Below are positions 1-64,000 of a stretch of 64,000 nucleotides of DNA, piece by piece. The DNA lies in contig JAJXZL010000002.1 in the NCBI GenBank assembly GCA_021780075.1, positions 124,001-188,000 on the forward strand, written 5' to 3'. Numbering within the stretch: position 1 is the stretch's first letter; the number at the start of each line of letters is the position of its first letter. A program made the position numbers and the translations under genes. The stretch is from Acidobacteriota bacterium. GTDB taxonomy: Bacteria > Acidobacteriota > Terriglobia > Terriglobales > Acidobacteriaceae. The notes under the pieces are model-generated. The model ran no database searches. It was given only the letters and a program-made list of their open reading frames with translations, and was not told the DNA's origin.

Positions 1-2033
1 TGGAATGGTCCGGCGCCATGGCTCCCGGAGCCGACATTTACTTTGTCTACACAGGTGACAGCACCAGCTCCAATGGCGTTTTTGACTCGATGACCTATGC
101 CATCGATCAGAAAATCGGAGACATCATCAGCGTGAGCTATGGTGCCTGCGAGCCTGCCCTGCAGGGCTTCTCACTGGAGTCGACATTCCAGCAGGCCGCG
201 TCCCAGGGACAAACTATCCTTGCCGCCTCAGGCGACCAGGGATCCACCTCGTGTAATGGACAGTCCAACCTGAGCACATCGGTGCAGACGTCGCTCGCCG
301 TCAACTACCCCGCCAGCAGCCCCTGGGTCACTGCCGTGGGCGGCACGGAGATTGATAACCCCAACACGGCCTATTACACCTCGAGCATCGCCTACAAACC
401 GGACTACTACACGGCAACCGGCACCTACTGGGCTGACAAGCAGAGCACCGACGTGATTACCTCCGCGCTGCAGTGGCTGCCTGAAGTGGCGTGGAATGAC
501 GACGCCAGCGCCTATGGCCTAAGTTCCACCGGCGGAGGCGTGAGCACTCTGTTCAAAAAACCCACATGGCAGGCGGGCGTTCCCGGCATTCCCACCGACA
601 CAATGCGCGATGTTCCGGATATCGCTCTCTACTCCTCGCCGAACTACGTTACCTATCTCTACTGCAGCAGCGATACGACCGCGTGGACTACAACATCGCC
701 GGCGCAGGCATCCAGTTGTACCGATGGCACGAGTTTTCGTGACACCGTCTCTGGCGGGAATTGGCTGACGCTGGCCGGCGGCACCAGCTTTGCCACGCCG
801 GTCTTTGCCGGGATGCTGGCGCTCATCAACCAGCAGAAGAACTACACAACCGGACAGGGACAGATTAACCCGACGCTCTATACGCTGGCCTCGAACAGCA
901 CCACGTATGCGGCGGCCTTCCACGACATCACGATCGGCAACAACAACTGCCTTGCCGGATCAACCTATTGCGGCTCCAGCACGGCAGGCTACTCCGCGGG
1001 CACGGGCTACGACCAGGTGACAGGGCTGGGATCCGTCATCCTGAGCGGTTTGTCAACGGCATGGCCAGCAAACACCGGTGCTTCCGCCGGCCTGATCGAC
1101 ACCACCACGGCCGTGACATCGTCGACGAACACGCCGACCACCAGTACTCCGGTCACCTTCACCATCAAAGTCGCCTCGACCAGCGGATCGACCGTTCCCA
1201 CAGGCACGGTGAACCTCTCCATTGATCAAACCGTCAGCGGCGGCGGCACAACATCGAGCGTGGTGCTGGACTCAACGGGCACCGCAACCTATCAGATGAC
1301 TTTCACCACCACCGGCGCGCACACGGTTACGGCAAACTATGCGGGCGACACAACCCACGCCGCCTCAACAGGCGCAATCTCGATTGGTGCAAGCATTGCC
1401 TCTGCGCCCTTCAGGGTGAGCGCCACTCCCGCAACGCTCACCGTCAAGCAGGGCTCCTCGGGCCAGGAGACGCTCACGATTACACCTTTGAATGGCTACA
1501 CGGGCACGGTGTATCTGAGCTTCACGACCTCCAACTCCAGCGCACTCACCAACCTGTGCTACAACTTCACAACCATCGCCCCCGATGGCTCAAGTGGCTC
1601 GGTAACGGTGAGCGGAGCAGCCCCCGCAAGCACTACCTTTACGCTGGACACCAACGCCATGGATTGCAGCAGCGGTGGCGGCGGTTACGGCGGCTACTAC
1701 GGCTACTACAGCGGCAAGAGCCACATGCTGCCCTTGCGCGTGATGCAGGGCACGGGTACCTCACGCAACAACGGACCGAATCCGGCTCCCGCAGGGCTGG
1801 CGTTTGCCGGGCTGCTGCTAGCAGGGTTCATGGCCCGCTATTCAAAGAAGCTGCGCGGCGTGGCTGGCGTCATCGCCCTGGTGGCGCTGAGCTTGACGAT
1901 CTCCGCCTGCGGTGGAGGCGGCGTGAGCGTCTCGAATCCACCCACGGGCACCTACACTGTGACCGTAACGGCCAAGGATTCGGTCACAACCTCCCAGAGC
2001 GCACAAACAAGCTTCGTCTTCGTCATCAATTAA
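1..2033 (+). CDS. S53 family (sedolisin/pro-kumamolisin) peptidase, 5' truncated by window
   Basis: Secreted acid-type serine-carboxyl peptidase. The reading frame is open from base 3 and begins inside the family motif EWSGAMAPGA, so the ATG at 18 is internal. The pro-domain, signal peptide and the catalytic Glu/Asp pair lie upstream of the window. Counting from the Met at 18, the oxyanion-hole Asp is in ASGDQG (about residue 73) and the nucleophile is the Ser of GGTSFATP (about residue 257), both intact. After the catalytic domain come a bacterial Ig-like domain (about 365-460), a second beta-rich domain (about 465-550), a Gly/Tyr-rich stretch, two adjacent hydrophobic segments (about 590-635) and a Ser/Thr-rich end. 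The Cys after the second hydrophobic segment sits in ISACGGGG, which resembles a lipobox but is internal. The family call is firm; substrate and surface anchoring are inferred. Confidence 0.92.
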   Translation, partial: EWSGAMAPGADIYFVYTGDSTSSNGVFDSMTYAIDQKIGDIISVSYGACEPALQGFSLESTFQQAASQGQTILAASGDQGSTSCNGQSNLSTSVQTSLAVNYPASSPWVTAVGGTEIDNPNTAYYTSSIAYKPDYYTATGTYWADKQSTDVITSALQWLPEVAWNDDASAYGLSSTGGGVSTLFKKPTWQAGVPGIPTDTMRDVPDIALYSSPNYVTYLYCSSDTTAWTTTSPAQASSCTDGTSFRDTVSGGNWLTLAGGTSFATPVFAGMLALINQQKNYTTGQGQINPTLYTLASNSTTYAAAFHDITIGNNNCLAGSTYCGSSTAGYSAGTGYDQVTGLGSVILSGLSTAWPANTGASAGLIDTTTAVTSSTNTPTTSTPVTFTIKVASTSGSTVPTGTVNLSIDQTVSGGGTTSSVVLDSTGTATYQMTFTTTGAHTVTANYAGDTTHAASTGAISIGASIASAPFRVSATPATLTVKQGSSGQETLTITPLNGYTGTVYLSFTTSNSSALTNLCYNFTTIAPDGSSGSVTVSGAAPASTTFTLDTNAMDCSSGGGGYGGYYGYYSGKSHMLPLRVMQGTGTSRNNGPNPAPAGLAFAGLLLAGFMARYSKKLRGVAGVIALVALSLTISACGGGGVSVSNPPTGTYTVTVTAKDSVTTSQSAQTSFVFVIN

Positions 2034-2049
2034 CCCAGGCAGCACGACA

Positions 2050-2086
2050 AAAGGGGCAGATACCAAACGGCATCTGCCCCTTTCTC
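2050..2086 (+). terminator. Rho-independent terminator after the S53 peptidase
   Basis: A perfect 12-bp inverted repeat has arms AAAGGGGCAGAT (2050-2061) and ATCTGCCCCTTT (2072-2083) around a 10-nt loop. It starts 17 bases after the peptidase stop codon and ends in a T-rich stretch. It separates the peptidase from the acyl-CoA dehydrogenase. Confidence 0.8.
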
Positions 2087-2149
2087 TTGCGCAACTCCGC
2101 GCGCGCACCACCGGCTTTGATACACTCCGAGGGCTGAAGGAGTACTCCG

Positions 2150-3313
2150 TTGAACGCTCTTGCTCATCGCCCGCTTACGCAACTGTCTGAAGAAGAGAAG
2201 CTGTTCTACTCCACCGTGCGGCAGTTTGCCGAGGAGACCATCGCACCGCTGGTGCGGACAATGGACGACGAGCAGCAGCTCGCTCCCGGCCTCGTGGAGA
2301 AGCTGTTTGCGCTGGGACTGATGGGCATTGAGGTCCCCGAGGAGTTGGGCGGAGCGGGCGGCACTTTTTTTGACGCCGTGCTGGCGATTGAAGCCATCTC
2401 CACCGTGGATCCGGCAGTGGCCGTGCTGGTCGACGTGCACAATACGTTGGTGATCAATGCCATGAGGCGGTGGGGCACGCCGGAGCAGCAGCGCGCGTGG
2501 CTGCCACGGCTGGCGGCGGACACACCTGGCGCATACGCGCTGAGCGAGGCAGGCTCCGGCTCGGACGCCTTTGCGCTGCAGACGCGCGCCGAAGCGACGG
2601 ACGACGGCTACAGGCTGAACGGGCGCAAGCTGTGGATCAGCAATGCACGCGAGGCGGGGCTGTTCATGGTCTTCGCCACGCTGGACCCGGCGGCGGGGTA
2701 TCGCGGAATCACGGCCTTTCTGGTGGAGAAGGGAACGCCGGGCTTCACCATCGGGCGCAAGGAAGACAAGATGGGCATCCGCGCCAGCAGCACCTGCGAG
2801 CTGATCTTTGAGGACTGTCGCCTGCCTGCCTCAAGCCTGATGGGCGAAGCAGGCAAGGGCTACAAGATTGCCATTGAAACGCTGAACGAAGGACGCATCG
2901 GCATCGGCGCGCAGATGCTGGGGCTGGCCGAAGGAGCATGGGGCCACGCGGCACGCTACGCGAAGCAACGACGCCAGTTCGGCAAGGCGATCGCGGAGTT
3001 TCAGGCGGTGCAGTTTGCACTGGCCGAGATGGCGACAGAAATTGAGGCGGCGCGGCTGATGGTCTACAACGCAGCACGCATGAAAGATGCCGGGCAGCCG
3101 TTCGTGCGCGAGGCGGCAATGGCCAAGCTGTTCACGTCGCAGGTCGCCGAGCGCGTGGCTTCGCAGTGCGTTGAGATTTTCGGCGGCAACGGCTTTGTCC
3201 GCGACTACCCGGCAGAGAAGTACTATCGCGACGCCAAGGTGGGCAAGATTTACGAGGGCACGTCGAACATGCAACTGGCTACGATTGGGAAGCTGGTGTT
3301 GAGCGGGCTCTAG
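2150..3313 (+). CDS. Acyl-CoA dehydrogenase
   Basis: FAD-dependent oxidation of acyl-CoA to trans-2-enoyl-CoA, passing electrons to electron-transfer flavoprotein; cytosolic. The 387-residue length matches the short/medium-chain family. Visible landmarks are the middle-domain signature YALSEAGSGSDA, the helix QFGKAIAEFQAVQFALAEMA, the cofactor-contacting FGGNGF, and the catalytic base Glu369 in KIYEGTSNMQ, positioned as in butyryl-CoA dehydrogenase. The start is TTG at 2150, chosen because AAGGAG (2137-2142) lies 7 nt upstream and the N-terminus then aligns with the family's usual first helix. The gene stands alone after a strong terminator. The family is certain; chain-length preference cannot be read from the sequence. 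Confidence 0.93.
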   Translation: MNALAHRPLTQLSEEEKLFYSTVRQFAEETIAPLVRTMDDEQQLAPGLVEKLFALGLMGIEVPEELGGAGGTFFDAVLAIEAISTVDPAVAVLVDVHNTLVINAMRRWGTPEQQRAWLPRLAADTPGAYALSEAGSGSDAFALQTRAEATDDGYRLNGRKLWISNAREAGLFMVFATLDPAAGYRGITAFLVEKGTPGFTIGRKEDKMGIRASSTCELIFEDCRLPASSLMGEAGKGYKIAIETLNEGRIGIGAQMLGLAEGAWGHAARYAKQRRQFGKAIAEFQAVQFALAEMATEIEAARLMVYNAARMKDAGQPFVREAAMAKLFTSQVAERVASQCVEIFGGNGFVRDYPAEKYYRDAKVGKIYEGTSNMQLATIGKLVLSGL

Positions 3314-3446
3314 GAGATGTCCCCTGGGGCGCGGAACGCGAATATCTGGGCCATTTCGGGCCAGTCTCGAGACCCTGGGTGCCAATTACAAACGCATCGC
3401 GGGATGAGTCAAGTCAGAGTATTAGATTCCCTGGAGGGAGGCTAGT

Positions 3447-4037
3447 ATGCTCAGTCGAAGGTTTGCCTTGTTTTCCCTGCTACTCTCTTGTACCGTCGCT
3501 TTTTCTCAGGCCCCAGCTTTCAGAGATTCCTTGCCGCAGCATGGAGATGCCTACGCTGGCTACTGGTTTGTCTCAAGCGACGCGGGTTTTTCGGGCGCTA
3601 GCAGTGGCTCGAACAACGGACTGAACGCTGGGGTGGATATCATGGCTTTCAAATGGGTATCCTTCGCCGGCGAATTTGACATGGGCTTTGGCAAGGTGAC
3701 CAATGCGACCAGCAAGACCTTTACGGGTTTGTTTGGACCGCGCGTCTTTCTGCCAATTCCGGGTGCGCCGAAGCTCACTCCGTTTGCGGAGGTCCTGTTT
3801 GGCGGAACGCACGTCAGCATTGGCAACTCTCCAGACTCGCGCGTTTCGACTTCGTCCGTGACGGCATTGATCGGCGGGGGCGCCGATTACCGCATCCTGA
3901 GGCGCCTTTTGTGGCGCGGCCAGTTTGGCTATCTCTATAACCAGAACATCACCCTCATCAACAGTGAAGTGCAGAATGTTCCCAATCCTCCGGTTTTGCA
4001 CCTGCAATTCTCCACCGGACCAGTGTTTCGGTTCTAG
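3447..4037 (+). CDS. Outer-membrane beta-barrel protein (OmpA-like barrel fold)
   Basis: A 196-residue exported protein with a signal peptide (MLSRRFALFSLLLSCTVAFS) and alternating hydrophobic/aromatic strands throughout. It ends in GPVFRF; a C-terminal Phe is the usual signal for outer-membrane barrel insertion. The repeated pattern of short turns (SGSNNG, PIPGAPK, GNSPDSR) suits an eight-stranded barrel. A strong ribosome binding site, GGAGGGAG (3433-3440), lies 6 nt before the ATG. It converges with rel downstream. No catalytic motif is seen, so the function is unknown. Confidence 0.75.
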   Translation: MLSRRFALFSLLLSCTVAFSQAPAFRDSLPQHGDAYAGYWFVSSDAGFSGASSGSNNGLNAGVDIMAFKWVSFAGEFDMGFGKVTNATSKTFTGLFGPRVFLPIPGAPKLTPFAEVLFGGTHVSIGNSPDSRVSTSSVTALIGGGADYRILRRLLWRGQFGYLYNQNITLINSEVQNVPNPPVLHLQFSTGPVFRF

Positions 4038-4103
4038 GAACTTGTTGAAATAGGTACTCCGTCTGCGGCGTTGCACGGGGTCTAAGGTCTTATAGGTATG
4101 CCG

Positions 4104-4135
4104 GGTGCCCCATGTCTCGCATTTGAGACATGGGA
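4104..4135. repeat. GGTGCCCCA-led hairpin element, copy 1
   Basis: GGTGCCCCA (4104-4112) leads into a perfect 10-bp inverted repeat, CCCATGTCTC (4109-4118) and GAGACATGGG (4125-4134), around a 6-nt loop. It lies between the convergent barrel-protein and rel genes and may serve as a two-way terminator. A near copy with compensating base changes is at 48225-48256. Confidence 0.75.
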
Positions 4136-4142
4136 AAGCGCT

Positions 4143-6443
4143 TCAGATTTTCTGCGTGCGCTGCACGTCGCGGACGCCGCTGACGCGGCGCAGTCCGAGG
4201 ACCATGCGGTTGAGGTGGCGCAGGTCTTCCGCCTCGACAATGAACTCGATGATGGCTTCGCCGTTCTCATCGCGGCGAATATCGACGCCGCGGATGTTGG
4301 TGTCGTCGTCGGAGATGACGGCGGTGAGTTCCTTCAACATGCCGGTGCGGTCGTCGCAGAAGACGGTGATTTTGACGGGGTATCGCTGGACGCGGCCGGC
4401 TGATTCCTCTCCCACGCGAGACCACTCGACGGCAATGCGGCGGTCGCTCTCATAGAGCAGGTTCTGCACATTGGGACAACTGCGCGCATGCACGGCCACC
4501 CCCTTGCCTCGGGTGACGTAGCCGACGATCTCTTCGCCGCGGATAGGATTGCAGCAGCGCGCGCGATAGACCAGCAGGTCGTTCTGGCCCTCGACCTCGA
4601 GCGAGTCAGAGCCGGTGAGATGCAGCTTGCGCACCGCATCGCTCATTGGAGCTTCGCCGGGTTTAAGCTCCGCGCCGGGCTCGGCCTCGGCGGGAGCGGC
4701 GTAGCCGGGCGCGAGCTTGTTGAGGACCTGATGGGCAGAGTGCTTGCCCTGGCCCAGCGTGGCCAGCAGGTCGGCGGCCGTGGCCACTCCGTATTCATTG
4801 GCGATGCGGCCCAGATCCTGGTCGTCAATCTGGCTCATGGGCACCTTGAACTTGCGCGCCTCGCGCTCCAGCAGCTTGCGGCCGATTTCGACGGCGCGGC
4901 GGCGCTGGTCCTCGTTGAGCCAGTGCTTGATCTTGTTGCGGGCGCGGGGGCTCTTGACGAAGGTGAGCCAGTCGCGGCTCGGCTTGTGATCCTTCTGCGT
5001 GACGATTTCAACAATGTCACCCGTGCGCAGCTTGGTGCGCAGCGGAACCATGCGCCCGTTGACCTTGGCGCCCACGCAGGTGTGCCCCACCTCGGTATGG
5101 ATGGTGTAGGCGAAATCGATAGGCGTGCCGTCTGCCGGAACCACAACCACCTTTCCCTTCGGCGTGAAGGTGTAGACCTCGTCAGGGTAGAGATCCATCT
5201 TCAGGCTGCTCAGGAATTCGTTGGGGTCGGTCATCTCCTTTTGCCACTCGACCAGCTGGCGAATCCAATTAAGGCGCTCCTCGTCGCGGGCAGTGACAGC
5301 GCCATCGCCGGCCTTGTATTTCCAGTGGGCGGCGATGCCCTCCTCGGCGATGCGGTGCATTTCCTCGGTGCGAATCTGCACCTCAAACTGGTGGCCGCCC
5401 TCGCCAATCACCGTGGTGTGCAGGGACTGGTAGCGGTTGGCGCGGGGCATCGCGATAAAGTCCTTGATCCGGCCCGGCACCGGCCGCCATAACGTGTGGA
5501 TGAGACCGAAGACGGCATAACAGGAGGCCACATCCTGGGTGATGACGCGGACAGCGAGCAGATCGTAGACCTGGTCGAAGGTGACCTTCGTGCGCTGTAA
5601 CTTCTGGAAGATGGAGTAGAGGCGCTTGATGCGCCACTCGACGCGGGCCTCGATGTGGTTTTCGCGCAACTGCTCGACAAGCGTGTCTTCGACGCCGTGC
5701 AGGAACTGCTCGCCCTCAATGCGCCGTGCCTCGACTGCCGCCGCCACCTGCTCATAACTCACAGAGTCGGTGTAACGGAAGGCCAGGTCTTCCAGCTCGC
5801 CGCGCACCTTGCCCATCCCCAGCCGATGCGCCAGCGGGGCATAGATGTCCAGCGTCTCGCGGGCGATGGCCTCCTGCCGCTCAGGCTTCAGGTGCTCCAG
5901 GGTGCGCATGTTGTGCAGCCGGTCAGCCAGCTTGATGAGGACCACGCGCACGTCCGTGACCATGGCCAGCAGCATCTTGCGCACGTTCTCGGCCTGGCGG
6001 TCTTCGCGATTGGCAAACTGTATTTTGTCAATCTTGGTGACGCCTTCGACGATGTGCGCCACCTGCGCGCCAAAGCCGGCCTCGATCTCCTCACCCGTGG
6101 CAGGCGTGTCTTCAACGGCATCGTGCAGCAGGGCGGCGGCAATGGCGGTCGCGTCCAGCTTCATCTCCGCCAGCACCTCGGCAACCTCAAGCGGGTGAAT
6201 GATGTAGGGCTCGCCGGAAGCCCGCATCTGCCCCTGATGGTGCTGCACACAGAAATGCCAGGCCTTGCGAATAAGACTCACATCTTCATTGGGGCGGTTG
6301 GCCTGAACGTGGTGCAGCAGCGCTTCAAATCGCTGGTCGATGGTCTGCTGATCCGGGATGCGCACCGCGCTCACAGCCTGCCCCGAAGACACCGGGGTGG
6401 CGCTGGAGTTATCCGCGGGGACCGTCTGCCGGACTGTCGCCAT
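4143..6443 (-). CDS. rel: Bifunctional (p)ppGpp synthetase/hydrolase (Rel/SpoT family)
   Basis: Makes and degrades the stringent-response alarmone (p)ppGpp. The 766 residues carry the full Rel layout: an HD hydrolase domain with intact LLHDAVEDT (about residues 100-115); a synthetase domain with GRIKDFIAMPRANRYQSLHT, whose RxKD motif is typical of bifunctional enzymes rather than ExDD RelA; a TGS domain (DEVYTFTPKGKVVVVPADGT); a zinc-finger/helical region containing RARCCNPI; and a C-terminal ACT domain. Both catalytic centres look complete, so this is probably the main or only Rel of the organism. No strong Shine-Dalgarno precedes the ATG at 6443. The gene is monocistronic and converges with the barrel-protein gene. 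Confidence 0.96.
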   Translation of the reverse strand: MATVRQTVPADNSSATPVSSGQAVSAVRIPDQQTIDQRFEALLHHVQANRPNEDVSLIRKAWHFCVQHHQGQMRASGEPYIIHPLEVAEVLAEMKLDATAIAAALLHDAVEDTPATGEEIEAGFGAQVAHIVEGVTKIDKIQFANREDRQAENVRKMLLAMVTDVRVVLIKLADRLHNMRTLEHLKPERQEAIARETLDIYAPLAHRLGMGKVRGELEDLAFRYTDSVSYEQVAAAVEARRIEGEQFLHGVEDTLVEQLRENHIEARVEWRIKRLYSIFQKLQRTKVTFDQVYDLLAVRVITQDVASCYAVFGLIHTLWRPVPGRIKDFIAMPRANRYQSLHTTVIGEGGHQFEVQIRTEEMHRIAEEGIAAHWKYKAGDGAVTARDEERLNWIRQLVEWQKEMTDPNEFLSSLKMDLYPDEVYTFTPKGKVVVVPADGTPIDFAYTIHTEVGHTCVGAKVNGRMVPLRTKLRTGDIVEIVTQKDHKPSRDWLTFVKSPRARNKIKHWLNEDQRRRAVEIGRKLLEREARKFKVPMSQIDDQDLGRIANEYGVATAADLLATLGQGKHSAHQVLNKLAPGYAAPAEAEPGAELKPGEAPMSDAVRKLHLTGSDSLEVEGQNDLLVYRARCCNPIRGEEIVGYVTRGKGVAVHARSCPNVQNLLYESDRRIAVEWSRVGEESAGRVQRYPVKITVFCDDRTGMLKELTAVISDDDTNIRGVDIRRDENGEAIIEFIVEAEDLRHLNRMVLGLRRVSGVRDVQRTQKI

Positions 6444-6967
6444 GCTTCATTATAGGCATGTACTCATTGAAACGCATGAAGCTTAAGACGGCCCCGCGCT
6501 TGTGGCAATCACTCATCTGGCCGGAAACAGAGTAGATGTGCGCTTCGGAAGAGTCATCCATGTCGTTGATTCTATGTATAGTTCTGGGGGGAAAAGACCC
6601 CTTTGCCGTCGGGACAGGCTTGCCAGCGATCAACGCGCCGAGTCGAGGCTATCAGCCATTTGACAGAGCCGGGACCGGATTCCACCGCGGAGCCAGCCTT
6701 GCGACTTGCCTCGCACATGAGTGACAGCGCGGGAAATAACATTGCCAACTTTCCGGCACGAAGATAAGTTACGCCCCTCCTCCGACTTACTTGATTTCAA
6801 TCCCCTCTATAAGAACTAGTTATCGATAATCCATTCGATGCTATCTTCCGCGGGCATCATTGGTCAGTGCCGTAAAGCTCTGTTGCCTGTGCCCACCATC
6901 ACAGCCGGACCACCACCGGAGCAGCGTAAAGTCCCTTGCGGAGTAGAGGTCCAGAACGGAGGAGCTT
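6444..6967. other. Divergent intergenic region between rel and the cytochrome c gene
   Basis: A 524-base spacer between two divergent genes. No reading frame in it has a ribosome binding site or recognisable family. It includes an AT-rich patch (about 6783-6835) that could hold promoter elements, but I cannot assign -35/-10 boxes at normal spacing. The cytochrome ribosome binding site GGAGGAG is at 6958-6964. Confidence 0.5.
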
Positions 6968-7396
6968 ATGTTGCAACGCCTCTTACTTACAGCTTTCGCC
7001 GCGGCTTGTGTCGCCGGCATGGGATATGCGGCTCAAACGGGATCTAAAATTGTCATTCCGGTGAATAAGGTATCGGCTACAAGCGGTCAAGAAATGTTCA
7101 AGAGCTATTGTGCGCCTTGTCACGGGACGGATGGCAAGGGCAATGGTCCTGCGGCGACTGCGCTGAAACCCGCGCCGACCGACCTGACTCAGCTGACAAA
7201 GCAGAACCACGGAAAGTTCCCAGACAGCCATATCGTGGCAGTGCTTGAGTTCGGCAGCAATGTCCCAGCGCACGGATCGGCCACAATGCCTGTGTGGGGT
7301 CCGATTCTTGGTAAGATGGACCAGGCTAACTCTCAGCAGAAGCAGCTCAGAATCAGCAATCTGAGCCGCTACCTGGAGAGTATCCAGGCAAAGTAA
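6968..7396 (+). CDS. Monohaem cytochrome c, class I
   Basis: Small periplasmic electron carrier. The 142 residues start with a signal peptide (to about residue 22, ending GYAAQ). The haem c site is C48-A-P-C51-H52 in YCAPCHGTDGKG, and the likely distal ligand is Met107 in ATMPVWG. Length and motif order fit class I cytochrome c (cytochrome_CBB3 / c6-like). The start is backed by GGAGGAG 3-9 nt upstream. The rRNA methyltransferase gene begins 15 bases after the stop and may be co-transcribed, without any obvious functional link. The electron partner is unknown. Confidence 0.88.
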   Translation: MLQRLLLTAFAAACVAGMGYAAQTGSKIVIPVNKVSATSGQEMFKSYCAPCHGTDGKGNGPAATALKPAPTDLTQLTKQNHGKFPDSHIVAVLEFGSNVPAHGSATMPVWGPILGKMDQANSQQKQLRISNLSRYLESIQAK

Positions 7397-7411
7397 GGAG
7401 CAGCGGCCTGT

Positions 7412-8848
7412 ATGCTCTCTGCCTGGGGCTCAAGGAACCCGAGGGAGCTGATGAACAAGCCGCGCAAGCCACACTCTGACCCAAACCGAAACGTGCCCGA
7501 AGGCTCCAGTCCAGCGGTGCCTTCTGGCCGGAATCGCCAGAAGCTCTCCGCAGCCCGGGACACTGGAGCCCGCGACTCCGCACGAAGTCCCTATTCCGCA
7601 GCCAAGCCGCCGGCAACGTCCCATGCAGGCCCCGGGGCCCGCGTGAACCGCCGCGCCGCAGACAGGCTGCGCGCAGGGCATCTGTGGGTGTACGCCTCCG
7701 ATATCGAGTCGATTGAGACCGGCGAAGGCCAGTGCCCCGCACTGCTGCCGGTAGCCGACTCGCGCGGATTATTGCTGGGGACAGCACTCTACAGTCCTTC
7801 GTCCCAGATTGCGCTGCGGCTGGTGTCGCGCGAAGCCCTGGACGAGGCCGCGTGGCTCAAGCTGCTGGAAACCCGGCTGTGCGCGGCGATTGCGCGACGC
7901 AGGCCCCTGCTGGATGAGCAGACCGATGCCTGCCGCCTGTGCTTCAGCGAGGCCGACGAGTTGCCCGGACTGGTGGCGGACAAGTATGGCGACCTCATTG
8001 TTCTGCAGTTGCTGACCAAGGGCTTGGACACGGCTGCGGTACGCGAAGTCTGCACGCGGGTTCTGCGCGAGACGCTGCAACCCGCATCCATTCTGGAGAG
8101 GCCCGATCCGCGCATGCGCGAACTGGAGGGGCTGACGGCTCCGGGCACGGCGCCCTTGTGGGCCGCGCAGCCGGATGCGCCGCGAACCAGCACGCAGTTC
8201 CGGTTGAATGGCCTGCTGTTCCACTACGATGCCAACGCGGGGCAGAAAACCGGCGCCTTTCTTGACCAGCGCACCAACTACGCCGCTGTCCGGCAATGGG
8301 CCGAGCGGATGGGAACCAATGGCCGGGCGCTTGACGTTTGCTGCTACCAGGGCGGGTTTGCGCTGCATCTGGCCCAGATCTGCAGGCAGGTGACGGGGAT
8401 TGACACGTCGCGCGCCTCGCTGGAGGTGGCCGAGCGCAACCTCCAATCCAACCGCGCCCGGCTCAGCGCCGAGGTGGGTTGGGTGGAGGCTGACGCTTTT
8501 CAGATTCTGCGCGACTGGTCAGACGCCGGCGAGCAGTTTGACTCGATCATTCTGGACCCCCCGGCCTTTGCCAAGACCAGGCGCGCCGTCGAGGGCGCTC
8601 TGCGCGGCTACAAGGAGCTGAATCTGCGCGCCTTGCGTATGGTGCGGCCGGGCGGTCTGTTGATGAGCTTCTCCTGCAGCCACCATGTAGGCTGGGAGGA
8701 TTTGCAGGGCGCAGTGGCCTCCGCTGCCGCCGATGCGCACCGCCGCGTGCGCCTGTTGGAGCGCCGTGGCGCCACGCTGGACCACCCGGTGGTGTTAAGT
8801 CTGCCCGAGACCGAGTACCTGAAGTGCCTGGTGCTTGAGGTGGAGTAA
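7412..8848 (+). CDS. Class I SAM-dependent rRNA methyltransferase, RlmI family
   Basis: Predicted cytosine-C5 methyltransferase acting on 23S rRNA. Residues 1-70 form a low-complexity, basic extension absent from typical RlmI. A PUA-like RNA-binding domain follows (AADRLRAGHLWVYASDIES, about 77-150). The catalytic half holds the SAM-binding ALDVCCYQGGFALHLA and the family motif ILDPPAFAKTR, then a Cys-containing SFSCSHHV as in RlmI/YwbD proteins. AAGGAG (7395-7400) precedes the ATG at 7412 by 11 nt; the in-frame ATG at 7451 is an alternative that removes 13 residues. The family is confident; the exact rRNA position is inferred from E. coli RlmI. Confidence 0.87.
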   Translation: MLSAWGSRNPRELMNKPRKPHSDPNRNVPEGSSPAVPSGRNRQKLSAARDTGARDSARSPYSAAKPPATSHAGPGARVNRRAADRLRAGHLWVYASDIESIETGEGQCPALLPVADSRGLLLGTALYSPSSQIALRLVSREALDEAAWLKLLETRLCAAIARRRPLLDEQTDACRLCFSEADELPGLVADKYGDLIVLQLLTKGLDTAAVREVCTRVLRETLQPASILERPDPRMRELEGLTAPGTAPLWAAQPDAPRTSTQFRLNGLLFHYDANAGQKTGAFLDQRTNYAAVRQWAERMGTNGRALDVCCYQGGFALHLAQICRQVTGIDTSRASLEVAERNLQSNRARLSAEVGWVEADAFQILRDWSDAGEQFDSIILDPPAFAKTRRAVEGALRGYKELNLRALRMVRPGGLLMSFSCSHHVGWEDLQGAVASAAADAHRRVRLLERRGATLDHPVVLSLPETEYLKCLVLEVE

Positions 8849-8860
8849 TCCGCCTGGCGC

Positions 8861-9532
8861 TCAGGCGTGGGCTGGCCGCTGACTGCCCGCCCAGCGCGGA
8901 AAGAGCCGCGCTCGCCAGGTGGGCAAGGGCGAAAATGCCCGCTGGGGAGAGCTTTGCTCTTCTGTTGGAGCGGTGGAGCGGAGCTCGACGAGCGCTTGCT
9001 TGACCTGTGTGCGCAGAGCCTCCACCTCAAAGGCACAGGAACGCAGATAGGCTGAAACGGTCAGTCCGGCCTCCGCGGCGCGCGCACGCAGTTGTGCGCC
9101 ATCCGCTTCGCTGAACCGGATGGTGATGCTGGCCGACTTGCGGCTTTCCCTGGGCACTGTAGAACGGCGCTTTGCTGCCTTTGGCGCAACCGGGGCTTGC
9201 CGGGTTTGAGCCGCCGGTGAGGCACTCGCTGCATTGCGCGGCGAGTTCTCCAAGCTGCGCCGTCGCTGCGCGGAGCCAGCGGCCTGCGGGCGCGGCAACT
9301 CCGCGCTATCGACAGAACGATAGCGCGCATGAGCGCGAAGAGCCTGCTCATAACTGAGGGTTGCGATGTCGCCGGCAAAGGACTCGTCGCCATTCCGGGC
9401 CAATCTGAGTTCTGGCATGGGCTCCTGCTCGGGCTCCGAAGCGGGCGCGGCAAGGGAGGCCAGCAGGCTGGCAAAGCTGGCGGCGGATAGAGCGGGAGAT
9501 GTTTCTGGTGGTTCCTGCATGGGTTGAAGCAT
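8861..9532 (-). CDS. Hypothetical protein with C-terminal ribbon-helix-helix-like domain
   Basis: About 223 residues. The first two thirds are low-complexity, rich in Ala, Pro, Glu and Arg, and probably disordered. The last third contains SASITIRFSEADGAQLRARA followed by AGLTVSAYLRSCAFEVEAL, a beta-strand plus two helices resembling ribbon-helix-helix DNA-binding or MobC-like relaxosome accessory folds. The reading frame extends upstream to 9667, but the Met codons at 9532 and 9520 are better starts because the extra segment looks like translated intergenic DNA. No mobilisation genes lie nearby, so a chromosomal regulatory role is as likely as a mobilisation remnant. Function unknown. Confidence 0.6.
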   Translation of the reverse strand: MLQPMQEPPETSPALSAASFASLLASLAAPASEPEQEPMPELRLARNGDESFAGDIATLSYEQALRAHARYRSVDSAELPRPQAAGSAQRRRSLENSPRNAASASPAAQTRQAPVAPKAAKRRSTVPRESRKSASITIRFSEADGAQLRARAAEAGLTVSAYLRSCAFEVEALRTQVKQALVELRSTAPTEEQSSPQRAFSPLPTWRARLFPRWAGSQRPAHA

Positions 9533-9663
9533 ACGTCGGAGTGGACCGGTGCATGAGAGATTTCGCGCGCGCCAGAGCCGAGAAATTCCCGGATGGGGAA
9601 AAAGCGCCGCGTGCTCCGAAATGGAACGGCGCAGGCTTCTTCCCGCATCCGGCCGATGCTGGA

Positions 9664-11811
9664 TCATCGCATCTGGTGCGGCTCTCCTGAGGTCAAGGGC
9701 ACTGTACCCGTTTCAGTCCAAAGAAAGGTGAGCTGGTCGGCGTCGTCCTGTATCTTCTGCTCCACGCTGACACCTGCGGAGTGGCCGCCCGCGAGGCTGT
9801 AGTGGAGCAGGATGGGCCGGCCGCTGGACGAGGCTGCCTGCATGAGAGCCGTCATCTTGCGCGCATGCAGTGGAGCCACGCGTGTATCGCTGTCGCCGGT
9901 GAAGAACAGAATTGCGGGATACGCCGTGCCCGCCTTTACGTTCTGATAGGGCGAGTATTTCAGCAGGTAGGAAAACTGCTTCTGGTCTTCGGATGAGCCG
10001 TACTCTGTGGTCCAGTGCGAACCCTGCAGGAAACTCTGATAGCGCAGCATATCCAGCAGCGGATAGCCGCAGTCGATGGCCGAGAACAGCTCAGGATGTT
10101 GCGTCATGGCCGCGCCCATCAGCAGGCCGCCATTCGAGCGGCCAAGGATGGCGAAGTGCTCGGGCGAGGTGTATTTGTTGGCAATCAGGTATTGGGCGGC
10201 CGCAAACCAGTCGTCAAAAACATTCTGCTTTTTTTCAAACATGCCCTGCTCGTGCCAGTGCTCGCCGTACTCGCCGCCGCCGCGCATGTTGGGCAACGCA
10301 AACCAGCCGCCCTGTTGCATCCACCAGGCATAGGCCGGGCTCCACGCCGGCGTAATGCTCAGGTTGAAGCCGCCATAGCCGGTCATCAGCAGGCGTTCCG
10401 TTCCATCCTGCTTCAGACCCTTTTTCCCGGCAATGAACATGGGAACCTGCGTGCCGTCTTTTGATTTGAAGAAGACCTGCTTCAACTCGTACTGGCTCGA
10501 ATCAAAGGGCACGCTGGGCTGGGCGAAAACGTCGCGCTTGCCCGTAACCGTGTCCAGCCGGTAGAGCGTGGGCGGCTGGATAAACGACTGCACGCTGAAA
10601 AAGCCGTAGCGGTCCGTTGTTCTGCCATAGACGCCGGAGGCGGAGACGATGCCGTCATAGCTGACCGTCCCGGCAGACTTGCCCTCGAGCGTGTAGATGG
10701 AGGTCTGCGAAATCACGTCCTTGAGGCGCGTGACGTAGACCTTGCCGCCGACAATTGAGAAGTCCTCGATCGCTTCCGTCGCTTCCGGCACAATGGTCTT
10801 CCATGCGTCGGGCAGCACACCGGGATCGGCACGGAGGATGCGGCCCATGGAAGCCTTGTAATCGGTCTTCACATACCACGCGCCCTTGGCGTAGATCGAG
10901 GAGAAGCGCGAATCGAGAGCCCAGACGAGCACGTCAAACGGCGCGCCTTTTCTTGTCAGATCGCGGAAGACGATATCCACACGCCGGGCGGGCACGCCGC
11001 GCTCGATGGTGACCACCAGATAATGGCCGTCGTCGGTCACCTCGGACTGGAACAAATCGATGGGGCCGAGCGGCTCGCCGCGAAACTCGCGGCCGAAGAG
11101 GAGCGCATCCCGCACAACGCGCGTGCCCAGTACGTGCTCGTAGAGCAGCGAGCCCTGGCTATTGGTGCGCGTGTAGAACAGACCGGTGGCGTCAGGCGTG
11201 AAACTGACGGACCAGTACAAACCGGCGGGCAGCTCATCTTCTAGAACCTTGCCTGTCTTTACGTTGAAGACGCGCACCGTGGTCTCATCCGCGCCGCCGC
11301 TGCGCACGCGGTAAGCAATCAACTGGCCGTTGCGGGAGACATCGGCGAGATCGATGGAGGTGTTGGGGTCGCGACTGAAGGCTGCGGGATCGATGAGGCG
11401 CTCGTCCTTTTCGCTCCAGCCGCGCCGGATGTAGATCGAAGCCTGGTTCTCTCCGGCCAGCCGCTTGGTGAAGTAGTAGTTGCCACTGCGCTCGATGGGC
11501 AATGTCCAACTGGCAACGTGCTCCAGTGCGGCCAGTTCGCTCTCTACCTGCGGTCGAATGCGAGCCTGCTTGAAGTAGCGCGCGGTATAGGTGTTTTCCT
11601 GGTCAATAAAGGCGCGCGTCTCCGGGCTATTGGCATCCTCAAGCCAGCGGTAGTTGTCGAGAATCTTTGTGCCGAAGTAGTTGTCAATGACGGGACTGGC
11701 CTTCGCAGGTGGCGGAGGAGGCAGGGTGATACCGTCGCCGCCATGAATCGTCTGCGCCAGCGCATTGATTCCAAAAAACAAAGCAAGTCCAAGAGCAGAG
11801 AAAAACCTCAT
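9664..11811 (-). CDS. Secreted prolyl oligopeptidase (S9A family)
   Basis: Serine peptidase cleaving after proline in oligopeptides, here exported. The start is set at 11811 because GGAGGG lies 6-8 nt upstream and translation then begins with a signal peptide (MRFFSALGLALFFGINALAQ). The mature part opens with the S9A beta-propeller signature PVIDNYFGTKILDNYRWLED. The C-terminal alpha/beta-hydrolase domain carries the nucleophile Ser in AILGRSNGGLLMGA, the Asp in GDSDTRVAPLHA and the His in AGGHSAG, so the triad is complete. The 715-residue length is normal for the family. It is divergent from murJ with a short shared spacer. Together with the S53 peptidase it points to external protein use. 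Confidence 0.94.
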   Translation of the reverse strand: MRFFSALGLALFFGINALAQTIHGGDGITLPPPPPAKASPVIDNYFGTKILDNYRWLEDANSPETRAFIDQENTYTARYFKQARIRPQVESELAALEHVASWTLPIERSGNYYFTKRLAGENQASIYIRRGWSEKDERLIDPAAFSRDPNTSIDLADVSRNGQLIAYRVRSGGADETTVRVFNVKTGKVLEDELPAGLYWSVSFTPDATGLFYTRTNSQGSLLYEHVLGTRVVRDALLFGREFRGEPLGPIDLFQSEVTDDGHYLVVTIERGVPARRVDIVFRDLTRKGAPFDVLVWALDSRFSSIYAKGAWYVKTDYKASMGRILRADPGVLPDAWKTIVPEATEAIEDFSIVGGKVYVTRLKDVISQTSIYTLEGKSAGTVSYDGIVSASGVYGRTTDRYGFFSVQSFIQPPTLYRLDTVTGKRDVFAQPSVPFDSSQYELKQVFFKSKDGTQVPMFIAGKKGLKQDGTERLLMTGYGGFNLSITPAWSPAYAWWMQQGGWFALPNMRGGGEYGEHWHEQGMFEKKQNVFDDWFAAAQYLIANKYTSPEHFAILGRSNGGLLMGAAMTQHPELFSAIDCGYPLLDMLRYQSFLQGSHWTTEYGSSEDQKQFSYLLKYSPYQNVKAGTAYPAILFFTGDSDTRVAPLHARKMTALMQAASSSGRPILLHYSLAGGHSAGVSVEQKIQDDADQLTFLWTETGTVPLTSGEPHQMR

Positions 11812-11945
11812 CGAACGCCCTCCAGCCAACAGGATACGCGCGGAGAGCCGCTGTAGAATCGGCATTTCGCACCGGCGCGGAATGCTGAGCGCGCCACTGA
11901 TTGGTAACGCCTCGGCGGCTGGCAACCCCGGTAGAATCGAGTCCA

Positions 11946-13592
11946 GTGACTGAATCGTCCACAACGCAGCCGGGCCGCCCGTCCTCATCGCGCTGGGCGC
12001 GGGGTTTGCGGATACTGCACCCCTCGCACGCGCATTCTGCGTTCAGCGCGACCGTGGTGCTGATGGCCTCAACCTTTCTGTCGCGCATTATCGGACTGGT
12101 GCGGGTCAAGTACATTGTGTGGCTCTTTGGGCGCGGAGTGCAGGCAGACGCATTGAACGCCGCCTTTGTGATGCCGGACATGATTTCCTATTTCCTGGTC
12201 GGCGGCGCGGCTTCCATCACCTTTGTCACCATCCTCACGCGCTGTCGCGAAACGGGCCGCGAACCAGAAGGCGAGCGCTCGCTCTCAGTCATTCTGACCA
12301 CGATGTACCTGGTACTCGGCGCAACCATCGTGCTGGCAGAGATTTTTGCCCCCTGGTACATTCACTGGTGGTTCAACGGCTTTGACGCCGAAAAAGCGGC
12401 GCTGTGCGTACGGCTGACGCGCATCCTGCTGCCCGCGCAACTTTTCTTTTTCGCCGGGGGCGTGTTTGGCGCGGTGCTGCTGGTGCGCAAGCAGTTCAGC
12501 GTGCAGGCGGTGGCGCCGCTCATCTATGGTCTGGGCACCATTGTCGGCGGCGTTCTGCTGGTAAAGCATCTGGGCGTGGCTTCGCTGGCCATCGGCACGG
12601 TCGCGGGAGCCTTCTTCGGGCCGTTCTTTCTGAACGCCTTCTTTGCGCGACGGGCAGGCACGCGCTACCGGCCCATTCTCGACTTGCACGATGAGGGCCT
12701 GCACGAGTGGGTGCGGCTGTCTTTGCCGCTGATGGCGGGGGTTTCCCTGGTCACGGCCGATAGCTGGATCATTGCGCATTTTGCCTCGGCTACCAATGGC
12801 GCTGTCTCGCTGATGAGCTATGCCAAGCAGCTTTTCACCGCGCCCATGGCCATGCTGGCGCAGGCAGCGGGTGCGGCATCCATGCCGTTCTTCGCCAGCC
12901 TGTGGACAAAGGAGCGCCGCTACGAATTTGCCGTGCAGGTGGCGGACTCGGTTTCGCGCGTGGCTGCTTTGAGCCTGCTGGCCGCCTCGGCCATGATCGC
13001 CCTGGGCAAGCCCATGATCGATCTCGTGTTCATCGGCGGACGATTTTCAGCTGCTGATGCACGGGAGTGCGCCGCATACTTTGCCGTCTTTTCCGTCTCC
13101 ATGTTTCTTTGGTCAGCACAGTCCATCTACTCACGCGCTTTTTACGCCGCGGGGAACACGTTTGTGCCCATGGTGGCAGGTACAGTGGTGACGGTGGTGT
13201 CGCTGCCGATCTATGCCTCGCTCTACCACTGGCATGGAGCCATGGGGCTGGCCATCGCCTCAGATATCGGCATCACGATGCAGACCGTGATCATCGCCAT
13301 TCTGCTGCACCGGCGGCAGATGGTGTCGCTGGCCAGCCTGGACTACGTGGAGCTGGGCCGCTGCGCACTGGCCGGAGCGGCCGGCGGAGCTGCCGTGTGG
13401 ATCATCTTCTCCTGGCTGGGTAGGCTGGTGATTCCGCTTCTCGGGTCCCATCTGCACACACCGAGCCGGTGGACAGATCTGGACATTGTGCTGGCGGGCA
13501 CGGCGGTGTGGCTGGTCGTCACAAACCTGGTTCTGGTCAAGACCGGTTCGGCCCTGCCAAGAGTGGCCCGGCAGCGGCTGGGCCTGGGTTAA
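11946..13592 (+). CDS. murJ: Lipid II flippase MurJ (MviN family)
   Basis: Integral membrane flippase that moves lipid-linked peptidoglycan precursor to the periplasmic face. The roughly 548 residues contain a run of about 14 hydrophobic segments and the MVF-family N-terminal region STFLSRIIGLVRVKYIVWLF with ADALNAAFVMPDM. Conserved Arg/Asp residues of the first helices are visible. The frame opens at a TTG at 11901; I prefer the GTG at 11946, since the first transmembrane helix begins soon after, but no clear Shine-Dalgarno supports either. It is followed by a two-way terminator and a convergent bactofilin gene, another cell-envelope gene. Confidence 0.9.
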   Translation: MTESSTTQPGRPSSSRWARGLRILHPSHAHSAFSATVVLMASTFLSRIIGLVRVKYIVWLFGRGVQADALNAAFVMPDMISYFLVGGAASITFVTILTRCRETGREPEGERSLSVILTTMYLVLGATIVLAEIFAPWYIHWWFNGFDAEKAALCVRLTRILLPAQLFFFAGGVFGAVLLVRKQFSVQAVAPLIYGLGTIVGGVLLVKHLGVASLAIGTVAGAFFGPFFLNAFFARRAGTRYRPILDLHDEGLHEWVRLSLPLMAGVSLVTADSWIIAHFASATNGAVSLMSYAKQLFTAPMAMLAQAAGAASMPFFASLWTKERRYEFAVQVADSVSRVAALSLLAASAMIALGKPMIDLVFIGGRFSAADARECAAYFAVFSVSMFLWSAQSIYSRAFYAAGNTFVPMVAGTVVTVVSLPIYASLYHWHGAMGLAIASDIGITMQTVIIAILLHRRQMVSLASLDYVELGRCALAGAAGGAAVWIIFSWLGRLVIPLLGSHLHTPSRWTDLDIVLAGTAVWLVVTNLVLVKTGSALPRVARQRLGLG

Positions 13593-13616
13593 GTACACCG
13601 CTTGAGTGCAAAGACA

Positions 13617-13645
13617 CAAAAGCCCCGCCGTGGCGGGGCCTTTGC
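13617..13645. terminator. Bidirectional terminator between murJ and bactofilin
   Basis: Perfect inverted repeat GCCCCGCC (13622-13629) / GGCGGGGC (13632-13639) with a 2-nt loop. It is flanked by AAAA on the left and a CTTTGCTTT stretch on the right. It lies between two convergent genes and can serve both. Confidence 0.7.
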
Positions 13646-13661
13646 TTTGGTACCATGCGCG

Positions 13662-14150
13662 TTAGGACTGCGCTGTTTTGGCGGCTTCCGGCGAGGCAGC
13701 GGCTGCCGGCTTGCTCTCCGCCTTGCGGATGTCGATGCCGCCCTTGAAGAAAGCGCCATCTTCGATGCTGATGCGAGCCGCGGCTACATCACCGGTGAGG
13801 GAACCCTCGGCGCGGATATCTACGCGGTCCGTCGCGCTGACGTTGCCGCGCACCTTGCCCAGAACCACGATTTCGCGGGCGGTGATACTGGCGGACACCT
13901 GGCCGTTGCGGCCCACAGTGAGCCGGTTGCCGGGCAGATTGATGCTGCCTTCGATCTTGCCGTCGATAAACAGCGATTCTGAGCCGGTAATTTCGCCTTT
14001 GATAAACAGGCCTTTGCCTATCGTTGCCTGCTCTCCGACGGGGGCAGCGGGGCGGGCGGGGGGTTCAAACGCCGGAGGCGGGGCTACTGGCCGCGAAGGC
14101 TCCGGGGTGGGAGGAGGGGTCGATGGTCCGGACTGGCTGGGTTTCCACAT
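13662..14150 (-). CDS. Bactofilin (polymer-forming cytoskeletal protein)
   Basis: Bactofilins form filaments of right-handed beta-helices at the membrane and help shape the cell envelope. The 162-residue product starts MWKPSQ, as is common in acidobacterial bactofilins, so I set the start at 14150 rather than the upstream in-frame Met at 14258. A Pro-rich disordered N-tail (about 1-45) precedes the DUF583 core with its short-period repeats: TIGKGLFIKGEITGSESLFI, then DGKIEGSINLPGNRLTVGRN, then QVSASITAREIVVLGKVRGN. The C-tail is Ala/Lys-rich. Neighbouring murJ suggests an envelope context, but the genes are convergent. Confidence 0.9.
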   Translation of the reverse strand: MWKPSQSGPSTPPPTPEPSRPVAPPPAFEPPARPAAPVGEQATIGKGLFIKGEITGSESLFIDGKIEGSINLPGNRLTVGRNGQVSASITAREIVVLGKVRGNVSATDRVDIRAEGSLTGDVAAARISIEDGAFFKGGIDIRKAESKPAAAASPEAAKTAQS

Positions 14151-14470
14151 AGCGCTCAAGGGTGTTCCTTTTCTGTCCTGGTGGGACTGGGTTGCCAAGG
14201 CAGGGGCCAATTCCGTGGTCCCAAAAGCTGTTGCCGCGGGTTCTTGTGCAATGTGCATGCGGTGTTCCGCATGCGTCCGCGAGTCTGTTGTTGTTGCTGC
14301 TCGGCGGTCCCAAGCATCTCACTGCGTTTATTCTATGCTGCCGCGGGGCAGATGTTCGAGCACAGCAGAGATCGGGAGCCCGAAGGTTTCCAACTATGTC
14401 AACACTATACAACCAGAAAATGAACGGGCATCGCGCGACAGACCCTACAATCACCCTACAAGAGGACTGA
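14151..14470. other. Divergent spacer between bactofilin and amidohydrolase genes
   Basis: A 320-base non-coding region. TGTCAA at 14397-14402 reads as a consensus -35 (TTGACA) on the minus strand, but no good -10 follows at 17 bp. AGAGGA (14461-14466) is the ribosome binding site for the amidohydrolase. No RNA gene or reading frame is supported. Confidence 0.45.
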
Positions 14471-16189
14471 ATGCAACGCAAAACTGAAATGCTGAGGATA
14501 AGCGCGGGCGTGCTTGTGGCCGCGGCGCTGGGCGCGGGAGCACTGGCCGCGGCCCAGCAGCAGCCCTTCGACGTCGTCATCACCCATGGCCACATCATCG
14601 ACGGAACCGGTTCGCCCTGGTACTCGGGTGACGTGGGGATTCGCGACGGACGAATCGCGGCCATTGGACACCTGGCAGGAGCGCCCGCCAAAAACACCAT
14701 CGATGCCCACGGCATGGTCGTTGCGCCGGGATTCATTGACATGCTCGGCCAATCGGAGCTGACCATGCTGGTGGACCCGCGACTGCCCTCGAAGATCTAT
14801 CAGGGCATCACCACGGAGATTACGGGTGAGGGCGACTCCGCCGCGCCGGCAAACGACGCAATGCTGGCCGACGATCGCGCCGGCTACGAGCACTTTCACA
14901 TCACGCCAGACTGGCGGACGCTGCGCCAGTACTTCGCGCGCGTCCAGAAGCAGGGCATGGGCATCAACCTGGCAAGCTACGTGGGCGCGACAAGTGTGCG
15001 GCGCATGGTGCTGGGCGAGGCCGACGTGCAGCCCACGCCGGAGCAGCTGAAGCAGATGCAGGATCTGGTGCGCGATGCGATGCGCGATGGCGCAATGGGC
15101 CTGTCCACGTCGCTGCAATATGCGCCTGCACCCTATGCGAAGACGGATGAGCTGATTGCGCTGGCCAGTGTGGCGGGACAGTACGGCGGCATCTATGCCA
15201 CGCACATGCGCAGCGAGGGCGATCAGGTGCTTGAGTCCATCGACGAAGCCGCGCGCATCGGCCGCGAGGCGCATATCCCCGTGGAAATATGGCACCTGAA
15301 GGCCGCGGGCAAATCGAACTGGGGCAAGATGCCGCAGATTGTGGCGCGCATCAACGCCGCGCGCGCTGCCGGCGTGGACATAAGCGCCAACACGTATGCC
15401 TACACCGCATGGTTTAACGGCTTCTCCGCATTCATTCCTCCGTGGGCACACGATGGCGGCGATGCAAAGCTGATCGCCCGGCTCAAGGATCCGGCAACGC
15501 GGTCGCGCATTCACAAAGATCTGCTGAGCACGGGCAAGGACTCGGCAGGTGAAGAATGGGACAACGAGTGGCAGGAGGTGGGCGGACCGGACGGCATCCT
15601 GATTGCTGTCGTGCAGAATCCCGAACTGATGCCACTGGAGGGCAAGCGCCTGTCTGAAGTAGCCGCGCTATGGCATGAGAACGCCATTGACGCGCTCTGC
15701 GACCTGCTCATCAAGGACAATGCTTTTACTGAAGTCGCTGTCTTTGGCATGAGCGAGCCGGACGTGGTACTCGCGCTCAAGCAGCCGTGGGTTTCCATCG
15801 ACAACGACTCGCAGGGTACCTCGCCCGAGGGGTTGCTCAGCAGTGAGCATCCACACCCGCGCGCGTATGGCACGTTTCCGCGCATCCTCCGCAAGTACGT
15901 TCGTGAAGAAAAGGAGTTGACGCTTCCTGACGCGATTCGCAAGTTTACCGCGCTGCCCGCGCAGCGCATGCGGTTGACCGACCGCGGCGTGCTGAAGCAG
16001 GGCATGTGGGCCGATGTGGTGGTGTTTGATCCCGCAAAGATTCGGGACCTCGCCACCTACGAAAAGCCCAACCAGCTTTCTGTAGGCATGGAAGATGTGC
16101 TGGTGAATGGTGTGCCCGTGATTGAAGGCGGCAATATGACCGGCGCGTTGCCCGGCAAGGTACTGCGCGGGCCAGGATATGTGCCGTAG
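14471..16189 (+). CDS. Secreted N-acyl-D-amino-acid deacylase-like amidohydrolase
   Basis: Amidohydrolase-superfamily protein of 572 residues, close to D-aminoacylase/dihydroorotase-like enzymes, with a signal peptide (about residues 7-29). The N-terminal composite beta-sandwich signature DVVITHGHIIDGTGSPWYSG is clear. Where the superfamily has D-x-H-x-H, this protein reads APGFIDMLGQSE (residues 85-96), so the first two His ligands are absent. Where D-aminoacylases have a zinc Cys (VGNCG), it reads ITGEGDS (residues 117-123). Later ligands look conserved: His in YATHMRSEGD and in EIWHLKAAGKSNWG. AGAGGA sits 4-9 nt before the ATG. The fold is certain; the reaction is open because of the altered metal site. 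Confidence 0.82.
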   Translation: MQRKTEMLRISAGVLVAAALGAGALAAAQQQPFDVVITHGHIIDGTGSPWYSGDVGIRDGRIAAIGHLAGAPAKNTIDAHGMVVAPGFIDMLGQSELTMLVDPRLPSKIYQGITTEITGEGDSAAPANDAMLADDRAGYEHFHITPDWRTLRQYFARVQKQGMGINLASYVGATSVRRMVLGEADVQPTPEQLKQMQDLVRDAMRDGAMGLSTSLQYAPAPYAKTDELIALASVAGQYGGIYATHMRSEGDQVLESIDEAARIGREAHIPVEIWHLKAAGKSNWGKMPQIVARINAARAAGVDISANTYAYTAWFNGFSAFIPPWAHDGGDAKLIARLKDPATRSRIHKDLLSTGKDSAGEEWDNEWQEVGGPDGILIAVVQNPELMPLEGKRLSEVAALWHENAIDALCDLLIKDNAFTEVAVFGMSEPDVVLALKQPWVSIDNDSQGTSPEGLLSSEHPHPRAYGTFPRILRKYVREEKELTLPDAIRKFTALPAQRMRLTDRGVLKQGMWADVVVFDPAKIRDLATYEKPNQLSVGMEDVLVNGVPVIEGGNMTGALPGKVLRGPGYVP

Positions 16190-16227
16190 GACCAACACGC
16201 AAGCCGCTTTTGCCCTACTCTTAAGAT

Positions 16228-18774
16228 ATGACGGATCGCGAACTCGTCGCGCGGATTGCCCGCTCACCCGGCGGCAAGGCGGGATACAAGCAGCTCGTGC
16301 GCGAGCTGGGGCTGGCTGGCGGGCGCGAGCGTCGCCTGCTGCTGGAGCAGCTTGCGCGGCTGACCGTGCGCGGCGAGCTCACGAAGGTTGACCGCGAGCA
16401 GTGGAGCATTCCCCGCGCCGTCTCTGCCTTTGCGGGCGGACGCGATAATCTCGTCGCCGGGCGGCTTGACCTGCATCGCGACGGCTACGGCTTCGTGCGG
16501 CCCAACGCGCGGCAGGCTGCCGGAACTGAAGACATCTTCATTCCGCCCAATGAGATGAGCGGTGCCATGCAGGGCGACCAGGTGCTGGTTGAGCTGGAGC
16601 CGCCGCGCGCCGATGGCCGCCGGGCAGGGCGCATTGCGCGCGTGCTGGAACGGCGCAACCCCACCGTCGTCGGCATCTTTCACTATGCGCGCGCGGGACG
16701 CACGCGGGAGCACTCCGTTGTTCCCTTTGACGAGCGCATGACGCAACACATCCTCATCCCGGCTGGGCAGGAACTTCCGCCCGCCGCCAGCGCAGAAGCC
16801 ACGCCGCACCGCGTGCTGGGCAGAGAAGCCGCGCCGGCCACTGCACACGAAGACCTGGAGGGCCTCGTCGTGGATGTCGAGATTACCAGCTGGCCCTCGC
16901 CAACACGACCGCCAATGGGCCGTGTGATTGAGGTGCTCGGCGACCCCGAAGATTTTGGCGTGGACGTGGAGATGATGATCCGCAAGCACCAGCTTCCGCG
17001 CATTTTTCCTGAGAATGTGCTGGCCGAGGCGCGCGAAGTCGCGCATCTGGACGAGGCTGAAGCCGCACGCCGGCGTGATTTTCGCGGTCTGCCCATCGTT
17101 ACCATCGACGGAGAAACGGCGAAGGACTTTGACGATGCGGTGCTGGTGACCGAGCGGAACGGCGGCTATGAGCTGCAGGTGCACATTGCCGACGTGGCAG
17201 AGTATGTGCGCGCGGGAACTGACCTTGACCTGGAGGCGCGGCTGCGCGGCACCAGCGTGTACTTTCCGGATCGCGCCATCCCCATGCTGCCGCAGGAGCT
17301 TTCCACCGACATCTGCAGCCTGAGGCCGGGCGATGACCGGCTGGTGCTGAGCTGCATCATGCAACTCACGCCAGAAGGCCGCATTGAGAGCTACGAGATT
17401 GTGGAGGGCGTGATTCGCTCGGCGGCGCGCATGACATACACCGAGGTGCATGCGATTCTGCAAGGCGACAAGGAGGCACGCACGCGTTACGCCGCGCTTA
17501 CGCCGGACTTCGAACGCATGCACAAGCTGGCCATGCTGATGAACAAGCGCCGCGAGGAGCGCGGCAGCATTGATTTTGATCTGCCTGAGCCAGTCATCGA
17601 GTTCGACGAGCAGGGCCAGATGCGCGGCGTAACGCGCGCCGAGCGCACCTGGGCCAATCGGCTGATTGAGGAGTTCATGCTGGCGGCCAATGAGTGCGTG
17701 GCCACCTGGCTTGAGGATCTCGGTGTGCCGTCGCTTTACCGCATCCACGAGAAGCCGGAACCGCGGCGCGTTGTCCAGTTTGAAGAGATTGCGGCAACCT
17801 TTGGTTATTCGCTCGGACTCGGTTCGCTGCCGGTCAGGCGCATCCAGACGCGCGGCGACCGGCGCGACGCGCAGCGCAGCGGCCGTACTGCCCGCACCCA
17901 CGAGGTGGCGGAAGACATTGCCGTCACGCCCCGCATGTATCAGGCGCTGGCCGCGCGCATTGAGGGCAAACCGGAGGAGCGCATCCTGAGCTACCTCATG
18001 CTGCGCTCGCTCAAACAAGCACGCTACTCCGAGATCAACGAGGGACATTTCGCGCTGGCGGCGCCCACGTATACGCACTTCACCTCGCCCATTCGTCGCT
18101 ATCCTGACCTGATTGTGCACCGCATTACAAAAGAGTTGCTGCGCAGACGCGTGGAAGGCCGCGGCGAAGTGGCTGAGGGACGGCACGCCTCGCCGTGGAC
18201 GCATCCGCATGAGGGCCGCGAGCCGCAGATCCGCCCTGCCGCGCGGCGAGCTGGAGCGGGTGCGCTCTTCGACGGCAACCCTCCCATCCCCGAAGCGGAG
18301 CTGGCACAGATTGCTGACGAAACCAGCCAGACCGAGCGCCGCGCCGCAGAGGCGGAGCGCGAACTGGTGGAGTGGAAAAAGGTACGCTTCATGCAGGACC
18401 GCGTGGGCGAGGAGTTTGCCGCGCTGGTGCTGAACCCCGCCAAATTCGGGCTGTTTGTGGAGCTGATCGACATGTTTGTCGAGGGGCTGGTGCCCATTGA
18501 CTCACTGCGCGACGACCATTACACGTGGCGCGAAAACACGCATGAAATTGTGGGCGAGCGCTGGGGACGGCGCTTCCGCGCGGGCGACCGTGTGCAGGTG
18601 ATTCTGGATCGCATTCTGGCGCAGGAGCGCAAGCTGCAGTTCTCCATCGTGGAGGAAGGCATTCCGCTGACCGGAAAAAGGCCTGCCGCGCGCCCGCTCA
18701 GGCCATCCAAAAAATCCCGTAAGACGCCGCATGTGAGCAAAGCGCGCAAGCCGGGCAAAAGAAAGCGCCGCTGA
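16228..18774 (+). CDS. rnr: Ribonuclease R
   Basis: Processive 3'-5' exoribonuclease degrading structured RNA and taking part in RNA quality control. The 848 residues have the RNase II/R order: a winged-helix-like N-terminus (about 1-65), cold-shock domains (GRLDLHRDGYGFVRPN onward), the catalytic RNB domain with the metal-binding Asp cluster in DGETAKDFDDAVLV and HIADVAEYVRAGTDLD, and a C-terminal S1 domain (about 725-810) followed by a basic Lys/Arg tail. An extra segment of about 40 residues (around 645-690, GEVAEGRHASPWTHPHEGR) interrupts the end of the RNB domain and looks like a lineage insertion. The gene stands alone. Confidence 0.95.
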   Translation: MTDRELVARIARSPGGKAGYKQLVRELGLAGGRERRLLLEQLARLTVRGELTKVDREQWSIPRAVSAFAGGRDNLVAGRLDLHRDGYGFVRPNARQAAGTEDIFIPPNEMSGAMQGDQVLVELEPPRADGRRAGRIARVLERRNPTVVGIFHYARAGRTREHSVVPFDERMTQHILIPAGQELPPAASAEATPHRVLGREAAPATAHEDLEGLVVDVEITSWPSPTRPPMGRVIEVLGDPEDFGVDVEMMIRKHQLPRIFPENVLAEAREVAHLDEAEAARRRDFRGLPIVTIDGETAKDFDDAVLVTERNGGYELQVHIADVAEYVRAGTDLDLEARLRGTSVYFPDRAIPMLPQELSTDICSLRPGDDRLVLSCIMQLTPEGRIESYEIVEGVIRSAARMTYTEVHAILQGDKEARTRYAALTPDFERMHKLAMLMNKRREERGSIDFDLPEPVIEFDEQGQMRGVTRAERTWANRLIEEFMLAANECVATWLEDLGVPSLYRIHEKPEPRRVVQFEEIAATFGYSLGLGSLPVRRIQTRGDRRDAQRSGRTARTHEVAEDIAVTPRMYQALAARIEGKPEERILSYLMLRSLKQARYSEINEGHFALAAPTYTHFTSPIRRYPDLIVHRITKELLRRRVEGRGEVAEGRHASPWTHPHEGREPQIRPAARRAGAGALFDGNPPIPEAELAQIADETSQTERRAAEAERELVEWKKVRFMQDRVGEEFAALVLNPAKFGLFVELIDMFVEGLVPIDSLRDDHYTWRENTHEIVGERWGRRFRAGDRVQVILDRILAQERKLQFSIVEEGIPLTGKRPAARPLRPSKKSRKTPHVSKARKPGKRKRR

Positions 18775-18888
18775 GCGCAAGGCGCCAGGCACTGCCGTTT
18801 CTGTTCTGATTGATTCAAGTTTCTGTTGCGGGCTTGCTGAGCTTTCTGCTTCGCTTCGGGCGTCCGTAGTGCTGCGCAAAAAGCCGCG

Positions 18889-19266
18889 TCAATGCTTTGT
18901 CGAGATTCTGCGCCTGGCAAGCGGGCCGATGACCGGCAGCGTGTACCACTCGCCGTTGAAGGCCTTGATGAGCGCCATGATCCAAAGAATCACCAGAGCT
19001 AGCGAATCCAGAGGAAAGTGGTCGAAGTTAAGAAACCGCAGCGCTGGAATCAGGTTCGAGATTGCTCCGAGTACGACGGTAATAACCACCGTGGCAATCA
19101 GCAGGTAGATCGCCTGCCAGGAGTGAAACCGGACATAGGGCCGCTTCTTATACGGCTCGGTCAACAGAAAATAAATTGCGGGAATCACGGTAATGTAGGC
19201 CAGCCCGCCAGCTGCCTGATCGGAAATTCCACCATGGTTCTGGGTGAAGGAACTCTGGGCTTTCAT
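18889..19266 (-). CDS. Small integral membrane protein (DUF4870/Tic20-like)
   Basis: A 125-residue protein with three predicted transmembrane segments: GLAYITVIPAIYFLLTE; a long AIYLLIATVVITVVLGAI; and LALVILWIMALIKAF. The segment YVRFHSWQAIYL between helices one and two (conserved FH.WQ) is the hallmark of the DUF4870/chloroplast-import Tic20-like family. The start at 19266 is fixed by a full AAGGAGG just upstream; the frame upstream of it is not coding. No function is known for the bacterial family. It is not clearly in an operon. Confidence 0.75.
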   Translation of the reverse strand: MKAQSSFTQNHGGISDQAAGGLAYITVIPAIYFLLTEPYKKRPYVRFHSWQAIYLLIATVVITVVLGAISNLIPALRFLNFDHFPLDSLALVILWIMALIKAFNGEWYTLPVIGPLARRRISTKH

Positions 19267-19619
19267 GGTCCTCCTTGGAATTTCATGCCTGCCCTCGGAA
19301 TTGCGCGCCGCATAATCCGGATGGCCCAACTCAAGCTCTCCTTACCGGGGCCAAAACTCCCCAGGAAGAGGCGAAACGAATGCGAGATGCTTTGCGAGCA
19401 GCATAGCACTTCCGCAATTCAGAGAGAAACTGCCTCGGCCTCCGATTCCACAGGCCTCATCAGCAGGTAGCGGCAAAACAAAAACGCCCGGCACCGAATC
19501 GGCAATTTCACTGTCGAGCGTCACGTGCCCTGGATTTTGCCCGCGTTGAGTGGCCAACCGCTTATGCCACAGTCCCGTGCATAAGTGGAGATTGCCGGCA
19601 AAAGCAAGGCCCCTCTCCG
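19267..19619. other. Intergenic region between small membrane protein and RND operon
   Basis: A 353-base spacer. The only structure noticed is a short inverted repeat, CTTATGC (19561-19567) / GCATAAG (19579-19585), downstream of the RND pump gene. It lacks a convincing T-run, so a terminator role is doubtful. No gene is supported. Confidence 0.4.
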
Positions 19620-22600
19620 TCAGACCTGCAGAACATCTCCATCGTGAGCAACCATCTCGTACAGCACCGGATTCACGAAGAAGCCCAGGAAGAGGCGCGA
19701 GACCAGACCCGCGACGATGACGATCGCGAATGGCTTCTGCGTGTCAGAACCGATGCCCGTGGAGAGTGCTGCTGGCAAAAGTCCGAGACACGCAACGAGG
19801 GCGGTCATCATAATCGGCCGCAATCGCAGGAGTGAAGCCTCGCGAGTCGCCGTGCGAATGTCTTTACCTTCGAGACGCAGCTTGTTGATGTACGAAACGA
19901 GGATGACGGCAGTCTCCACCGAGACCCCCATCAAGGCAAGCATGCCGAGCGCAGACGAAGCACTGAACATGGTGCCTGTCATCTTGAGAGCGATCAGGGC
20001 CCCAACCGGCACGGTCAGGATGACCCCAAGAGCAATAGTCAACGGAAATTTGAAATTCCCGTAGAGCGCAAACAAAATCATGAAAATGATGAGCACGGCA
20101 AGAGGGCCGATGTATTCCAGTTGTTGCCGAGCCTCAAGCAATTCACTGTATTCGCCGCCCCAGGTGAGCCGATAACCGGCCGGCAGGGATTTTTGAATAT
20201 CTGCGATCGATCGCTGGCCCGCGAGCACTGCGCTCTGCAGGTCGCGCCCTTCAACGCTGTACTGCACGCCGATATAGCGTGAGTTGTTTTCGCGATAGAT
20301 AAACGACGCCCCGCCGGCCTCGTGGATGTTTGCAAGCTCGCTCAGTGGAATCTGCTGGCCCGACGGCGTTCCAACAAGCAGGTTCCTGATCTGCTGTGCA
20401 TTTTCCCGAAACTCGGGCTTCATGCGCACCACGAGATCGAAGAGCTTCTCGCCTTGAATGACTTGGGTGGCTGCCTGACCACCGACGGCAGCCTGAACTA
20501 CCGCCTCCACGTCCGCTACGTTGATGCCGTAACGAGCGATCTTATCGCGATCAACGTCAATCAGCAGACTCGGCTGGCCAAGTTCGCGCACTACTGTCAG
20601 ATCTGAAAATCCTGGCACCTGTGCGAGTCGGCGCTTGATCTCCAGTGCCTTGCTCTGCAGAACATTCAGATCGGGACCATAAATCTTTACAGCAAGCGCG
20701 CTCTTGAGGCCCGTCAATGCCTCGTCCACTGCATCTTCAGCGGGCTGTGTGTAGTTGAAGATAACCCCTGGAAATGCATTGAGCTGCCTCTGGATATCCG
20801 CGGTCAATTCCGCCTTGTTATGGATTCGCCCGGACTTCCATGAGGCATCGTTATAAGGCTTCAAGCCTACATAGAACTCATCGTTAAAGAATCCTGTCGG
20901 ATCTGTGCCATCGTCCGGACGTCCCAGCTCGGAACCAACGTCGGTCACCATCGGGTACTTCAGCAGAATCTTGCGTACTTGCGGCGAGAATTGGCTCGCC
21001 GTGTCAAATGAGACCGTGTAGGGCATGGTTGCCCGCACCCACAGCGCGCCTTCGTCGAGATGAGGCATGAACTCGCCGCCGATGAAGGGGACCAGCAAGA
21101 GCGTCGCTGCAAAAATCAGCGTAGCTCCAATCATGGTTGCCTTCGGGTGATCGAGGCACCACTCGAGTTGTCCTGCATAGATATCGCGCACCCATTCAAA
21201 AGGCTTGTTCACCCGCTCGTGAACGCCTCTCTTGAACCAGTAGGCGCACATAACGGGAACAAAGGTAAGCGTGAGAATCAGCGCGCCGACAAGTGCGATA
21301 GCCACCGTATCAGCCATCGGTTCAAATAGTTTTCCAGAAGGCCCACTGAGCGCGTAGATCGGCAGATAACCCGCAATAATCACCGCAACGGAATAGAAAA
21401 TTGGCCGATCCACGTCCTTTGCCGCTGCTCGTATCACTTCCTGCAGGTCATAGTTCTGGCCTTCGCGCGCGCCCAGCTCGCGAAAGATGTTTTCAACCAT
21501 CACCAGCGTTCCGTCAATCAAAATTCCAAAGTCGATTGCGCCAATCGAGAGCAGGTTGGCGGGAATCCCTTGCGCATGCAGAAAAATGAAAGAGAAAAGC
21601 AAGGACAGCGGAATGGTGAGTGCCACAATGACCGCGGCGCGTATGCTGACCAGAAAGGCCATCAGGACGAGAAGAACAAGCGCCATCCCGAACACCATGT
21701 TGTGCTCTACCGTGTCGATGGTCAGTTGCACCAGGTCGCTTCGGTCATAGTAGGCACGCACTCTTACGTCGGGAGGCAGAATCTGCTCGTTGAGTTGCCT
21801 GGTCTTTGCCTCCACGCCTTTCAGTACATTCTGCGTCTGCTCACCGCGGCGCATCATGATCACGCCCTCGACGGCATCATCGGTTTGGTTGAAACCGAAT
21901 TCGCCCAGGCGAGGCGCATGTCCTATGGCAACTTCACCGATGTCCCGGATATGCACAGGAACCCCGTTTTGAGAGCCCACCACGATGTTGCCAATGTCCG
22001 ATGTATCGCGAACGAGTCCGAGGCCGCGAACATAATAGAATTGACCCCCCTGAGAGTAGAATCCGCCCCCTGCATTTGAATTGTTCACCGATAGCTGCTG
22101 AAGAACCATCGGCACAGTAATGTGATACGAGTAGAGTTTTGCCGGGTCGAGGAGTACTTGATACTGCATGACCGTGCCGCCGAAGCCGGAATCATCCGCG
22201 ACGCCCGGCACCTGCTTGTACTCGCGCTCCACCACCCAATCTTCAAAGGTCTTCAGTTCCTGCGGCGTACGATCGGGGCTCTCCAGGACGTAGCGGTAGA
22301 CGAGTCCAGATGGGCTGGCCAGCGGAGCGAGCGTCGGTGTAACGCCTTGCGGATAGGTGATCTCGTTCAGCCGCTGGAATACGACCTGGCGCGCAAAATA
22401 ATCGTCAGTGCCCTCGTTGAATGTCATGATGACGTCCGAAAGTCCGTACAAGGAAATCGAGCGCATGACGGACATTTTCGGAACGCCATTCATTTCCACT
22501 TCGGTAGGAACGGTAACCAGGCGCTCCACCTCTTCAGCTGCGTGCCCCGGCCACTGCGTGATCACCTCCACCATCGGCGGAGAAAGATCGGGGTAGGCAT

Positions 22601-22709
22601 CCACAGGCATGTAGTAGTACGACATCGCTCCACCGATGGCGATGAAAGCCACCAGTAAGAGAATCAACATCCGTTGACGTAGCGCAAATTGAACGATGCG
22701 ATGAATCAT
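19620..22709 (-). CDS. Heavy-metal RND efflux pump, inner-membrane subunit (CzcA/CusA family)
   Basis: Proton-driven transporter subunit spanning the inner membrane and periplasm; exports metal ions with the adaptor and channel encoded upstream. The roughly 1029-residue length and twofold repeat of TM1-6/TM7-12 with large periplasmic loops fit HME-RND pumps. TM4 carries AIDFGILIDGTLVMVENIFR, with the acidic residue used for proton relay. The periplasmic part shows the porter-domain motif FIGGEFMPHLDEGALWVRAT. I start at 22709 (MIHRIVQFALRQR) because GAGGAGG lies just upstream and this leaves a 13-nt gap after the adaptor gene. It is the last gene of a four-gene minus-strand operon. Metal specificity (Cu/Ag versus Co/Zn/Cd/Ni) cannot be decided by eye. 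Confidence 0.93.
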   Translation of the reverse strand: MIHRIVQFALRQRMLILLLVAFIAIGGAMSYYYMPVDAYPDLSPPMVEVITQWPGHAAEEVERLVTVPTEVEMNGVPKMSVMRSISLYGLSDVIMTFNEGTDDYFARQVVFQRLNEITYPQGVTPTLAPLASPSGLVYRYVLESPDRTPQELKTFEDWVVEREYKQVPGVADDSGFGGTVMQYQVLLDPAKLYSYHITVPMVLQQLSVNNSNAGGGFYSQGGQFYYVRGLGLVRDTSDIGNIVVGSQNGVPVHIRDIGEVAIGHAPRLGEFGFNQTDDAVEGVIMMRRGEQTQNVLKGVEAKTRQLNEQILPPDVRVRAYYDRSDLVQLTIDTVEHNMVFGMALVLLVLMAFLVSIRAAVIVALTIPLSLLFSFIFLHAQGIPANLLSIGAIDFGILIDGTLVMVENIFRELGAREGQNYDLQEVIRAAAKDVDRPIFYSVAVIIAGYLPIYALSGPSGKLFEPMADTVAIALVGALILTLTFVPVMCAYWFKRGVHERVNKPFEWVRDIYAGQLEWCLDHPKATMIGATLIFAATLLLVPFIGGEFMPHLDEGALWVRATMPYTVSFDTASQFSPQVRKILLKYPMVTDVGSELGRPDDGTDPTGFFNDEFYVGLKPYNDASWKSGRIHNKAELTADIQRQLNAFPGVIFNYTQPAEDAVDEALTGLKSALAVKIYGPDLNVLQSKALEIKRRLAQVPGFSDLTVVRELGQPSLLIDVDRDKIARYGINVADVEAVVQAAVGGQAATQVIQGEKLFDLVVRMKPEFRENAQQIRNLLVGTPSGQQIPLSELANIHEAGGASFIYRENNSRYIGVQYSVEGRDLQSAVLAGQRSIADIQKSLPAGYRLTWGGEYSELLEARQQLEYIGPLAVLIIFMILFALYGNFKFPLTIALGVILTVPVGALIALKMTGTMFSASSALGMLALMGVSVETAVILVSYINKLRLEGKDIRTATREASLLRLRPIMMTALVACLGLLPAALSTGIGSDTQKPFAIVIVAGLVSRLFLGFFVNPVLYEMVAHDGDVLQV

Positions 22710-22722
22710 TCCGGCTGCCTCC

Positions 22723-23907
22723 TCAGTGTTGCAGCGAATTCGCAAACTGAAGAAACAAGCTGCCGTCGCCTACAACCCTCTCTCCAACGGCAATGCCCTT
22801 GAGGATTTGCGTCTGGTTATTCTGGCTTTCGCCCAACTCCACATCGCGCCTGCCAAACTGATTTGCGCCGCTGGCGACGTAGACGAACGGTTGGTTATTG
22901 TCATCGCGCAGCACGGATGCGTTCGGCACTGCAACAACATTTGAAAGCGAGCCCGCCGCCACCGTGACGGTGCAGTACATATCTCTCTTCAGCTTCTCCC
23001 CGGGGTTATCCACGATGATGCGCGCCTGCAACGTTCGCGTATTCGGATCGAGCGCGGGCGAAACATACGAGATCCTTCCATGGAAGCTTCCCGGATAGGC
23101 ATCCGTCTGGACAACCACATCGTTCCCGTTGTGAACATAAGCAAGGTCGGCCTGATAGATGTTTGCAAGAACCCACACTGTGTGCAGATCAGAAATCGTG
23201 AACGCTTGCGTCTGGCCCGCTTGCACCACCTGTCCGGGCGAGACCAGGCGCTCGACAACTTCGCCGGCTATCGGCGCAAGCACGGGGATTTGGGCGGACG
23301 AAGGAGACTTCGCAAGGCCAGCCGGATCTTTGATGCCTAGAATTTTCATCCCCTGGTCGGCTGCATTCAAATCCGCCAAAGCCTGGTTGCGGTCAGACTC
23401 GGCCTGTTCAAGATCGCGCTCGGCAATCGCGTGATGCTGATACAGATCCTTGGCGCGAGAGTAGTTCTTCTCGGTCAAGCGGTAGGAATCTGCAGCTTTT
23501 AAATAGGCGTCCAGCAACTGTGAATAGTCGGGGCTGCTGACGTCGAGCATGGGCTGCCCGGCTTTCACATGCTCTCCGGGAACCGCCAGGATTCTGCTCA
23601 CTGGCCCGCCTACTTGCGTGATGACAGGAGTGGTGTTGAAGGCGTTGTACGCCACAGCACCAGTCAGCCGAAGTGTGCGCTTTATCGTGGTCGGCTCAAT
23701 CGTAACCACCTGCACATGCGACATCTGGTCCTCAGGGATGTTGAAGAGCTGCGGCGTCGCAGATGCTGATGATTTTGCAGAGAACGACGTCATCTGGCTC
23801 GCCCGCGTGCGATCGTTTTGGCTACACGCCGTGAGCATGAGGACAACAGTAAGAGCGATCGCGCTCCAGGACCTCCGATTGCAGCGAGTGATCGGTGTGG
23901 TCATCAT
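22723..23907 (-). CDS. RND efflux periplasmic adaptor lipoprotein (CzcB/CusB family)
   Basis: Membrane-fusion protein linking the RND pump to the outer-membrane channel. The 394 residues begin with a lipoprotein signal: hydrophobic SAIALTVVLM then lipobox LTAC, so it is probably anchored to the inner membrane by a lipid. A barrel-sandwich/lipoyl half (GGPVSRILAVPGEHVKAGQP), a helical hairpin (about 125-185), the second lipoyl half (PIAGEVVERLVSPGQVVQAG) and a beta-barrel domain (about 240-320) are in order. Its ATG overlaps the stop codon of the upstream TolC-like gene by ATGA, indicating translational coupling. No His-rich metal-binding N-terminal segment is present. Confidence 0.9.
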   Translation of the reverse strand: MMTTPITRCNRRSWSAIALTVVLMLTACSQNDRTRASQMTSFSAKSSASATPQLFNIPEDQMSHVQVVTIEPTTIKRTLRLTGAVAYNAFNTTPVITQVGGPVSRILAVPGEHVKAGQPMLDVSSPDYSQLLDAYLKAADSYRLTEKNYSRAKDLYQHHAIAERDLEQAESDRNQALADLNAADQGMKILGIKDPAGLAKSPSSAQIPVLAPIAGEVVERLVSPGQVVQAGQTQAFTISDLHTVWVLANIYQADLAYVHNGNDVVVQTDAYPGSFHGRISYVSPALDPNTRTLQARIIVDNPGEKLKRDMYCTVTVAAGSLSNVVAVPNASVLRDDNNQPFVYVASGANQFGRRDVELGESQNNQTQILKGIAVGERVVGDGSLFLQFANSLQH

Positions 23908-25232
23908 GGTAAGCTCCTGGTTCCAACAGCTTCGCGAAGCTGCTCGAGCGCGAGCAGATAGGACGCGAGTGCCTGGCGGTATCCGAGTTGTGTGGCTCGA
24001 TACATGCGCTCCGCATCGAGGAAATCAAGTAGGCTGGCTGCGCCGCGCTGGTAGGCGTATTGACTGATATCGCGGGATTGCTGAGCCTGGTCTAGGTAGC
24101 CGGAGCGATAAAGGCCGACGATCTGGTCATTGGCACGCAAACTCTCAAACGCGTCTCGCACATCCGTCATCACTTGTCCGCTCACGGATATTTTCTGCTC
24201 CTGCGCTTGTGTGATGGCGTAGCTTGAGCGCGCAATCTCGCCCTGGTTGCGGTCGAAGATCGGCAATTGCATCTGCCCGAAAAGTGAGATGTCGTTGAGA
24301 TAAGACAGGTGAGTGTAGTTAATCTCCCCTGTAAAATCTCTTTTGCCGTTGGCCTTCTGCAGTCCGTACTGGCTGTTCGCCGCGGTAACTCCCAATCGCG
24401 CCGCTTGCAGATCCGGCCTGTCTTGCATGGCTTTTGCCTGAAAGTCCTCCAGATTACCTTGCACGGGCAGGTAATCGAATGACCCAGCTACGTCATAGTC
24501 CGGCCCGATGGATTCATATCCGAGCAATTGGCGCAGGTCCGACAGTCCCTGCACTCTGGCGAGTTGCGCAGCGGACACATCGGTTTGAAATTGAAGCATC
24601 TGCAGCTTGATCTTCAGCAGATCGTTTTCGCCAATATCGCCCGCCTTGTAGCGCGCTTCGGCAATATCCACCGTGCTCTGAAAACTCTTCAGATCCTGAT
24701 TCGCCAATTCCAGGGTTGATTCAGAGAGCTCCACATTGACGAACTGCGATGCGACGCTGAAGGTGAGCGTGCGTTCGTTGTCGGCTACTTGAGACCGCGT
24801 CACGGCGGTCTGGTCCCTGGCCGCCTGTAAGCGATGTTGTCTCTTTTTGCCACGCTCAAACAGATAACTCACGCCGAGGTCCCATTGCGCGGTGTTGTCC
24901 AGATAATCTGCACTGAGCTGACTCGGCTGGAAGACGGGCAAAAAGTCCGAGTCCGTTAGAATCACCGGATTGGGGCGAAGGTTCGCCGTGGTTTCTTCGG
25001 CTTTGTTCTGCTGAATCACGGTTCGGGCGGCGAGCAGATTGTGATTGTGCTGGAGCGCCATCTGAACGGCCTCATCCAGCGTGATGATCGCCGCGCCTGG
25101 CTTCTGCGCAAGCATTGATGCTTGCGGAGCAGGGGGTGAAGAGCTTTGAGAAAGCTGCGATTGAGCACGCCCGGCTCCAGCCAGTAAAACCAAAGCGAGC
25201 GGAACAGTAGAGGACAAACTTTGCAAACGCAT
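23904..25232 (-). CDS. TolC-like outer-membrane efflux channel (CzcC/CusC family)
   Basis: Trimeric outer-membrane factor of the RND system. About 442 residues, with a signal peptide ending near GAGRAQS and two outer_membrane_efflux repeats made of long helices (e.g. LQMALQHNHNLLAARTVIQQ) and short strand segments. GAGGAGG lies 10 nt before the ATG at 25232 and 4 nt before an in-frame TTG at 25238; either could be used. It is followed directly by the adaptor gene with a 4-base overlap. The system context is clear; alone it could not be told from other TolC homologues. Confidence 0.9.
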   Translation of the reverse strand: MRLQSLSSTVPLALVLLAGAGRAQSQLSQSSSPPAPQASMLAQKPGAAIITLDEAVQMALQHNHNLLAARTVIQQNKAEETTANLRPNPVILTDSDFLPVFQPSQLSADYLDNTAQWDLGVSYLFERGKKRQHRLQAARDQTAVTRSQVADNERTLTFSVASQFVNVELSESTLELANQDLKSFQSTVDIAEARYKAGDIGENDLLKIKLQMLQFQTDVSAAQLARVQGLSDLRQLLGYESIGPDYDVAGSFDYLPVQGNLEDFQAKAMQDRPDLQAARLGVTAANSQYGLQKANGKRDFTGEINYTHLSYLNDISLFGQMQLPIFDRNQGEIARSSYAITQAQEQKISVSGQVMTDVRDAFESLRANDQIVGLYRSGYLDQAQQSRDISQYAYQRGAASLLDFLDAERMYRATQLGYRQALASYLLALEQLREAVGTRSLP

Positions 25233-25304
25233 AGGCAATCAGCCTCCTCAACGAGAGACGTACACTGATTGGGCGTGCCTCAAAGGCACGGAGGCAGGCA
25301 GTGG

Positions 25305-25589
25305 CTATGCGGGAGGCGCTCTGGCAGGGATCTGGAGTGGAGCGAAGCTTTCGATAAATTTGACGTGTTGCGTTTCAGGTCCGGCGCCAATGGGAACCAG
25401 GGCGCACACGCGAATCCCCGCTACCGATGGCGCAATTGCCAGATGGCATAGCACGCAGGTATCAGGGGAACTACTGCCATGATCATGCCAGACCACACCA
25501 AACGTCATCCCCAGTATCAATACGAGGAGGAGCATCGGAACGATCACACACCAGATTCGTCTTTGGCCGGGCATTGTTTGGGAGCACAT
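25305..25589 (-). CDS. Small Cys/His membrane protein at the head of the RND operon
   Basis: A 94-residue predicted protein with one strong transmembrane segment (about residues 13-33). The periplasmic side then carries HDH (35-37), C45-V-L-C48-H49 and further Cys62 and His75. It resembles small DUF2946-type proteins found beside copper and other metal resistance genes. It lies about 70 nt upstream of the TolC-like gene on the same strand, so it is probably the first gene of the efflux operon. The His/Cys cluster suggests metal sensing, chaperoning or, with CxxCH, haem attachment; the last is less likely because the whole protein is so short. No good Shine-Dalgarno precedes the ATG at 25589, which lowers confidence in the start. 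Confidence 0.6.
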   Translation of the reverse strand: MCSQTMPGQRRIWCVIVPMLLLVLILGMTFGVVWHDHGSSSPDTCVLCHLAIAPSVAGIRVCALVPIGAGPETQHVKFIESFAPLQIPARAPPA

Positions 25590-25813
25590 CGCAGGAGTCG
25601 CAGTGCTTGGGAATTAGTGTAGTCCAAAATCGTGGCGGTTGGATATTTAGTCAAGTTTCTTCATCACCCCTGCCCATAGGGCGATAGACCGTCATGGCTG
25701 CCCTGGCTGGCAGCCAGCTTACCAATCCGCGCGGCGTCCACCCCGCAAATTCCAGGCGGCGACGGCCTTTCAACTATCCATTCCTTCTCCCGCTCGCTCA
25801 GGATGACATGGCA

Positions 25814-28051
25814 TTATTTGCTGAGGTCTTCAGGGTGCACATCCATCGACGCGGGCGGAAAGCTGGAAGCTGCGGTGCCCAGTGAGGTGTTCGGCGTGTC
25901 GCCCATCGTCAATTCAAGCGTGCCGCCATGCACAACGTCTGCATGTCGAAACCAGACCTGATCGAGCGGCTTTCCGTTCAGTCGAATGCTCTGGACGTAT
26001 TTGTTGTCGCGCGAAGCGCCATGAGCAACGATGACGAAGTCCTTACCATTGCGGAGATGAATGGTCGTCTTGCTAAAAACCGGGCTGCCAATGTCATACG
26101 CTGGAATACCCGGCGTTACAGGATAGAAGCCCATCATCGAAAAGACAACAAATGCGCTCATGCCGCCGCCGTCTTCATCTCCGGGAATCCCCTGCAATGT
26201 ATTGGTGAAAAATGCATCAAGGAGCATCCGCACGCGCTTCTGTGTTTTCCACGGAGCACCGAGGCGATTGTAGAGGTAGGGGATCGCAAGGCTGGGTTCA
26301 TTGCCCATGGAGAACTGCCCCACCATCGACGTAGAATCAGGAAACTTCGCCTGAAACTCATACTTCGAACGACCGAGTGGCTCTCGAAAAAGCTGGTCCA
26401 GATTGGCGGTCGCCTTCGCTGTTCCGCCCATCAACTGGACCAGGCCGTTGAAGTCCTGTAGTGCATCCCAGGTATAGGTATAGGCGTTGTTTTCGTCGTA
26501 GTAGTTCCGTCCACCCATGCCGCCGCTGAACTTCGGATCCAATGGCTCAATCCATTGTCCATCCTTGTCCTTGGGCCACATCAGTTCCTTGTCTGCCCGG
26601 AAAAGGTTTTTGTAGTTTGCCGCGCGCTGAAGAAAGAGCGCTTCGTCCTGAGGCTTATTGAGAACACGCGCAAGCTGCGCAATCGACCAGTCGTCAAAGC
26701 TGTTCTCTAAAGTTACAGGCACGGGTTGCCGCTTTTCGAACGGATGCACCTGCGGATATGTTTCCTTCTCGCCGGGCCGCAGAGCAGGCATATAGCCGTG
26801 GGCGGCATAGAAGTCGTCGAGTGGTCCTTTGGGGCCCAGCCGCCAGGGAAGCAGCGTATCTTCAAGAGACCGTTTGCGAACACCATCGAAGGCAACCGGC
26901 AGATCGAAGTTACGAACTCCTTTGAACCACGCATCGGCGAACCAGGGCGCCGCGTGATTGCCGTTCATGCATGCGTAGGGCCCCGTTAAAATGGCAAACG
27001 TGGGCATGATGCCTGACTGCTGATACATGCGCACATAGGACTGAATCTTGTCCGCTTCCATGTCGGGATTCAGAAGAGTTTGCAGCGGCTCAAGCGCGCG
27101 AAAGGTGTCCCAAAGCCAGTTATCAACATAAAACGGCCGCTGATCTTCGTGAACCTGATGGTCGAACGCGCTGTAGTAACGGCCGTCTTCCGTGATGTTG
27201 ACCATGCGCTCGTAGCTGCGGTAAAGAGCGGTGTAAAAGATCCTCCGCTGTGATTCGGTTCCGCCCTCCACTGTGACTTGGCCGAGAACCTGGTTCCAGC
27301 GGTTTTTTGCCGCGGCCTCTACGGCGCCAAAGTCCCAGGCGGGAATTTCGCGGCGTAGATTGTTCTTCGCCTGTTCGACGCTGATAAAGGAGATCCCATA
27401 CCGGAACTCGAGGGTCCCGGTGCCTTGCTTTGACACATGAACTCGGCTTCTGTCGCCTAAGCTCTCCTGCTTCACGGTAACGGGCGCGCTGAATTCACCG
27501 TAGACATACGCTTTCATGTGGCTCAATTGCTCTTCGCCGCTGATTGCGTTGCCGCCTTGCATCTCCAGGCTGCCTGCCAGGCGATTAGCCAGGGTAACTG
27601 AGGCCTTCCCATCCGGAAAGGTAAAGCGGAAGTAGCCACAGCGCGCGGTCGGCGTAAACTCCACCTGAATCAGGGACTCGTCGAAGCGCGTGGAATAGTA
27701 ATAGGGAGTTGTCTTTTCCTGATCGTAGGCCGCGGGACTCTTGTCCCCGGGCATGATACTGAAAAGCTCCTCCATCCGATGCGAGCTGATGGTGAGCGGA
27801 AAGGAATCAATCCGGTCATCCATTGCGTCCGCGCGCATTGGATACACACGCACCATGCTGTTCGGCAGGTACACGGTCGGGCGTGTGGGCACAAGCAGAA
27901 TGCCAACATTGCCGATCGTCGGATCCACATACTCCACCTGCGCGGCAGCGTGCAACCCAGCGAAGACTACCGCCCCAAGGACTCCCGCCTTCACCCATCC
28001 GCAAAGAAATCGATTCGCAACTACCCGTATACCTGCCAATGTGTACCCCAT
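25814..28051 (-). CDS. Secreted GH92 family alpha-1,2-mannosidase-like glycosidase
   Basis: Calcium-dependent exo-alpha-mannosidase family acting on mannan or N-glycan-type substrates. The 745-residue product starts at 28051, giving a signal peptide (segment VKAGVLGAVVFAGLHAAAQ); the frame continues upstream but looks non-coding. The mature protein opens with VEYVDPTIGN, the usual GH92 N-terminus. The catalytic region shows QFSMGNEPSLAIPYLYN, with the general-acid Glu in GNEP, and GDEDGGGMSAFVVFSMMGFY, where the family commonly has N-E/D-D-x-G-Q-M-S. The substitutions of N by D and Q by G are noted but the acidic residues remain. It stands alone between the RND operon and metH. Confidence 0.88.
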   Translation of the reverse strand: MGYTLAGIRVVANRFLCGWVKAGVLGAVVFAGLHAAAQVEYVDPTIGNVGILLVPTRPTVYLPNSMVRVYPMRADAMDDRIDSFPLTISSHRMEELFSIMPGDKSPAAYDQEKTTPYYYSTRFDESLIQVEFTPTARCGYFRFTFPDGKASVTLANRLAGSLEMQGGNAISGEEQLSHMKAYVYGEFSAPVTVKQESLGDRSRVHVSKQGTGTLEFRYGISFISVEQAKNNLRREIPAWDFGAVEAAAKNRWNQVLGQVTVEGGTESQRRIFYTALYRSYERMVNITEDGRYYSAFDHQVHEDQRPFYVDNWLWDTFRALEPLQTLLNPDMEADKIQSYVRMYQQSGIMPTFAILTGPYACMNGNHAAPWFADAWFKGVRNFDLPVAFDGVRKRSLEDTLLPWRLGPKGPLDDFYAAHGYMPALRPGEKETYPQVHPFEKRQPVPVTLENSFDDWSIAQLARVLNKPQDEALFLQRAANYKNLFRADKELMWPKDKDGQWIEPLDPKFSGGMGGRNYYDENNAYTYTWDALQDFNGLVQLMGGTAKATANLDQLFREPLGRSKYEFQAKFPDSTSMVGQFSMGNEPSLAIPYLYNRLGAPWKTQKRVRMLLDAFFTNTLQGIPGDEDGGGMSAFVVFSMMGFYPVTPGIPAYDIGSPVFSKTTIHLRNGKDFVIVAHGASRDNKYVQSIRLNGKPLDQVWFRHADVVHGGTLELTMGDTPNTSLGTAASSFPPASMDVHPEDLSK

Positions 28052-28318
28052 TTCAAATGGCTCCGCGGAACGAGCAGAGTCGTTGGTAGAGATCCGGAAA
28101 CTTCGCCATGTGCGAAGCACCTCTTCGCCCGCCGATGACCCCCTCAAGGGAACGCATCCATTTGCGGTCAACCCTGCGCCAAAATGTGCCTGAAATCACG
28201 ATGCAACGAAATCTTACCGCGAGCAGCCGCACAGAGCATAACGCCGCGCAGGCCGCAATCACCGCTGCCATTCCATATCCGCATCAGCCCAATGGCCGTG
28301 AGGTTGTCTGCGCTGAGG

Positions 28319-31041
<2,723 letters not shown>

Positions 31042-31045
<4 letters not shown>

Positions 31046-32142
31046 GCCGCAACCCCGCTCCCGCTCAGCTTGCGTGGAGCTACGCCTTCAAGGGCTTTGG
31101 CAATGGCCGCGATGTGTTCCGGCGTATTCCCGCAGCAGCCGCCCGCAATATTGATCAGTCCATCCTTTGCAAAGTTGCCAAGGTAGCGGGCCATATCCGC
31201 CGGTCCAAGATCGAACCCGGTTTCCGAGAGCGGATTGGGCAAGCCTGCATTCGGATAGCACGAGATCGCGACGTCCGCCTTCTCCGCAAGCTCGCTCAGG
31301 AACGGATACATCAGATCCGGGCCAAGCGAGCAGTTCAGCCCCACCGAAAGCGGCTTCGCGTGCTGCATGGCATTCCAAAAGGCTTCCGTGGTCTGCGCGG
31401 AGATCAACGTCTCTCCGCCACGGCCCACCGCCGCTGAGATCATGATCGGCAGTTCTTTGCCGTCCTCATCAAAAACCTCGCGAATGCCAACCAGTGCCGC
31501 CTTTGCGTTCAGCGAGTCGAAGATCGTCTCGACCAGGAGCAGGTCTGAGCCGCCGGCGATAAGAGCGCGTACCTGCTGCTTATACGCGGCCCTTACCTGG
31601 TCAAATGTCACCATCCGGAAACCTGCATCCTCGGCATCGGGCGAGTTCGAAAGCGACACGGTGAGAGGCCCGATGGACCCCGCAACAAACCGTTGGCGTC
31701 CCGTTGCCGTCCCCACGCGATCTGCCCATGCACGGCACTGACGCGCCGATTTCTCATTGATCTCCCAGGCCAGGTTGTTGAGAAAGGGATCCTCGATGAT
31801 CTTTTGGTAGAACTCGGGATTCTTGCGGCCACCGTGTTCCCGAGGATCGTCCACAAAGAATTCGCTCTGCGTGATACTCGTCGCGCCGAAGGTATTGGTT
31901 TCAATGATGTCCGCTCCGGCCTCCAGAAACCGCCGATGGATGTCACCGATCATCTCCGGCTGAGTCAGAGTGAAAAGGTCGCCATTATTCAACAGGTCTT
32001 TCGTGGAATCCCTGAAGCGCTCCCCGCGGATATCGGCTTCCTTCATGCCGTAGGTGCGGATCGTCGTGCCCATCGCTCCATCCAGGATGGCAATCCGGCT
32101 CTCGAGGATCTTTTCAAGCGGGTGTTGGTGGATTTTGTTCAT
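31042..32142 (-). CDS. metH: Methionine synthase, N-terminal homocysteine S-methyltransferase subunit
   Basis: Zinc-dependent homocysteine-binding TIM barrel, 366 residues, matching the first domain of MetH. Seen in sequence: [20 protein letters not shown] near the N-terminus, the first zinc Cys in GLNCSLG, and the Cys pair in [13 protein letters not shown] (about residues 336-337). It is immediately followed, with a 4-base overlap, by the subunit carrying folate, B12 and activation domains, so the two form a split MetH. It could be confused with betaine-homocysteine methyltransferase, but the neighbour settles the role. Confidence 0.93.
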
Positions 32143-32504
32143 ATCCCTCTCACGGCCCTGAGCTTTGCTGTGCCGAAAAAATCCCTGCGCATCTGCAGAC
32201 GTCTCGCCCGAACTGGCATTGCATTGTTCGCTTTAGCCCTGCCGTACCCTGCACCACGACATGTACCCCTCATTATACCGGGATGGTAAATATCCCTACG
32301 CTGGTGCTTGGGCACGCATGTTTTCCGCGTCCATCAAGATGTGCAATAACCTCGCGGGCAGTTGCTCACACTGCCTGTGCACCGGCGCTTCAAAAAAGGC
32401 GGTGCAACGCGGCCAGACCGGCCTGCCTCGGATTGTGCCGCCTCCCGTTTGACTTCACCCCCCTTGATTGCCGACCATAACCTGTCGGGGGATTACATAC
32501 AGCA
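32143..32504. other. Divergent promoter region between metH and purD
   Basis: A 362-base non-coding spacer. On the minus strand a perfect TATAAT (plus-strand positions 32272-32277) lies about 130 nt before the metH start, leaving a leader long enough for regulation. No good -35 stands 17 bp upstream of it. I looked for SAM, SAH and cobalamin riboswitch cores in the leader and could not recognise one. Confidence 0.45.
32272..32277 (-). promoter_or_regulatory. Possible -10 element for split metH
   Basis: Plus-strand ATTATA reads as TATAAT toward metH. It is an exact -10 consensus match in the right orientation and place, but without a matching -35, so it is a weak call. Confidence 0.35.
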
Positions 32505-33782
32505 ATGAAAGTTCTCATCCTTGGTTCAGGGGGCCGCGAGCACGCGCTGGCCTGGGCGGTCAAGCGCAGCCGCCGCGTCACAGAGGTCGTCTGCGCACCG
32601 GGCAATGGCGGCATTGCGCAGGTGGCCCGCTGCGTCCCAGTGGACCTGAAAGACCTCGACGCCATGGTGCGATTAGCCGAGGCCGAGCAGCCCGCCCTCA
32701 CCATCGTCGGCCCCGAGCTGCCGCTCTCCCTCGGCATCGTGGATGCGCTGCAGGCGTGCAACATGCGCGTCTTTGGCCCCTCGCGCGAGGCGGCACGGCT
32801 GGAGTCGAGCAAGGGCTTCGCCAAGCAGTTCATGAAGCGCAACAAGATTCCCACGGCCAGCTATGCGGTGTGCACCAGCATGGCCGAATTCGAAAGAGAA
32901 GTCGCAACCTTTCACGCCCCCATCGTGGTAAAGGCCGATGGCCTCGCCGCAGGCAAGGGCGTCCTCATCTGCGAGTCGCGCAACACCGCGCTTGAAGCCG
33001 CCCGTGGCCTCTTCAGCGGCGCGCTGCTGGGCTCGGCCGAGCAGCAAGTGGTCATTGAGGAGTTCCTCGAAGGCGACGAGGTTAGCTTTCTCTGCCTCAG
33101 CGACGGCAAAAACGTGGCTCCGCTGGCGCCCGCGCAGGACCACAAGCGCATTGGCGAGGGCGACACCGGCCCCAACACGGGCGGCATGGGCGTCTACTCG
33201 ACAGACACGATCCTTGAGCACGGCATGACGGAGTGGATTCTGCACCACATTGCCGAGCCCACCGTCCGCGGCATGGCAGAGGAAGGCACGCCGTTTGTCG
33301 GCGTTCTCTACTGCGGGCTGATGATGACGGCTCGCGGGCCTGAAGTGCTGGAGTACAACGCGCGCTTCGGCGACCCGGAAACCCAGGCCATTCTGCTGCG
33401 GATGGAGAGCGACCTGGTGGACGCGCTGGATGCCTGCATCGACGGCCGCCTCGGCCAGTCCACCCTTCGCTGGAGCCCCGGCGCCTCAGTCTGCGTCGTG
33501 GCCAGTTCCTCCGGCTATCCCGGCAGCTACAAGACGGGCTTTCCCATCAGCGGCCTCGGCACAGCCGCACAGATTCCGGGCGTGCAGGTTTTCCACTCCG
33601 GCACATCGCGCGTTGGCAGCCAGATCGTCACCAGCGGAGGCCGCGTGCTGGGCGTAACCGCCGCGGGCGACTCGCTGCGGCAGGCGCTGGACCGCGCCTA
33701 CCAGGCTATGGGCGAGATTCAGTTCGAGGGAATCTACTTTCGCCGCGACATTGGCCATCGCGCGCTGGCAAAAAAGTCGTAA
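32505..33782 (+). CDS. purD: Phosphoribosylamine-glycine ligase
   Basis: ATP-dependent ligation of glycine to 5-phosphoribosylamine, the second step of purine synthesis. The 425 residues match GARS length and layout: N-domain MKVLILGSGGREHALAWAVK; ATP-grasp domain with PIVVKADGLAAGKGVLICES and EEFLEGDEVSFLCLSDGKNV; the signature QDHKRIGEGDTGPNTGGMGV; and the metal-binding EYNARFGDPETQ. The C-terminal domain is complete. It converges with the zinc-ribbon gene. No other pur genes lie next to it, so it is not in a pur cluster here. Confidence 0.96.
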   Translation: MKVLILGSGGREHALAWAVKRSRRVTEVVCAPGNGGIAQVARCVPVDLKDLDAMVRLAEAEQPALTIVGPELPLSLGIVDALQACNMRVFGPSREAARLESSKGFAKQFMKRNKIPTASYAVCTSMAEFEREVATFHAPIVVKADGLAAGKGVLICESRNTALEAARGLFSGALLGSAEQQVVIEEFLEGDEVSFLCLSDGKNVAPLAPAQDHKRIGEGDTGPNTGGMGVYSTDTILEHGMTEWILHHIAEPTVRGMAEEGTPFVGVLYCGLMMTARGPEVLEYNARFGDPETQAILLRMESDLVDALDACIDGRLGQSTLRWSPGASVCVVASSSGYPGSYKTGFPISGLGTAAQIPGVQVFHSGTSRVGSQIVTSGGRVLGVTAAGDSLRQALDRAYQAMGEIQFEGIYFRRDIGHRALAKKS

Positions 33783-33793
33783 ACGCCAGGCGG

Positions 33794-34168
33794 TCAGCTC
33801 GGATCCAGACCGCCGCCCCCTGGCTCCCTCGTCGGTGAAAGCGCCGCAGTGGCGGGATAGAGAATCTCCGGCTTCGCGCCCGACGCAGAAGCCTTCCCCG
33901 GCTGCTTCTGGAAGCACGAACGGCACAGCACCGGCCGGCCCTGGGTGGGCTTGAACGGCACCGTCGTTGCCGTGCCACACTCCGAACAGGTGGTGCGCGT
34001 TTCAGTACGCGCACGTCCGCTACTGCTGGCGCGCTTCGCCTTGCACTGCTTGCAGCGCTTGGGGTCGTTCGTGAACTGTTTGTCGTGGAAAAATAACTGT
34101 TCTCCGGCGGTGAAAATGAATTCAGCGCCGCAATCGATGCACTTCAATACGCGATCGGTAAACTCCAT
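33794..34168 (-). CDS. Zinc-ribbon protein with four CxxC pairs
   Basis: A 124-residue protein starting MEFTDRVLKC at 34168; a GGGGA stretch lies about 8 nt upstream, while the longer frame to 34399 reads as non-coding. It has four CxxC pairs: C10/C13, C39/C42, C61/C64 and C82/C85, giving two zinc ribbons. The first ribbon (VLKCIDCGAEFIFTAGEQ ... KRCKQCK) matches a widespread 'probable zinc-ribbon' family; the second resembles CxxC-x-GH/CxxC proteins. The tail is Pro/Gly-rich. Role unknown; nucleic-acid binding is plausible but not shown. The gene is convergent with purD. Confidence 0.75.
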   Translation of the reverse strand: MEFTDRVLKCIDCGAEFIFTAGEQLFFHDKQFTNDPKRCKQCKAKRASSSGRARTETRTTCSECGTATTVPFKPTQGRPVLCRSCFQKQPGKASASGAKPEILYPATAALSPTREPGGGGLDPS

Positions 34169-34494
34169 GGCCGGCGTCCCCAAAAGAAGGGAAATACGCA
34201 GAGTTCGGCCAGAGCACAACCAACTTGCCGGTCCCGTTTCCCCATCTTCGTGCTGCGATTCACAACAAGGGCCCGGGCCGCGAAAAGAACCGCGGCAACG
34301 TGTCATGCCTGCCAGACAAGCCAGCCAGACTGAGTGAAGCACCGCCGCGCCTGGGGGGGTAGGGAACGGCAGTTCAAGGGAAAGAAAGAATCGCGACACC
34401 CCGCCCCCGTCTTATCTGGTCTCTCTGGCACAGCCTGCTTCGTTTCCGCAGACGATGCCGGGGGGCGGCGTGTCACGATCCGGTTGCTACTAAA
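34169..34494. other. Intergenic region between zinc-ribbon gene and rpsU
   Basis: A 326-base stretch upstream of the zinc-ribbon gene and downstream of rpsU, both on the minus strand. It contains G-runs around 34349-34356 and 34450-34456, but no hairpin followed by T-run and no supported gene. Confidence 0.4.
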
Positions 34495-34692
34495 CTAGTC
34501 CTGCTCTTTGCGAGCCTTCTTGCGATTCCGCTTGCGCGCCAATGCTGCCTTGACGCGGCGCTTCTCACCGGGCTTCAGGTAGTAGGAGTGACGCTTGACT
34601 TCCTTAATGATGTCCTCCTGCTGTACCTTCCGCTTAAACCGGCGCAGCGCATTTTCGAGCGGCTCGCCTTCCTGTACGCGAACCTCTGCCAA
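34495..34692 (-). CDS. rpsU: 30S ribosomal protein S21
   Basis: Small basic ribosomal protein of 65 residues needed for initiation on the 30S subunit. The core PLENALRRFKRKVQQEDIIK and the basic C-terminus RKRNRKKARKEQ are characteristic. The start is a TTG at 34690-34692; GGAGGT lies 8 nt upstream, which supports this non-ATG start. It stands alone on the minus strand, divergent from the hexapeptide-protein gene. Confidence 0.95.
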   Translation of the reverse strand: MAEVRVQEGEPLENALRRFKRKVQQEDIIKEVKRHSYYLKPGEKRRVKAALARKRNRKKARKEQD

Positions 34693-34900
34693 AGAATCCC
34701 ACCTCCAAACCTGCCTATAAGCTCTTTCATGATACTGGAATTTCCCCGCTTCCGCTCAAAAGAATCGCCCCTCCGCGCCTGAATTCTCCCCAATCCAGCC
34801 CATCCGGCGCGCTCAGCCACCCCCAAGCACCACAAAACCGGCGGCTTGCTCCCCCAGCCTGCCGCTCTTGTTCTAGACTTGCCTCTGAGGCTTCATTTCC

Positions 34901-35425
34901 ATGATCCGCAGTTACCAGGGGCAGCTCCCCCGCATTCCCGATAGTTGCTACGTCGATCTCTCCGCCCAGGTCATCGGCGACGTGACGCTCGGCGAGCGCT
35001 CCTCCGTCTGGATGAACGCCGTCCTCCGCGGCGACGTCAACTCCATCCGCGTCGGCGCCAACTCCAACGTGCAGGACTGCGCCGTGCTCCATGGCCAGCG
35101 CAACCTTTACCCCGTCCATGTCGGCGACTGGGTCACCATCGGCCACAACGCCACCGTCCACGGCTGCATCGTTGAAGACGCCGTCCTCATCGGCATGGGC
35201 GTCACCATCCTTAACGATTCCCGCATCGGCGAGGGCTCCATCATCGCCGCCGGAGCCGTCGTCCCCGAGCACACCGTCGTCCCACCCCGCACGCTCTGGG
35301 CTGGCGTCCCCGCCAAAATGCGCCGCGAACTCGCCGACGCAGACCGCAAGCTCATCCTCGAATACGCGCAGAACTACCTCGATTACGTCGAAATCTACCT
35401 CGCCGAGATGCGCGAGCAAAAGTAG
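34901..35425 (+). CDS. Gamma-carbonic-anhydrase-like hexapeptide-repeat protein
   Basis: Left-handed beta-helix protein of 174 residues, trimeric in the family. Hexapeptide repeats run from about residue 20 to 130. The three His positions typical of gamma-class carbonic anhydrases are present, in CAVLHG, TIGHNATVHG (two His). An N-terminal SYQGQLPRIPDSCYVDLSAQ and a C-terminal helix complete the family layout (YrdA/PaaY-like). Activity as carbonic anhydrase is possible; many such proteins have no demonstrated activity. Codons end in C far more often than in the metH or RND regions, a feature shared with genes up to about 50 kb. Confidence 0.88.
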   Translation: MIRSYQGQLPRIPDSCYVDLSAQVIGDVTLGERSSVWMNAVLRGDVNSIRVGANSNVQDCAVLHGQRNLYPVHVGDWVTIGHNATVHGCIVEDAVLIGMGVTILNDSRIGEGSIIAAGAVVPEHTVVPPRTLWAGVPAKMRRELADADRKLILEYAQNYLDYVEIYLAEMREQK

Positions 35426-35451
35426 CTCAAATCCTCACCCCCAGGAGACCC

Positions 35452-36303
35452 ATGACCGCCAGCGCCTCGCCAAGCCGCCCCGCACGCGCCGCCCGCCACC
35501 GCTACATGGCCATGCTTTCCACCACCCTGCTGCTCGCCGCCACTCTCGCCGCCAGCGCCCAGTCCGGGCCCAACGCCGATCCCGCCATGCTCCCCGACGC
35601 GCCACAAGCCCAGGCTCAGTCTCAGGCCCAGCCCCAGGACGCCGTCACCGTGCGCAACACCCCGCGCAATATCCTGCATGACCAGCTCGCCATCTGGACC
35701 AGCCCTGTCCGCCTGCGCCCGCACGATCTCGTGTGGCTCGCTCCCTTTGCCGTCGTCACCGGCGTCTCCATCGCCACGGACCACCACACCATGAGCCAGG
35801 TCGTCTCCCGCGACCCTAGCTTCAACAACGCCAACGTCAATGCTTCCAACGCCATGATCGGCGGCTTTATTGCCGCGCCCGTCGCGCTCTTCGGTTACGG
35901 CCATTTTGAGCAGAATGAGCATGCGCGCGAGGCTGGCATCCTCAGCGGAGAAGCGCTCCTCGACGGCGTCGGCGTCGAGGAAGGCATGAAGCTCATCTTC
36001 TGGCGCGAGCGCCCCGCCCTCGACAACGCCCGCGGCAAGTTCTTCCAGTCCGGCGCGGGCATTGACTCCTCATTCCCGTCATCCCACAGCGTCCTCGCCT
36101 GGGCCACAGCCTCCGCCATCGCCACCGAGTACCCGAAGTTCTGGACGCAAACCCTCGTCTATTCCGGCGCCACCGCCATCAGCCTCACCCGCGTCCTCGG
36201 CCAGCAGCATTTCCCCACGGATGTCCTCGTCGGCGCCACCGCCGGATGGCTCGTCGGCCGCTACGTCGTCCACCACCACCGCCATGCGCCCGCTGCACAC
36301 TGA
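35452..36303 (+). CDS. PAP2-family phosphatase, exported/membrane-associated
   Basis: Acid-phosphatase/lipid-phosphatase superfamily, 283 residues. An N-terminal hydrophobic segment (about 17-36) is a signal or anchor, followed by an Ala/Gln/Pro-rich linker. The three PAP2 motifs are all present: KLIFWRERP (K-x6-RP), FPSSHS (PSxH type) and TRVLGQQHFPTDVL (SR-x5-H-x3-D type). Likely substrates are undecaprenyl diphosphate or phosphatidic-acid-like lipids, but this cannot be read off. It lies 26 nt after the hexapeptide-protein gene and may be co-transcribed. Confidence 0.87.
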   Translation: MTASASPSRPARAARHRYMAMLSTTLLLAATLAASAQSGPNADPAMLPDAPQAQAQSQAQPQDAVTVRNTPRNILHDQLAIWTSPVRLRPHDLVWLAPFAVVTGVSIATDHHTMSQVVSRDPSFNNANVNASNAMIGGFIAAPVALFGYGHFEQNEHAREAGILSGEALLDGVGVEEGMKLIFWRERPALDNARGKFFQSGAGIDSSFPSSHSVLAWATASAIATEYPKFWTQTLVYSGATAISLTRVLGQQHFPTDVLVGATAGWLVGRYVVHHHRHAPAAH

Positions 36304-36345
36304 TCCGGCACAGCAGGCTGACTCCTGATCCCTGATCCCTGATCT

Positions 36346-37374
36346 CTACACCGGCGGCGGATTCCGCTCCGCAAACTGCCGCTGGTGCCAGTAGGGATAG
36401 ACCGGCGCTGTCGCGCTGGCCTTGTCCAGCTTCGCCACCTGCTCCGCCGTCAGATTCCAGCCCACCGCATTCAGGTTCTGCTTGAGTTGCTCCTCGTTGC
36501 GCGCGCCCAGAATCAGCGACGCCACCGTGGGCCGCTGCAGCAGCCAGTTCAGCGCCACCTGCGGAACCGTCTTGCCTGTCTCCGCCGCCACCTCGTCCAG
36601 CGCATCCACCACCGTGTACAGATACTCGTCCGGCATCTGCGGACCGTTCTCCGCCGTCTTGTGCAGGCGGCTCACCTCAGGCAGTGGCTGCCCCCGGCGA
36701 ATCTTGCCCGTCAGCCGTCCCCAGCCCAGCGGACTCCACACCAGCGCGCCGACTTTCTGGTCCAGCCCCAGCGGCATCAGCTCCCACTCATACTCGCGCC
36801 CCACCAGCGAGTAGTACACCTGGTGCGCCACAAACCGCGTCCACCCATGCCGCTCCGCCACCGCCAGCGACTTCATCAGGTGCCAGCCCGAAAAATTCGA
36901 GCACGCGATATACCGCACCTTGCCCTCGCGCACAAAGGTGTTCAGCGTATCCTGCACCTCTTCAATCGGCGTCAGCGCGTCAAAGCCGTGCAGATGGTAG
37001 ATGTCCACATACTCGGTGCCCAGCCGCCGCAGGCTGTTCTCCAGCGAGTAGCGCAGGTGATACCGCGACGACCCCACGCGGTTCGGCCCATCCTCAAAGC
37101 GAAACGTCACCTTCGTCGAAATCAGCGCCTTGTCGCGCCGCCCGACGAGCGCCTTGCCCAGCACCTCTTCCGAGCGGCCATTCGAGTACACATCCGCCGT
37201 GTCAAACAGGTTGACGCCAGCCTCCATGCAGATGTCCACGATGTGCCGCGCCTCGGCGACGTCTGCCGTTGCGCCCCACGCATCAAAAAATTCGCTGCCG
37301 CCGCCAAACGTGCCAGCGCCAAAACTCAATACGGGAACCTTGAGGCCCGAGCCTCCAAGCAGTCTGTATTCCAT
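36346..37374 (-). CDS. Aldo/keto reductase
   Basis: NADPH-dependent carbonyl reductase, TIM barrel, 342 residues from the Met at 37374 (MEYRLLGGSGLKVP). The catalytic tetrad is visible: Asp and Tyr in NLFDTADVYSNGRSEEVLGK, Lys in LISTKVTF and His in IYHLHGFD. It belongs to the YajO/Tas/general-stress AKR group. The frame extends upstream to 37419 but the shorter start matches the family. It stands alone; the substrate is unknown. Confidence 0.92.
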   Translation of the reverse strand: MEYRLLGGSGLKVPVLSFGAGTFGGGSEFFDAWGATADVAEARHIVDICMEAGVNLFDTADVYSNGRSEEVLGKALVGRRDKALISTKVTFRFEDGPNRVGSSRYHLRYSLENSLRRLGTEYVDIYHLHGFDALTPIEEVQDTLNTFVREGKVRYIACSNFSGWHLMKSLAVAERHGWTRFVAHQVYYSLVGREYEWELMPLGLDQKVGALVWSPLGWGRLTGKIRRGQPLPEVSRLHKTAENGPQMPDEYLYTVVDALDEVAAETGKTVPQVALNWLLQRPTVASLILGARNEEQLKQNLNAVGWNLTAEQVAKLDKASATAPVYPYWHQRQFAERNPPPV

Positions 37375-37467
37375 GCCAGCTAGCATGCCGCAGCCCCACC
37401 CGTCAGCGCAAATCGGCATTTATGCATTACTGGTTGAATTAGTTCAAGGCAGGGCGTACAGGAGACG

Positions 37468-38043
37468 CTAACTCTTCGGAGGTGCGCTTTCGACCTCGAC
37501 CATTCCCAGATCCTTCCTAGCCGCGATAATGATCGAATCTACGAGCGCTAGATAAGCAACTGTGTAGTCCAACAAGCCATCGCTAATAGCGGATTTCGCC
37601 TTTTCACTGACGGCCACCCACGAGCCCATCAAGGGGGCAATTATGCTTCTATCTATAAAAAGACGATTAAAAAAGACCTGCTGAGCATGTCGCACCTTCT
37701 CGATCATCTCTTTCGTAGCAGGAGAGGACTCCTCCGTCATTCTTGCAACAATGGGCAACGAATCCTGAGCGGCCTTTACGGCTTCAAGCAACTCCCGCCA
37801 TTCCGCCTTCTTCTGATCACGTTCCCACTGCTCATGCTCAGTCTCTCGGTTCTTCCTGAATGACCAAGCGGCAATACCAACACCGGCCGCAATTGAAAGC
37901 AAACTGACAACTGTTTGAACGACCGTCGCTAAGAGTGACTTCCACCAAGGGACTGCTGCAGCCTGTTCCACGCAATGAACCTGCATGGCGCCTTGCGCCT
38001 GCGCTGCCAAAGCCCCAATTATCCCCTCCAAATGCCAGACCAT
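37468..38043 (-). CDS. Orphan protein with one transmembrane segment and helical tail
   Basis: Not recognised. The 191-residue frame has a transmembrane segment (LLATVVQTVVSLLSIAAGVG, about 38-58), then a charged, probably coiled-coil stretch (FRKNRETEHEQWERDQKKAE) and a mainly helical C-terminal domain. A later start (Met20, at 37986) is possible. Base composition is visibly more AT-rich than flanking genes, hinting at acquisition from elsewhere. No neighbour suggests a function. Confidence 0.5.
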   Translation of the reverse strand: MVWHLEGIIGALAAQAQGAMQVHCVEQAAAVPWWKSLLATVVQTVVSLLSIAAGVGIAAWSFRKNRETEHEQWERDQKKAEWRELLEAVKAAQDSLPIVARMTEESSPATKEMIEKVRHAQQVFFNRLFIDRSIIAPLMGSWVAVSEKAKSAISDGLLDYTVAYLALVDSIIIAARKDLGMVEVESAPPKS

Positions 38044-38138
38044 CGGCTGTCACCTTGCATCCTAAGAAGTTGCCCCAAAAGGTTAGCATTTGGAGCCAAT
38101 TCCTCAAAGCCATGCGCGGCACCCGCAAGCTCGGCAGA

Positions 38139-38837
38139 CTACCCGTAGTTCACCGTGCGTCCCGGCCGCCTTTGCCTGAACGGCAAATAGAGCAGCGCAA
38201 ACAACACCAGCGCGATCCCCTCACCGGACGCAATGTACCAGGGCCACGGCCCCATAAAATCCAGCAGGGACGGATTGGCAGGCTTCCAGCACACATACAT
38301 ATAGTTCGTCTTGAAAAGTAAATTGAACACGCCCACCGCCAATGCAAAGGCATTCCCAGCCAGAAAGGCCCTCCACACTGATCCCGGTCGCGGACGCGCC
38401 GATCCGGCCCAGACCAGATACAGCACCGCAACCACAACCATTCCATGCGTCACGAAAAACTCGACGGTCAAAAAGGATGGAAACGGCTCCCACAGGTCCG
38501 GTGTGAGTAACGCCATTGGAGTGCCCGCAAGAGCTCCATAGTAAGCAAGATCAAAAATCGCAGCGTTCAAAGTAAACAAGGCAATAATCGTCAGGCAAAG
38601 CGTCGCATCGCACAATTCCAGAGGAAGACTCCCGGGAAAGGAAAGCCAGTGCCGCCACGCCTGGTAGCCGTACCAGATAAAGGCATTCAACAGCAGGAAC
38701 ACACCCAGTCCGAGTCGAATCGCTCTCTCCCCTGCGCGGAACCGGCGCGCCAGCAGCGCGAGCATGGCTGCCGTGACAGGGGCAGCGCTCAGGATGGCAA
38801 TGTGCAAGAGCCCGAATAGTCTGAAGTTCGACTCCAT
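38139..38837 (-). CDS. TIGR02206-family (YwaF-like) integral membrane protein
   Basis: A 232-residue protein with about seven hydrophobic segments. The motif SLPLELCDATLCLTIIALFT and the ending region FKTNYMYVCWKPANPSLLDF with GPWPWYI are typical of the YwaF/TIGR02206 family. The start at 38837 is supported by a GGGGGTGG stretch 7-12 nt upstream. The same frame runs on much further upstream, but that part is only the complement of hisS and is not coding. Function is unknown in this family. Confidence 0.8.
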   Translation of the reverse strand: MESNFRLFGLLHIAILSAAPVTAAMLALLARRFRAGERAIRLGLGVFLLLNAFIWYGYQAWRHWLSFPGSLPLELCDATLCLTIIALFTLNAAIFDLAYYGALAGTPMALLTPDLWEPFPSFLTVEFFVTHGMVVVAVLYLVWAGSARPRPGSVWRAFLAGNAFALAVGVFNLLFKTNYMYVCWKPANPSLLDFMGPWPWYIASGEGIALVLFALLYLPFRQRRPGRTVNYG

Positions 38838-39011
38838 ACGGAATCCACCCCCGCCTTCAAAGGCAGGCACCTCCGCAAGGTCCAAGCAACTCGCCTTCCG
38901 AGTATCCCACCAAATCTCGGTACCGGATGTGACGCTCACGCGCAACTCCCTCCCTGCCTCGCGGCTTCGGTTCGCCGCCGGCGCATTCGCCCCATTTAAA
39001 CTAAATAGGTT

Positions 39012-40310
39012 ATGTCCACTCTCAAAGCCGTGCGCGGCACCCGCGACCTTCTGCCGCCTGAGACCGCTCTCTGGAACCACATCGAGGCCGTTGCCCGTGC
39101 CGTCTTCGCCCGCTACAACTTTGGCGAGATCCGCACCCCCATCTTTGAAGACACCTCCCTCTTCGCCCGCGGCGTCGGCGAAGAAACCGACATCGTCTCC
39201 AAGGAGATGTACACCTGGGAAGACCGCGCCCGCGCGCAATCGGAAAAATCCCAGTCCCTCACCCTCCGCCCCGAAAACACCGCCGGCGTAGTCCGCGCCT
39301 ACATCGAGCACAAGCTCGGCGAAACCGGCCAGCTCCAAAAGCTCTATTACATCGGCCCGCAGTTCCGCCGCGAGCGCCCGCAGAAGGGCCGCTACCGCCA
39401 GTTCTTCCAGATCGGCGCTGAAGTCATCGGCCCGCCCAGTGCAGGCAGTGAGTCGCCCCTCCGCGACGCTGAAATCCTTGAAATGCTCGCCACACTCCTC
39501 GACGAGCTCGGCATCACCGGCTGGACGCTCCAGCTCAACTCCGTCGGCTCCTCTGCTGACCGCGCCCGCTACAACGAGGCTCTCCGCGCCGCCCTCGAAC
39601 CCATCGCCCACACCATGTGTGCAGACTGCCAGCGCCGCGCCGTCACCAACCCCCTCCGCGTCCTAGACTGCAAAGTCCCCGAGGACCAGCCCATCATCGA
39701 AAAGCTCCCCCGCATCGTCGACCTTCTCGATCCGGCATCCGTAGAGCACTTCGCCGCCGTCACCGCCGCGCTCGACGCAGCCGGCGTGCCCTACACGCGC
39801 AACCACCGCCTCGTCCGTGGCCTCGACTACTACACCCGCACCACCTTCGAGTTCACCCACGGCGGCCTCGGCGCGCAGAACGCCCTGCTCGGCGGCGGCC
39901 GTTATGACGGCCTTAGCGAGGCCATCGGCGGCCCCAAGGCCCCCGGCATCGGCTTCGCCATCGGCCTTGACCGCCTCGTGCTGACCTTGCAAGCGCAGGA
40001 ACTCAACCAAGAGTCTGCCCCACCGCAGGCAGATGCCTACATTGCACCCCTCGGCGAAGCCATGAACGCCGCCGCGCTGTCGCTGGCCCGCGAACTGCGC
40101 CGCGTGGGCCTGGCCGTCGAGCTCGGAGATGGCAGTTTCCGCCTCAAAAAGTCCTTTGAAGCCGCCGACAAGACCGCCCGCTGCATCGTCATCCTCGGCG
40201 AAGACGAGCTTCAATCCGGTATCCTTACAGTGAAGGACTTCTCCACCGGCACCCAAACAAAGGTTCCTCGCGCGGACCTGGCCGCGTTTCTGGCCGAACC
40301 GTCGAAGTAA
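39012..40310 (+). CDS. hisS: Histidine-tRNA ligase
   Basis: Class II aminoacyl-tRNA synthetase charging tRNA-His. The 432 residues show AVRGTRDLLPPETALWNHIE at the N-terminus, motif 2 around FRRERPQKGRYRQFFQIGAE, the histidine-binding LVRGLDYYTRTTFEF, motif 3 in GGGRYDGL ... GIGFAIGLDRL, and the C-terminal anticodon-binding domain (about 335-430). Only a weak ribosome binding site precedes the ATG. It is followed on the same strand by aspS after a spacer holding a palindrome cluster. Confidence 0.97.
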   Translation: MSTLKAVRGTRDLLPPETALWNHIEAVARAVFARYNFGEIRTPIFEDTSLFARGVGEETDIVSKEMYTWEDRARAQSEKSQSLTLRPENTAGVVRAYIEHKLGETGQLQKLYYIGPQFRRERPQKGRYRQFFQIGAEVIGPPSAGSESPLRDAEILEMLATLLDELGITGWTLQLNSVGSSADRARYNEALRAALEPIAHTMCADCQRRAVTNPLRVLDCKVPEDQPIIEKLPRIVDLLDPASVEHFAAVTAALDAAGVPYTRNHRLVRGLDYYTRTTFEFTHGGLGAQNALLGGGRYDGLSEAIGGPKAPGIGFAIGLDRLVLTLQAQELNQESAPPQADAYIAPLGEAMNAAALSLARELRRVGLAVELGDGSFRLKKSFEAADKTARCIVILGEDELQSGILTVKDFSTGTQTKVPRADLAAFLAEPSK

Positions 40311-40560
40311 CTTTGCCGGAACCGAAGTCGCAAACGATGCAGGCTGGCAGATACGGGCTGGTAGGTCAGGGCTTTAGCTCTGACTCTCTTCTGCCTCAAA
40401 GAATCCCGGGGGCTTTAGCCCCTGACATACGAGGCTTGGAAGGGTACGGGCTTTAGCCCGTACATCAAGCTTCTTCAAAATCACCGGGGCTTTAGCCCCT
40501 GAGGGAGTCTCGGCGCGTTCTACTCACGGCCGCAGAACCCCAACGCAAAGGAATCACCCA
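40311..40560. repeat. Palindrome cluster between hisS and aspS (REP-like)
   Basis: Four palindromes built on GGGCTTTAGCCC lie in this 250-base spacer: 40365-40384, 40409-40422, 40444-40463 and 40486-40499. Their centres are 41, 38 and 39 bp apart. All keep the TTTA centre and differ in the arms while keeping pairing; the third has perfect 8-bp arms, GTACGGGC and GCCCGTAC. They resemble clustered REP elements. They also stand where a terminator/leader between hisS and aspS would be. The aspS ribosome binding site AAAGGAA lies at the end of the spacer. Confidence 0.75.
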
Positions 40561-42429
40561 GTGCTCGACTTTCTCGGCAATCTTGAACGGACGCATCTCT
40601 GCGGCGACCTGCGCGCCGCCCACGCTGGCCAGCAAGTGGTTCTCATGGGCTGGGTTAACCGCCGCCGCGACCACGGCAACCTCATCTTCCTCGACATCCG
40701 CGACCGCTCCGGCATCGCCCAGGTTGTGCTGGACAAGGAATTGACGCCCGACGGCCACGCCAAGGGCGAGCAGGTCCGCCCGGAGTACGTCGTCGCCGCC
40801 GTCGGCAAGGTACGCCTCCGCGCCCCCGACGCCATCAATCCCAAGATGCCCACCGGCGAAATCGAGATTGAGAGCACGCAGTTGCTGGTGCTGAATGACA
40901 CGCGCCTCGCCCCGTTCTCGCCCGCCGAGGAAGCCATCCAGAACGAGGAAGTCCGCCTCAAGTACCGCTACGTTGACCTGCGCCGTGCGGAAATGCAGCG
41001 CAACTTCCGCCTGCGCCACGACATCACCCTCGCCATCCGCGAGAGCCTCAGCCGCCAGGGTTTCCTCGAAATCGAAACGCCCATCCTCACCAAGTCCACC
41101 CCCGAAGGCGCGCGCGACTTCCTCGTCCCCAGCCGCGTTCATCCCGGCGAGTTCTACGCGCTGCCGCAGTCCCCGCAGATCTTCAAGCAGATCCTCATGA
41201 TCTCCGGCTTCGACCGCTACTTCCAGATCGCCCGCTGCTTCCGCGACGAAGACCTCCGCGCCGATCGCCAGCTTGAATTCACGCAGGTCGATCTCGAAAT
41301 GAGCTTCCCGCGCCAAGAGCATGTCTTCGCCGTCGTCGAAGACTTCCTCTGCGCCGGTTTCGCCGCCGCCGGCGTTACGCTGCCCAAACCCTTCCCGCGC
41401 ATGACATATGACGAAGCCATGCAGCGCTTCGGCACGGACAAGCCCGATTTGCGCCTGCCCGGCCTCACCGATGTGCGCTCCGCCTTCACGGATGAAAATC
41501 TCGCCACGCTGCAAATCGATTCCGCGCTGCCCATCGTCGCCCTGCGCATCCCCAACGTCGGCGAGCTCAGCCGCAAGGAGCGCGAAGACAACCACCCGCT
41601 CTTCGATCAGAAAAAGGGCGCCAAGTTCATTGACGATTTCAAGCGCCTCGCCAAAGGCTTTCCCGAAGCCGCCGCCAAGGTGCGCGAACTCGCTGGAGCA
41701 TCAGACGCCGACTTCGTCATCATCGTCGCCGGCGACCCCGCACACCACATCAAGGCCAGCGACACGAAGTTCGAGGGCCGCCTCAGCGAGCGCGAAATCA
41801 ACGTCCTTGCCGCCGCAGGCAACTTCCGCACCGAGCTGGCCAAAAAGTACGCCGAGCGCCATGGCGCCTTCCGCGTCACAGACGACGCCGTGTACAACGC
41901 GCACGCTGGCAAGCAGGTGGACGGCTCCGCCGCCTTCCATCCCATCTGGATTACCGACTTCCCGATGTTCGAGTACGATCTGGCCAGCGGCAAGTGGATG
42001 CCCGCGCACCATCCATTCACCTCGCCGCACGAGCACGACATGGCCAACCTCGTCAGCGACCCCGCCAGCGTGCGCGCCAACTGCTATGACCTCGCAATGA
42101 ACGGCCTCGAACTCGGCTCCGGCTCCATCCGCATCCATCGCAAGGACGTGCAGCAGCAGATCTTCCAGTCGCTCAACATCAGCGACGAAGAAGCCCGCCA
42201 GCGCTTTGGCTTCTTCCTCGACGCACTGGAGTACGGTACCCCGCCGCATGGCGGCATCGCGCTCGGCCTCGACCGCATCGTCATGCTGCTCGCCGGCGCG
42301 CCCAGCCTGCGCGAAGTCATCGCCTTCCCAAAAACCGCCAAGGCCATCGACCTCATGGTCGATGCACCCACCACGGTCACCGAGCAGCAGCTGAAGGAGC
42401 TGCACATCCGCGTCGCGCTCAAGAGCTGA
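40561..42429 (+). CDS. aspS: Aspartate-tRNA ligase
   Basis: Class II synthetase of the bacterial type, 622 residues. Order of domains: anticodon-binding OB fold (about 15-110), catalytic core with motif 2 FQIARCFRDEDLRADRQLEF, the bacterial GAD insertion (about 290-430) and motif 3 GGIALGLDRIVMLLAGAPS. The substrate-binding SPQIFKQILMISGFDRYFQ is intact. It starts at GTG (40561) behind AAAGGAA, spacing about 8. Whether it is discriminating or also charges tRNA-Asn cannot be decided here. Confidence 0.97.
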   Translation: MLDFLGNLERTHLCGDLRAAHAGQQVVLMGWVNRRRDHGNLIFLDIRDRSGIAQVVLDKELTPDGHAKGEQVRPEYVVAAVGKVRLRAPDAINPKMPTGEIEIESTQLLVLNDTRLAPFSPAEEAIQNEEVRLKYRYVDLRRAEMQRNFRLRHDITLAIRESLSRQGFLEIETPILTKSTPEGARDFLVPSRVHPGEFYALPQSPQIFKQILMISGFDRYFQIARCFRDEDLRADRQLEFTQVDLEMSFPRQEHVFAVVEDFLCAGFAAAGVTLPKPFPRMTYDEAMQRFGTDKPDLRLPGLTDVRSAFTDENLATLQIDSALPIVALRIPNVGELSRKEREDNHPLFDQKKGAKFIDDFKRLAKGFPEAAAKVRELAGASDADFVIIVAGDPAHHIKASDTKFEGRLSEREINVLAAAGNFRTELAKKYAERHGAFRVTDDAVYNAHAGKQVDGSAAFHPIWITDFPMFEYDLASGKWMPAHHPFTSPHEHDMANLVSDPASVRANCYDLAMNGLELGSGSIRIHRKDVQQQIFQSLNISDEEARQRFGFFLDALEYGTPPHGGIALGLDRIVMLLAGAPSLREVIAFPKTAKAIDLMVDAPTTVTEQQLKELHIRVALKS

Positions 42430-42430
42430 T

Positions 42431-43348
42431 TTACTTCTGCGAAGAGCGGGAGGACAAGGCATCGCCACCCGTTCTGAGATGTTTCATCAAGCTTGTAAAG
42501 CAACCGGGAATTTGCTTGTCCCATTCGGACCAATTGTGTCCCCCGGGTCTTGTGTGGAACTCAAAGGCAAATCCACGTTGTCTCATATCCAACACGAACT
42601 TCCGAATTGGTCCGAGCAGTGGCTCGTCCTCACCCGCAGTCACATATAGATACGGAATCGCTGAGGGCTGGACACTTTGCACTTGAATAAAAGGGTCGCG
42701 AGCGCGTCTCTCCGCGCTGCCTATGGGTCCGAAGATTTTGCGGAACCTCCACCATTGTCCGACGCGTCGAATGTTGAACCCTCGGCTCGGTACATCGATC
42801 GCTGGGCTCAATGCGCCTGCGAAGGAATACAAGTCGGGACGAGCGAGCGCGCATTCGATCGCCGCGAATCCTCCCATGGAAACTCCGATAATGGCGCGCC
42901 CACCCCGATCACTGCGCACAGGAAATCGCGCCTCTACATCAGCAATCAAATCCGCCGTTAAGTAATCGCCGTACTTTTCCCGGGGCGCTTCTACCTCGTT
43001 CATGTAATAGGAAGAATCCCCCTCCGGCATCACCAGCAACAGACCATGCTGCACATAGATTGCTACGTCGGAGTCATTGGACCAGTCTCGAAAGCTTCCA
43101 TAATTGCCGTGCAACAGATAAACCACCGAAAACTTCCGATTGGGATCAACCTTTGCGGGCAGAAATACCCTGTACGTCATCTGCCTGCCGAGCGCAGCGC
43201 TCTCGAAGTGGACATCCTGCATTCGAACGCCAGCGGGAACTTGCGGACGGTCCGGTCGAATGACCTTCTCCGAATGACATGCGATAAAGAATCCGCTGAA
43301 GAGAAGCGCAATGAGCAGCTGGGAAGTACGATTTGCTCGACAGGTCAT
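42431..43348 (-). CDS. Esterase-family (PF00756, esterase D/antigen 85-like) lipoprotein
   Basis: Alpha/beta hydrolase of 305 residues. AGGAGGGG lies about 8 nt before the ATG at 43348, fixing the start and giving a short lipoprotein-type leader ending FFIAC (Cys24). The nucleophile Ser is in AIIGVSMGGFAAIE; the Asp is probably in the AGEDEPLLGP region and the His in RPGGHNWSEW. The fold and HGNYGSFRDW oxyanion region are typical of esterase D-like proteins that deacetylate sugars or act on feruloyl esters. Its gene follows the GH57 gene by 35 nt, so they are probably co-expressed; an accessory role in carbohydrate breakdown is an inference. Confidence 0.85.
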   Translation of the reverse strand: MTCRANRTSQLLIALLFSGFFIACHSEKVIRPDRPQVPAGVRMQDVHFESAALGRQMTYRVFLPAKVDPNRKFSVVYLLHGNYGSFRDWSNDSDVAIYVQHGLLLVMPEGDSSYYMNEVEAPREKYGDYLTADLIADVEARFPVRSDRGGRAIIGVSMGGFAAIECALARPDLYSFAGALSPAIDVPSRGFNIRRVGQWWRFRKIFGPIGSAERRARDPFIQVQSVQPSAIPYLYVTAGEDEPLLGPIRKFVLDMRQRGFAFEFHTRPGGHNWSEWDKQIPGCFTSLMKHLRTGGDALSSRSSQK

Positions 43349-43383
43349 GGACGAACCCCTCCTGCGCAACAAAACATCCTCCC

Positions 43384-45879
43384 TCAGTCCCCCGTCGTCT
43401 CCAGCGCAAAGTCCTCCGCCATGATCGCCGAGGTGTCGATGGACAGGCATCCGCCCAGCTCGCTGAAGTCTTTGTCCCAACGTGCGCGGTCATCATCCGC
43501 CAATGCCGTTAGCGCATAGTCTGACGTGCGCAGAATCTCGTACCAGATGTTCTGTGCCTGCCACAGGTTCAGCTCGAATGGCAGCTCCAGCAGGATGCGC
43601 GCCAGCGTCAGCGCGCGGTCCAGCATCTCCAGCGACCCGGCAGACAGTTGCAGTTCCACCATTGCGCGCTTCATGCGCTGGTCCGCAATGTAGCTCAGCG
43701 TGGCCGCCTCCAGCGGCACCTGGTCCGCCTTCGCCAGTTGCAGAAACGAGCGCAGTTGCGCCTGGTCAATCGGGTCGCTTTCCATCGCGCGCCGCAGTCC
43801 CGCGTTGATCGCAAATCCGGCCGCCAGCGTAAGTGCCGGAGGCTTCGGCAATCCCGCCTGCGCAAGAAAGTGCAGCAGGCTCGCGTGGTCCTCGTAAATC
43901 GTCGTCAGCGAGCTCTCGATGTCCCACAGCGTCGAGTTCAAGATCAGTTGCACAATGCGCCGCTGCTCGTCCGTGAACAGCGAAGTGAGCGAGTAGTCCA
44001 CGTGCCCGTAGTGGCGGTCCAGCAGGCGAATCGCCTCAGGGAAGTTGGCGCGCTGCACCTGCTCCGAGGCCTGCGCGGCAAAAGCTTCAAACTCACCGGC
44101 ATCTTTCTCGGCGTAAGGCTTAACCGCCGCGGTAATGTTCTGGTCGCCAAAGTGCAGCACCGCAAAAGAGAACGTCTGTTGCTCTCCGGTGATGGAGCTG
44201 GCAATGTGTGCGCGGCCCACCGCCAGCCGTCCGCGGCCCGAGGTGTAAATCTCATACGAGATGCGCCGCACGCGGAAGCAGAACAGCAGCGTCTCCTCGG
44301 CAAACGACGAGAAGACCGAGCTGATCGCGTAGTGCGCGGCCACCTGCTCAAGACCCAGCTCCTGCGCGTAAATCTTCTGCTGGTAAAGTCGCGCTCCATC
44401 GCCCACGCTGGCCACATTGGAGCGCGCCTCGCTCAGCCGCTCAACAAACGCCGGCTCAAGCTCCGCCGCCTGCTCGCCAAACATCTCCTGCGCCAGTTGC
44501 AGCACGCGCCCCGCATAGGCGATCACCTGCACGGTCTCAATGTTGGAGATGTCGTCAAAGAACCAGCCGCAACTGGTGTACATCAATTGCGCGTGCCGCT
44601 GCATTTCCATCAGTTGCAATACGCGCACGCGTTCCTCGCCGCTCAGCGCATGCTTCTGGTGCTGGTCAAAAAAGTGCTGCAGCGCCTCATCGCTGCGCTC
44701 CAGGATCACCTGAATGTAGCCGTCGCGCGCTGCCCACACATCTTTCAGCAGCCGTGCGCCTTCCTGCTCGGTAAGCAGGGCAACCGCGTCGCGCAGCTCA
44801 TCCAGCGCCTCGCGCAGCGGCTCGCGCCAGGCCTGGTTCCATCCCGGCTTGCCGCTGCTGCAGCCGCAGTCGCTGCGCCAGCGCTCCACCCCGTGCATGC
44901 AGCTCCACGAAGTATTGTCCCGGATCTCGCACTCGTACTCCGGTGGATACTGCGCCAGAAAGTTTGCGTAGTTGGTCAGCTTGACGGTCTTGTCCGCTTC
45001 CAGCAGCCGCAGCGCATACGCGAGCGCCATCTCGCCATGTTTGTGGTGGTGCCCATAGGACTCGCCATCCGTGGCCACGTGTACCAGTTGCGGCCCCGCG
45101 CTGTCCTTGAAGCCCGCCTTGAGCCGCGCCGCAAACGCCTCGCCGGAGTTCAGCAACCCCTCAAACGCAATCGCACGCGAAGTCGGCCCATCGTAGAAAA
45201 ACACGGCAATCGACGCCCCTGACGGGAAGCGCACAAGATAGGGACGCCGCGTATCGACCGTGGCGTCAGGCGTGTCAGTCCAACTTGCTTCAGGCTGCCC
45301 CGCCGTCTCCTTCAGCGGCCGGATGCGCCGGCACTGATGCGGCGCCAGCAGCGTGAACTTGATGCCATGCTGCGCGAGCATCTCCAGCGTCTCCGCATCC
45401 GCCGCGGTCTCCGCCAGCCACATGCCCTCGGGCGGTGCGCCATAGTGGTAGAGATAATCCGCAATGCCCCAGCGTATCTGCGTGATGCGGTCGCGCTCGT
45501 TCGCGAGCGGCATGATCATGTGGTTGTAGCCCTGCGCCATCGCCGAGCTGTGCCCCTTGAACGCGCTCCGGCTGCGCCTTTCGCCGTCCAGAATCATGCG
45601 GTGCGTGCGCGGCGCATACTCCTTCAGCCAGTTCAGCAGCGTCGGCCCAAAGTTGAAGCTCACCCGCGAATAGTTGTTCACAATCCGCGTGATCTGGTTC
45701 CTGTTGTTCTGCACGCGGGCCGCGCCATTCGTCGCATAGCACTCCGCGCAGATGCGCTCGTTCCAGTCGTGATACGGAGCAGCAGTGTCCTGCGTCTCCA
45801 CCGTTTCCAGCCACGGATTCTCGCGCGGCGGCTGATAAAAGTGACCATGAATGCAGACAAAACGTTTACTCGATGCCAT
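43384..45879 (-). CDS. Glycoside hydrolase family 57 enzyme with DUF3536
   Basis: Predicted alpha-glucan-acting enzyme, 831 residues. The GH57 start is RFVCIHGHFYQPPRENPWLE. The nucleophile Glu is likely in EGMWLAETAAD and the acid/base Asp in VHVATDGESYGHHHKHGE. The C-terminal 450 residues are the helical DUF3536 region that accompanies this GH57 subgroup. No signal peptide is seen, so it is probably cytosolic and may act on glycogen or another storage glucan. Upstream on the same strand, 50 nt away, is the AlkA-type glycosylase; downstream is the esterase lipoprotein. A true substrate for this subgroup is not established to my knowledge. Confidence 0.9.
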   Translation of the reverse strand: MASSKRFVCIHGHFYQPPRENPWLETVETQDTAAPYHDWNERICAECYATNGAARVQNNRNQITRIVNNYSRVSFNFGPTLLNWLKEYAPRTHRMILDGERRSRSAFKGHSSAMAQGYNHMIMPLANERDRITQIRWGIADYLYHYGAPPEGMWLAETAADAETLEMLAQHGIKFTLLAPHQCRRIRPLKETAGQPEASWTDTPDATVDTRRPYLVRFPSGASIAVFFYDGPTSRAIAFEGLLNSGEAFAARLKAGFKDSAGPQLVHVATDGESYGHHHKHGEMALAYALRLLEADKTVKLTNYANFLAQYPPEYECEIRDNTSWSCMHGVERWRSDCGCSSGKPGWNQAWREPLREALDELRDAVALLTEQEGARLLKDVWAARDGYIQVILERSDEALQHFFDQHQKHALSGEERVRVLQLMEMQRHAQLMYTSCGWFFDDISNIETVQVIAYAGRVLQLAQEMFGEQAAELEPAFVERLSEARSNVASVGDGARLYQQKIYAQELGLEQVAAHYAISSVFSSFAEETLLFCFRVRRISYEIYTSGRGRLAVGRAHIASSITGEQQTFSFAVLHFGDQNITAAVKPYAEKDAGEFEAFAAQASEQVQRANFPEAIRLLDRHYGHVDYSLTSLFTDEQRRIVQLILNSTLWDIESSLTTIYEDHASLLHFLAQAGLPKPPALTLAAGFAINAGLRRAMESDPIDQAQLRSFLQLAKADQVPLEAATLSYIADQRMKRAMVELQLSAGSLEMLDRALTLARILLELPFELNLWQAQNIWYEILRTSDYALTALADDDRARWDKDFSELGGCLSIDTSAIMAEDFALETTGD

Positions 45880-45929
45880 GAATAATCCAATCGCTCAGCG
45901 GGCCTCCACGCGACTGCCCAGCCATTCGC

Positions 45930-46634
45930 TTATTGTAGGCTTGCCCGCCCGGCCGGTGCGCCCGCCTTTGCCAGGTCGCACGCCCGCCACAGATACCAGC
46001 TCGCCACGGAGCGAAACGGCGCCCAGCGCTTGCCGCGTTTCAGCAGTACCTCCGCCTTGGGCAGGTCGGCCGCTTCAATCGGCCGCGACTTCGGCAGTCG
46101 CTGGAATGTCAGTGCAAATCCCTTGCGCACGCCGTAGTCCGTCACCGGAAACACATCTGGCCGCCCCATGCGAAAAATCAGCAGCATCTCCACCGTCCAC
46201 GGCCCAATGCCGCGCACAGCCGTCAGCCGCTCCACAATCTCCGCATCCGTCATCCTGCGAATCGCCGCGTGCGTCGGCACGGTTCCATCCAGCGTCTTCG
46301 CCGCCAGGTCGCGCATCGCCTTGATCTTGTTGCCGGAAACACCCGCCGCCCGCAGCGGCTCATCCGGCGTCTTCAGCAGCGTCTCCGGAGCCGGGTCGCC
46401 GCCAAAATACTCCCGCACCCGCCGGTGAATCGTGGCCGCCGCCTTGCCATGTAGTTGCTGATACAGAATCGACTCCAGCAGCGACTCAAACGGCGACGGC
46501 GAAGGATCCAGCCGCAGCGTAAACGGCCCTGCCCGCTCCATCAGCGCAGCCAGCTTCGCATCGCTTGCCTTCAGGTGCGCCACCGCCTCCGCAGCATCAA
46601 ACGGCAGCTTCCTGCTCCGCCCATCATGAATCAT
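45930..46634 (-). CDS. DNA-3-methyladenine glycosylase II-like protein (AlkA/HhH-GPD)
   Basis: Base-excision repair glycosylase removing alkylated bases, 234 residues. The helix-hairpin-helix is LTAVRGIGPWTVEM and the catalytic Asp is in FPVTDYGVRKG. The upstream helix ESLLESILYQQLHGKAA is typical of the AlkA group. It lacks the extra N-terminal AlkA domain and any iron-sulfur Cys cluster. It heads a minus-strand set with GH57 and esterase genes, an apparently unrelated grouping, and is divergent from the aldehyde dehydrogenase gene. Confidence 0.9.
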   Translation of the reverse strand: MIHDGRSRKLPFDAAEAVAHLKASDAKLAALMERAGPFTLRLDPSPSPFESLLESILYQQLHGKAAATIHRRVREYFGGDPAPETLLKTPDEPLRAAGVSGNKIKAMRDLAAKTLDGTVPTHAAIRRMTDAEIVERLTAVRGIGPWTVEMLLIFRMGRPDVFPVTDYGVRKGFALTFQRLPKSRPIEAADLPKAEVLLKRGKRWAPFRSVASWYLWRACDLAKAGAPAGRASLQ

Positions 46635-46714
46635 GCATGGAGTCTATCGCACTGCCGCCCGCGCCCCCCACCTAGTACCATCATTGCGTAGCACCCAATC
46701 AAGGAGGCTCCCCC

Positions 46715-48160
46715 ATGAAGATGCGCCCCGGCACGCAGACGGGATTTCTGCTCTGCGGCAAGGAATGGACAGACGGCGAAGCGTTGGAAGTTCGCTCGCC
46801 GTGGGATCAGGGCCTCGTCGGCCGCGTCACCATCGCTACACGCGCCGACGCGCGCCAGGCCGTGAGCCATGCCGTCGCCAGCATGCGCCGCACCCGCGCC
46901 CTTCCGCGCTGGAAGCGCCGCGAAATCCTTGAAGACGTTGCCGCCGCGCTCATCGAACAAAAGGAGCGCTTCGCCCAGCTCATCGTGGCCGAGGCCGGCA
47001 AGCCCCTGCGCCTCGCACGCGCTGAAGTGGACCGCGCCGTGCTCACCTTCAAGACCGCAGCCGAAGAAGCCGCGCGCCTCGGCGGCGAGTCCATCCCGCT
47101 CGACCTCACTGAAAGCAATGAGGGCCGCTGGGGACTCGTGCAGCGCTTTCCCGTCGGTCCCATCCTCGCCATCACGCCGTTCAACTTCCCCCTCAACCTC
47201 GTCGCACACAAGCTCGCGCCCGCCATGGCTGCCGGATGCCCCATCCTCCTCAAGCCCGCGCCGCAAACGCCCTTTACCGCACTCGCCCTCGGCGAAGTCA
47301 TCCTCAAGGCCGGCTGGCCGCAGGAAGCCCTCGCCGTCCTGCCCCTCAGCAATGCAGATACAGCATGGCTCGCCGAAAAGGAAGACCGCATCAAGCTCGT
47401 CAGCTTCACCGGCTCCGCCAAGGTCGGCTGGGAGCTGAAGGCCCGCTCCGGCCGTAAGCGCGTCCTTCTCGAACTCGGCGGCAACGCAGCCCTCATCATC
47501 CACGGTGACTGGCCCGACCTCGGCGACGCCGCCGAGCACACCACCCACGCCGCCTTCGGTTACGCCGGACAGTCCTGCATCAGCGTCCAGCGCGTCTTCG
47601 TGCAGAAAACCATCTTCCAGACCTTCCTCTGGAAGCTCGTCGAATGTGCCACCAAAATCGTCTCCGGCGACCCGTCGCTTGAAGCCACCGACTCTGGTCC
47701 GCTCATCCGCCTCAGCGACGCCGAGCGCGTCGAGGCCTGGGTCAAGGAAGCCATCGACGGCGGCGCCAAACTCATCGCCGGCGGCGAGCGACGCGGCTCC
47801 GTCATCCCGCCCATCATCCTCACCGCAACCAAACCCGGCATGAAGGTGCGCGATGAAGAAGCCTTCGGCCCCGTTGTCGTTGTCGAACCCTATGAAGACT
47901 TCGAGGAAGCGCTCGCCGAGGTCAACCGCTCCCGCTACGGACTGCAGGCCGGCCTCCTCACCCGCGACGCAGGGCGCATCCTCACCGCTTACCGCGAGCT
48001 CGAGGTCGGCGCCCTCATCGTCGGCGACACACCCACCTGGCGACTCGACCCCATGCCCTACGGCGGCGTCAAAGACTCCGGCCTCGGCCGCGAAGGTCTC
48101 CGCTCCGCCATCGAAGAAATGACCGAGCCCCGCATGCTAGTCATGTCCGGCATCAGCTAG
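46715..48160 (+). CDS. NAD(P)-dependent aldehyde dehydrogenase
   Basis: Oxidises an aldehyde to the acid (or acyl product); 481 residues. Catalytic residues are visible: Asn157 in ITPFNFPLN, Lys180 in ILLKPAP, Glu253 in LLELGGNAA and nucleophile Cys288 in GYAGQSCIS. The sequence is of the lactaldehyde/succinate-semialdehyde/GapN-like group. AAGGAGG (46701-46707) is 7 nt before the ATG. A short-chain dehydrogenase lies 600 bp downstream on the same strand, but a repeat-rich spacer separates them, so an operon is doubtful. The substrate is unknown. Confidence 0.92.
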   Translation: MKMRPGTQTGFLLCGKEWTDGEALEVRSPWDQGLVGRVTIATRADARQAVSHAVASMRRTRALPRWKRREILEDVAAALIEQKERFAQLIVAEAGKPLRLARAEVDRAVLTFKTAAEEAARLGGESIPLDLTESNEGRWGLVQRFPVGPILAITPFNFPLNLVAHKLAPAMAAGCPILLKPAPQTPFTALALGEVILKAGWPQEALAVLPLSNADTAWLAEKEDRIKLVSFTGSAKVGWELKARSGRKRVLLELGGNAALIIHGDWPDLGDAAEHTTHAAFGYAGQSCISVQRVFVQKTIFQTFLWKLVECATKIVSGDPSLEATDSGPLIRLSDAERVEAWVKEAIDGGAKLIAGGERRGSVIPPIILTATKPGMKVRDEEAFGPVVVVEPYEDFEEALAEVNRSRYGLQAGLLTRDAGRILTAYRELEVGALIVGDTPTWRLDPMPYGGVKDSGLGREGLRSAIEEMTEPRMLVMSGIS

Positions 48161-48224
48161 CTCTTCGACTAACCCAACAGATAACTCACCGAGCATGGCC
48201 CGCATCTGACTCGCCACAAAAATG

Positions 48225-48256
48225 GGTGCCCCACATCTCGCTTTTGAGATGTGGGA
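48225..48256. repeat. GGTGCCCCA-led hairpin element, copy 2
   Basis: Arms CCCACATCTC (48230-48239) and GAGATGTGGG (48246-48255) pair perfectly around a 6-nt loop. Compared with copy 1 at 4104-4135, two positions in each arm differ and the changes compensate each other. It lies 65 bases downstream of the aldehyde dehydrogenase stop. Confidence 0.75.
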
Positions 48257-48333
48257 TTCCGCTCAACTCAACCCGCCCGGTGCTAACCTTTCAGCAATGG
48301 CTGGGCGGCCGGGTGCCGGGTGCCTGTAGAAGA

Positions 48334-48403
48334 TCAAGAGGTTGTTCCGATTTCGGAGCGGCTGATGGGCGGCTTGTAGATGATCGAATGGACAACCTCT
48401 TGA
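48334..48403. repeat. 12-bp perfect inverted repeat
   Basis: TCAAGAGGTTGT (48334-48345) and ACAACCTCTTGA (48392-48403) are exact reverse complements, separated by 46 bases that contain a small CCGATTTCGG palindrome. A looser direct repeat (CTGTAGAAGATC / TTGTAGATGATC) sits in the same block. The role is unknown. Confidence 0.6.
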
Positions 48404-48412
48404 AAGATCACA

Positions 48413-48457
48413 GGTGCCCCACCCCTGTCGTCCGCCGCAGGCGAACGACAGGGTGGG
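48413..48457. repeat. GGTGCCCCA-led hairpin element, copy 3 (longer arms)
   Basis: GGTGCCCCA at 48413-48421 opens a hairpin whose left arm CCCACCCCTGTCGTCCGC (48418-48435) pairs with the right arm GCGAACGACAGGGTGGG (48441-48457), with one bulged C and one mismatch. The lead and closing GTGGG match copies 1 and 2; the stem sequence differs. Confidence 0.6.
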
Positions 48458-48609
48458 TTCGCAAAAATCTCCCCGCGATTTGCAGATCATTTCCCCCACA
48501 TAGCGCACAATACAAATAGCGCCAATTCAGCCAGCACAAGCAAGGAAGAGCCAGGGGCAATTAGCTAAGGGTTAGCGGGTACCCCCCCCTCCCCCCCCCT
48601 TTGAGCCCC

Positions 48610-48652
48610 AAAATGATTTGCAGCCTTCCACAGAAAGCTTGCAGATCATTTT
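48610..48652. repeat. 13-bp hairpin upstream of the SDR gene
   Basis: AAAATGATTTGCA (48610-48622) and TGCAGATCATTTT (48640-48652) pair with a single T-G wobble. It directly follows a polypyrimidine tract. The right-arm word is repeated at 48481-48492. Confidence 0.55.
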
Positions 48653-48766
48653 GCTCTTCTGTGAAACTCCCGCGCACCGCAGCCCTTCCGCTCCGCGATG
48701 TACGATGGTTGCCAGCGCCGCCTATGGCCGCGCCCATCATCCTGCACTCCAGCGAAAGAGCACTCC

Positions 48767-49552
48767 ATGGATCTCGGCCTTAAAAACAAGCTCATCATCG
48801 TCACCGGCGGTGGAGCCGGCATTGGCGCCGGCATCACCCGTGCCTGCCTCGCCGAGGGCGCGCATGTCGTCGTCCTCGCCCGGCCCTCAAAGAACGCGCT
48901 CGACTTCATGGCCGAGATGCAGACCCACGCCGCCCACTGCGAATTCGTCGAGGCGCACCTTGAGGACGCCGACCGCTGCTGCACCGCCATCGCTGAAATC
49001 GAGGAGCGCTTCGGCAACATCTACGGCCTCGTCAACAACGCCGGAGCCAATGACGGCGTTGGCCTCGAGTCCGGCTCCGTCGAGCGCTTCGTCCAGAGCC
49101 TCCACAACAATCTCGTCCACTATTACGCGCTCGCCCACTACGCGCTGCCCTCGCTCAAGCGCACCCAGGGCTGCGTCGTCAACATCAGCTCCAAGGTCGC
49201 GCTCACCGGCCAGGGCGGCACCTCCGCCTACGCCGCCGCCAAAGGCGCGCAGCTCGCCCTCACCCGCGAGTGGGCTGCCGAGCTGCTGCCGCACAACATC
49301 CGCGTCAACGCCATCCTCCCCGCCGAGGTCATGACGCCCCTTTACCGCCGCTGGCTTGACACCACGCCCGACCCCGAAGCCCGCCTCCACGAAATCACAC
49401 GCAAAATCCCCCTCGGCCACCGCATGACCACCGCTGCCGAAATAGCAGCCGCCGCCGTCTTTCTGCTTTCGCCCATCCAGTCCGCGCACACCACCGGCCA
49501 GCATGTCATTGTCGATGGCGGTTACGTCCACCTCGACCGCGCACTCACATAA
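48767..49552 (+). CDS. SDR-family oxidoreductase
   Basis: Classical short-chain dehydrogenase/reductase of 261 residues from the Met at 48767 (MDLGLKNKLIIVTGGGAGIG), whose GGGAGIG loop binds NAD(P). NNAG (residues 90-93), Ser142 in NISSK, and Tyr155/Lys159 in SAYAAAKGA complete the active site. The opening and overall pattern resemble L-fucose/L-rhamnose dehydrogenase-type SDRs; with the aldehyde dehydrogenase upstream, a sugar-acid or lactaldehyde route is conceivable but unproven. The longer frame to 48698 lacks a ribosome binding site. Confidence 0.9.
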   Translation: MDLGLKNKLIIVTGGGAGIGAGITRACLAEGAHVVVLARPSKNALDFMAEMQTHAAHCEFVEAHLEDADRCCTAIAEIEERFGNIYGLVNNAGANDGVGLESGSVERFVQSLHNNLVHYYALAHYALPSLKRTQGCVVNISSKVALTGQGGTSAYAAAKGAQLALTREWAAELLPHNIRVNAILPAEVMTPLYRRWLDTTPDPEARLHEITRKIPLGHRMTTAAEIAAAAVFLLSPIQSAHTTGQHVIVDGGYVHLDRALT

Positions 49553-50091
49553 GCAAGCCCTGAAGCGATCGCAGTATCGAATAAAGAGCAGCTTCTATGA
49601 CTCGGCCAGGTCGCGAACGAACAGCAAATTCGGTTGCAACCTCATCAGGCGCTGCGATCGCAACCACGCCGTCTATCTCGACTCATTGCAGTCCAAAGCT
49701 CCGCATGATTGCGAAAAGAGGAAGAGAGCGGCCGTAATCGAGTCACCGGTGATGCAGGGCCAGTCGGGACCGCCGAACATACTTGCAGCCCAAAACCTGA
49801 TAACTGACCGCGCCAGAGCGAAAGCGCTTATCTTGTAGTTCTCTCTATGTCTTTATGAGGATGGGACGGAAGCGTCCCTCGAATCCATCGCGTGCCGGCT
49901 TGCATCACGCAGGTATGTTCATTTGCCTGAATGATGGATACACGCTTCCCGTAGCCCTGGGCGGTACCGATGATTCATCACCGCGCGCCCCGTGCTCTTG
50001 CTCCCGCAATGTTATGCGGGCTGCTGCCTTTACACACACTGACCTCAGGCCGAACGAACTTGTGATTGCGCACGGCCTCTTCTAATGCTTC
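49553..50091. other. Non-coding stretch between SDR gene and small basic protein gene
   Basis: A 539-base region. Short frames exist on the plus strand, but none has a ribosome binding site, codon bias like the neighbours, or a family match. A small palindrome GGGACGGAAGCGTCCC lies at about 49863-49878. No RNA gene was recognised. Confidence 0.45.
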
Positions 50092-50322
50092 TTATTTGGC
50101 CTTGGCTCTCTGCGCGGCCCACCGCTTGCGCTGTGCATCGGCAATGCGCTTGCGCGCATCTGCGCTCAACACACGCTTTCTGTGTGGCTTCGCCGTCGCT
50201 GTCTTGGCGTGGTGCACTGTCAGCTTGGCGGCAACTTTGCCGGTGCCGGCCAAAAGGGTGCGTGCCTGTGTCAATCTTGCAATTTCTGCATCGAGTTGAG
50301 CGAGAATGGATTGAATAACCAT
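50092..50322 (-). CDS. Small basic protein with Lys/Arg-rich C-terminal motif
   Basis: A 76-residue protein (88 if a TTG at 50358 is used). The N-terminal half is a helix (VIQSILAQLDAEIARLTQAR) that may form a coiled coil. The C-terminal half is basic, with KPHRKRVLSADARKRIADAQ followed by RKRWAAQRAK. This ADARKRIADAQRKRW-type ending recurs in small acidobacterial proteins and resembles nucleic-acid-binding tails. A DNA- or RNA-binding role is inferred only. The ribosome binding site is weak at both possible starts. Confidence 0.65.
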   Translation of the reverse strand: MVIQSILAQLDAEIARLTQARTLLAGTGKVAAKLTVHHAKTATAKPHRKRVLSADARKRIADAQRKRWAAQRAKAK

Positions 50323-50404
50323 ACGCTGAGCATAACTCAACTTTGCTGCCCCGCCCAATTTTCTTGGTTAGTTATTCAACTTATCTGTGTTCCGTTGCCC
50401 ATTT

Positions 50405-52270
50405 TTAATTGGCTTTGCCGATGGTCCCATCCTTATATGCCTTTTGCAGCACATAGAATGCCTGCTTCTTCTGCCCTTGCTCCGAGATGAGCCCCTTGCG
50501 ATTGAATTCATCCTGAATCCCCGCCAGCGGCCGGTTCGGCGAACGAAAATCCATAAGAGCCCACGGACTCATCCCTCTAAGTTGCGGAATTTTGTTGAGC
50601 ATAGGCAGTTGATGACGATAGATATTCGCCTGATACTCCTCGGTCCAGCGCTCATTCTCGCTGCCATGCAGGCCGGCCTTCGCTCCACCGCCAAACTCAC
50701 TTACGATCAGCGGCTTCTGGTACTCAATCTGCCATTGCGTCGTATCTGCCGATTCAGGATGCCCCTCATACCATCCGATATATTCATTCACGCCGATGAC
50801 ATCCAGCGCCTGCCCCAGCGGATCATCCACGATCTTCGTGTTGCCCTGCGCGCGCACCAGCAGCGCCGCGGTAATCAACCGTGTCGGGTCCATCGACCGC
50901 GCGCGGCTGGCCAGCGTTTCAATAAAGTGCGTGCGCGCCGCGTTGTTCGGCGTCTCGTTGGCCATCGACCACAGAATGATCGCCGCGTGATTGCGCGAGG
51001 TATTGATCTCCTCGTCCAACTGCTGCTCAGCCTTCGCCAGAACCTTAGGATTATCAAACTCCAGCGCCCAGTACACAGGATTCTCTGACCACACAAGAAT
51101 GCCCATGCGGTCCGCCGCACGCAACATTGTCTCGTCATGCGGATAGTGCGCCAGTCGCACGTAGTTGCAGCCCAACTCCTTCGCCCAGCCCAGCAGAATC
51201 TCCGCGTCTTTATTGGAGTAGGCGCGCCCGGTGCGATACGGCGCCTCCGCATGCACTGAGACGCCGCGCAGGAAGATCGGCTTCCCATTCAGCAGAATTT
51301 CCGTTCCGCGTGTCTCCACCGTGCGAAAGCCCATGAGTTCATCAATCGAATCCTGCCCCGCATGCAAGCCCACCTTGTATAACTTCGGCCTATCCGGCGA
51401 CCAGCGCTCGAGACCCTGCACGTTGAAGTGCAATACGGCGCGTCCGTCGCTGCCCGTCGTTGCCGATTGCTTCGCGCCTAACTCCGGAATCTCCACCTCC
51501 ACCTTTTCGCCGGGCTGGCCGCCCATCACGTGAACCCAGCCTTCAATCACTGAGCCCGCACCGCGCATCAGGTGCAGATCGTATTGATCGATAAAGGTTT
51601 CAGGGACCTCAATGAGAGAAACTTCGCGGGTTAAGCCACCGTAGTTCCACCAGTCAGTTTCCAGTCCAGGCACGCCGTCTTCCAGTCGTGTGTTGTCCAC
51701 TGCCGCCACCACAAAGTTGGCGCCCGCATGCACCGCCTGAGTTACATCGCAGTTGATGGCCGTGAATCCACCCTCGTGCTCGCACACCTTCTGCCCGTTG
51801 ACCCAGAACCATGAGCGGTAGTTAGCCGCACCCACATGCAGAAAGATATGCGTCTTTGGCTTGGGCTGGTAAGTAAAGTCGCGCTCATACCACACCGGCC
51901 CTTCATAGTAGAGCAGCAACTCGTGCTGTGTGTTCCAGTCACCCGGAACCTTTAGCTTCGGCGCTGTGACAAAGTTATACTCCGTGGGAAACGGATCGCC
52001 GGGCTTGGCTTTCTGGTTAAGAAACCAGCCGTTCTTCTTCTCTTCGTGATGAAAGCTGAAGAGCCCGGAGAAATACGGATCGACAATGGAGCCCCACTCG
52101 CCGTTAAGCGACGTGGCAGGCCTGCGGTCCGCACCCGTCAGCACGATCGGCGCGGACGCAGCACGCGCACCCGGCACAAGAGCGAGACCCAGAAGCAGGG
52201 AAGCCGCGACCATTCCGCAAGACAACCTTCCAGCAACTCGTACAGGCCAATGAATCGATAAGAGCTTCAT
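50405..52270 (-). CDS. Secreted glycoside hydrolase family 2 enzyme (beta-glucuronidase/galactosidase-like)
   Basis: A retaining beta-glycosidase of 621 residues. The start at 52270 follows AGAGGA by 7 nt and yields a signal peptide (VAASLLLGLALVPGARA). Jelly-roll (about 45-220), Ig-like (about 225-320) and TIM-barrel (about 325-610) domains follow in GH2 order. The acid/base Glu is in ILWSMANETPNNAA and the nucleophile Glu in PLIVSEFGGGAKAG. The HYPHDETMLRAADRMGILVW block is typical of the glucuronidase-like branch. It stands alone. With GH92, GH57 and the esterase it indicates polysaccharide use; the exact sugar is unknown. Confidence 0.92.
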   Translation of the reverse strand: MKLLSIHWPVRVAGRLSCGMVAASLLLGLALVPGARAASAPIVLTGADRRPATSLNGEWGSIVDPYFSGLFSFHHEEKKNGWFLNQKAKPGDPFPTEYNFVTAPKLKVPGDWNTQHELLLYYEGPVWYERDFTYQPKPKTHIFLHVGAANYRSWFWVNGQKVCEHEGGFTAINCDVTQAVHAGANFVVAAVDNTRLEDGVPGLETDWWNYGGLTREVSLIEVPETFIDQYDLHLMRGAGSVIEGWVHVMGGQPGEKVEVEIPELGAKQSATTGSDGRAVLHFNVQGLERWSPDRPKLYKVGLHAGQDSIDELMGFRTVETRGTEILLNGKPIFLRGVSVHAEAPYRTGRAYSNKDAEILLGWAKELGCNYVRLAHYPHDETMLRAADRMGILVWSENPVYWALEFDNPKVLAKAEQQLDEEINTSRNHAAIILWSMANETPNNAARTHFIETLASRARSMDPTRLITAALLVRAQGNTKIVDDPLGQALDVIGVNEYIGWYEGHPESADTTQWQIEYQKPLIVSEFGGGAKAGLHGSENERWTEEYQANIYRHQLPMLNKIPQLRGMSPWALMDFRSPNRPLAGIQDEFNRKGLISEQGQKKQAFYVLQKAYKDGTIGKAN

Positions 52271-52481
52271 ACCCGATCCTCTTCTGTTTGAGAATGATTC
52301 AGGAGCCTCTGGCGCATTTTCAACGCAACAGCTCGGCGGCTCCCGGCAGATTCGCCATCTTAACGTCTCGCGGGCACTCATGTACATTCCGCCACCCGCT
52401 CGCGATTTGTGCGCACCAAACAAAAGGGGGCAGGCCACGCGGCCCACCCCATTTGTGTCTGCTGTATCTCTGCTGCGCGTC

Positions 52482-53078
52482 TTAACGCCCCATGAACATC
52501 ACATGGACATAGGTACCAAGTCGCGAGTTATACGCCAGATACCATCCGACGTGGTCTTGGTCCGGATAGATTGCCACCTGATCCGAGTTCCACATCCAGT
52601 TGTTGCAGTAGCCCATGTCGTACGGCGCAACGCTGAAGTTGTAGCCATTGAACCAGAAGCGGTTCGGCCCGCCGCCCATCAGGCGCCACATGTGCTCACG
52701 CCCAAACCCGCCCTCAAAGTGTCCATGCGCCCACGGCCGGTCCATGCGGTAGTGCGCATCGTAGGGGCCCGTGTCGTGGCCGATCCAGCGGTCTCCATCC
52801 ACATGGGGAACGTTCGGATGCCCCGGCCCGTCCGCATAGCCATACTGCGCATACGCATGCGGGTTGCCGTGATATTTCCCCGGCCCCTGCCCCGGCGGAT
52901 ATCCATGTGGATTCCCGTGCTCCTTCATCTGCCCCGGGGGCCCACCATGTGGGTTGCCATGCTCTTTCATCTGCCCCGGAGGCCCGCCGTGTGGATTGCC
53001 CTGGTTTCCGTTGTCCTGCGCCCATGCCGGCAAGGCCACCACCAGCAATGCAGTCAAAGCGATCTGCGCTGCACGCAT
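52482..53078 (-). CDS. Secreted Gly/His/Pro-rich protein with tandem repeats
   Basis: A 198-residue exported protein. AGGAGGAG lies 6 nt before the ATG at 53078 and a signal peptide follows (MRAAQIALTALLVVALPAWA). Residues 24-55 hold two near-identical copies of a 14-residue unit, GNPHGGPPGQMKEH, the last running into GNPHGYPPGQGPGKYHGNPH. The C-terminal half is rich in Trp, Tyr and His (e.g. FWFNGYNFSVAPYDMGYC, WYLAYNSRLGTYVHVMFMG), consistent with a small all-beta domain. Metal binding through His is possible. Not recognised beyond acidobacterial 'hypothetical'. Confidence 0.7.
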   Translation of the reverse strand: MRAAQIALTALLVVALPAWAQDNGNQGNPHGGPPGQMKEHGNPHGGPPGQMKEHGNPHGYPPGQGPGKYHGNPHAYAQYGYADGPGHPNVPHVDGDRWIGHDTGPYDAHYRMDRPWAHGHFEGGFGREHMWRLMGGGPNRFWFNGYNFSVAPYDMGYCNNWMWNSDQVAIYPDQDHVGWYLAYNSRLGTYVHVMFMGR

Positions 53079-53152
53079 CGTTCTCCTCCTGGTGTAACTG
53101 AATCCTGCTCGATTCAAACCCGCTTTGCCCAACACAAGTTTCGCTGTGCGCC

Positions 53153-54433
53153 TCACGCGCCCACGGTCGCGGGCGTACGCCGCCACGCATACAGCGGGAA
53201 CCGGTTGGCCAGCTCCGCCACTTCGCCACGAATGCCGTCCAGCGCCGCGTCGTCGTTGCGCTGCTCCAGCGCCCTGGTGATCCACACCGCAATCTGCCGC
53301 ATCTCCGGCTCCTTCATGCCGCGCGTGGTCAGCGCCGGCGTGCCGATGCGGATGCCCGAGGGCTTCAGCGGCGGATTCGTGTCATACGGAATCGCGTTCT
53401 TGTTCACCGTGATCCCGGCCTTGCCCAGCGCCAGTTCCGCCTCTGAGCCCAGAATGCCCTTCTCGAACACATCCACCAGCATCAGATGGTTGTCCGTCCC
53501 GCCGGAGACAATGCGGAAACCAGCCTCCTGCAAACTTGCCGCCAGCACCTTCGCATTGGCCACCACCTGCGCGGCGTACGTCTTGAACTCCGGCCGCAAC
53601 ACTTCGCCAAATGCCACCGCCTTGGCCGCCACAATGTGCACCAGCGGTCCGCCCTGCTGCCCGGGAAACACCGCCTTGTCCACCGCCGCCGCGTGCTCCT
53701 GCCCGCACAGAATCAACCCCGCGCGCGGTCCGCGCAGCGTCTTGTGTGTCGTGGTCGTCGTGATGTGCGCATGAGGCACCGGCGAGGGATGCACGCCGCC
53801 CGCCACCAGCCCGGCAATGTGCGCCATGTCAAAAATGTAAAACGCGCCCACCTTGTCGGCAATCGCCCGCATGCGCGCAAAGTCCCACAGCCGCGGATAC
53901 GCACTCGCCCCGCCGATAATCGCCTTCGGCTTCTCGCGCAGGGCAATCTCTTCCATCTCGTCGTAGTCGATCAGCTCCGTATCGCGACGCACATGATAGA
54001 ACGACGTCTTGTACAGCTTGCCGCTAAAGCTCAGCTTGTGCCCGTGCGTCAGGTGCCCGCCGTGCGCCAGGTCAAGACCTAGAATCGTGTCGCCCGCCTG
54101 CAGCACCGCCATATATGCCGAGGCATTGGCCTGCGACCCGGAGTGTGCCTGCACGTTCGCGTGATCCGCGCCAAAAATCTGCTTCGCCCGGTCGCGCGCC
54201 AGGTTCTCCACCACGTCCGTATACTCGCAGCCGCCATAGTAGCGGCGGCCGGGATAGCCCTCCGCATACTTGTTGGTAAACACGGAGCCAGCCGCTTCCA
54301 GCACCGCCTCCGACACGAAGTTCTCGCTGGCAATCATTTCCAGCCCTTCGTGCTGGCGAAGCGTTTCATGGTCAATAGCGGCTGCCACCTCAGGGTCAGC
54401 CTGGGCAAGGGAGAGAGACATGCGGTCAGTCAT
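53153..54433 (-). CDS. glyA: Serine hydroxymethyltransferase
   Basis: PLP enzyme converting serine and tetrahydrofolate to glycine and methylene-THF, the main one-carbon source; methyl-THF made from it feeds the split MetH in this window. The 426-residue product begins at 54433 ([11 protein letters not shown]), with a second Met at 54421 as an alternative. Visible: [58 protein letters not shown] and the PLP-binding Lys in [14 protein letters not shown]. The frame upstream of 54433 is not coding. Confidence 0.97.
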
Positions 54434-54711
54434 GTCTCGATGATAGCCCGTTCCACGGTAACCGTGACAGATGAAGCTCCGCCACACGGCCCCGATTTTC
54501 GCATCCGAACATTTCTGGCCGCCGCCAAGCTTCACATCTTCCGCATGCCAACCCGTTCGCGAGACAGCGTTTATCCTTTTTATCCCCACCCCGTGCCAGG
54601 CTCCATCCCCTTTGCATGGAAAATCATCAACGCCTCGCAACTTTCTCCGCGCCATGCGTGTTCAGGCATCCGTGGGCCGAGTGACTCCAAATGCGGCCAC
54701 AGGAGATTCGT

Positions 54712-55344
54712 ATGCATCGGAGACTTTTGACGCTTGCCCTGGCCGCAGCTGCCGTCGCGGCTCCAGCTTTCGCTCAGCAGAGCCAACCCGCACCCGCGCA
54801 GCCCGCCGCCACCACGCATGCCGCCAACCCGGCCACCGTCAACGGCCACCGCTACAACCAGCAGCAGCACATCGCCAATGGCGTGCAGTCAGGCCAGCTC
54901 ACAGCCGGCGAAACCAGGCGCCTCGAAAATCGCGAAGCCAACGTCAACCGCGAAGTTCGTGCTGACCGCACCGCCAACGGCGGCAGGCTCACGCCGCAGG
55001 AGCGCCAGCAAATCAATCACCAGCAAAGCAACCTCAACCATTCCATCTACAACGACAAGCACAACGCCAACCAGGCGCACTACGGCAACAATCAGGTTGG
55101 CCAGCGCCGCGCAAACCAGCAGAACCGCGTCGCCAACGGCATTCGCAACGGCTCCATGACGCCCGGTGAAGCTGCCCGCGCTGAGAACCGCCAGCAGAGC
55201 ATCAACCGCCAGGCCGGCGCCGACCGCGCTGCCAATGGCGGCAGGCTCACCCCGCAGGAACACGGGCAGATCAACCGCCGGCAGAACAACGCCAGCCGCC
55301 AGATCTATCGCGAAAAGCACAACGGCAACCGCGCGCCACGGTAA
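54712..55344 (+). CDS. Secreted hydrophilic protein with internal duplication
   Basis: A 210-residue exported protein. AGGAGA lies 6-7 nt before the ATG at 54712 and a signal peptide follows (to about residue 22). Residues 48-118 and 134-204 are two copies of a 71-residue unit: both contain Q-x-R/H-I/V-ANG-I/V-x-x-G-x-x-T-x-GE, ADR-x-ANGGRLTPQE, and end in Y-x-x-KHN. The repeat is helical, rich in Asn, Gln and Arg, with no Cys. Similar repeats occur in uncharacterised periplasmic proteins. Role unknown. It is followed by a strong terminator. Confidence 0.75.
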   Translation: MHRRLLTLALAAAAVAAPAFAQQSQPAPAQPAATTHAANPATVNGHRYNQQQHIANGVQSGQLTAGETRRLENREANVNREVRADRTANGGRLTPQERQQINHQQSNLNHSIYNDKHNANQAHYGNNQVGQRRANQQNRVANGIRNGSMTPGEAARAENRQQSINRQAGADRAANGGRLTPQEHGQINRRQNNASRQIYREKHNGNRAPR

Positions 55345-55360
55345 ACTGCACATCTGTACA

Positions 55361-55405
55361 GCGAGCAGCCGGTCATGTTGAACGCATGACCGGCTCTCGC
55401 TTTTC
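55361..55405 (+). terminator. Rho-independent terminator after the duplicated-repeat protein
   Basis: Perfect 11-bp stem AGCCGGTCATG (55367-55377) / CATGACCGGCT (55385-55395), 7-nt loop, then CTCGCTTTTCG. It starts about 20 bases after the stop codon. Confidence 0.75.
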
Positions 55406-55627
55406 GCACGATGCACACGTCCTCGCTCTCGCCGCAGGACTGCTTTGGAGCACCCGCCCGCTGCTTCTTCCAGCAGCATAACGCCCGCTGTAATTCGGAC
55501 CGGCTCGCCTGAGACGCACAATAGGAATGACGGCAAACGGCGACCTGATTACAATTCGGTTCACCACGCAGGCAGCCACCCGATAGTCGATGTGCGGCAA
55601 TCTTCAAGTGGAACCAGGACGGTACGC

Positions 55628-56974
55628 ATGAAACTCGCAGCTCTCACTCTGGCGCTTGCCGCGCCAATGCTCGCGCAAAATAGTTCCGTTTTTTATGCCA
55701 GTCAGTATCCCGGCGCGGATGCCTCGGTGCAGACGAACCATTGCATAGCCGCTGCTGCTGCCGCTGGAGGCGGAACCTGCGATGCAAGCATGTTCACCGG
55801 AGTCCATCTGATGAGCCAGCAGGTCAGTGTTTGTCCGTCGGGCAATAACAATAATCCGGTACACCTGATTCTTCCCGTGGCCGGAACCTGGGAGTGGGGC
55901 CTCACCGATGGCGTGAGCTGCGGCATCAAGCAGTGTTCCGGGGAGTCCATTAGCAGCCCGGCGACACTGGGAAGCGGTGGAGCGCACCTGGTGCTCATGC
56001 CTTCGTCCCCATCGACAAACATGGACAGCCTGTACTGTACGGATCCACACGGGCCCGGGAACGGCTGGGGGTATTACTACGCCTCCGGCTTCTCCGCGAG
56101 GAATGTGGACAGCAGCATTGGCCCCACGACGACGTTTGTCCACGGATTAATCCACATCCAGAAGTTCTACGACCAGAGCACGTGGAGGTACATCGGCGCT
56201 CAAAATGCGTATGGAGATGCGTGGCACATCGACAGTGGCTGCTGCGGCGCATCGTTTGACCACATCACTGCTTCTGCAAGTCAGGCATCGGGAGTCCCGC
56301 AGGCAACACAGGGCGGCATTCCATTAACGATTGGCGCCGGCACATGGATTCCCTCGGCATCCATCCAAAGCGGCAGCAATGTGCTGACTGCATCGCAGAC
56401 CAATCTCACCTCCGCCTACATCGGCATGCACATCAACATCCTCAGCGGGGCAGGCATTCCGTCGGGGACAACCGTCATTGCGGTAACCCCGAACTCGTTG
56501 ACGATGTCGGCAAACGCTACTGCCACAGAAACGGGGCTTTCGCTGCTGCTGAATGCATCAAACGGCACTGGGCCGGGCGTGGCAGGGGCTTCGTTTAGAG
56601 ACATGTCGGTCAATGCCCCGGAAATCGGGCTGCCGCATCTCCTTCTGATGGGTGCTTACTCGACGACAAGCCTGAATTTCAGCAACGTGTACATGGAAAA
56701 CACCGGGACGGACACCACAACGCCTTTCATCTTTTTGAGCCCCGACATGAGCGGCATCTGGTTTAGCAATGTATGGACACACGCGAGCGGAAACCCCGCA
56801 ACGAAATACGCGATTGAAAGCCACACCACGCGGCCGTGGGGCGTGTTTGGCTTGACAACTCCGGCGGGCATCAACGACTTCACCAGTGGAACATCGCATA
56901 TCATCCATCCAGCGGGCCCGGCGAAGATTCCGCAGTTCCTCAACGTCTCGAACTGGACAAACACGGCTCCATAG
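55628..56974 (+). CDS. Secreted orphan protein, probable beta-helix fold
   Basis: Not recognised as a named family. The 448-residue product from the Met at 55628 has a signal peptide (MKLAALTLALAAPMLAQ). The rest is rich in Ser, Thr, Gly and Asn with short hydrophobic strands, and phrases such as YPGADASVQTNHCIAAAAAA and HLILPVAGTWEW fit pectate-lyase-like (right-handed beta-helix) secreted or phage-tail-like proteins. Cys residues near the N-terminal part (TNHC, GTC, VCPSG, VSCGIKQCSG) may form disulfides. The frame upstream to 55445 is probably non-coding. It may be a surface carbohydrate-active or adhesion protein; no catalytic motif was identified. Confidence 0.65.
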   Translation: MKLAALTLALAAPMLAQNSSVFYASQYPGADASVQTNHCIAAAAAAGGGTCDASMFTGVHLMSQQVSVCPSGNNNNPVHLILPVAGTWEWGLTDGVSCGIKQCSGESISSPATLGSGGAHLVLMPSSPSTNMDSLYCTDPHGPGNGWGYYYASGFSARNVDSSIGPTTTFVHGLIHIQKFYDQSTWRYIGAQNAYGDAWHIDSGCCGASFDHITASASQASGVPQATQGGIPLTIGAGTWIPSASIQSGSNVLTASQTNLTSAYIGMHINILSGAGIPSGTTVIAVTPNSLTMSANATATETGLSLLLNASNGTGPGVAGASFRDMSVNAPEIGLPHLLLMGAYSTTSLNFSNVYMENTGTDTTTPFIFLSPDMSGIWFSNVWTHASGNPATKYAIESHTTRPWGVFGLTTPAGINDFTSGTSHIIHPAGPAKIPQFLNVSNWTNTAP

Positions 56975-57035
56975 GGAAGTGAGAACAACAGTGGACTGAC
57001 ACCGTGTGCAGTCCACTAAGGATGCATGCGGCACC

Positions 57036-58319
57036 CTACCGCGAAACCGCTTCCTCTTCCGTCGCTTCCTCAATCGCAACGGCTGCCGTCGCGCCCGCGG
57101 CCTTTTCCGCACGCAGCGCCTTGAAGGCCCGATACACAAACGAGCCCATGTACCAGCCATCGATGTACTGATAGGGCGTCTCGCCGGTGGTGTAGTGGCC
57201 GCAGGGCAGCACACGCGCCTCAAAGTTCAGCCCCACGCGCCTGAACGCATCGATCACCTGCAGCGAGTACTCCTTGGGAAACGTCAGGTCGTAGTCTGCG
57301 TAGACCACAAGCGCCTTCTTCTGCGGCCCGCCCGCCTCAGGGCCCGCAATCTTATGAAAGTAGCTGACCGGGCTGATCGCCGCCCACAGCGCGCCGATTC
57401 GTTCCTGCGTCAGGCCCGCGTCCTGCAGCGCCTTCTGAATATGCCGCGTGCTTTGCCCCGCCCACACCACGTCGCCAAACGAAGTCGAAGCATGATTGAA
57501 CGCGTTCACCCGCAGCCGCGGGTCATGCGCGCTGGCCAGAAAGGCATAGCATGAGCCCAGGCTTGTGCCCAGAACCCCAAACTGCTCATAGCCCTGCTCC
57601 TCAAGCCAGTCCAGGCAGCAGCGAATATCCACAACCGCCTGCCTGCACGCCGAAAGCGTCCGCCCCACATTCGCACTCACCGCGTAGTCTGAGCGCTCCA
57701 GCTCGCTCGGTCTGCGAATGTCGTGATACGGCTTCGACAACCGCAGCGCCGAAATCCCCATGCGGTTGAAGATGCTACACAGCGCGTTGTGGCTGAAGGC
57801 GTCTGCGTTCCATTGCGGCAGCACCACAATCGCCTGCCTGGGCCGCGATGGATCCTTGTGCGCGGGCGCAGGATACCAGCGCGCATTCACCAGGTCATTT
57901 TCCGGATACGGCGTCCGCTCTGGCGAAGTGAAGCGCAGAAACTGCCCCGGCGGAATCTTGCCGTCCACAGCCTGCTGCCGGATTGCCGCGGCCTTGGCCA
58001 GCGTTTCCGGACGCACATTGGTGGGGAACAGCTCAGGATGCCGCTCTTCCAACCGAAAATCCGTGGGCCGCTCGTAGCCAAAGAAAATATCGCTGTTGCG
58101 AATCAGCAGTTGGTTGATGCGCAACATGGCCATCTCCGCGGCCTTGTCGTCGCGCACGCTCTCAGGGCTGGGAACCACCGAGCCTAAACCATGCGCCTCA
58201 AGAAAGGGCGCAATCCACTCAAAGCCCCACTCCAGCGGCCGCACCACGCGATTCTCGTCGCGCGTCGTCAGCCGCGTCTCCCACTCATACATCCAGCGCG
58301 CGTATCTCTTCTTGAGCAT
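57036..58319 (-). CDS. Alpha/beta hydrolase (ABHD18/DUF2048-like)
   Basis: A 427-residue cytosolic hydrolase-fold protein. The nucleophile elbow is FGVLGTSLGSCYAFL, the candidate Asp is in LVVYADYDLTFPKEY and the His in VLPCGHYTTGETPYQYIDG. The long N-terminal region and the YHDIRRPSELERSDYAVSAN block resemble ABHD18/DUF2048-type hydrolases. The start is set at 58319 (MLKKRYARWMYEWETR), an in-frame Met at 58340 being the alternative. The VKOR gene ends only about 30 bases upstream on the same strand, so the two are likely co-transcribed. The substrate is unknown. Confidence 0.8.
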   Translation of the reverse strand: MLKKRYARWMYEWETRLTTRDENRVVRPLEWGFEWIAPFLEAHGLGSVVPSPESVRDDKAAEMAMLRINQLLIRNSDIFFGYERPTDFRLEERHPELFPTNVRPETLAKAAAIRQQAVDGKIPPGQFLRFTSPERTPYPENDLVNARWYPAPAHKDPSRPRQAIVVLPQWNADAFSHNALCSIFNRMGISALRLSKPYHDIRRPSELERSDYAVSANVGRTLSACRQAVVDIRCCLDWLEEQGYEQFGVLGTSLGSCYAFLASAHDPRLRVNAFNHASTSFGDVVWAGQSTRHIQKALQDAGLTQERIGALWAAISPVSYFHKIAGPEAGGPQKKALVVYADYDLTFPKEYSLQVIDAFRRVGLNFEARVLPCGHYTTGETPYQYIDGWYMGSFVYRAFKALRAEKAAGATAAVAIEEATEEEAVSR

Positions 58320-58350
58320 CAGGCTTGAACAAGCAATCAATCCAAGTTTA

Positions 58351-58776
58351 TCAGCCGACGCGCTTCGCTGCTCGCTTCAGCGCCAGATGCTCCGCCCCCA
58401 GCCAGCCCACGCTCAGCAGCATAATCAACGCGATAATCCCCTGCGAAATCACGCAGTAGAGGCACCAAACCTGCAGCTCGAACTCCTCTATGAACGTGAG
58501 CCGCAGCGCAAAGCAGAACGCCGCAAACACCGTCACCATCAGCGCAAAGCGCCACCCCAGCAGCGCCAGTGCCGCCAGCGCCAGGTAGCCCGCAATGCCA
58601 ATCGCCGCCACCGGTACACTCCCGATCATCGCAAACGGACTATGATTCACAACGCCGCAGTCCCAGTGCTCGTTGATCGAACACGGCTGCGTGGCCGTTG
58701 AGTAGTGAACATGCAACGCCAGCCCTGAAACCACCGCACCCGCCAGCGCAAGAACCGCAATCACGTAGCGCATCAT
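58351..58776 (-). CDS. Vitamin K epoxide reductase (VKOR) family protein
   Basis: Membrane quinone-dependent thiol oxidase that regenerates disulfide-bond formation. The 141 residues form four transmembrane helices. The loop Cys pair is C32 and C40 in PCSINEHWDCGVVNHS, and the active-site CxxC is C105-L-Y-C108 in VWCLYCVIS. It has no fused thioredoxin domain. It would re-oxidise a DsbA-like partner, none of which lies in this window. It is divergent from nadD and upstream of the hydrolase. Confidence 0.9.
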   Translation of the reverse strand: MMRYVIAVLALAGAVVSGLALHVHYSTATQPCSINEHWDCGVVNHSPFAMIGSVPVAAIGIAGYLALAALALLGWRFALMVTVFAAFCFALRLTFIEEFELQVWCLYCVISQGIIALIMLLSVGWLGAEHLALKRAAKRVG

Positions 58777-58822
58777 CTTGCATACGATGCTAAAGCATTA
58801 CCATGAACCCATGGAGAGACCC

Positions 58823-59566
58823 ATGCCCGGCACAAATGTCGAGGGCAGCCGCGTCGCCTTCTTTGGCGGCAGTTTTGACCCGCCCCACAGCGGCCATCTG
58901 GCCGTGGCGCGCGCCGCCCGCGCCGCGCTCCAGCTTGACCGCGTGCTCTTCGCGCCCGTCGGCGCGCAGCCGCTTAAGCCGCAGGGCTCCACCGCCAGCT
59001 TTCAGCAGCGCCTCGCCATGACCAGCCTCGCCATCGCCAACGAGCCCGCCTTTCAGCTCTCGCTGGCCGACGCGCCCAGCAACGCTCCCAACTACACATA
59101 CGACACGCTGCTCCGCCTGCGCGCCGCGCTGTCCCCCAACAGCACACTCTTCTGCCTCATGGGCGCTGACTCCTTCATTGGTTTGCGCCAGTGGCATCGC
59201 GGAGCGGAGATTCCCTTCATCGCGCCGCTCATCGTCGCCTCGCGGCCCGGCCAGCAACTGCTTGACCTGGCCAACGTGCTGCCCGCGGGCCTTTCCATCG
59301 GACCAGAAGCCACTCCATCCGTCGTAGCAGGACCAGAACTATCCAGAGGCCTTAAGCCAAGCCCCGGCGGACTCCGCTGCCTCACACTCCGCAACGCCGC
59401 CGGAGACTCCGTACCTTTCTATCTCTTGCCCGGCCTGCACGTCGACATCAGCGCGTCTCAGATTCGAGCCCAGGTGCGCGCCGCTCGCGGCCGTCTGCCC
59501 GCGGGTCACGAGCTGTTAACCGACCCCGTCGCCGAGTACATTGCCGACCACGGTCTCTATCGATAG
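58823..59566 (+). CDS. nadD: Nicotinate-nucleotide adenylyltransferase
   Basis: Adenylates nicotinate mononucleotide in NAD synthesis. About 247 residues with the nucleotidyltransferase motif VAFFGGSFDPPHSGHLAVAR (HxGH variant) and the C-terminal ISASQIRAQ. The Met at 58823 is preceded by GGAGA at about 6 nt; earlier in-frame Met codons (58778, 58811) lack one. The segment between about residues 160 and 195 is longer than in E. coli NadD. In many bacteria nadD is followed directly by rsfS; here three genes lie between them. Its end overlaps the convergent marR gene by 10 bases. Confidence 0.93.
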   Translation: MPGTNVEGSRVAFFGGSFDPPHSGHLAVARAARAALQLDRVLFAPVGAQPLKPQGSTASFQQRLAMTSLAIANEPAFQLSLADAPSNAPNYTYDTLLRLRAALSPNSTLFCLMGADSFIGLRQWHRGAEIPFIAPLIVASRPGQQLLDLANVLPAGLSIGPEATPSVVAGPELSRGLKPSPGGLRCLTLRNAAGDSVPFYLLPGLHVDISASQIRAQVRAARGRLPAGHELLTDPVAEYIADHGLYR

Positions 59567-60060
59567 GTCCGCCGCTGTCCGTCGGATGACCCTCCATCCT
59601 GGCGCGCCAAAGGGCTATCCCACACGCGAAACAGCAGCGCCTTCAACTGCGCGAAATCCCGGGGTCCAAGCTCAGCGCTCCATTCCCGCTCGATATCCTG
59701 GAGCACCTCCAGCGCCTTCGCATACGCGGCGTGTCCGCGCTTCGTAAAGTGGACAACCCGCGCGCGGCCCTCGTTCGGCGCGTCCCTCCGCACCAGGTAT
59801 CCCAGATCTTCCAGGCTTCCCAGCAGCCGGTTCATCGCCTGCTTGCTCATCTCGGCCCGCTCCGCCAGAACGCCCGGACGAGCCCCGTCCGGGCTCGGAA
59901 ACCGCAATACCGCCATATGCGGCAGGCTCAGCCCTTCAAAGCCCGCCGCGTTCAATTCCTTGATGATGCGGCGTTGAATGGCTTGCGCCGGAACGCGCAG
60001 CAGCGCCCCGATGAGCATGTCCCTGGTCTTCACGGGTGGATTTTCCTGAAGAAAACTCAT
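59557..60060 (-). CDS. MarR-family transcriptional regulator
   Basis: Winged-helix regulator of 167 residues from the Met at 60060 (MSFLQENPPVKTRDM). Visible are the helix-turn-helix ERAEMSKQAMNRLLGSLEDL and the wing DAPNEGRARVVHFTKRGHAA. The longer frame running to 60801 is the complement of the cupin genes and not coding. It is divergent from the cupin pair, and two GTAAAC/GTTTAC-type palindromes lie in the 69-bp spacer, so autoregulation and control of the cupins are likely. The ligand is unknown. Confidence 0.9.
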   Translation of the reverse strand: MSFLQENPPVKTRDMLIGALLRVPAQAIQRRIIKELNAAGFEGLSLPHMAVLRFPSPDGARPGVLAERAEMSKQAMNRLLGSLEDLGYLVRRDAPNEGRARVVHFTKRGHAAYAKALEVLQDIEREWSAELGPRDFAQLKALLFRVWDSPLARQDGGSSDGQRRTYR

Positions 60061-60071
60061 TGACGTTATCC

Positions 60072-60086
60072 GTAAACTACGTTTAC
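60072..60086. promoter_or_regulatory. Palindromic operator 1 in the marR-cupin spacer
   Basis: GTAAAC TAC GTTTAC, a perfect 6-bp palindrome with a 3-bp centre, just upstream of the marR start. It shares its half-site with operator 2, whose centre is 27 bp away. Binding by the adjacent MarR protein is inferred. Confidence 0.65.
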
Positions 60087-60096
60087 CATAATTTCG

Positions 60097-60115
60097 TGGT
60101 AAATAGAGTTTACCA
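60097..60115. promoter_or_regulatory. Palindromic operator 2 in the marR-cupin spacer
   Basis: TGGTAAA TAGAG TTTACCA, a perfect 7-bp palindrome with a 5-bp centre, ending 14 bases before the first cupin start and just ahead of its AGGAGG. Its position would let a bound repressor block cupin transcription or initiation. Confidence 0.65.
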
Positions 60116-60129
60116 AAAGGAGGTCGTGC

Positions 60130-60678
60130 ATGACACCCCAGACAATCAGCCCACTCGTCGATCCCTCCGGCGACTCCGCGTTGCAGGCATCGCAGTCCGC
60201 CCTGCAACACATGGTCAGGTATGTGCCCGCAGGAACCGGCCCCGCCTATTGGGGCCCCGGAAGCCGGATGACGTTTCTCGCCACCGGCAAGGAAACGGGC
60301 GGTGCCTTTTTCCTCTCCGAAATCATGGTTCCTCCCGGCGGAGGCCCCCCACCCCACATCCACCACCGCGAAGACGAATCTTTCCACATCCTCGAAGGCG
60401 CCCTGACAGTTCAGGTGGGTGGGAATACACTGGATGCATCGGCCGGTGATTTCGTCTACCTTCCCCGTGGAATCGCTCATTCCTTCAAGAACGCGGGCAA
60501 TGTGAATGCCAGGGCCATTGTGCTCATCACCCCGGCTGGCCTTGAAAACTACTTTGCTGAGGTCTTCGATCCCGTTACCGATCGTTCCGCAGCGCCGCCG
60601 CCCGTCAGCAAGGAGTTGATCGCCCGCGCGCTCGCCGCTTCCCCCAGATACGGGCTGGTGCTTCTTCCCCCGGCATAG
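60130..60678 (+). CDS. Cupin-domain protein 1
   Basis: A 182-residue single-cupin protein. The metal-binding motif is PPPHIHHREDESFHILEG (His, His, Glu) and the second motif YLPRGIAHSFKN supplies the last His. AAGGAGG stands 6 nt before the ATG. The family includes quercetin-dioxygenase-like and storage/sugar-isomerase-like proteins; no specific reaction can be read. It is divergent from marR and followed by a related cupin gene. Both begin with T-P-Q-T-I, indicating tandem duplication. Confidence 0.9.
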   Translation: MTPQTISPLVDPSGDSALQASQSALQHMVRYVPAGTGPAYWGPGSRMTFLATGKETGGAFFLSEIMVPPGGGPPPHIHHREDESFHILEGALTVQVGGNTLDASAGDFVYLPRGIAHSFKNAGNVNARAIVLITPAGLENYFAEVFDPVTDRSAAPPPVSKELIARALAASPRYGLVLLPPA

Positions 60679-60703
60679 CGCGACCATAGCCAGATTCACG
60701 ACG

Positions 60704-60718
60704 AAGGAGATTCCCATC
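60704..60718 (+). promoter_or_regulatory. Ribosome binding site and apparent ATC start of cupin 2
   Basis: AAGGAG (60704-60709), six spacer bases and ATC (60716-60718). No ATG, GTG or TTG lies in frame between the upstream in-frame stop (60617-60619) and this point. The upstream paralogue has ATG at the matching codon. Confidence 0.6.
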
Positions 60719-61195
60719 ACACCCCAGACCATCGACCTGCAAATCAATCCCGCCGACGAAACCATCCTCGTCGGTCCGCTCGCCGTTCGCTTCCTGCTCA
60801 CCGGCGAGGACTCGTCCGGCTCCGTCGCTGCCTTTGAGGTCGTCGTTCCCGGCGCGCAGCGGCTCCCGGCCCCGGCGCATAGCCACGACCACTACGAGGA
60901 AACCATCTACGGCCTCGAAGGCGTCCTGACCTGGACCGTAGACGGCAGACAGATTGACGTAGGCCCCGGCCAGGCCCTCTGCATTCCGCGCGGAGCCGTC
61001 CATCGCTTTGACAACAACACCAGCCAGGACGTCAAAGTCTTCTGCGTCATCACGCCCGCTGCCATCGGCCCGCAGTACTTCCGCGAAGCCGCCGAGGTCA
61101 TCAACGCAGCCGCCGGCGGCCCGCCCGACCGCGCAAAAATGGCACAGGTCATGCTCCGCCACGGACTCACGCCGGCACCGCCTCCTCAGGCCTAG
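60716..61195 (+). CDS. Cupin-domain protein 2, non-canonical (ATC) start
   Basis: A 159-residue cupin read from ATC at 60716. After the start come TPQTIDLQINPADE, then the metal motif APAHSHDHYEETIYGLEG (His, His, Glu) and CIPRGAVHRFDN (His). All cupin ligands and the complete fold are present and the frame is open to TAG at 61193. Its N-terminus matches that of cupin 1 (TPQTI), and an ideal AAGGAG precedes the ATC by 6 nt. The gene is missed by ordinary gene finding because the first in-frame ATG is near the C-terminus. Either ATC initiates weakly, as known for a few bacterial genes such as infC homologues with AUU, or this is an ATG-to-ATC mutation or read error. Confidence 0.8.
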   Translation: MTPQTIDLQINPADETILVGPLAVRFLLTGEDSSGSVAAFEVVVPGAQRLPAPAHSHDHYEETIYGLEGVLTWTVDGRQIDVGPGQALCIPRGAVHRFDNNTSQDVKVFCVITPAAIGPQYFREAAEVINAAAGGPPDRAKMAQVMLRHGLTPAPPPQA

Positions 61196-61251
61196 CGCCG
61201 TGCCGCGCGCTACCAAGATCCAGGCCGGTAGCCTTCCCAGGCCAACCAATC

Positions 61252-61292
61252 GGTGCCCCATCCTTGGCGCGGTCGTATCGCGACAAGGGTGG
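61252..61292. repeat. GGTGCCCCA-led hairpin element, copy 4
   Basis: GGTGCCCCA (61252-61260) with arms CCATCCTTG (61258-61266) and CAAGGGTGG (61284-61292), pairing with one wobble, plus an inner GTCG/CGAC-like stem. It lies between cupin 2 and rsfS and shares lead and end with copies 1-3. Confidence 0.55.
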
Positions 61293-61388
61293 CAATCGAA
61301 GGCACTCAATTTACCCATTCGACCCCGTGCAACTTGCCCCGACCCCCTCAACGGACTACGATGAAGGTTTGGAGACGATTGCCACCGC

Positions 61389-61985
61389 ATGACGACCTCG
61401 CAGGCGCACGAACACACCCGCATCCTGGTGCAGACCGCAGCCAAAGTCTGTGAAGACAAGAAGGGCGAAGACACACGGATATTGGAGCTGGACCCCATCG
61501 ACTCCGGCTTGGCCGACTTCTTCCTCATCACCTCGGCCACCAATGAGCGTCAGGCCACGGCCATTGCAGACGAGATCGAGCTCAAGCTCAAGCGCGAGTT
61601 CGGCGTCATGGCCCACTCCGTCGAGGGCCGCCGCCAGGGCGAGTGGATCCTGCTCGACTACGTCGACTTCGTCGTGCACGTCTTCCTCGCCGAGCGCCGC
61701 GCTTTTTACGACATCGAGCGCCTGCGCAAGTCCGCCCGCCCGCTCACCCCCGCCGAGTTTGACGCGGAGTTGAAAGCAGCACTCGCGGCTAAAACCCTGG
61801 CCGCACGCAGCAAGGCCCAGGCAAAGCCCAAGACTGCGGCAAAGAAAGCCGCCAAGCCTGCTGCGGCTCCCAAAAAGGCCGCAAAGAAAGCAGTGCCTGC
61901 AAAGAAGGCCGCAGCGACGCCCGCAAAAAAAGCACCCGCGGCAAAGAAGAGCACCGCTAAAAAGAAGCCGTCCGCCAAAGGCTGA
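61389..61985 (+). CDS. rsfS: Ribosomal silencing factor RsfS with lysine/alanine-rich tail
   Basis: Binds ribosomal protein L14 (uL14) and blocks subunit joining when nutrients are short. Residues 1-118 are a normal RsfS domain: ILELDPIDSGLADFFLITSA, HSVEGRRQGEWILLDYVDFV and VHVFLAERRAFYDIERL. Residues 136-198 form an extra tail of repeated K-A-A/P units (for example KKAAKPAAAPKKAAKKAVPA), like histone H1 or AlgP tails. Usual RsfS proteins are 105-130 residues. The first gene upstream that normally pairs with it, nadD, is separated by the marR-cupin island. It is followed by a strong terminator. Confidence 0.93.
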   Translation: MTTSQAHEHTRILVQTAAKVCEDKKGEDTRILELDPIDSGLADFFLITSATNERQATAIADEIELKLKREFGVMAHSVEGRRQGEWILLDYVDFVVHVFLAERRAFYDIERLRKSARPLTPAEFDAELKAALAAKTLAARSKAQAKPKTAAKKAAKPAAAPKKAAKKAVPAKKAAATPAKKAPAAKKSTAKKKPSAKG

Positions 61986-62033
61986 GCGCGCAGCAGCACA
62001 GATACACGACTCGAATCGGTTCACCAGAAACTC

Positions 62034-62063
62034 GAAGGGCGCCCATCACGGGCGCCCTTTCTA
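62034..62063 (+). terminator. Rho-independent terminator after rsfS
   Basis: GAAGGGCGCCC (62034-62044) and GGGCGCCCTTTC (62050-62061) pair over about 11 bp around ATCAC, followed by T-containing sequence. Confidence 0.75.
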
Positions 62064-62114
62064 TGCCGGAATTCTTCCGGATGCTTAAAGCGGTTGACCT
62101 TCAGGCTCTGCAAT

Positions 62115-62146
62115 AAGAAAAGGGGCACCCGATGGGTACCCCTTTC
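62115..62146 (-). terminator. Rho-independent terminator of the TonB-dependent receptor gene
   Basis: Read on the minus strand, AAAGGGGTACCC and GGGTGCCCCTTT form a 12-bp stem with one mismatch and a 3-nt loop (plus-strand 62119-62145), followed by TTCTTATT. It lies about 20 bases beyond the receptor stop codon. Confidence 0.75.
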
Positions 62147-62166
62147 CCGGTTATAACGGTTGAGTT

Positions 62167-64000
62167 TTAGAAGTTGATCTTCATCCCATACTCCAGAATA
62201 CGAGAAGCGCCCTGGCTGAACACGCCCGATCCATTGCCTACGCGCAGCGAATCGCGGCTGAAGGGATCAGTGCCGGCGTAAGACGACGTGGTGCCGTTAG
62301 CCGTTCCTGACTGTTGGAAGTAGGCGAGATTGCCGCCAAGCGTACCAAAGTTCGAGAAGTTGAACGCGTTGAAGGCGCTGACGCTGGGCTCCAGCGAGAA
62401 GCTATCTCCCAGCTTGGGCAACTTGATCGGACGAGTCAACGTAATGTCAAAGGTACGCAGGCTGCCGTTGCCAACGTTGCCGTTGGGCGGGCTTGCAATG
62501 GTGGGTGTCACGGCGCCCAGCGCGGTCAACTGCGCGGTTGTGAAGAACCCGTTGCTCACCAGCGTTTGGCCGGCTGGTGTAAGCCGTCCTGCCGACGAAG
62601 CGTTGTAGTTGGCAATCACGCCGGCCAGATCGCCGGGCTTCACAGACCGCATGAAGGCGCCGGCCTTGTAACCAGGAAGCAAATCGCCGGTCGTTCCGTC
62701 ACCCGTGACGTCTGAGTGGTAGATTTCAGCGGTCGTGTTACCCAACGTATCAAGTGTGAGGTTGGTCGGCAGAGCTGAGTAATAGTGGCCGATGATGCTG
62801 GTCGTGAAGCCGCCGACCCAAGTAAAGGAGCCGCCATACGAGAGCTGGTGCGTACGATCCGTTCCTGCAGGACCACTGTAGGCGAGCGGATTGTTATTGT
62901 CATACACGCCAGGGGTAAAGTTCTGGTCGCCGCCGCCGGAGCTGATGAACCTCGAGAGCGAGTAGGACACTTCGAAGTTCGACTGCTTCATCCCTGGCAA
63001 AGGAACCCGGGCGCTTTGGCGCAGGTTGGTCTGCAGGCCGTTGTAGACAGAGCGGCCCAGCGGATAGTTGAAGTGCATCGTGCCAAACAGGGGGTTCAAT
63101 CCGGGGAATGCCGCCCCATAATCCGGTGTAAGCTTAAAGGCCGCTGCCGGGTTGCTGTAAAGATAGGCATTACCGGAGTCAAGACCATTGCCTGCGAAGT
63201 CATTGATTGTGGCGCCGAGTGCAATGGCGTCATCGATGGATGTGACTCCGAATGAGTTCAACGTAGCTGCAATCGCGTTCGTCGCAGCCGTGGTGTTCAG
63301 GGTCCTCACGTCGCCGACGTGATTCTTGTCGATCGACTGCATGAAGTGCTCGCCGACGTTGCGAATGTAGTCAGCCGTAAAGATACCGCCCGACCACAAC
63401 TCGCGCTGCACGCCAATGTTGATCTGGACCGAGCGGGTGGTGCGGAAGTTGGGTGCATACAGTGAATCGCCGTTTGCGTTGCCGCCCAGAGCCAGCGCAT
63501 ACGCCGCATAGCTGGAGTTGGCGGTGGCGCCCACCTTCTTCGTATTGGCCTGATAGAGAGCCTGCAGGGCACCAAAGTAAGGCGCCGATTGGCTGATGGG
63601 CTCGCTCCACAGCGAGGCAATCGGCACCCCGTTGATCGAAGTGATAACGGTTCCGTCGGGCAGGGCCACACTGGGCGTGCCGGCAGGAAGAAAGGCATAG
63701 CTCCAGAACAAGCCATCCTTCAGGCGGCCCGGACGATCGAAGAGCACGTTGTTGAAGATGTTGTTCTCATAGTAGAGGCCCAGGCCACCGCGAATTACCG
63801 TCTTGCCATTGCCCTTGACGTCCCAGGCAAATCCGGCCTTCGGTCCAAAGTCGGTATTCGGCTGACGGGTACGAGCGCCCAGTCCGGGCTCCAGCGCGTC
63901 GAACAGGTTGCCGCTGGTGCAGGGGGATGAACTACCCCAGTCCGCAACCGCGTCCGAGCAGGGAATCGAGGCCAGGTCCGCGTCGCTGCGGCCCGTATCG
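62167..64000 (-). CDS. TonB-dependent receptor (Oar-like), C-terminal part; N-terminus outside window
   Basis: Outer-membrane TonB-dependent transporter of the large acidobacterial Oar-like kind. The visible C-terminal 610 or so residues are barrel strands ending YGMKINF, with the terminal aromatic residue usual for outer-membrane barrels. The frame remains open to base 64000 (for example QPNTDFGPKAGFAWDVKGNG and TVIRGGLGLYYENN), so the apparent start at 63747 is an internal GTG. The signal peptide, carboxypeptidase-regulatory-like domain and plug are beyond the window. The substrate is unknown; these receptors often take up glycans, peptides or metal chelates. Confidence 0.88.
   Translation of the reverse strand, partial: DTGRSDADLASIPCSDAVADWGSSSPCTSGNLFDALEPGLGARTRQPNTDFGPKAGFAWDVKGNGKTVIRGGLGLYYENNIFNNVLFDRPGRLKDGLFWSYAFLPAGTPSVALPDGTVITSINGVPIASLWSEPISQSAPYFGALQALYQANTKKVGATANSSYAAYALALGGNANGDSLYAPNFRTTRSVQINIGVQRELWSGGIFTADYIRNVGEHFMQSIDKNHVGDVRTLNTTAATNAIAATLNSFGVTSIDDAIALGATINDFAGNGLDSGNAYLYSNPAAAFKLTPDYGAAFPGLNPLFGTMHFNYPLGRSVYNGLQTNLRQSARVPLPGMKQSNFEVSYSLSRFISSGGGDQNFTPGVYDNNNPLAYSGPAGTDRTHQLSYGGSFTWVGGFTTSIIGHYYSALPTNLTLDTLGNTTAEIYHSDVTGDGTTGDLLPGYKAGAFMRSVKPGDLAGVIANYNASSAGRLTPAGQTLVSNGFFTTAQLTALGAVTPTIASPPNGNVGNGSLRTFDITLTRPIKLPKLGDSFSLEPSVSAFNAFNFSNFGTLGGNLAYFQQSGTANGTTSSYAGTDPFSRDSLRVGNGSGVFSQGASRILEYGMKINF

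Follow-up and report, generated by a model that had tools for sequence, protein, structure and literature searches.

A complete cupin gene with an apparent ATC start codon in a putative MarR-linked two-cupin operon of an acidobacterium

How is a bacterial gene translated if its reading frame offers no ATG, GTG or TTG anywhere near its N-terminus? The question is raised by the second of two tandem cupin genes (cupin 1 and cupin 2, Table 1) in the window, i.e., the whole stretch of 64,000 nucleotides of an Acidobacteriaceae contig (JAJXZL010000002.1) that was analysed here. According to the initial annotation, cupin 2 is complete, lacks a conventional start before the cupin core, and apparently begins instead with an ATC that stands behind AAGGAG in the place of cupin 1's ATG. 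The sequence bears this out. The frame is open from 60620, after the upstream stop (TGA, 60617-60619), to the TAG at 61193-61195 and contains no internal stop; its earliest in-frame ATG, GTG or TTG is the ATG at 61139, codon 142 counted from the ATC and 148 codons past the coding onset at 60695 given by a coding-potential screen; and T-P-Q-T-I follows directly on the start in both cupin 1 (ATG 60130) and cupin 2. A conventional start upstream of the ATC was ruled out, as the frame contains none. The near-cognate codons at or before the N-terminus are ATA 60686, ATT 60710, ATC 60716, ATC 60731 and CTG 60737. An RNA element at the start was also ruled out, given that the interval 59400-61500 has no Rfam match at the gathering score and that the start region is weakly structured (minimum free energy -4.3 kcal/mol, with 189 of 200 shuffled sequences folding at least as well). 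The further suggestion that ordinary gene callers would miss the gene holds for the one program considered, an ORF lister restricted to ATG, GTG and TTG starts and to 60 amino acids or more, which has no entry for this frame. Of the causes offered in that annotation, namely deliberate low expression, a recent inactivating change or a base-calling error, each may still apply.

Table 1. Features of the marR-cupin region, in positions of the window
Feature	Position	Strand	Remarks
Divergent marR-family regulator	59557-60060	-	ATG is the complement of 60058-60060; Pfam MarR_2, 43.9 bits (cut-off 27)
Palindrome GTAAAC-N3-GTTTAC, putative MarR operator copy 1	60072-60086		
Palindrome GTAAAT-N3-GTTTAC, putative MarR operator copy 2	60099-60113		
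AAAAGGAGG, Shine-Dalgarno of cupin 1	60115-60123	+	
Cupin 1, first gene of the putative operon	60130-60678	+	ATG start; 182 residues; Pfam Cupin_2
AAGGAG, Shine-Dalgarno of cupin 2	60704-60709	+	6 nt before the ATC
ATC, putative start codon of cupin 2	60716-60718	+	ATG in nearest relatives
Cupin 2 coding sequence	60716-61195	+	159 residues plus TAG stop; Pfam Cupin_2 match

Such frames are scarce in the window. The coding-potential screen delineated 44 coding frames and flagged three that reach their first conventional start only after more than 12 codons, a criterion that smaller losses of a start would escape. Besides cupin 2 these were a frame running off the end of the window and a homocysteine S-methyltransferase (31045-32211). 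The latter, a candidate for a second startless frame, proved a false alarm with an ordinary ATG at 32142, which leaves cupin 2 as the only complete frame still flagged.

Whether the ATC column is the ancestral start position was examined in homologues from overlapping sets of genomes related to that of the window, each tally including the window's own genome. At an E-value of 1e-15, 28 of 99 genomes have a match to cupin 2, and at 1e-60 a match is present in 15 of 80 genomes of the genus, 31 of 397 of the order and 40 of 399 of the class. From public genome contigs, 80 of 109 loci were kept, some matches not having been fetched as loci. The resulting alignment has 100 rows, window included, with identical copies collapsed, matches weaker than 1e-30 not counted, and three loci (L044, L021, L023) left out for a contig edge or an unaligned N-terminus. 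The codon aligned with the window's ATC is ATG in 57 rows, GTG in four, ATC in four and another codon in 35; ATG or GTG thus occupies the column in 61 of 100 non-identical rows, which is more than chance placement. In 37 of the remaining 39 rows a conventional start falls between codons -20 and +12. The other two are the window itself and L120, for which conventional starts were listed as far as codon +11 and in which a TTG follows 12 codons past the column. L120 appears to be truncated, with no match to marR, cupin 1 or the operator on its stretch. Comparison with close relatives, which the initial annotation had recommended, gave the same codon as ATG in L003 and L035, followed in both by T-P-Q-T-I; a different conventional start in relatives that lack this N-terminus, which would have spoken against the proposal, was not what we found. 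Since the nearest relative, L003 (89% identity), reads ATG-ACT-CCC-CAG where the window reads ATC-ACA-CCC-CAG, the ATC of the window most likely replaces an ancestral ATG.

The four rows with ATC in the column are the window, L074, L030 and L016. L030 and L016 were not counted as ATC starts because ATG is their next codon. In L074 the ATC follows AAAGGAAG and the tree neighbours L095 and L114 have ATG; in a protein tree (94 rows from an earlier set of 95, before L126-L148 were added) the ATC of the window and that of L074 require two separate changes. As proof of a second ATC start, however, L074 is weakened by a possible alternative start, a TTG 10 codons upstream that AGGA precedes by 3 nt, and by the thin coverage (1.41) given in its contig title. 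Startless rows amount to 0 of 16 for cupin 1, 1 of 76 for marR (L105, whose N-terminus is poorly aligned) and 2 of 100 for cupin 2, which by counts alone is no clear excess.

These observations bear on the possibility that the true codon is ATG and that the C is a base error or reflects a strain mixture in the assembly. It is a single base in one genome, and the only similar case, L074, lies on a thinly covered contig. The genome, however, comprises 53 contigs, with 99.54% completeness and 0.14% contamination; if the error rate is taken as 1e-5 per base, one would expect about 0.001 false start codons in the window; and the screen left no second complete frame without a start. We therefore put the probability of an error low, and consider it less likely than a true G-to-C change.

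Cupin 2 is the putative second gene of a MarR-linked two-cupin operon, probably carried on a common mRNA with cupin 1. The TAG stop of cupin 1 is separated from the ATC by 37 nt. A promoter or terminator in between was rejected, as a scan of 59900-61450 gave promoter-like sites at 60060-60089 and 60403-60431, none in the gap between the cupins (60679-60715), and no terminator-like site. Both palindromes sit between marR and cupin 1, and marR adjoins a cupin gene in many relatives. Cupin 1 precedes the cupin 2 homologue in 16 of the 100 rows, here called tandem operons; it was not found upstream in the other 84. Of these, 59 are accompanied by a divergent marR, and in 59 an operator-like palindrome lies no more than 100 bases away. 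The other 15 of the 16 tandem operons have an ATG within codons -4 to +1, and the window alone is without a conventional start. The rare codon is thus not kept among tandem relatives in the way that infC keeps its ATC (see below), and we see no sign of selection maintaining it.

The 3' end of cupin 1 (60661-60678, CTTCTTCCCCCGGCA before the stop) varies little or not at all among most of the 16 tandem operons, which fits a shared LLPPA tail. The divergent module of marR, GTAAAC-type palindrome and cupin (59557-60678) recurs with the operator position largely kept, in records titled Acidobacteria, Rhizobium, Mesorhizobium, Bradyrhizobium, Bosea and Gemmatimonadota, some of which are metagenome bins; the module may have been passed between phyla. 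Downstream of cupin 2, 61389-61985 encodes a protein of 198 residues with a long lysine- and alanine-rich tail, which resembles the ribosomal silencing factor RsfS.

Cupin 2 belongs to the Cupin_2 family (PF07883, 63.2 bits, cut-off 27.2), as does cupin 1. Cupins carry two metal-site motifs, HxH(x)4E and PxG(x)2H(x)3N, and the corresponding residues H55, H57, E62, P91, G93, H96 and N100 are invariant in the 54 of 100 rows that are at least 76% identical, the set used for residue conservation and for changes along branches; after residue 10 the window departs at no near-invariant position. Its best solved relative by sequence is YxaG (1y3t, E 6.7e-13), which suggests a small-molecule dioxygenase-like role for the cupins under MarR control. 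Quercetin dioxygenases of the YxaG type have two cupin domains in one chain. Cupin 2 does not have this arrangement, its 159 residues matching residues 199-300 of the 337-residue 1y3t chain, and it differs further in standing beside a MarR regulator. A literature search combining marR, cupin, divergent arrangement and quercetin found nothing.

With the first ten codons excluded, dN is 0.051 and dS 0.42 between cupin 2 and L003 (dN/dS 0.12 over 147 codons): purifying selection acts on an intact protein. Eighteen synonymous and five nonsynonymous changes fall on the branch of the window, 12 and five on that of L003, while seven synonymous and six nonsynonymous changes cannot be assigned to either. 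There are about 2.8 nonsynonymous sites for each synonymous one, so that neutral evolution would have produced about 51 nonsynonymous changes on the branch of the window, against the five seen. A period without function can therefore cover at most about one fifth of this branch, or about one quarter if every unassigned change is counted on the window's side. This arithmetic bounds the functionless period and gives no date for the ATC.

It does weigh on a second explanation, according to which the C is real but the ATC initiates too rarely to be of consequence, leaving cupin 2 as an incipient pseudogene, its loss being tolerated because cupin 1 remains. In favour of such a recent loss, the window stands by itself among the 16 tandem operons, L120 points to start regions being lost from copies in this family, and a Listeria reporter with an ATT start was nearly silent (PMC13068326). 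Against it, no other lesion was seen in cupin 2, its Shine-Dalgarno sequence is intact, and the bound just given leaves relaxed evolution only a minor share of the branch. We regard a recent loss as unlikely, but as an explanation to be taken seriously.

Cupin 2 might also be made by another route, either through a +1 shift yielding a cupin 1-cupin 2 fusion or from the near-cognate ATT 60710 or CTG 60737. The cupin 2 frame is indeed open across the end of cupin 1, which closes with CTT-CCC-CCG-GCA-TAG and so has a run of C just before its stop. The shared LLPPA tail accounts for this run, however, and L030, another of the tandem operons, has a cupin 2 frame that is open no further upstream than codon -5. 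A frameshift fusion is thus not conserved and was rejected. As for the codons, ATT 60710 abuts the Shine-Dalgarno sequence directly and CTG 60737 has none. We hold any such route to be highly improbable, and initiation, if it occurs, would probably take place at the ATC.

Further support for initiation at this codon comes from infC of the same genome (L125:1462), where GGAGGAG-CACC-ATC is found. The start region reads TTGGAGGAGCACC-ATC-GCA, also given as GGAGGAGCACC-ATC, and for 20 codons in either direction there is no conventional start; the nearest are a GTG 24 codons upstream and a TTG 32 codons downstream. A search of 31 genomes gave 29 infC loci. ATC stands at the aligned first codon in 17 of them; in 11 loci, belonging to another family of the order, it lies two codons upstream in frame, and in one incomplete match the same ATC is out of register (both judged by eye). 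The infC gene of this genome therefore appears to start with ATC, as judged from sequence, and the qualification is due to the GTG 24 codons upstream. A gene caller that does not allow ATC would be forced to put the start of infC elsewhere. This apparent start makes ATC initiation at cupin 2 credible.

Rare starts of this kind have been documented in other bacteria, although very few have been characterised so far according to one study (PMC5472188). There, initiation factor IF3 is described as repressing rare starts including that of its own gene infC, which is ATT in E. coli and ATC in Streptomyces, and the GTC start of Streptomyces sigR is repressed by IF3 and keeps output below that of its partner gene (PMC5472188). 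IF3 is described as excluding weak third-base pairs (PMC10158994). In Listeria monocytogenes, ATA and ATT starts lower rsbW output and the ATC start of rnhC is stated to be experimentally confirmed (PMC13068326). Cupin 2, with ATC behind a Shine-Dalgarno sequence and no conventional start at its conserved N-terminus, would be a further case of this known kind; its ATC looks real, and uncommon. It resembles infC in having ATC behind a strong Shine-Dalgarno sequence, but the ATC of infC recurs across the sampled genus and order and has a feedback role elsewhere, whereas that of cupin 2 stands alone among tandem operons. By analogy with sigR, a rare start may reduce the output of one of two cotranscribed genes compared with the other, with the difference that the sigR start was mutated and the effect measured, while cupin 2 is known from its sequence. 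What is reported of rsbW likewise involves a third-base change of ATG to a weak start inside an operon, those variants having come from laboratory acid selection and the cupin 2 change being seen in one genome.

We consider it probable, though by no means certain, that a true G-to-C change has left a weak and presumably IF3-repressed start, which reduces the amount of cupin 2 in proportion to cupin 1. A single base change in this lineage would have turned the ancestral ATG into ATC; the well-placed AAGGAG would still recruit 30S subunits, and the initiator tRNA would decode ATC weakly. IF3, by excluding weak third-base pairs, would then hold initiation low, as at infC, and the outcome would be little cupin 2 compared with cupin 1 from one mRNA. 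In the Listeria reporter with an ATT start, fluorescence was undetectable and a western-blot signal remained but was reduced (PMC13068326); by analogy, output from the ATC of cupin 2 might be almost nil. Low output may bring some benefit, be neutral or mark the onset of gene loss. A stronger version, that the ATC is an adaptive setting which ties cupin 2 to IF3 in the manner of infC and lets the ratio of the two cupins track the translation machinery, and that, if L074 holds, ATC starts arose at least twice among these cupins, strikes us as rather doubtful.

Rare starts escape ORF finders that are limited to ATG, GTG and TTG, and should the C after all be an error, the locus would be a warning about single-base starts in assemblies. 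Cupin 2 combines a likely ancestral ATG with an otherwise intact gene, an internal control in cupin 1 and, with the infC of its own genome, what is likely a positive control for starting at ATC; it would thus provide a clean test of third-base tuning within an operon.
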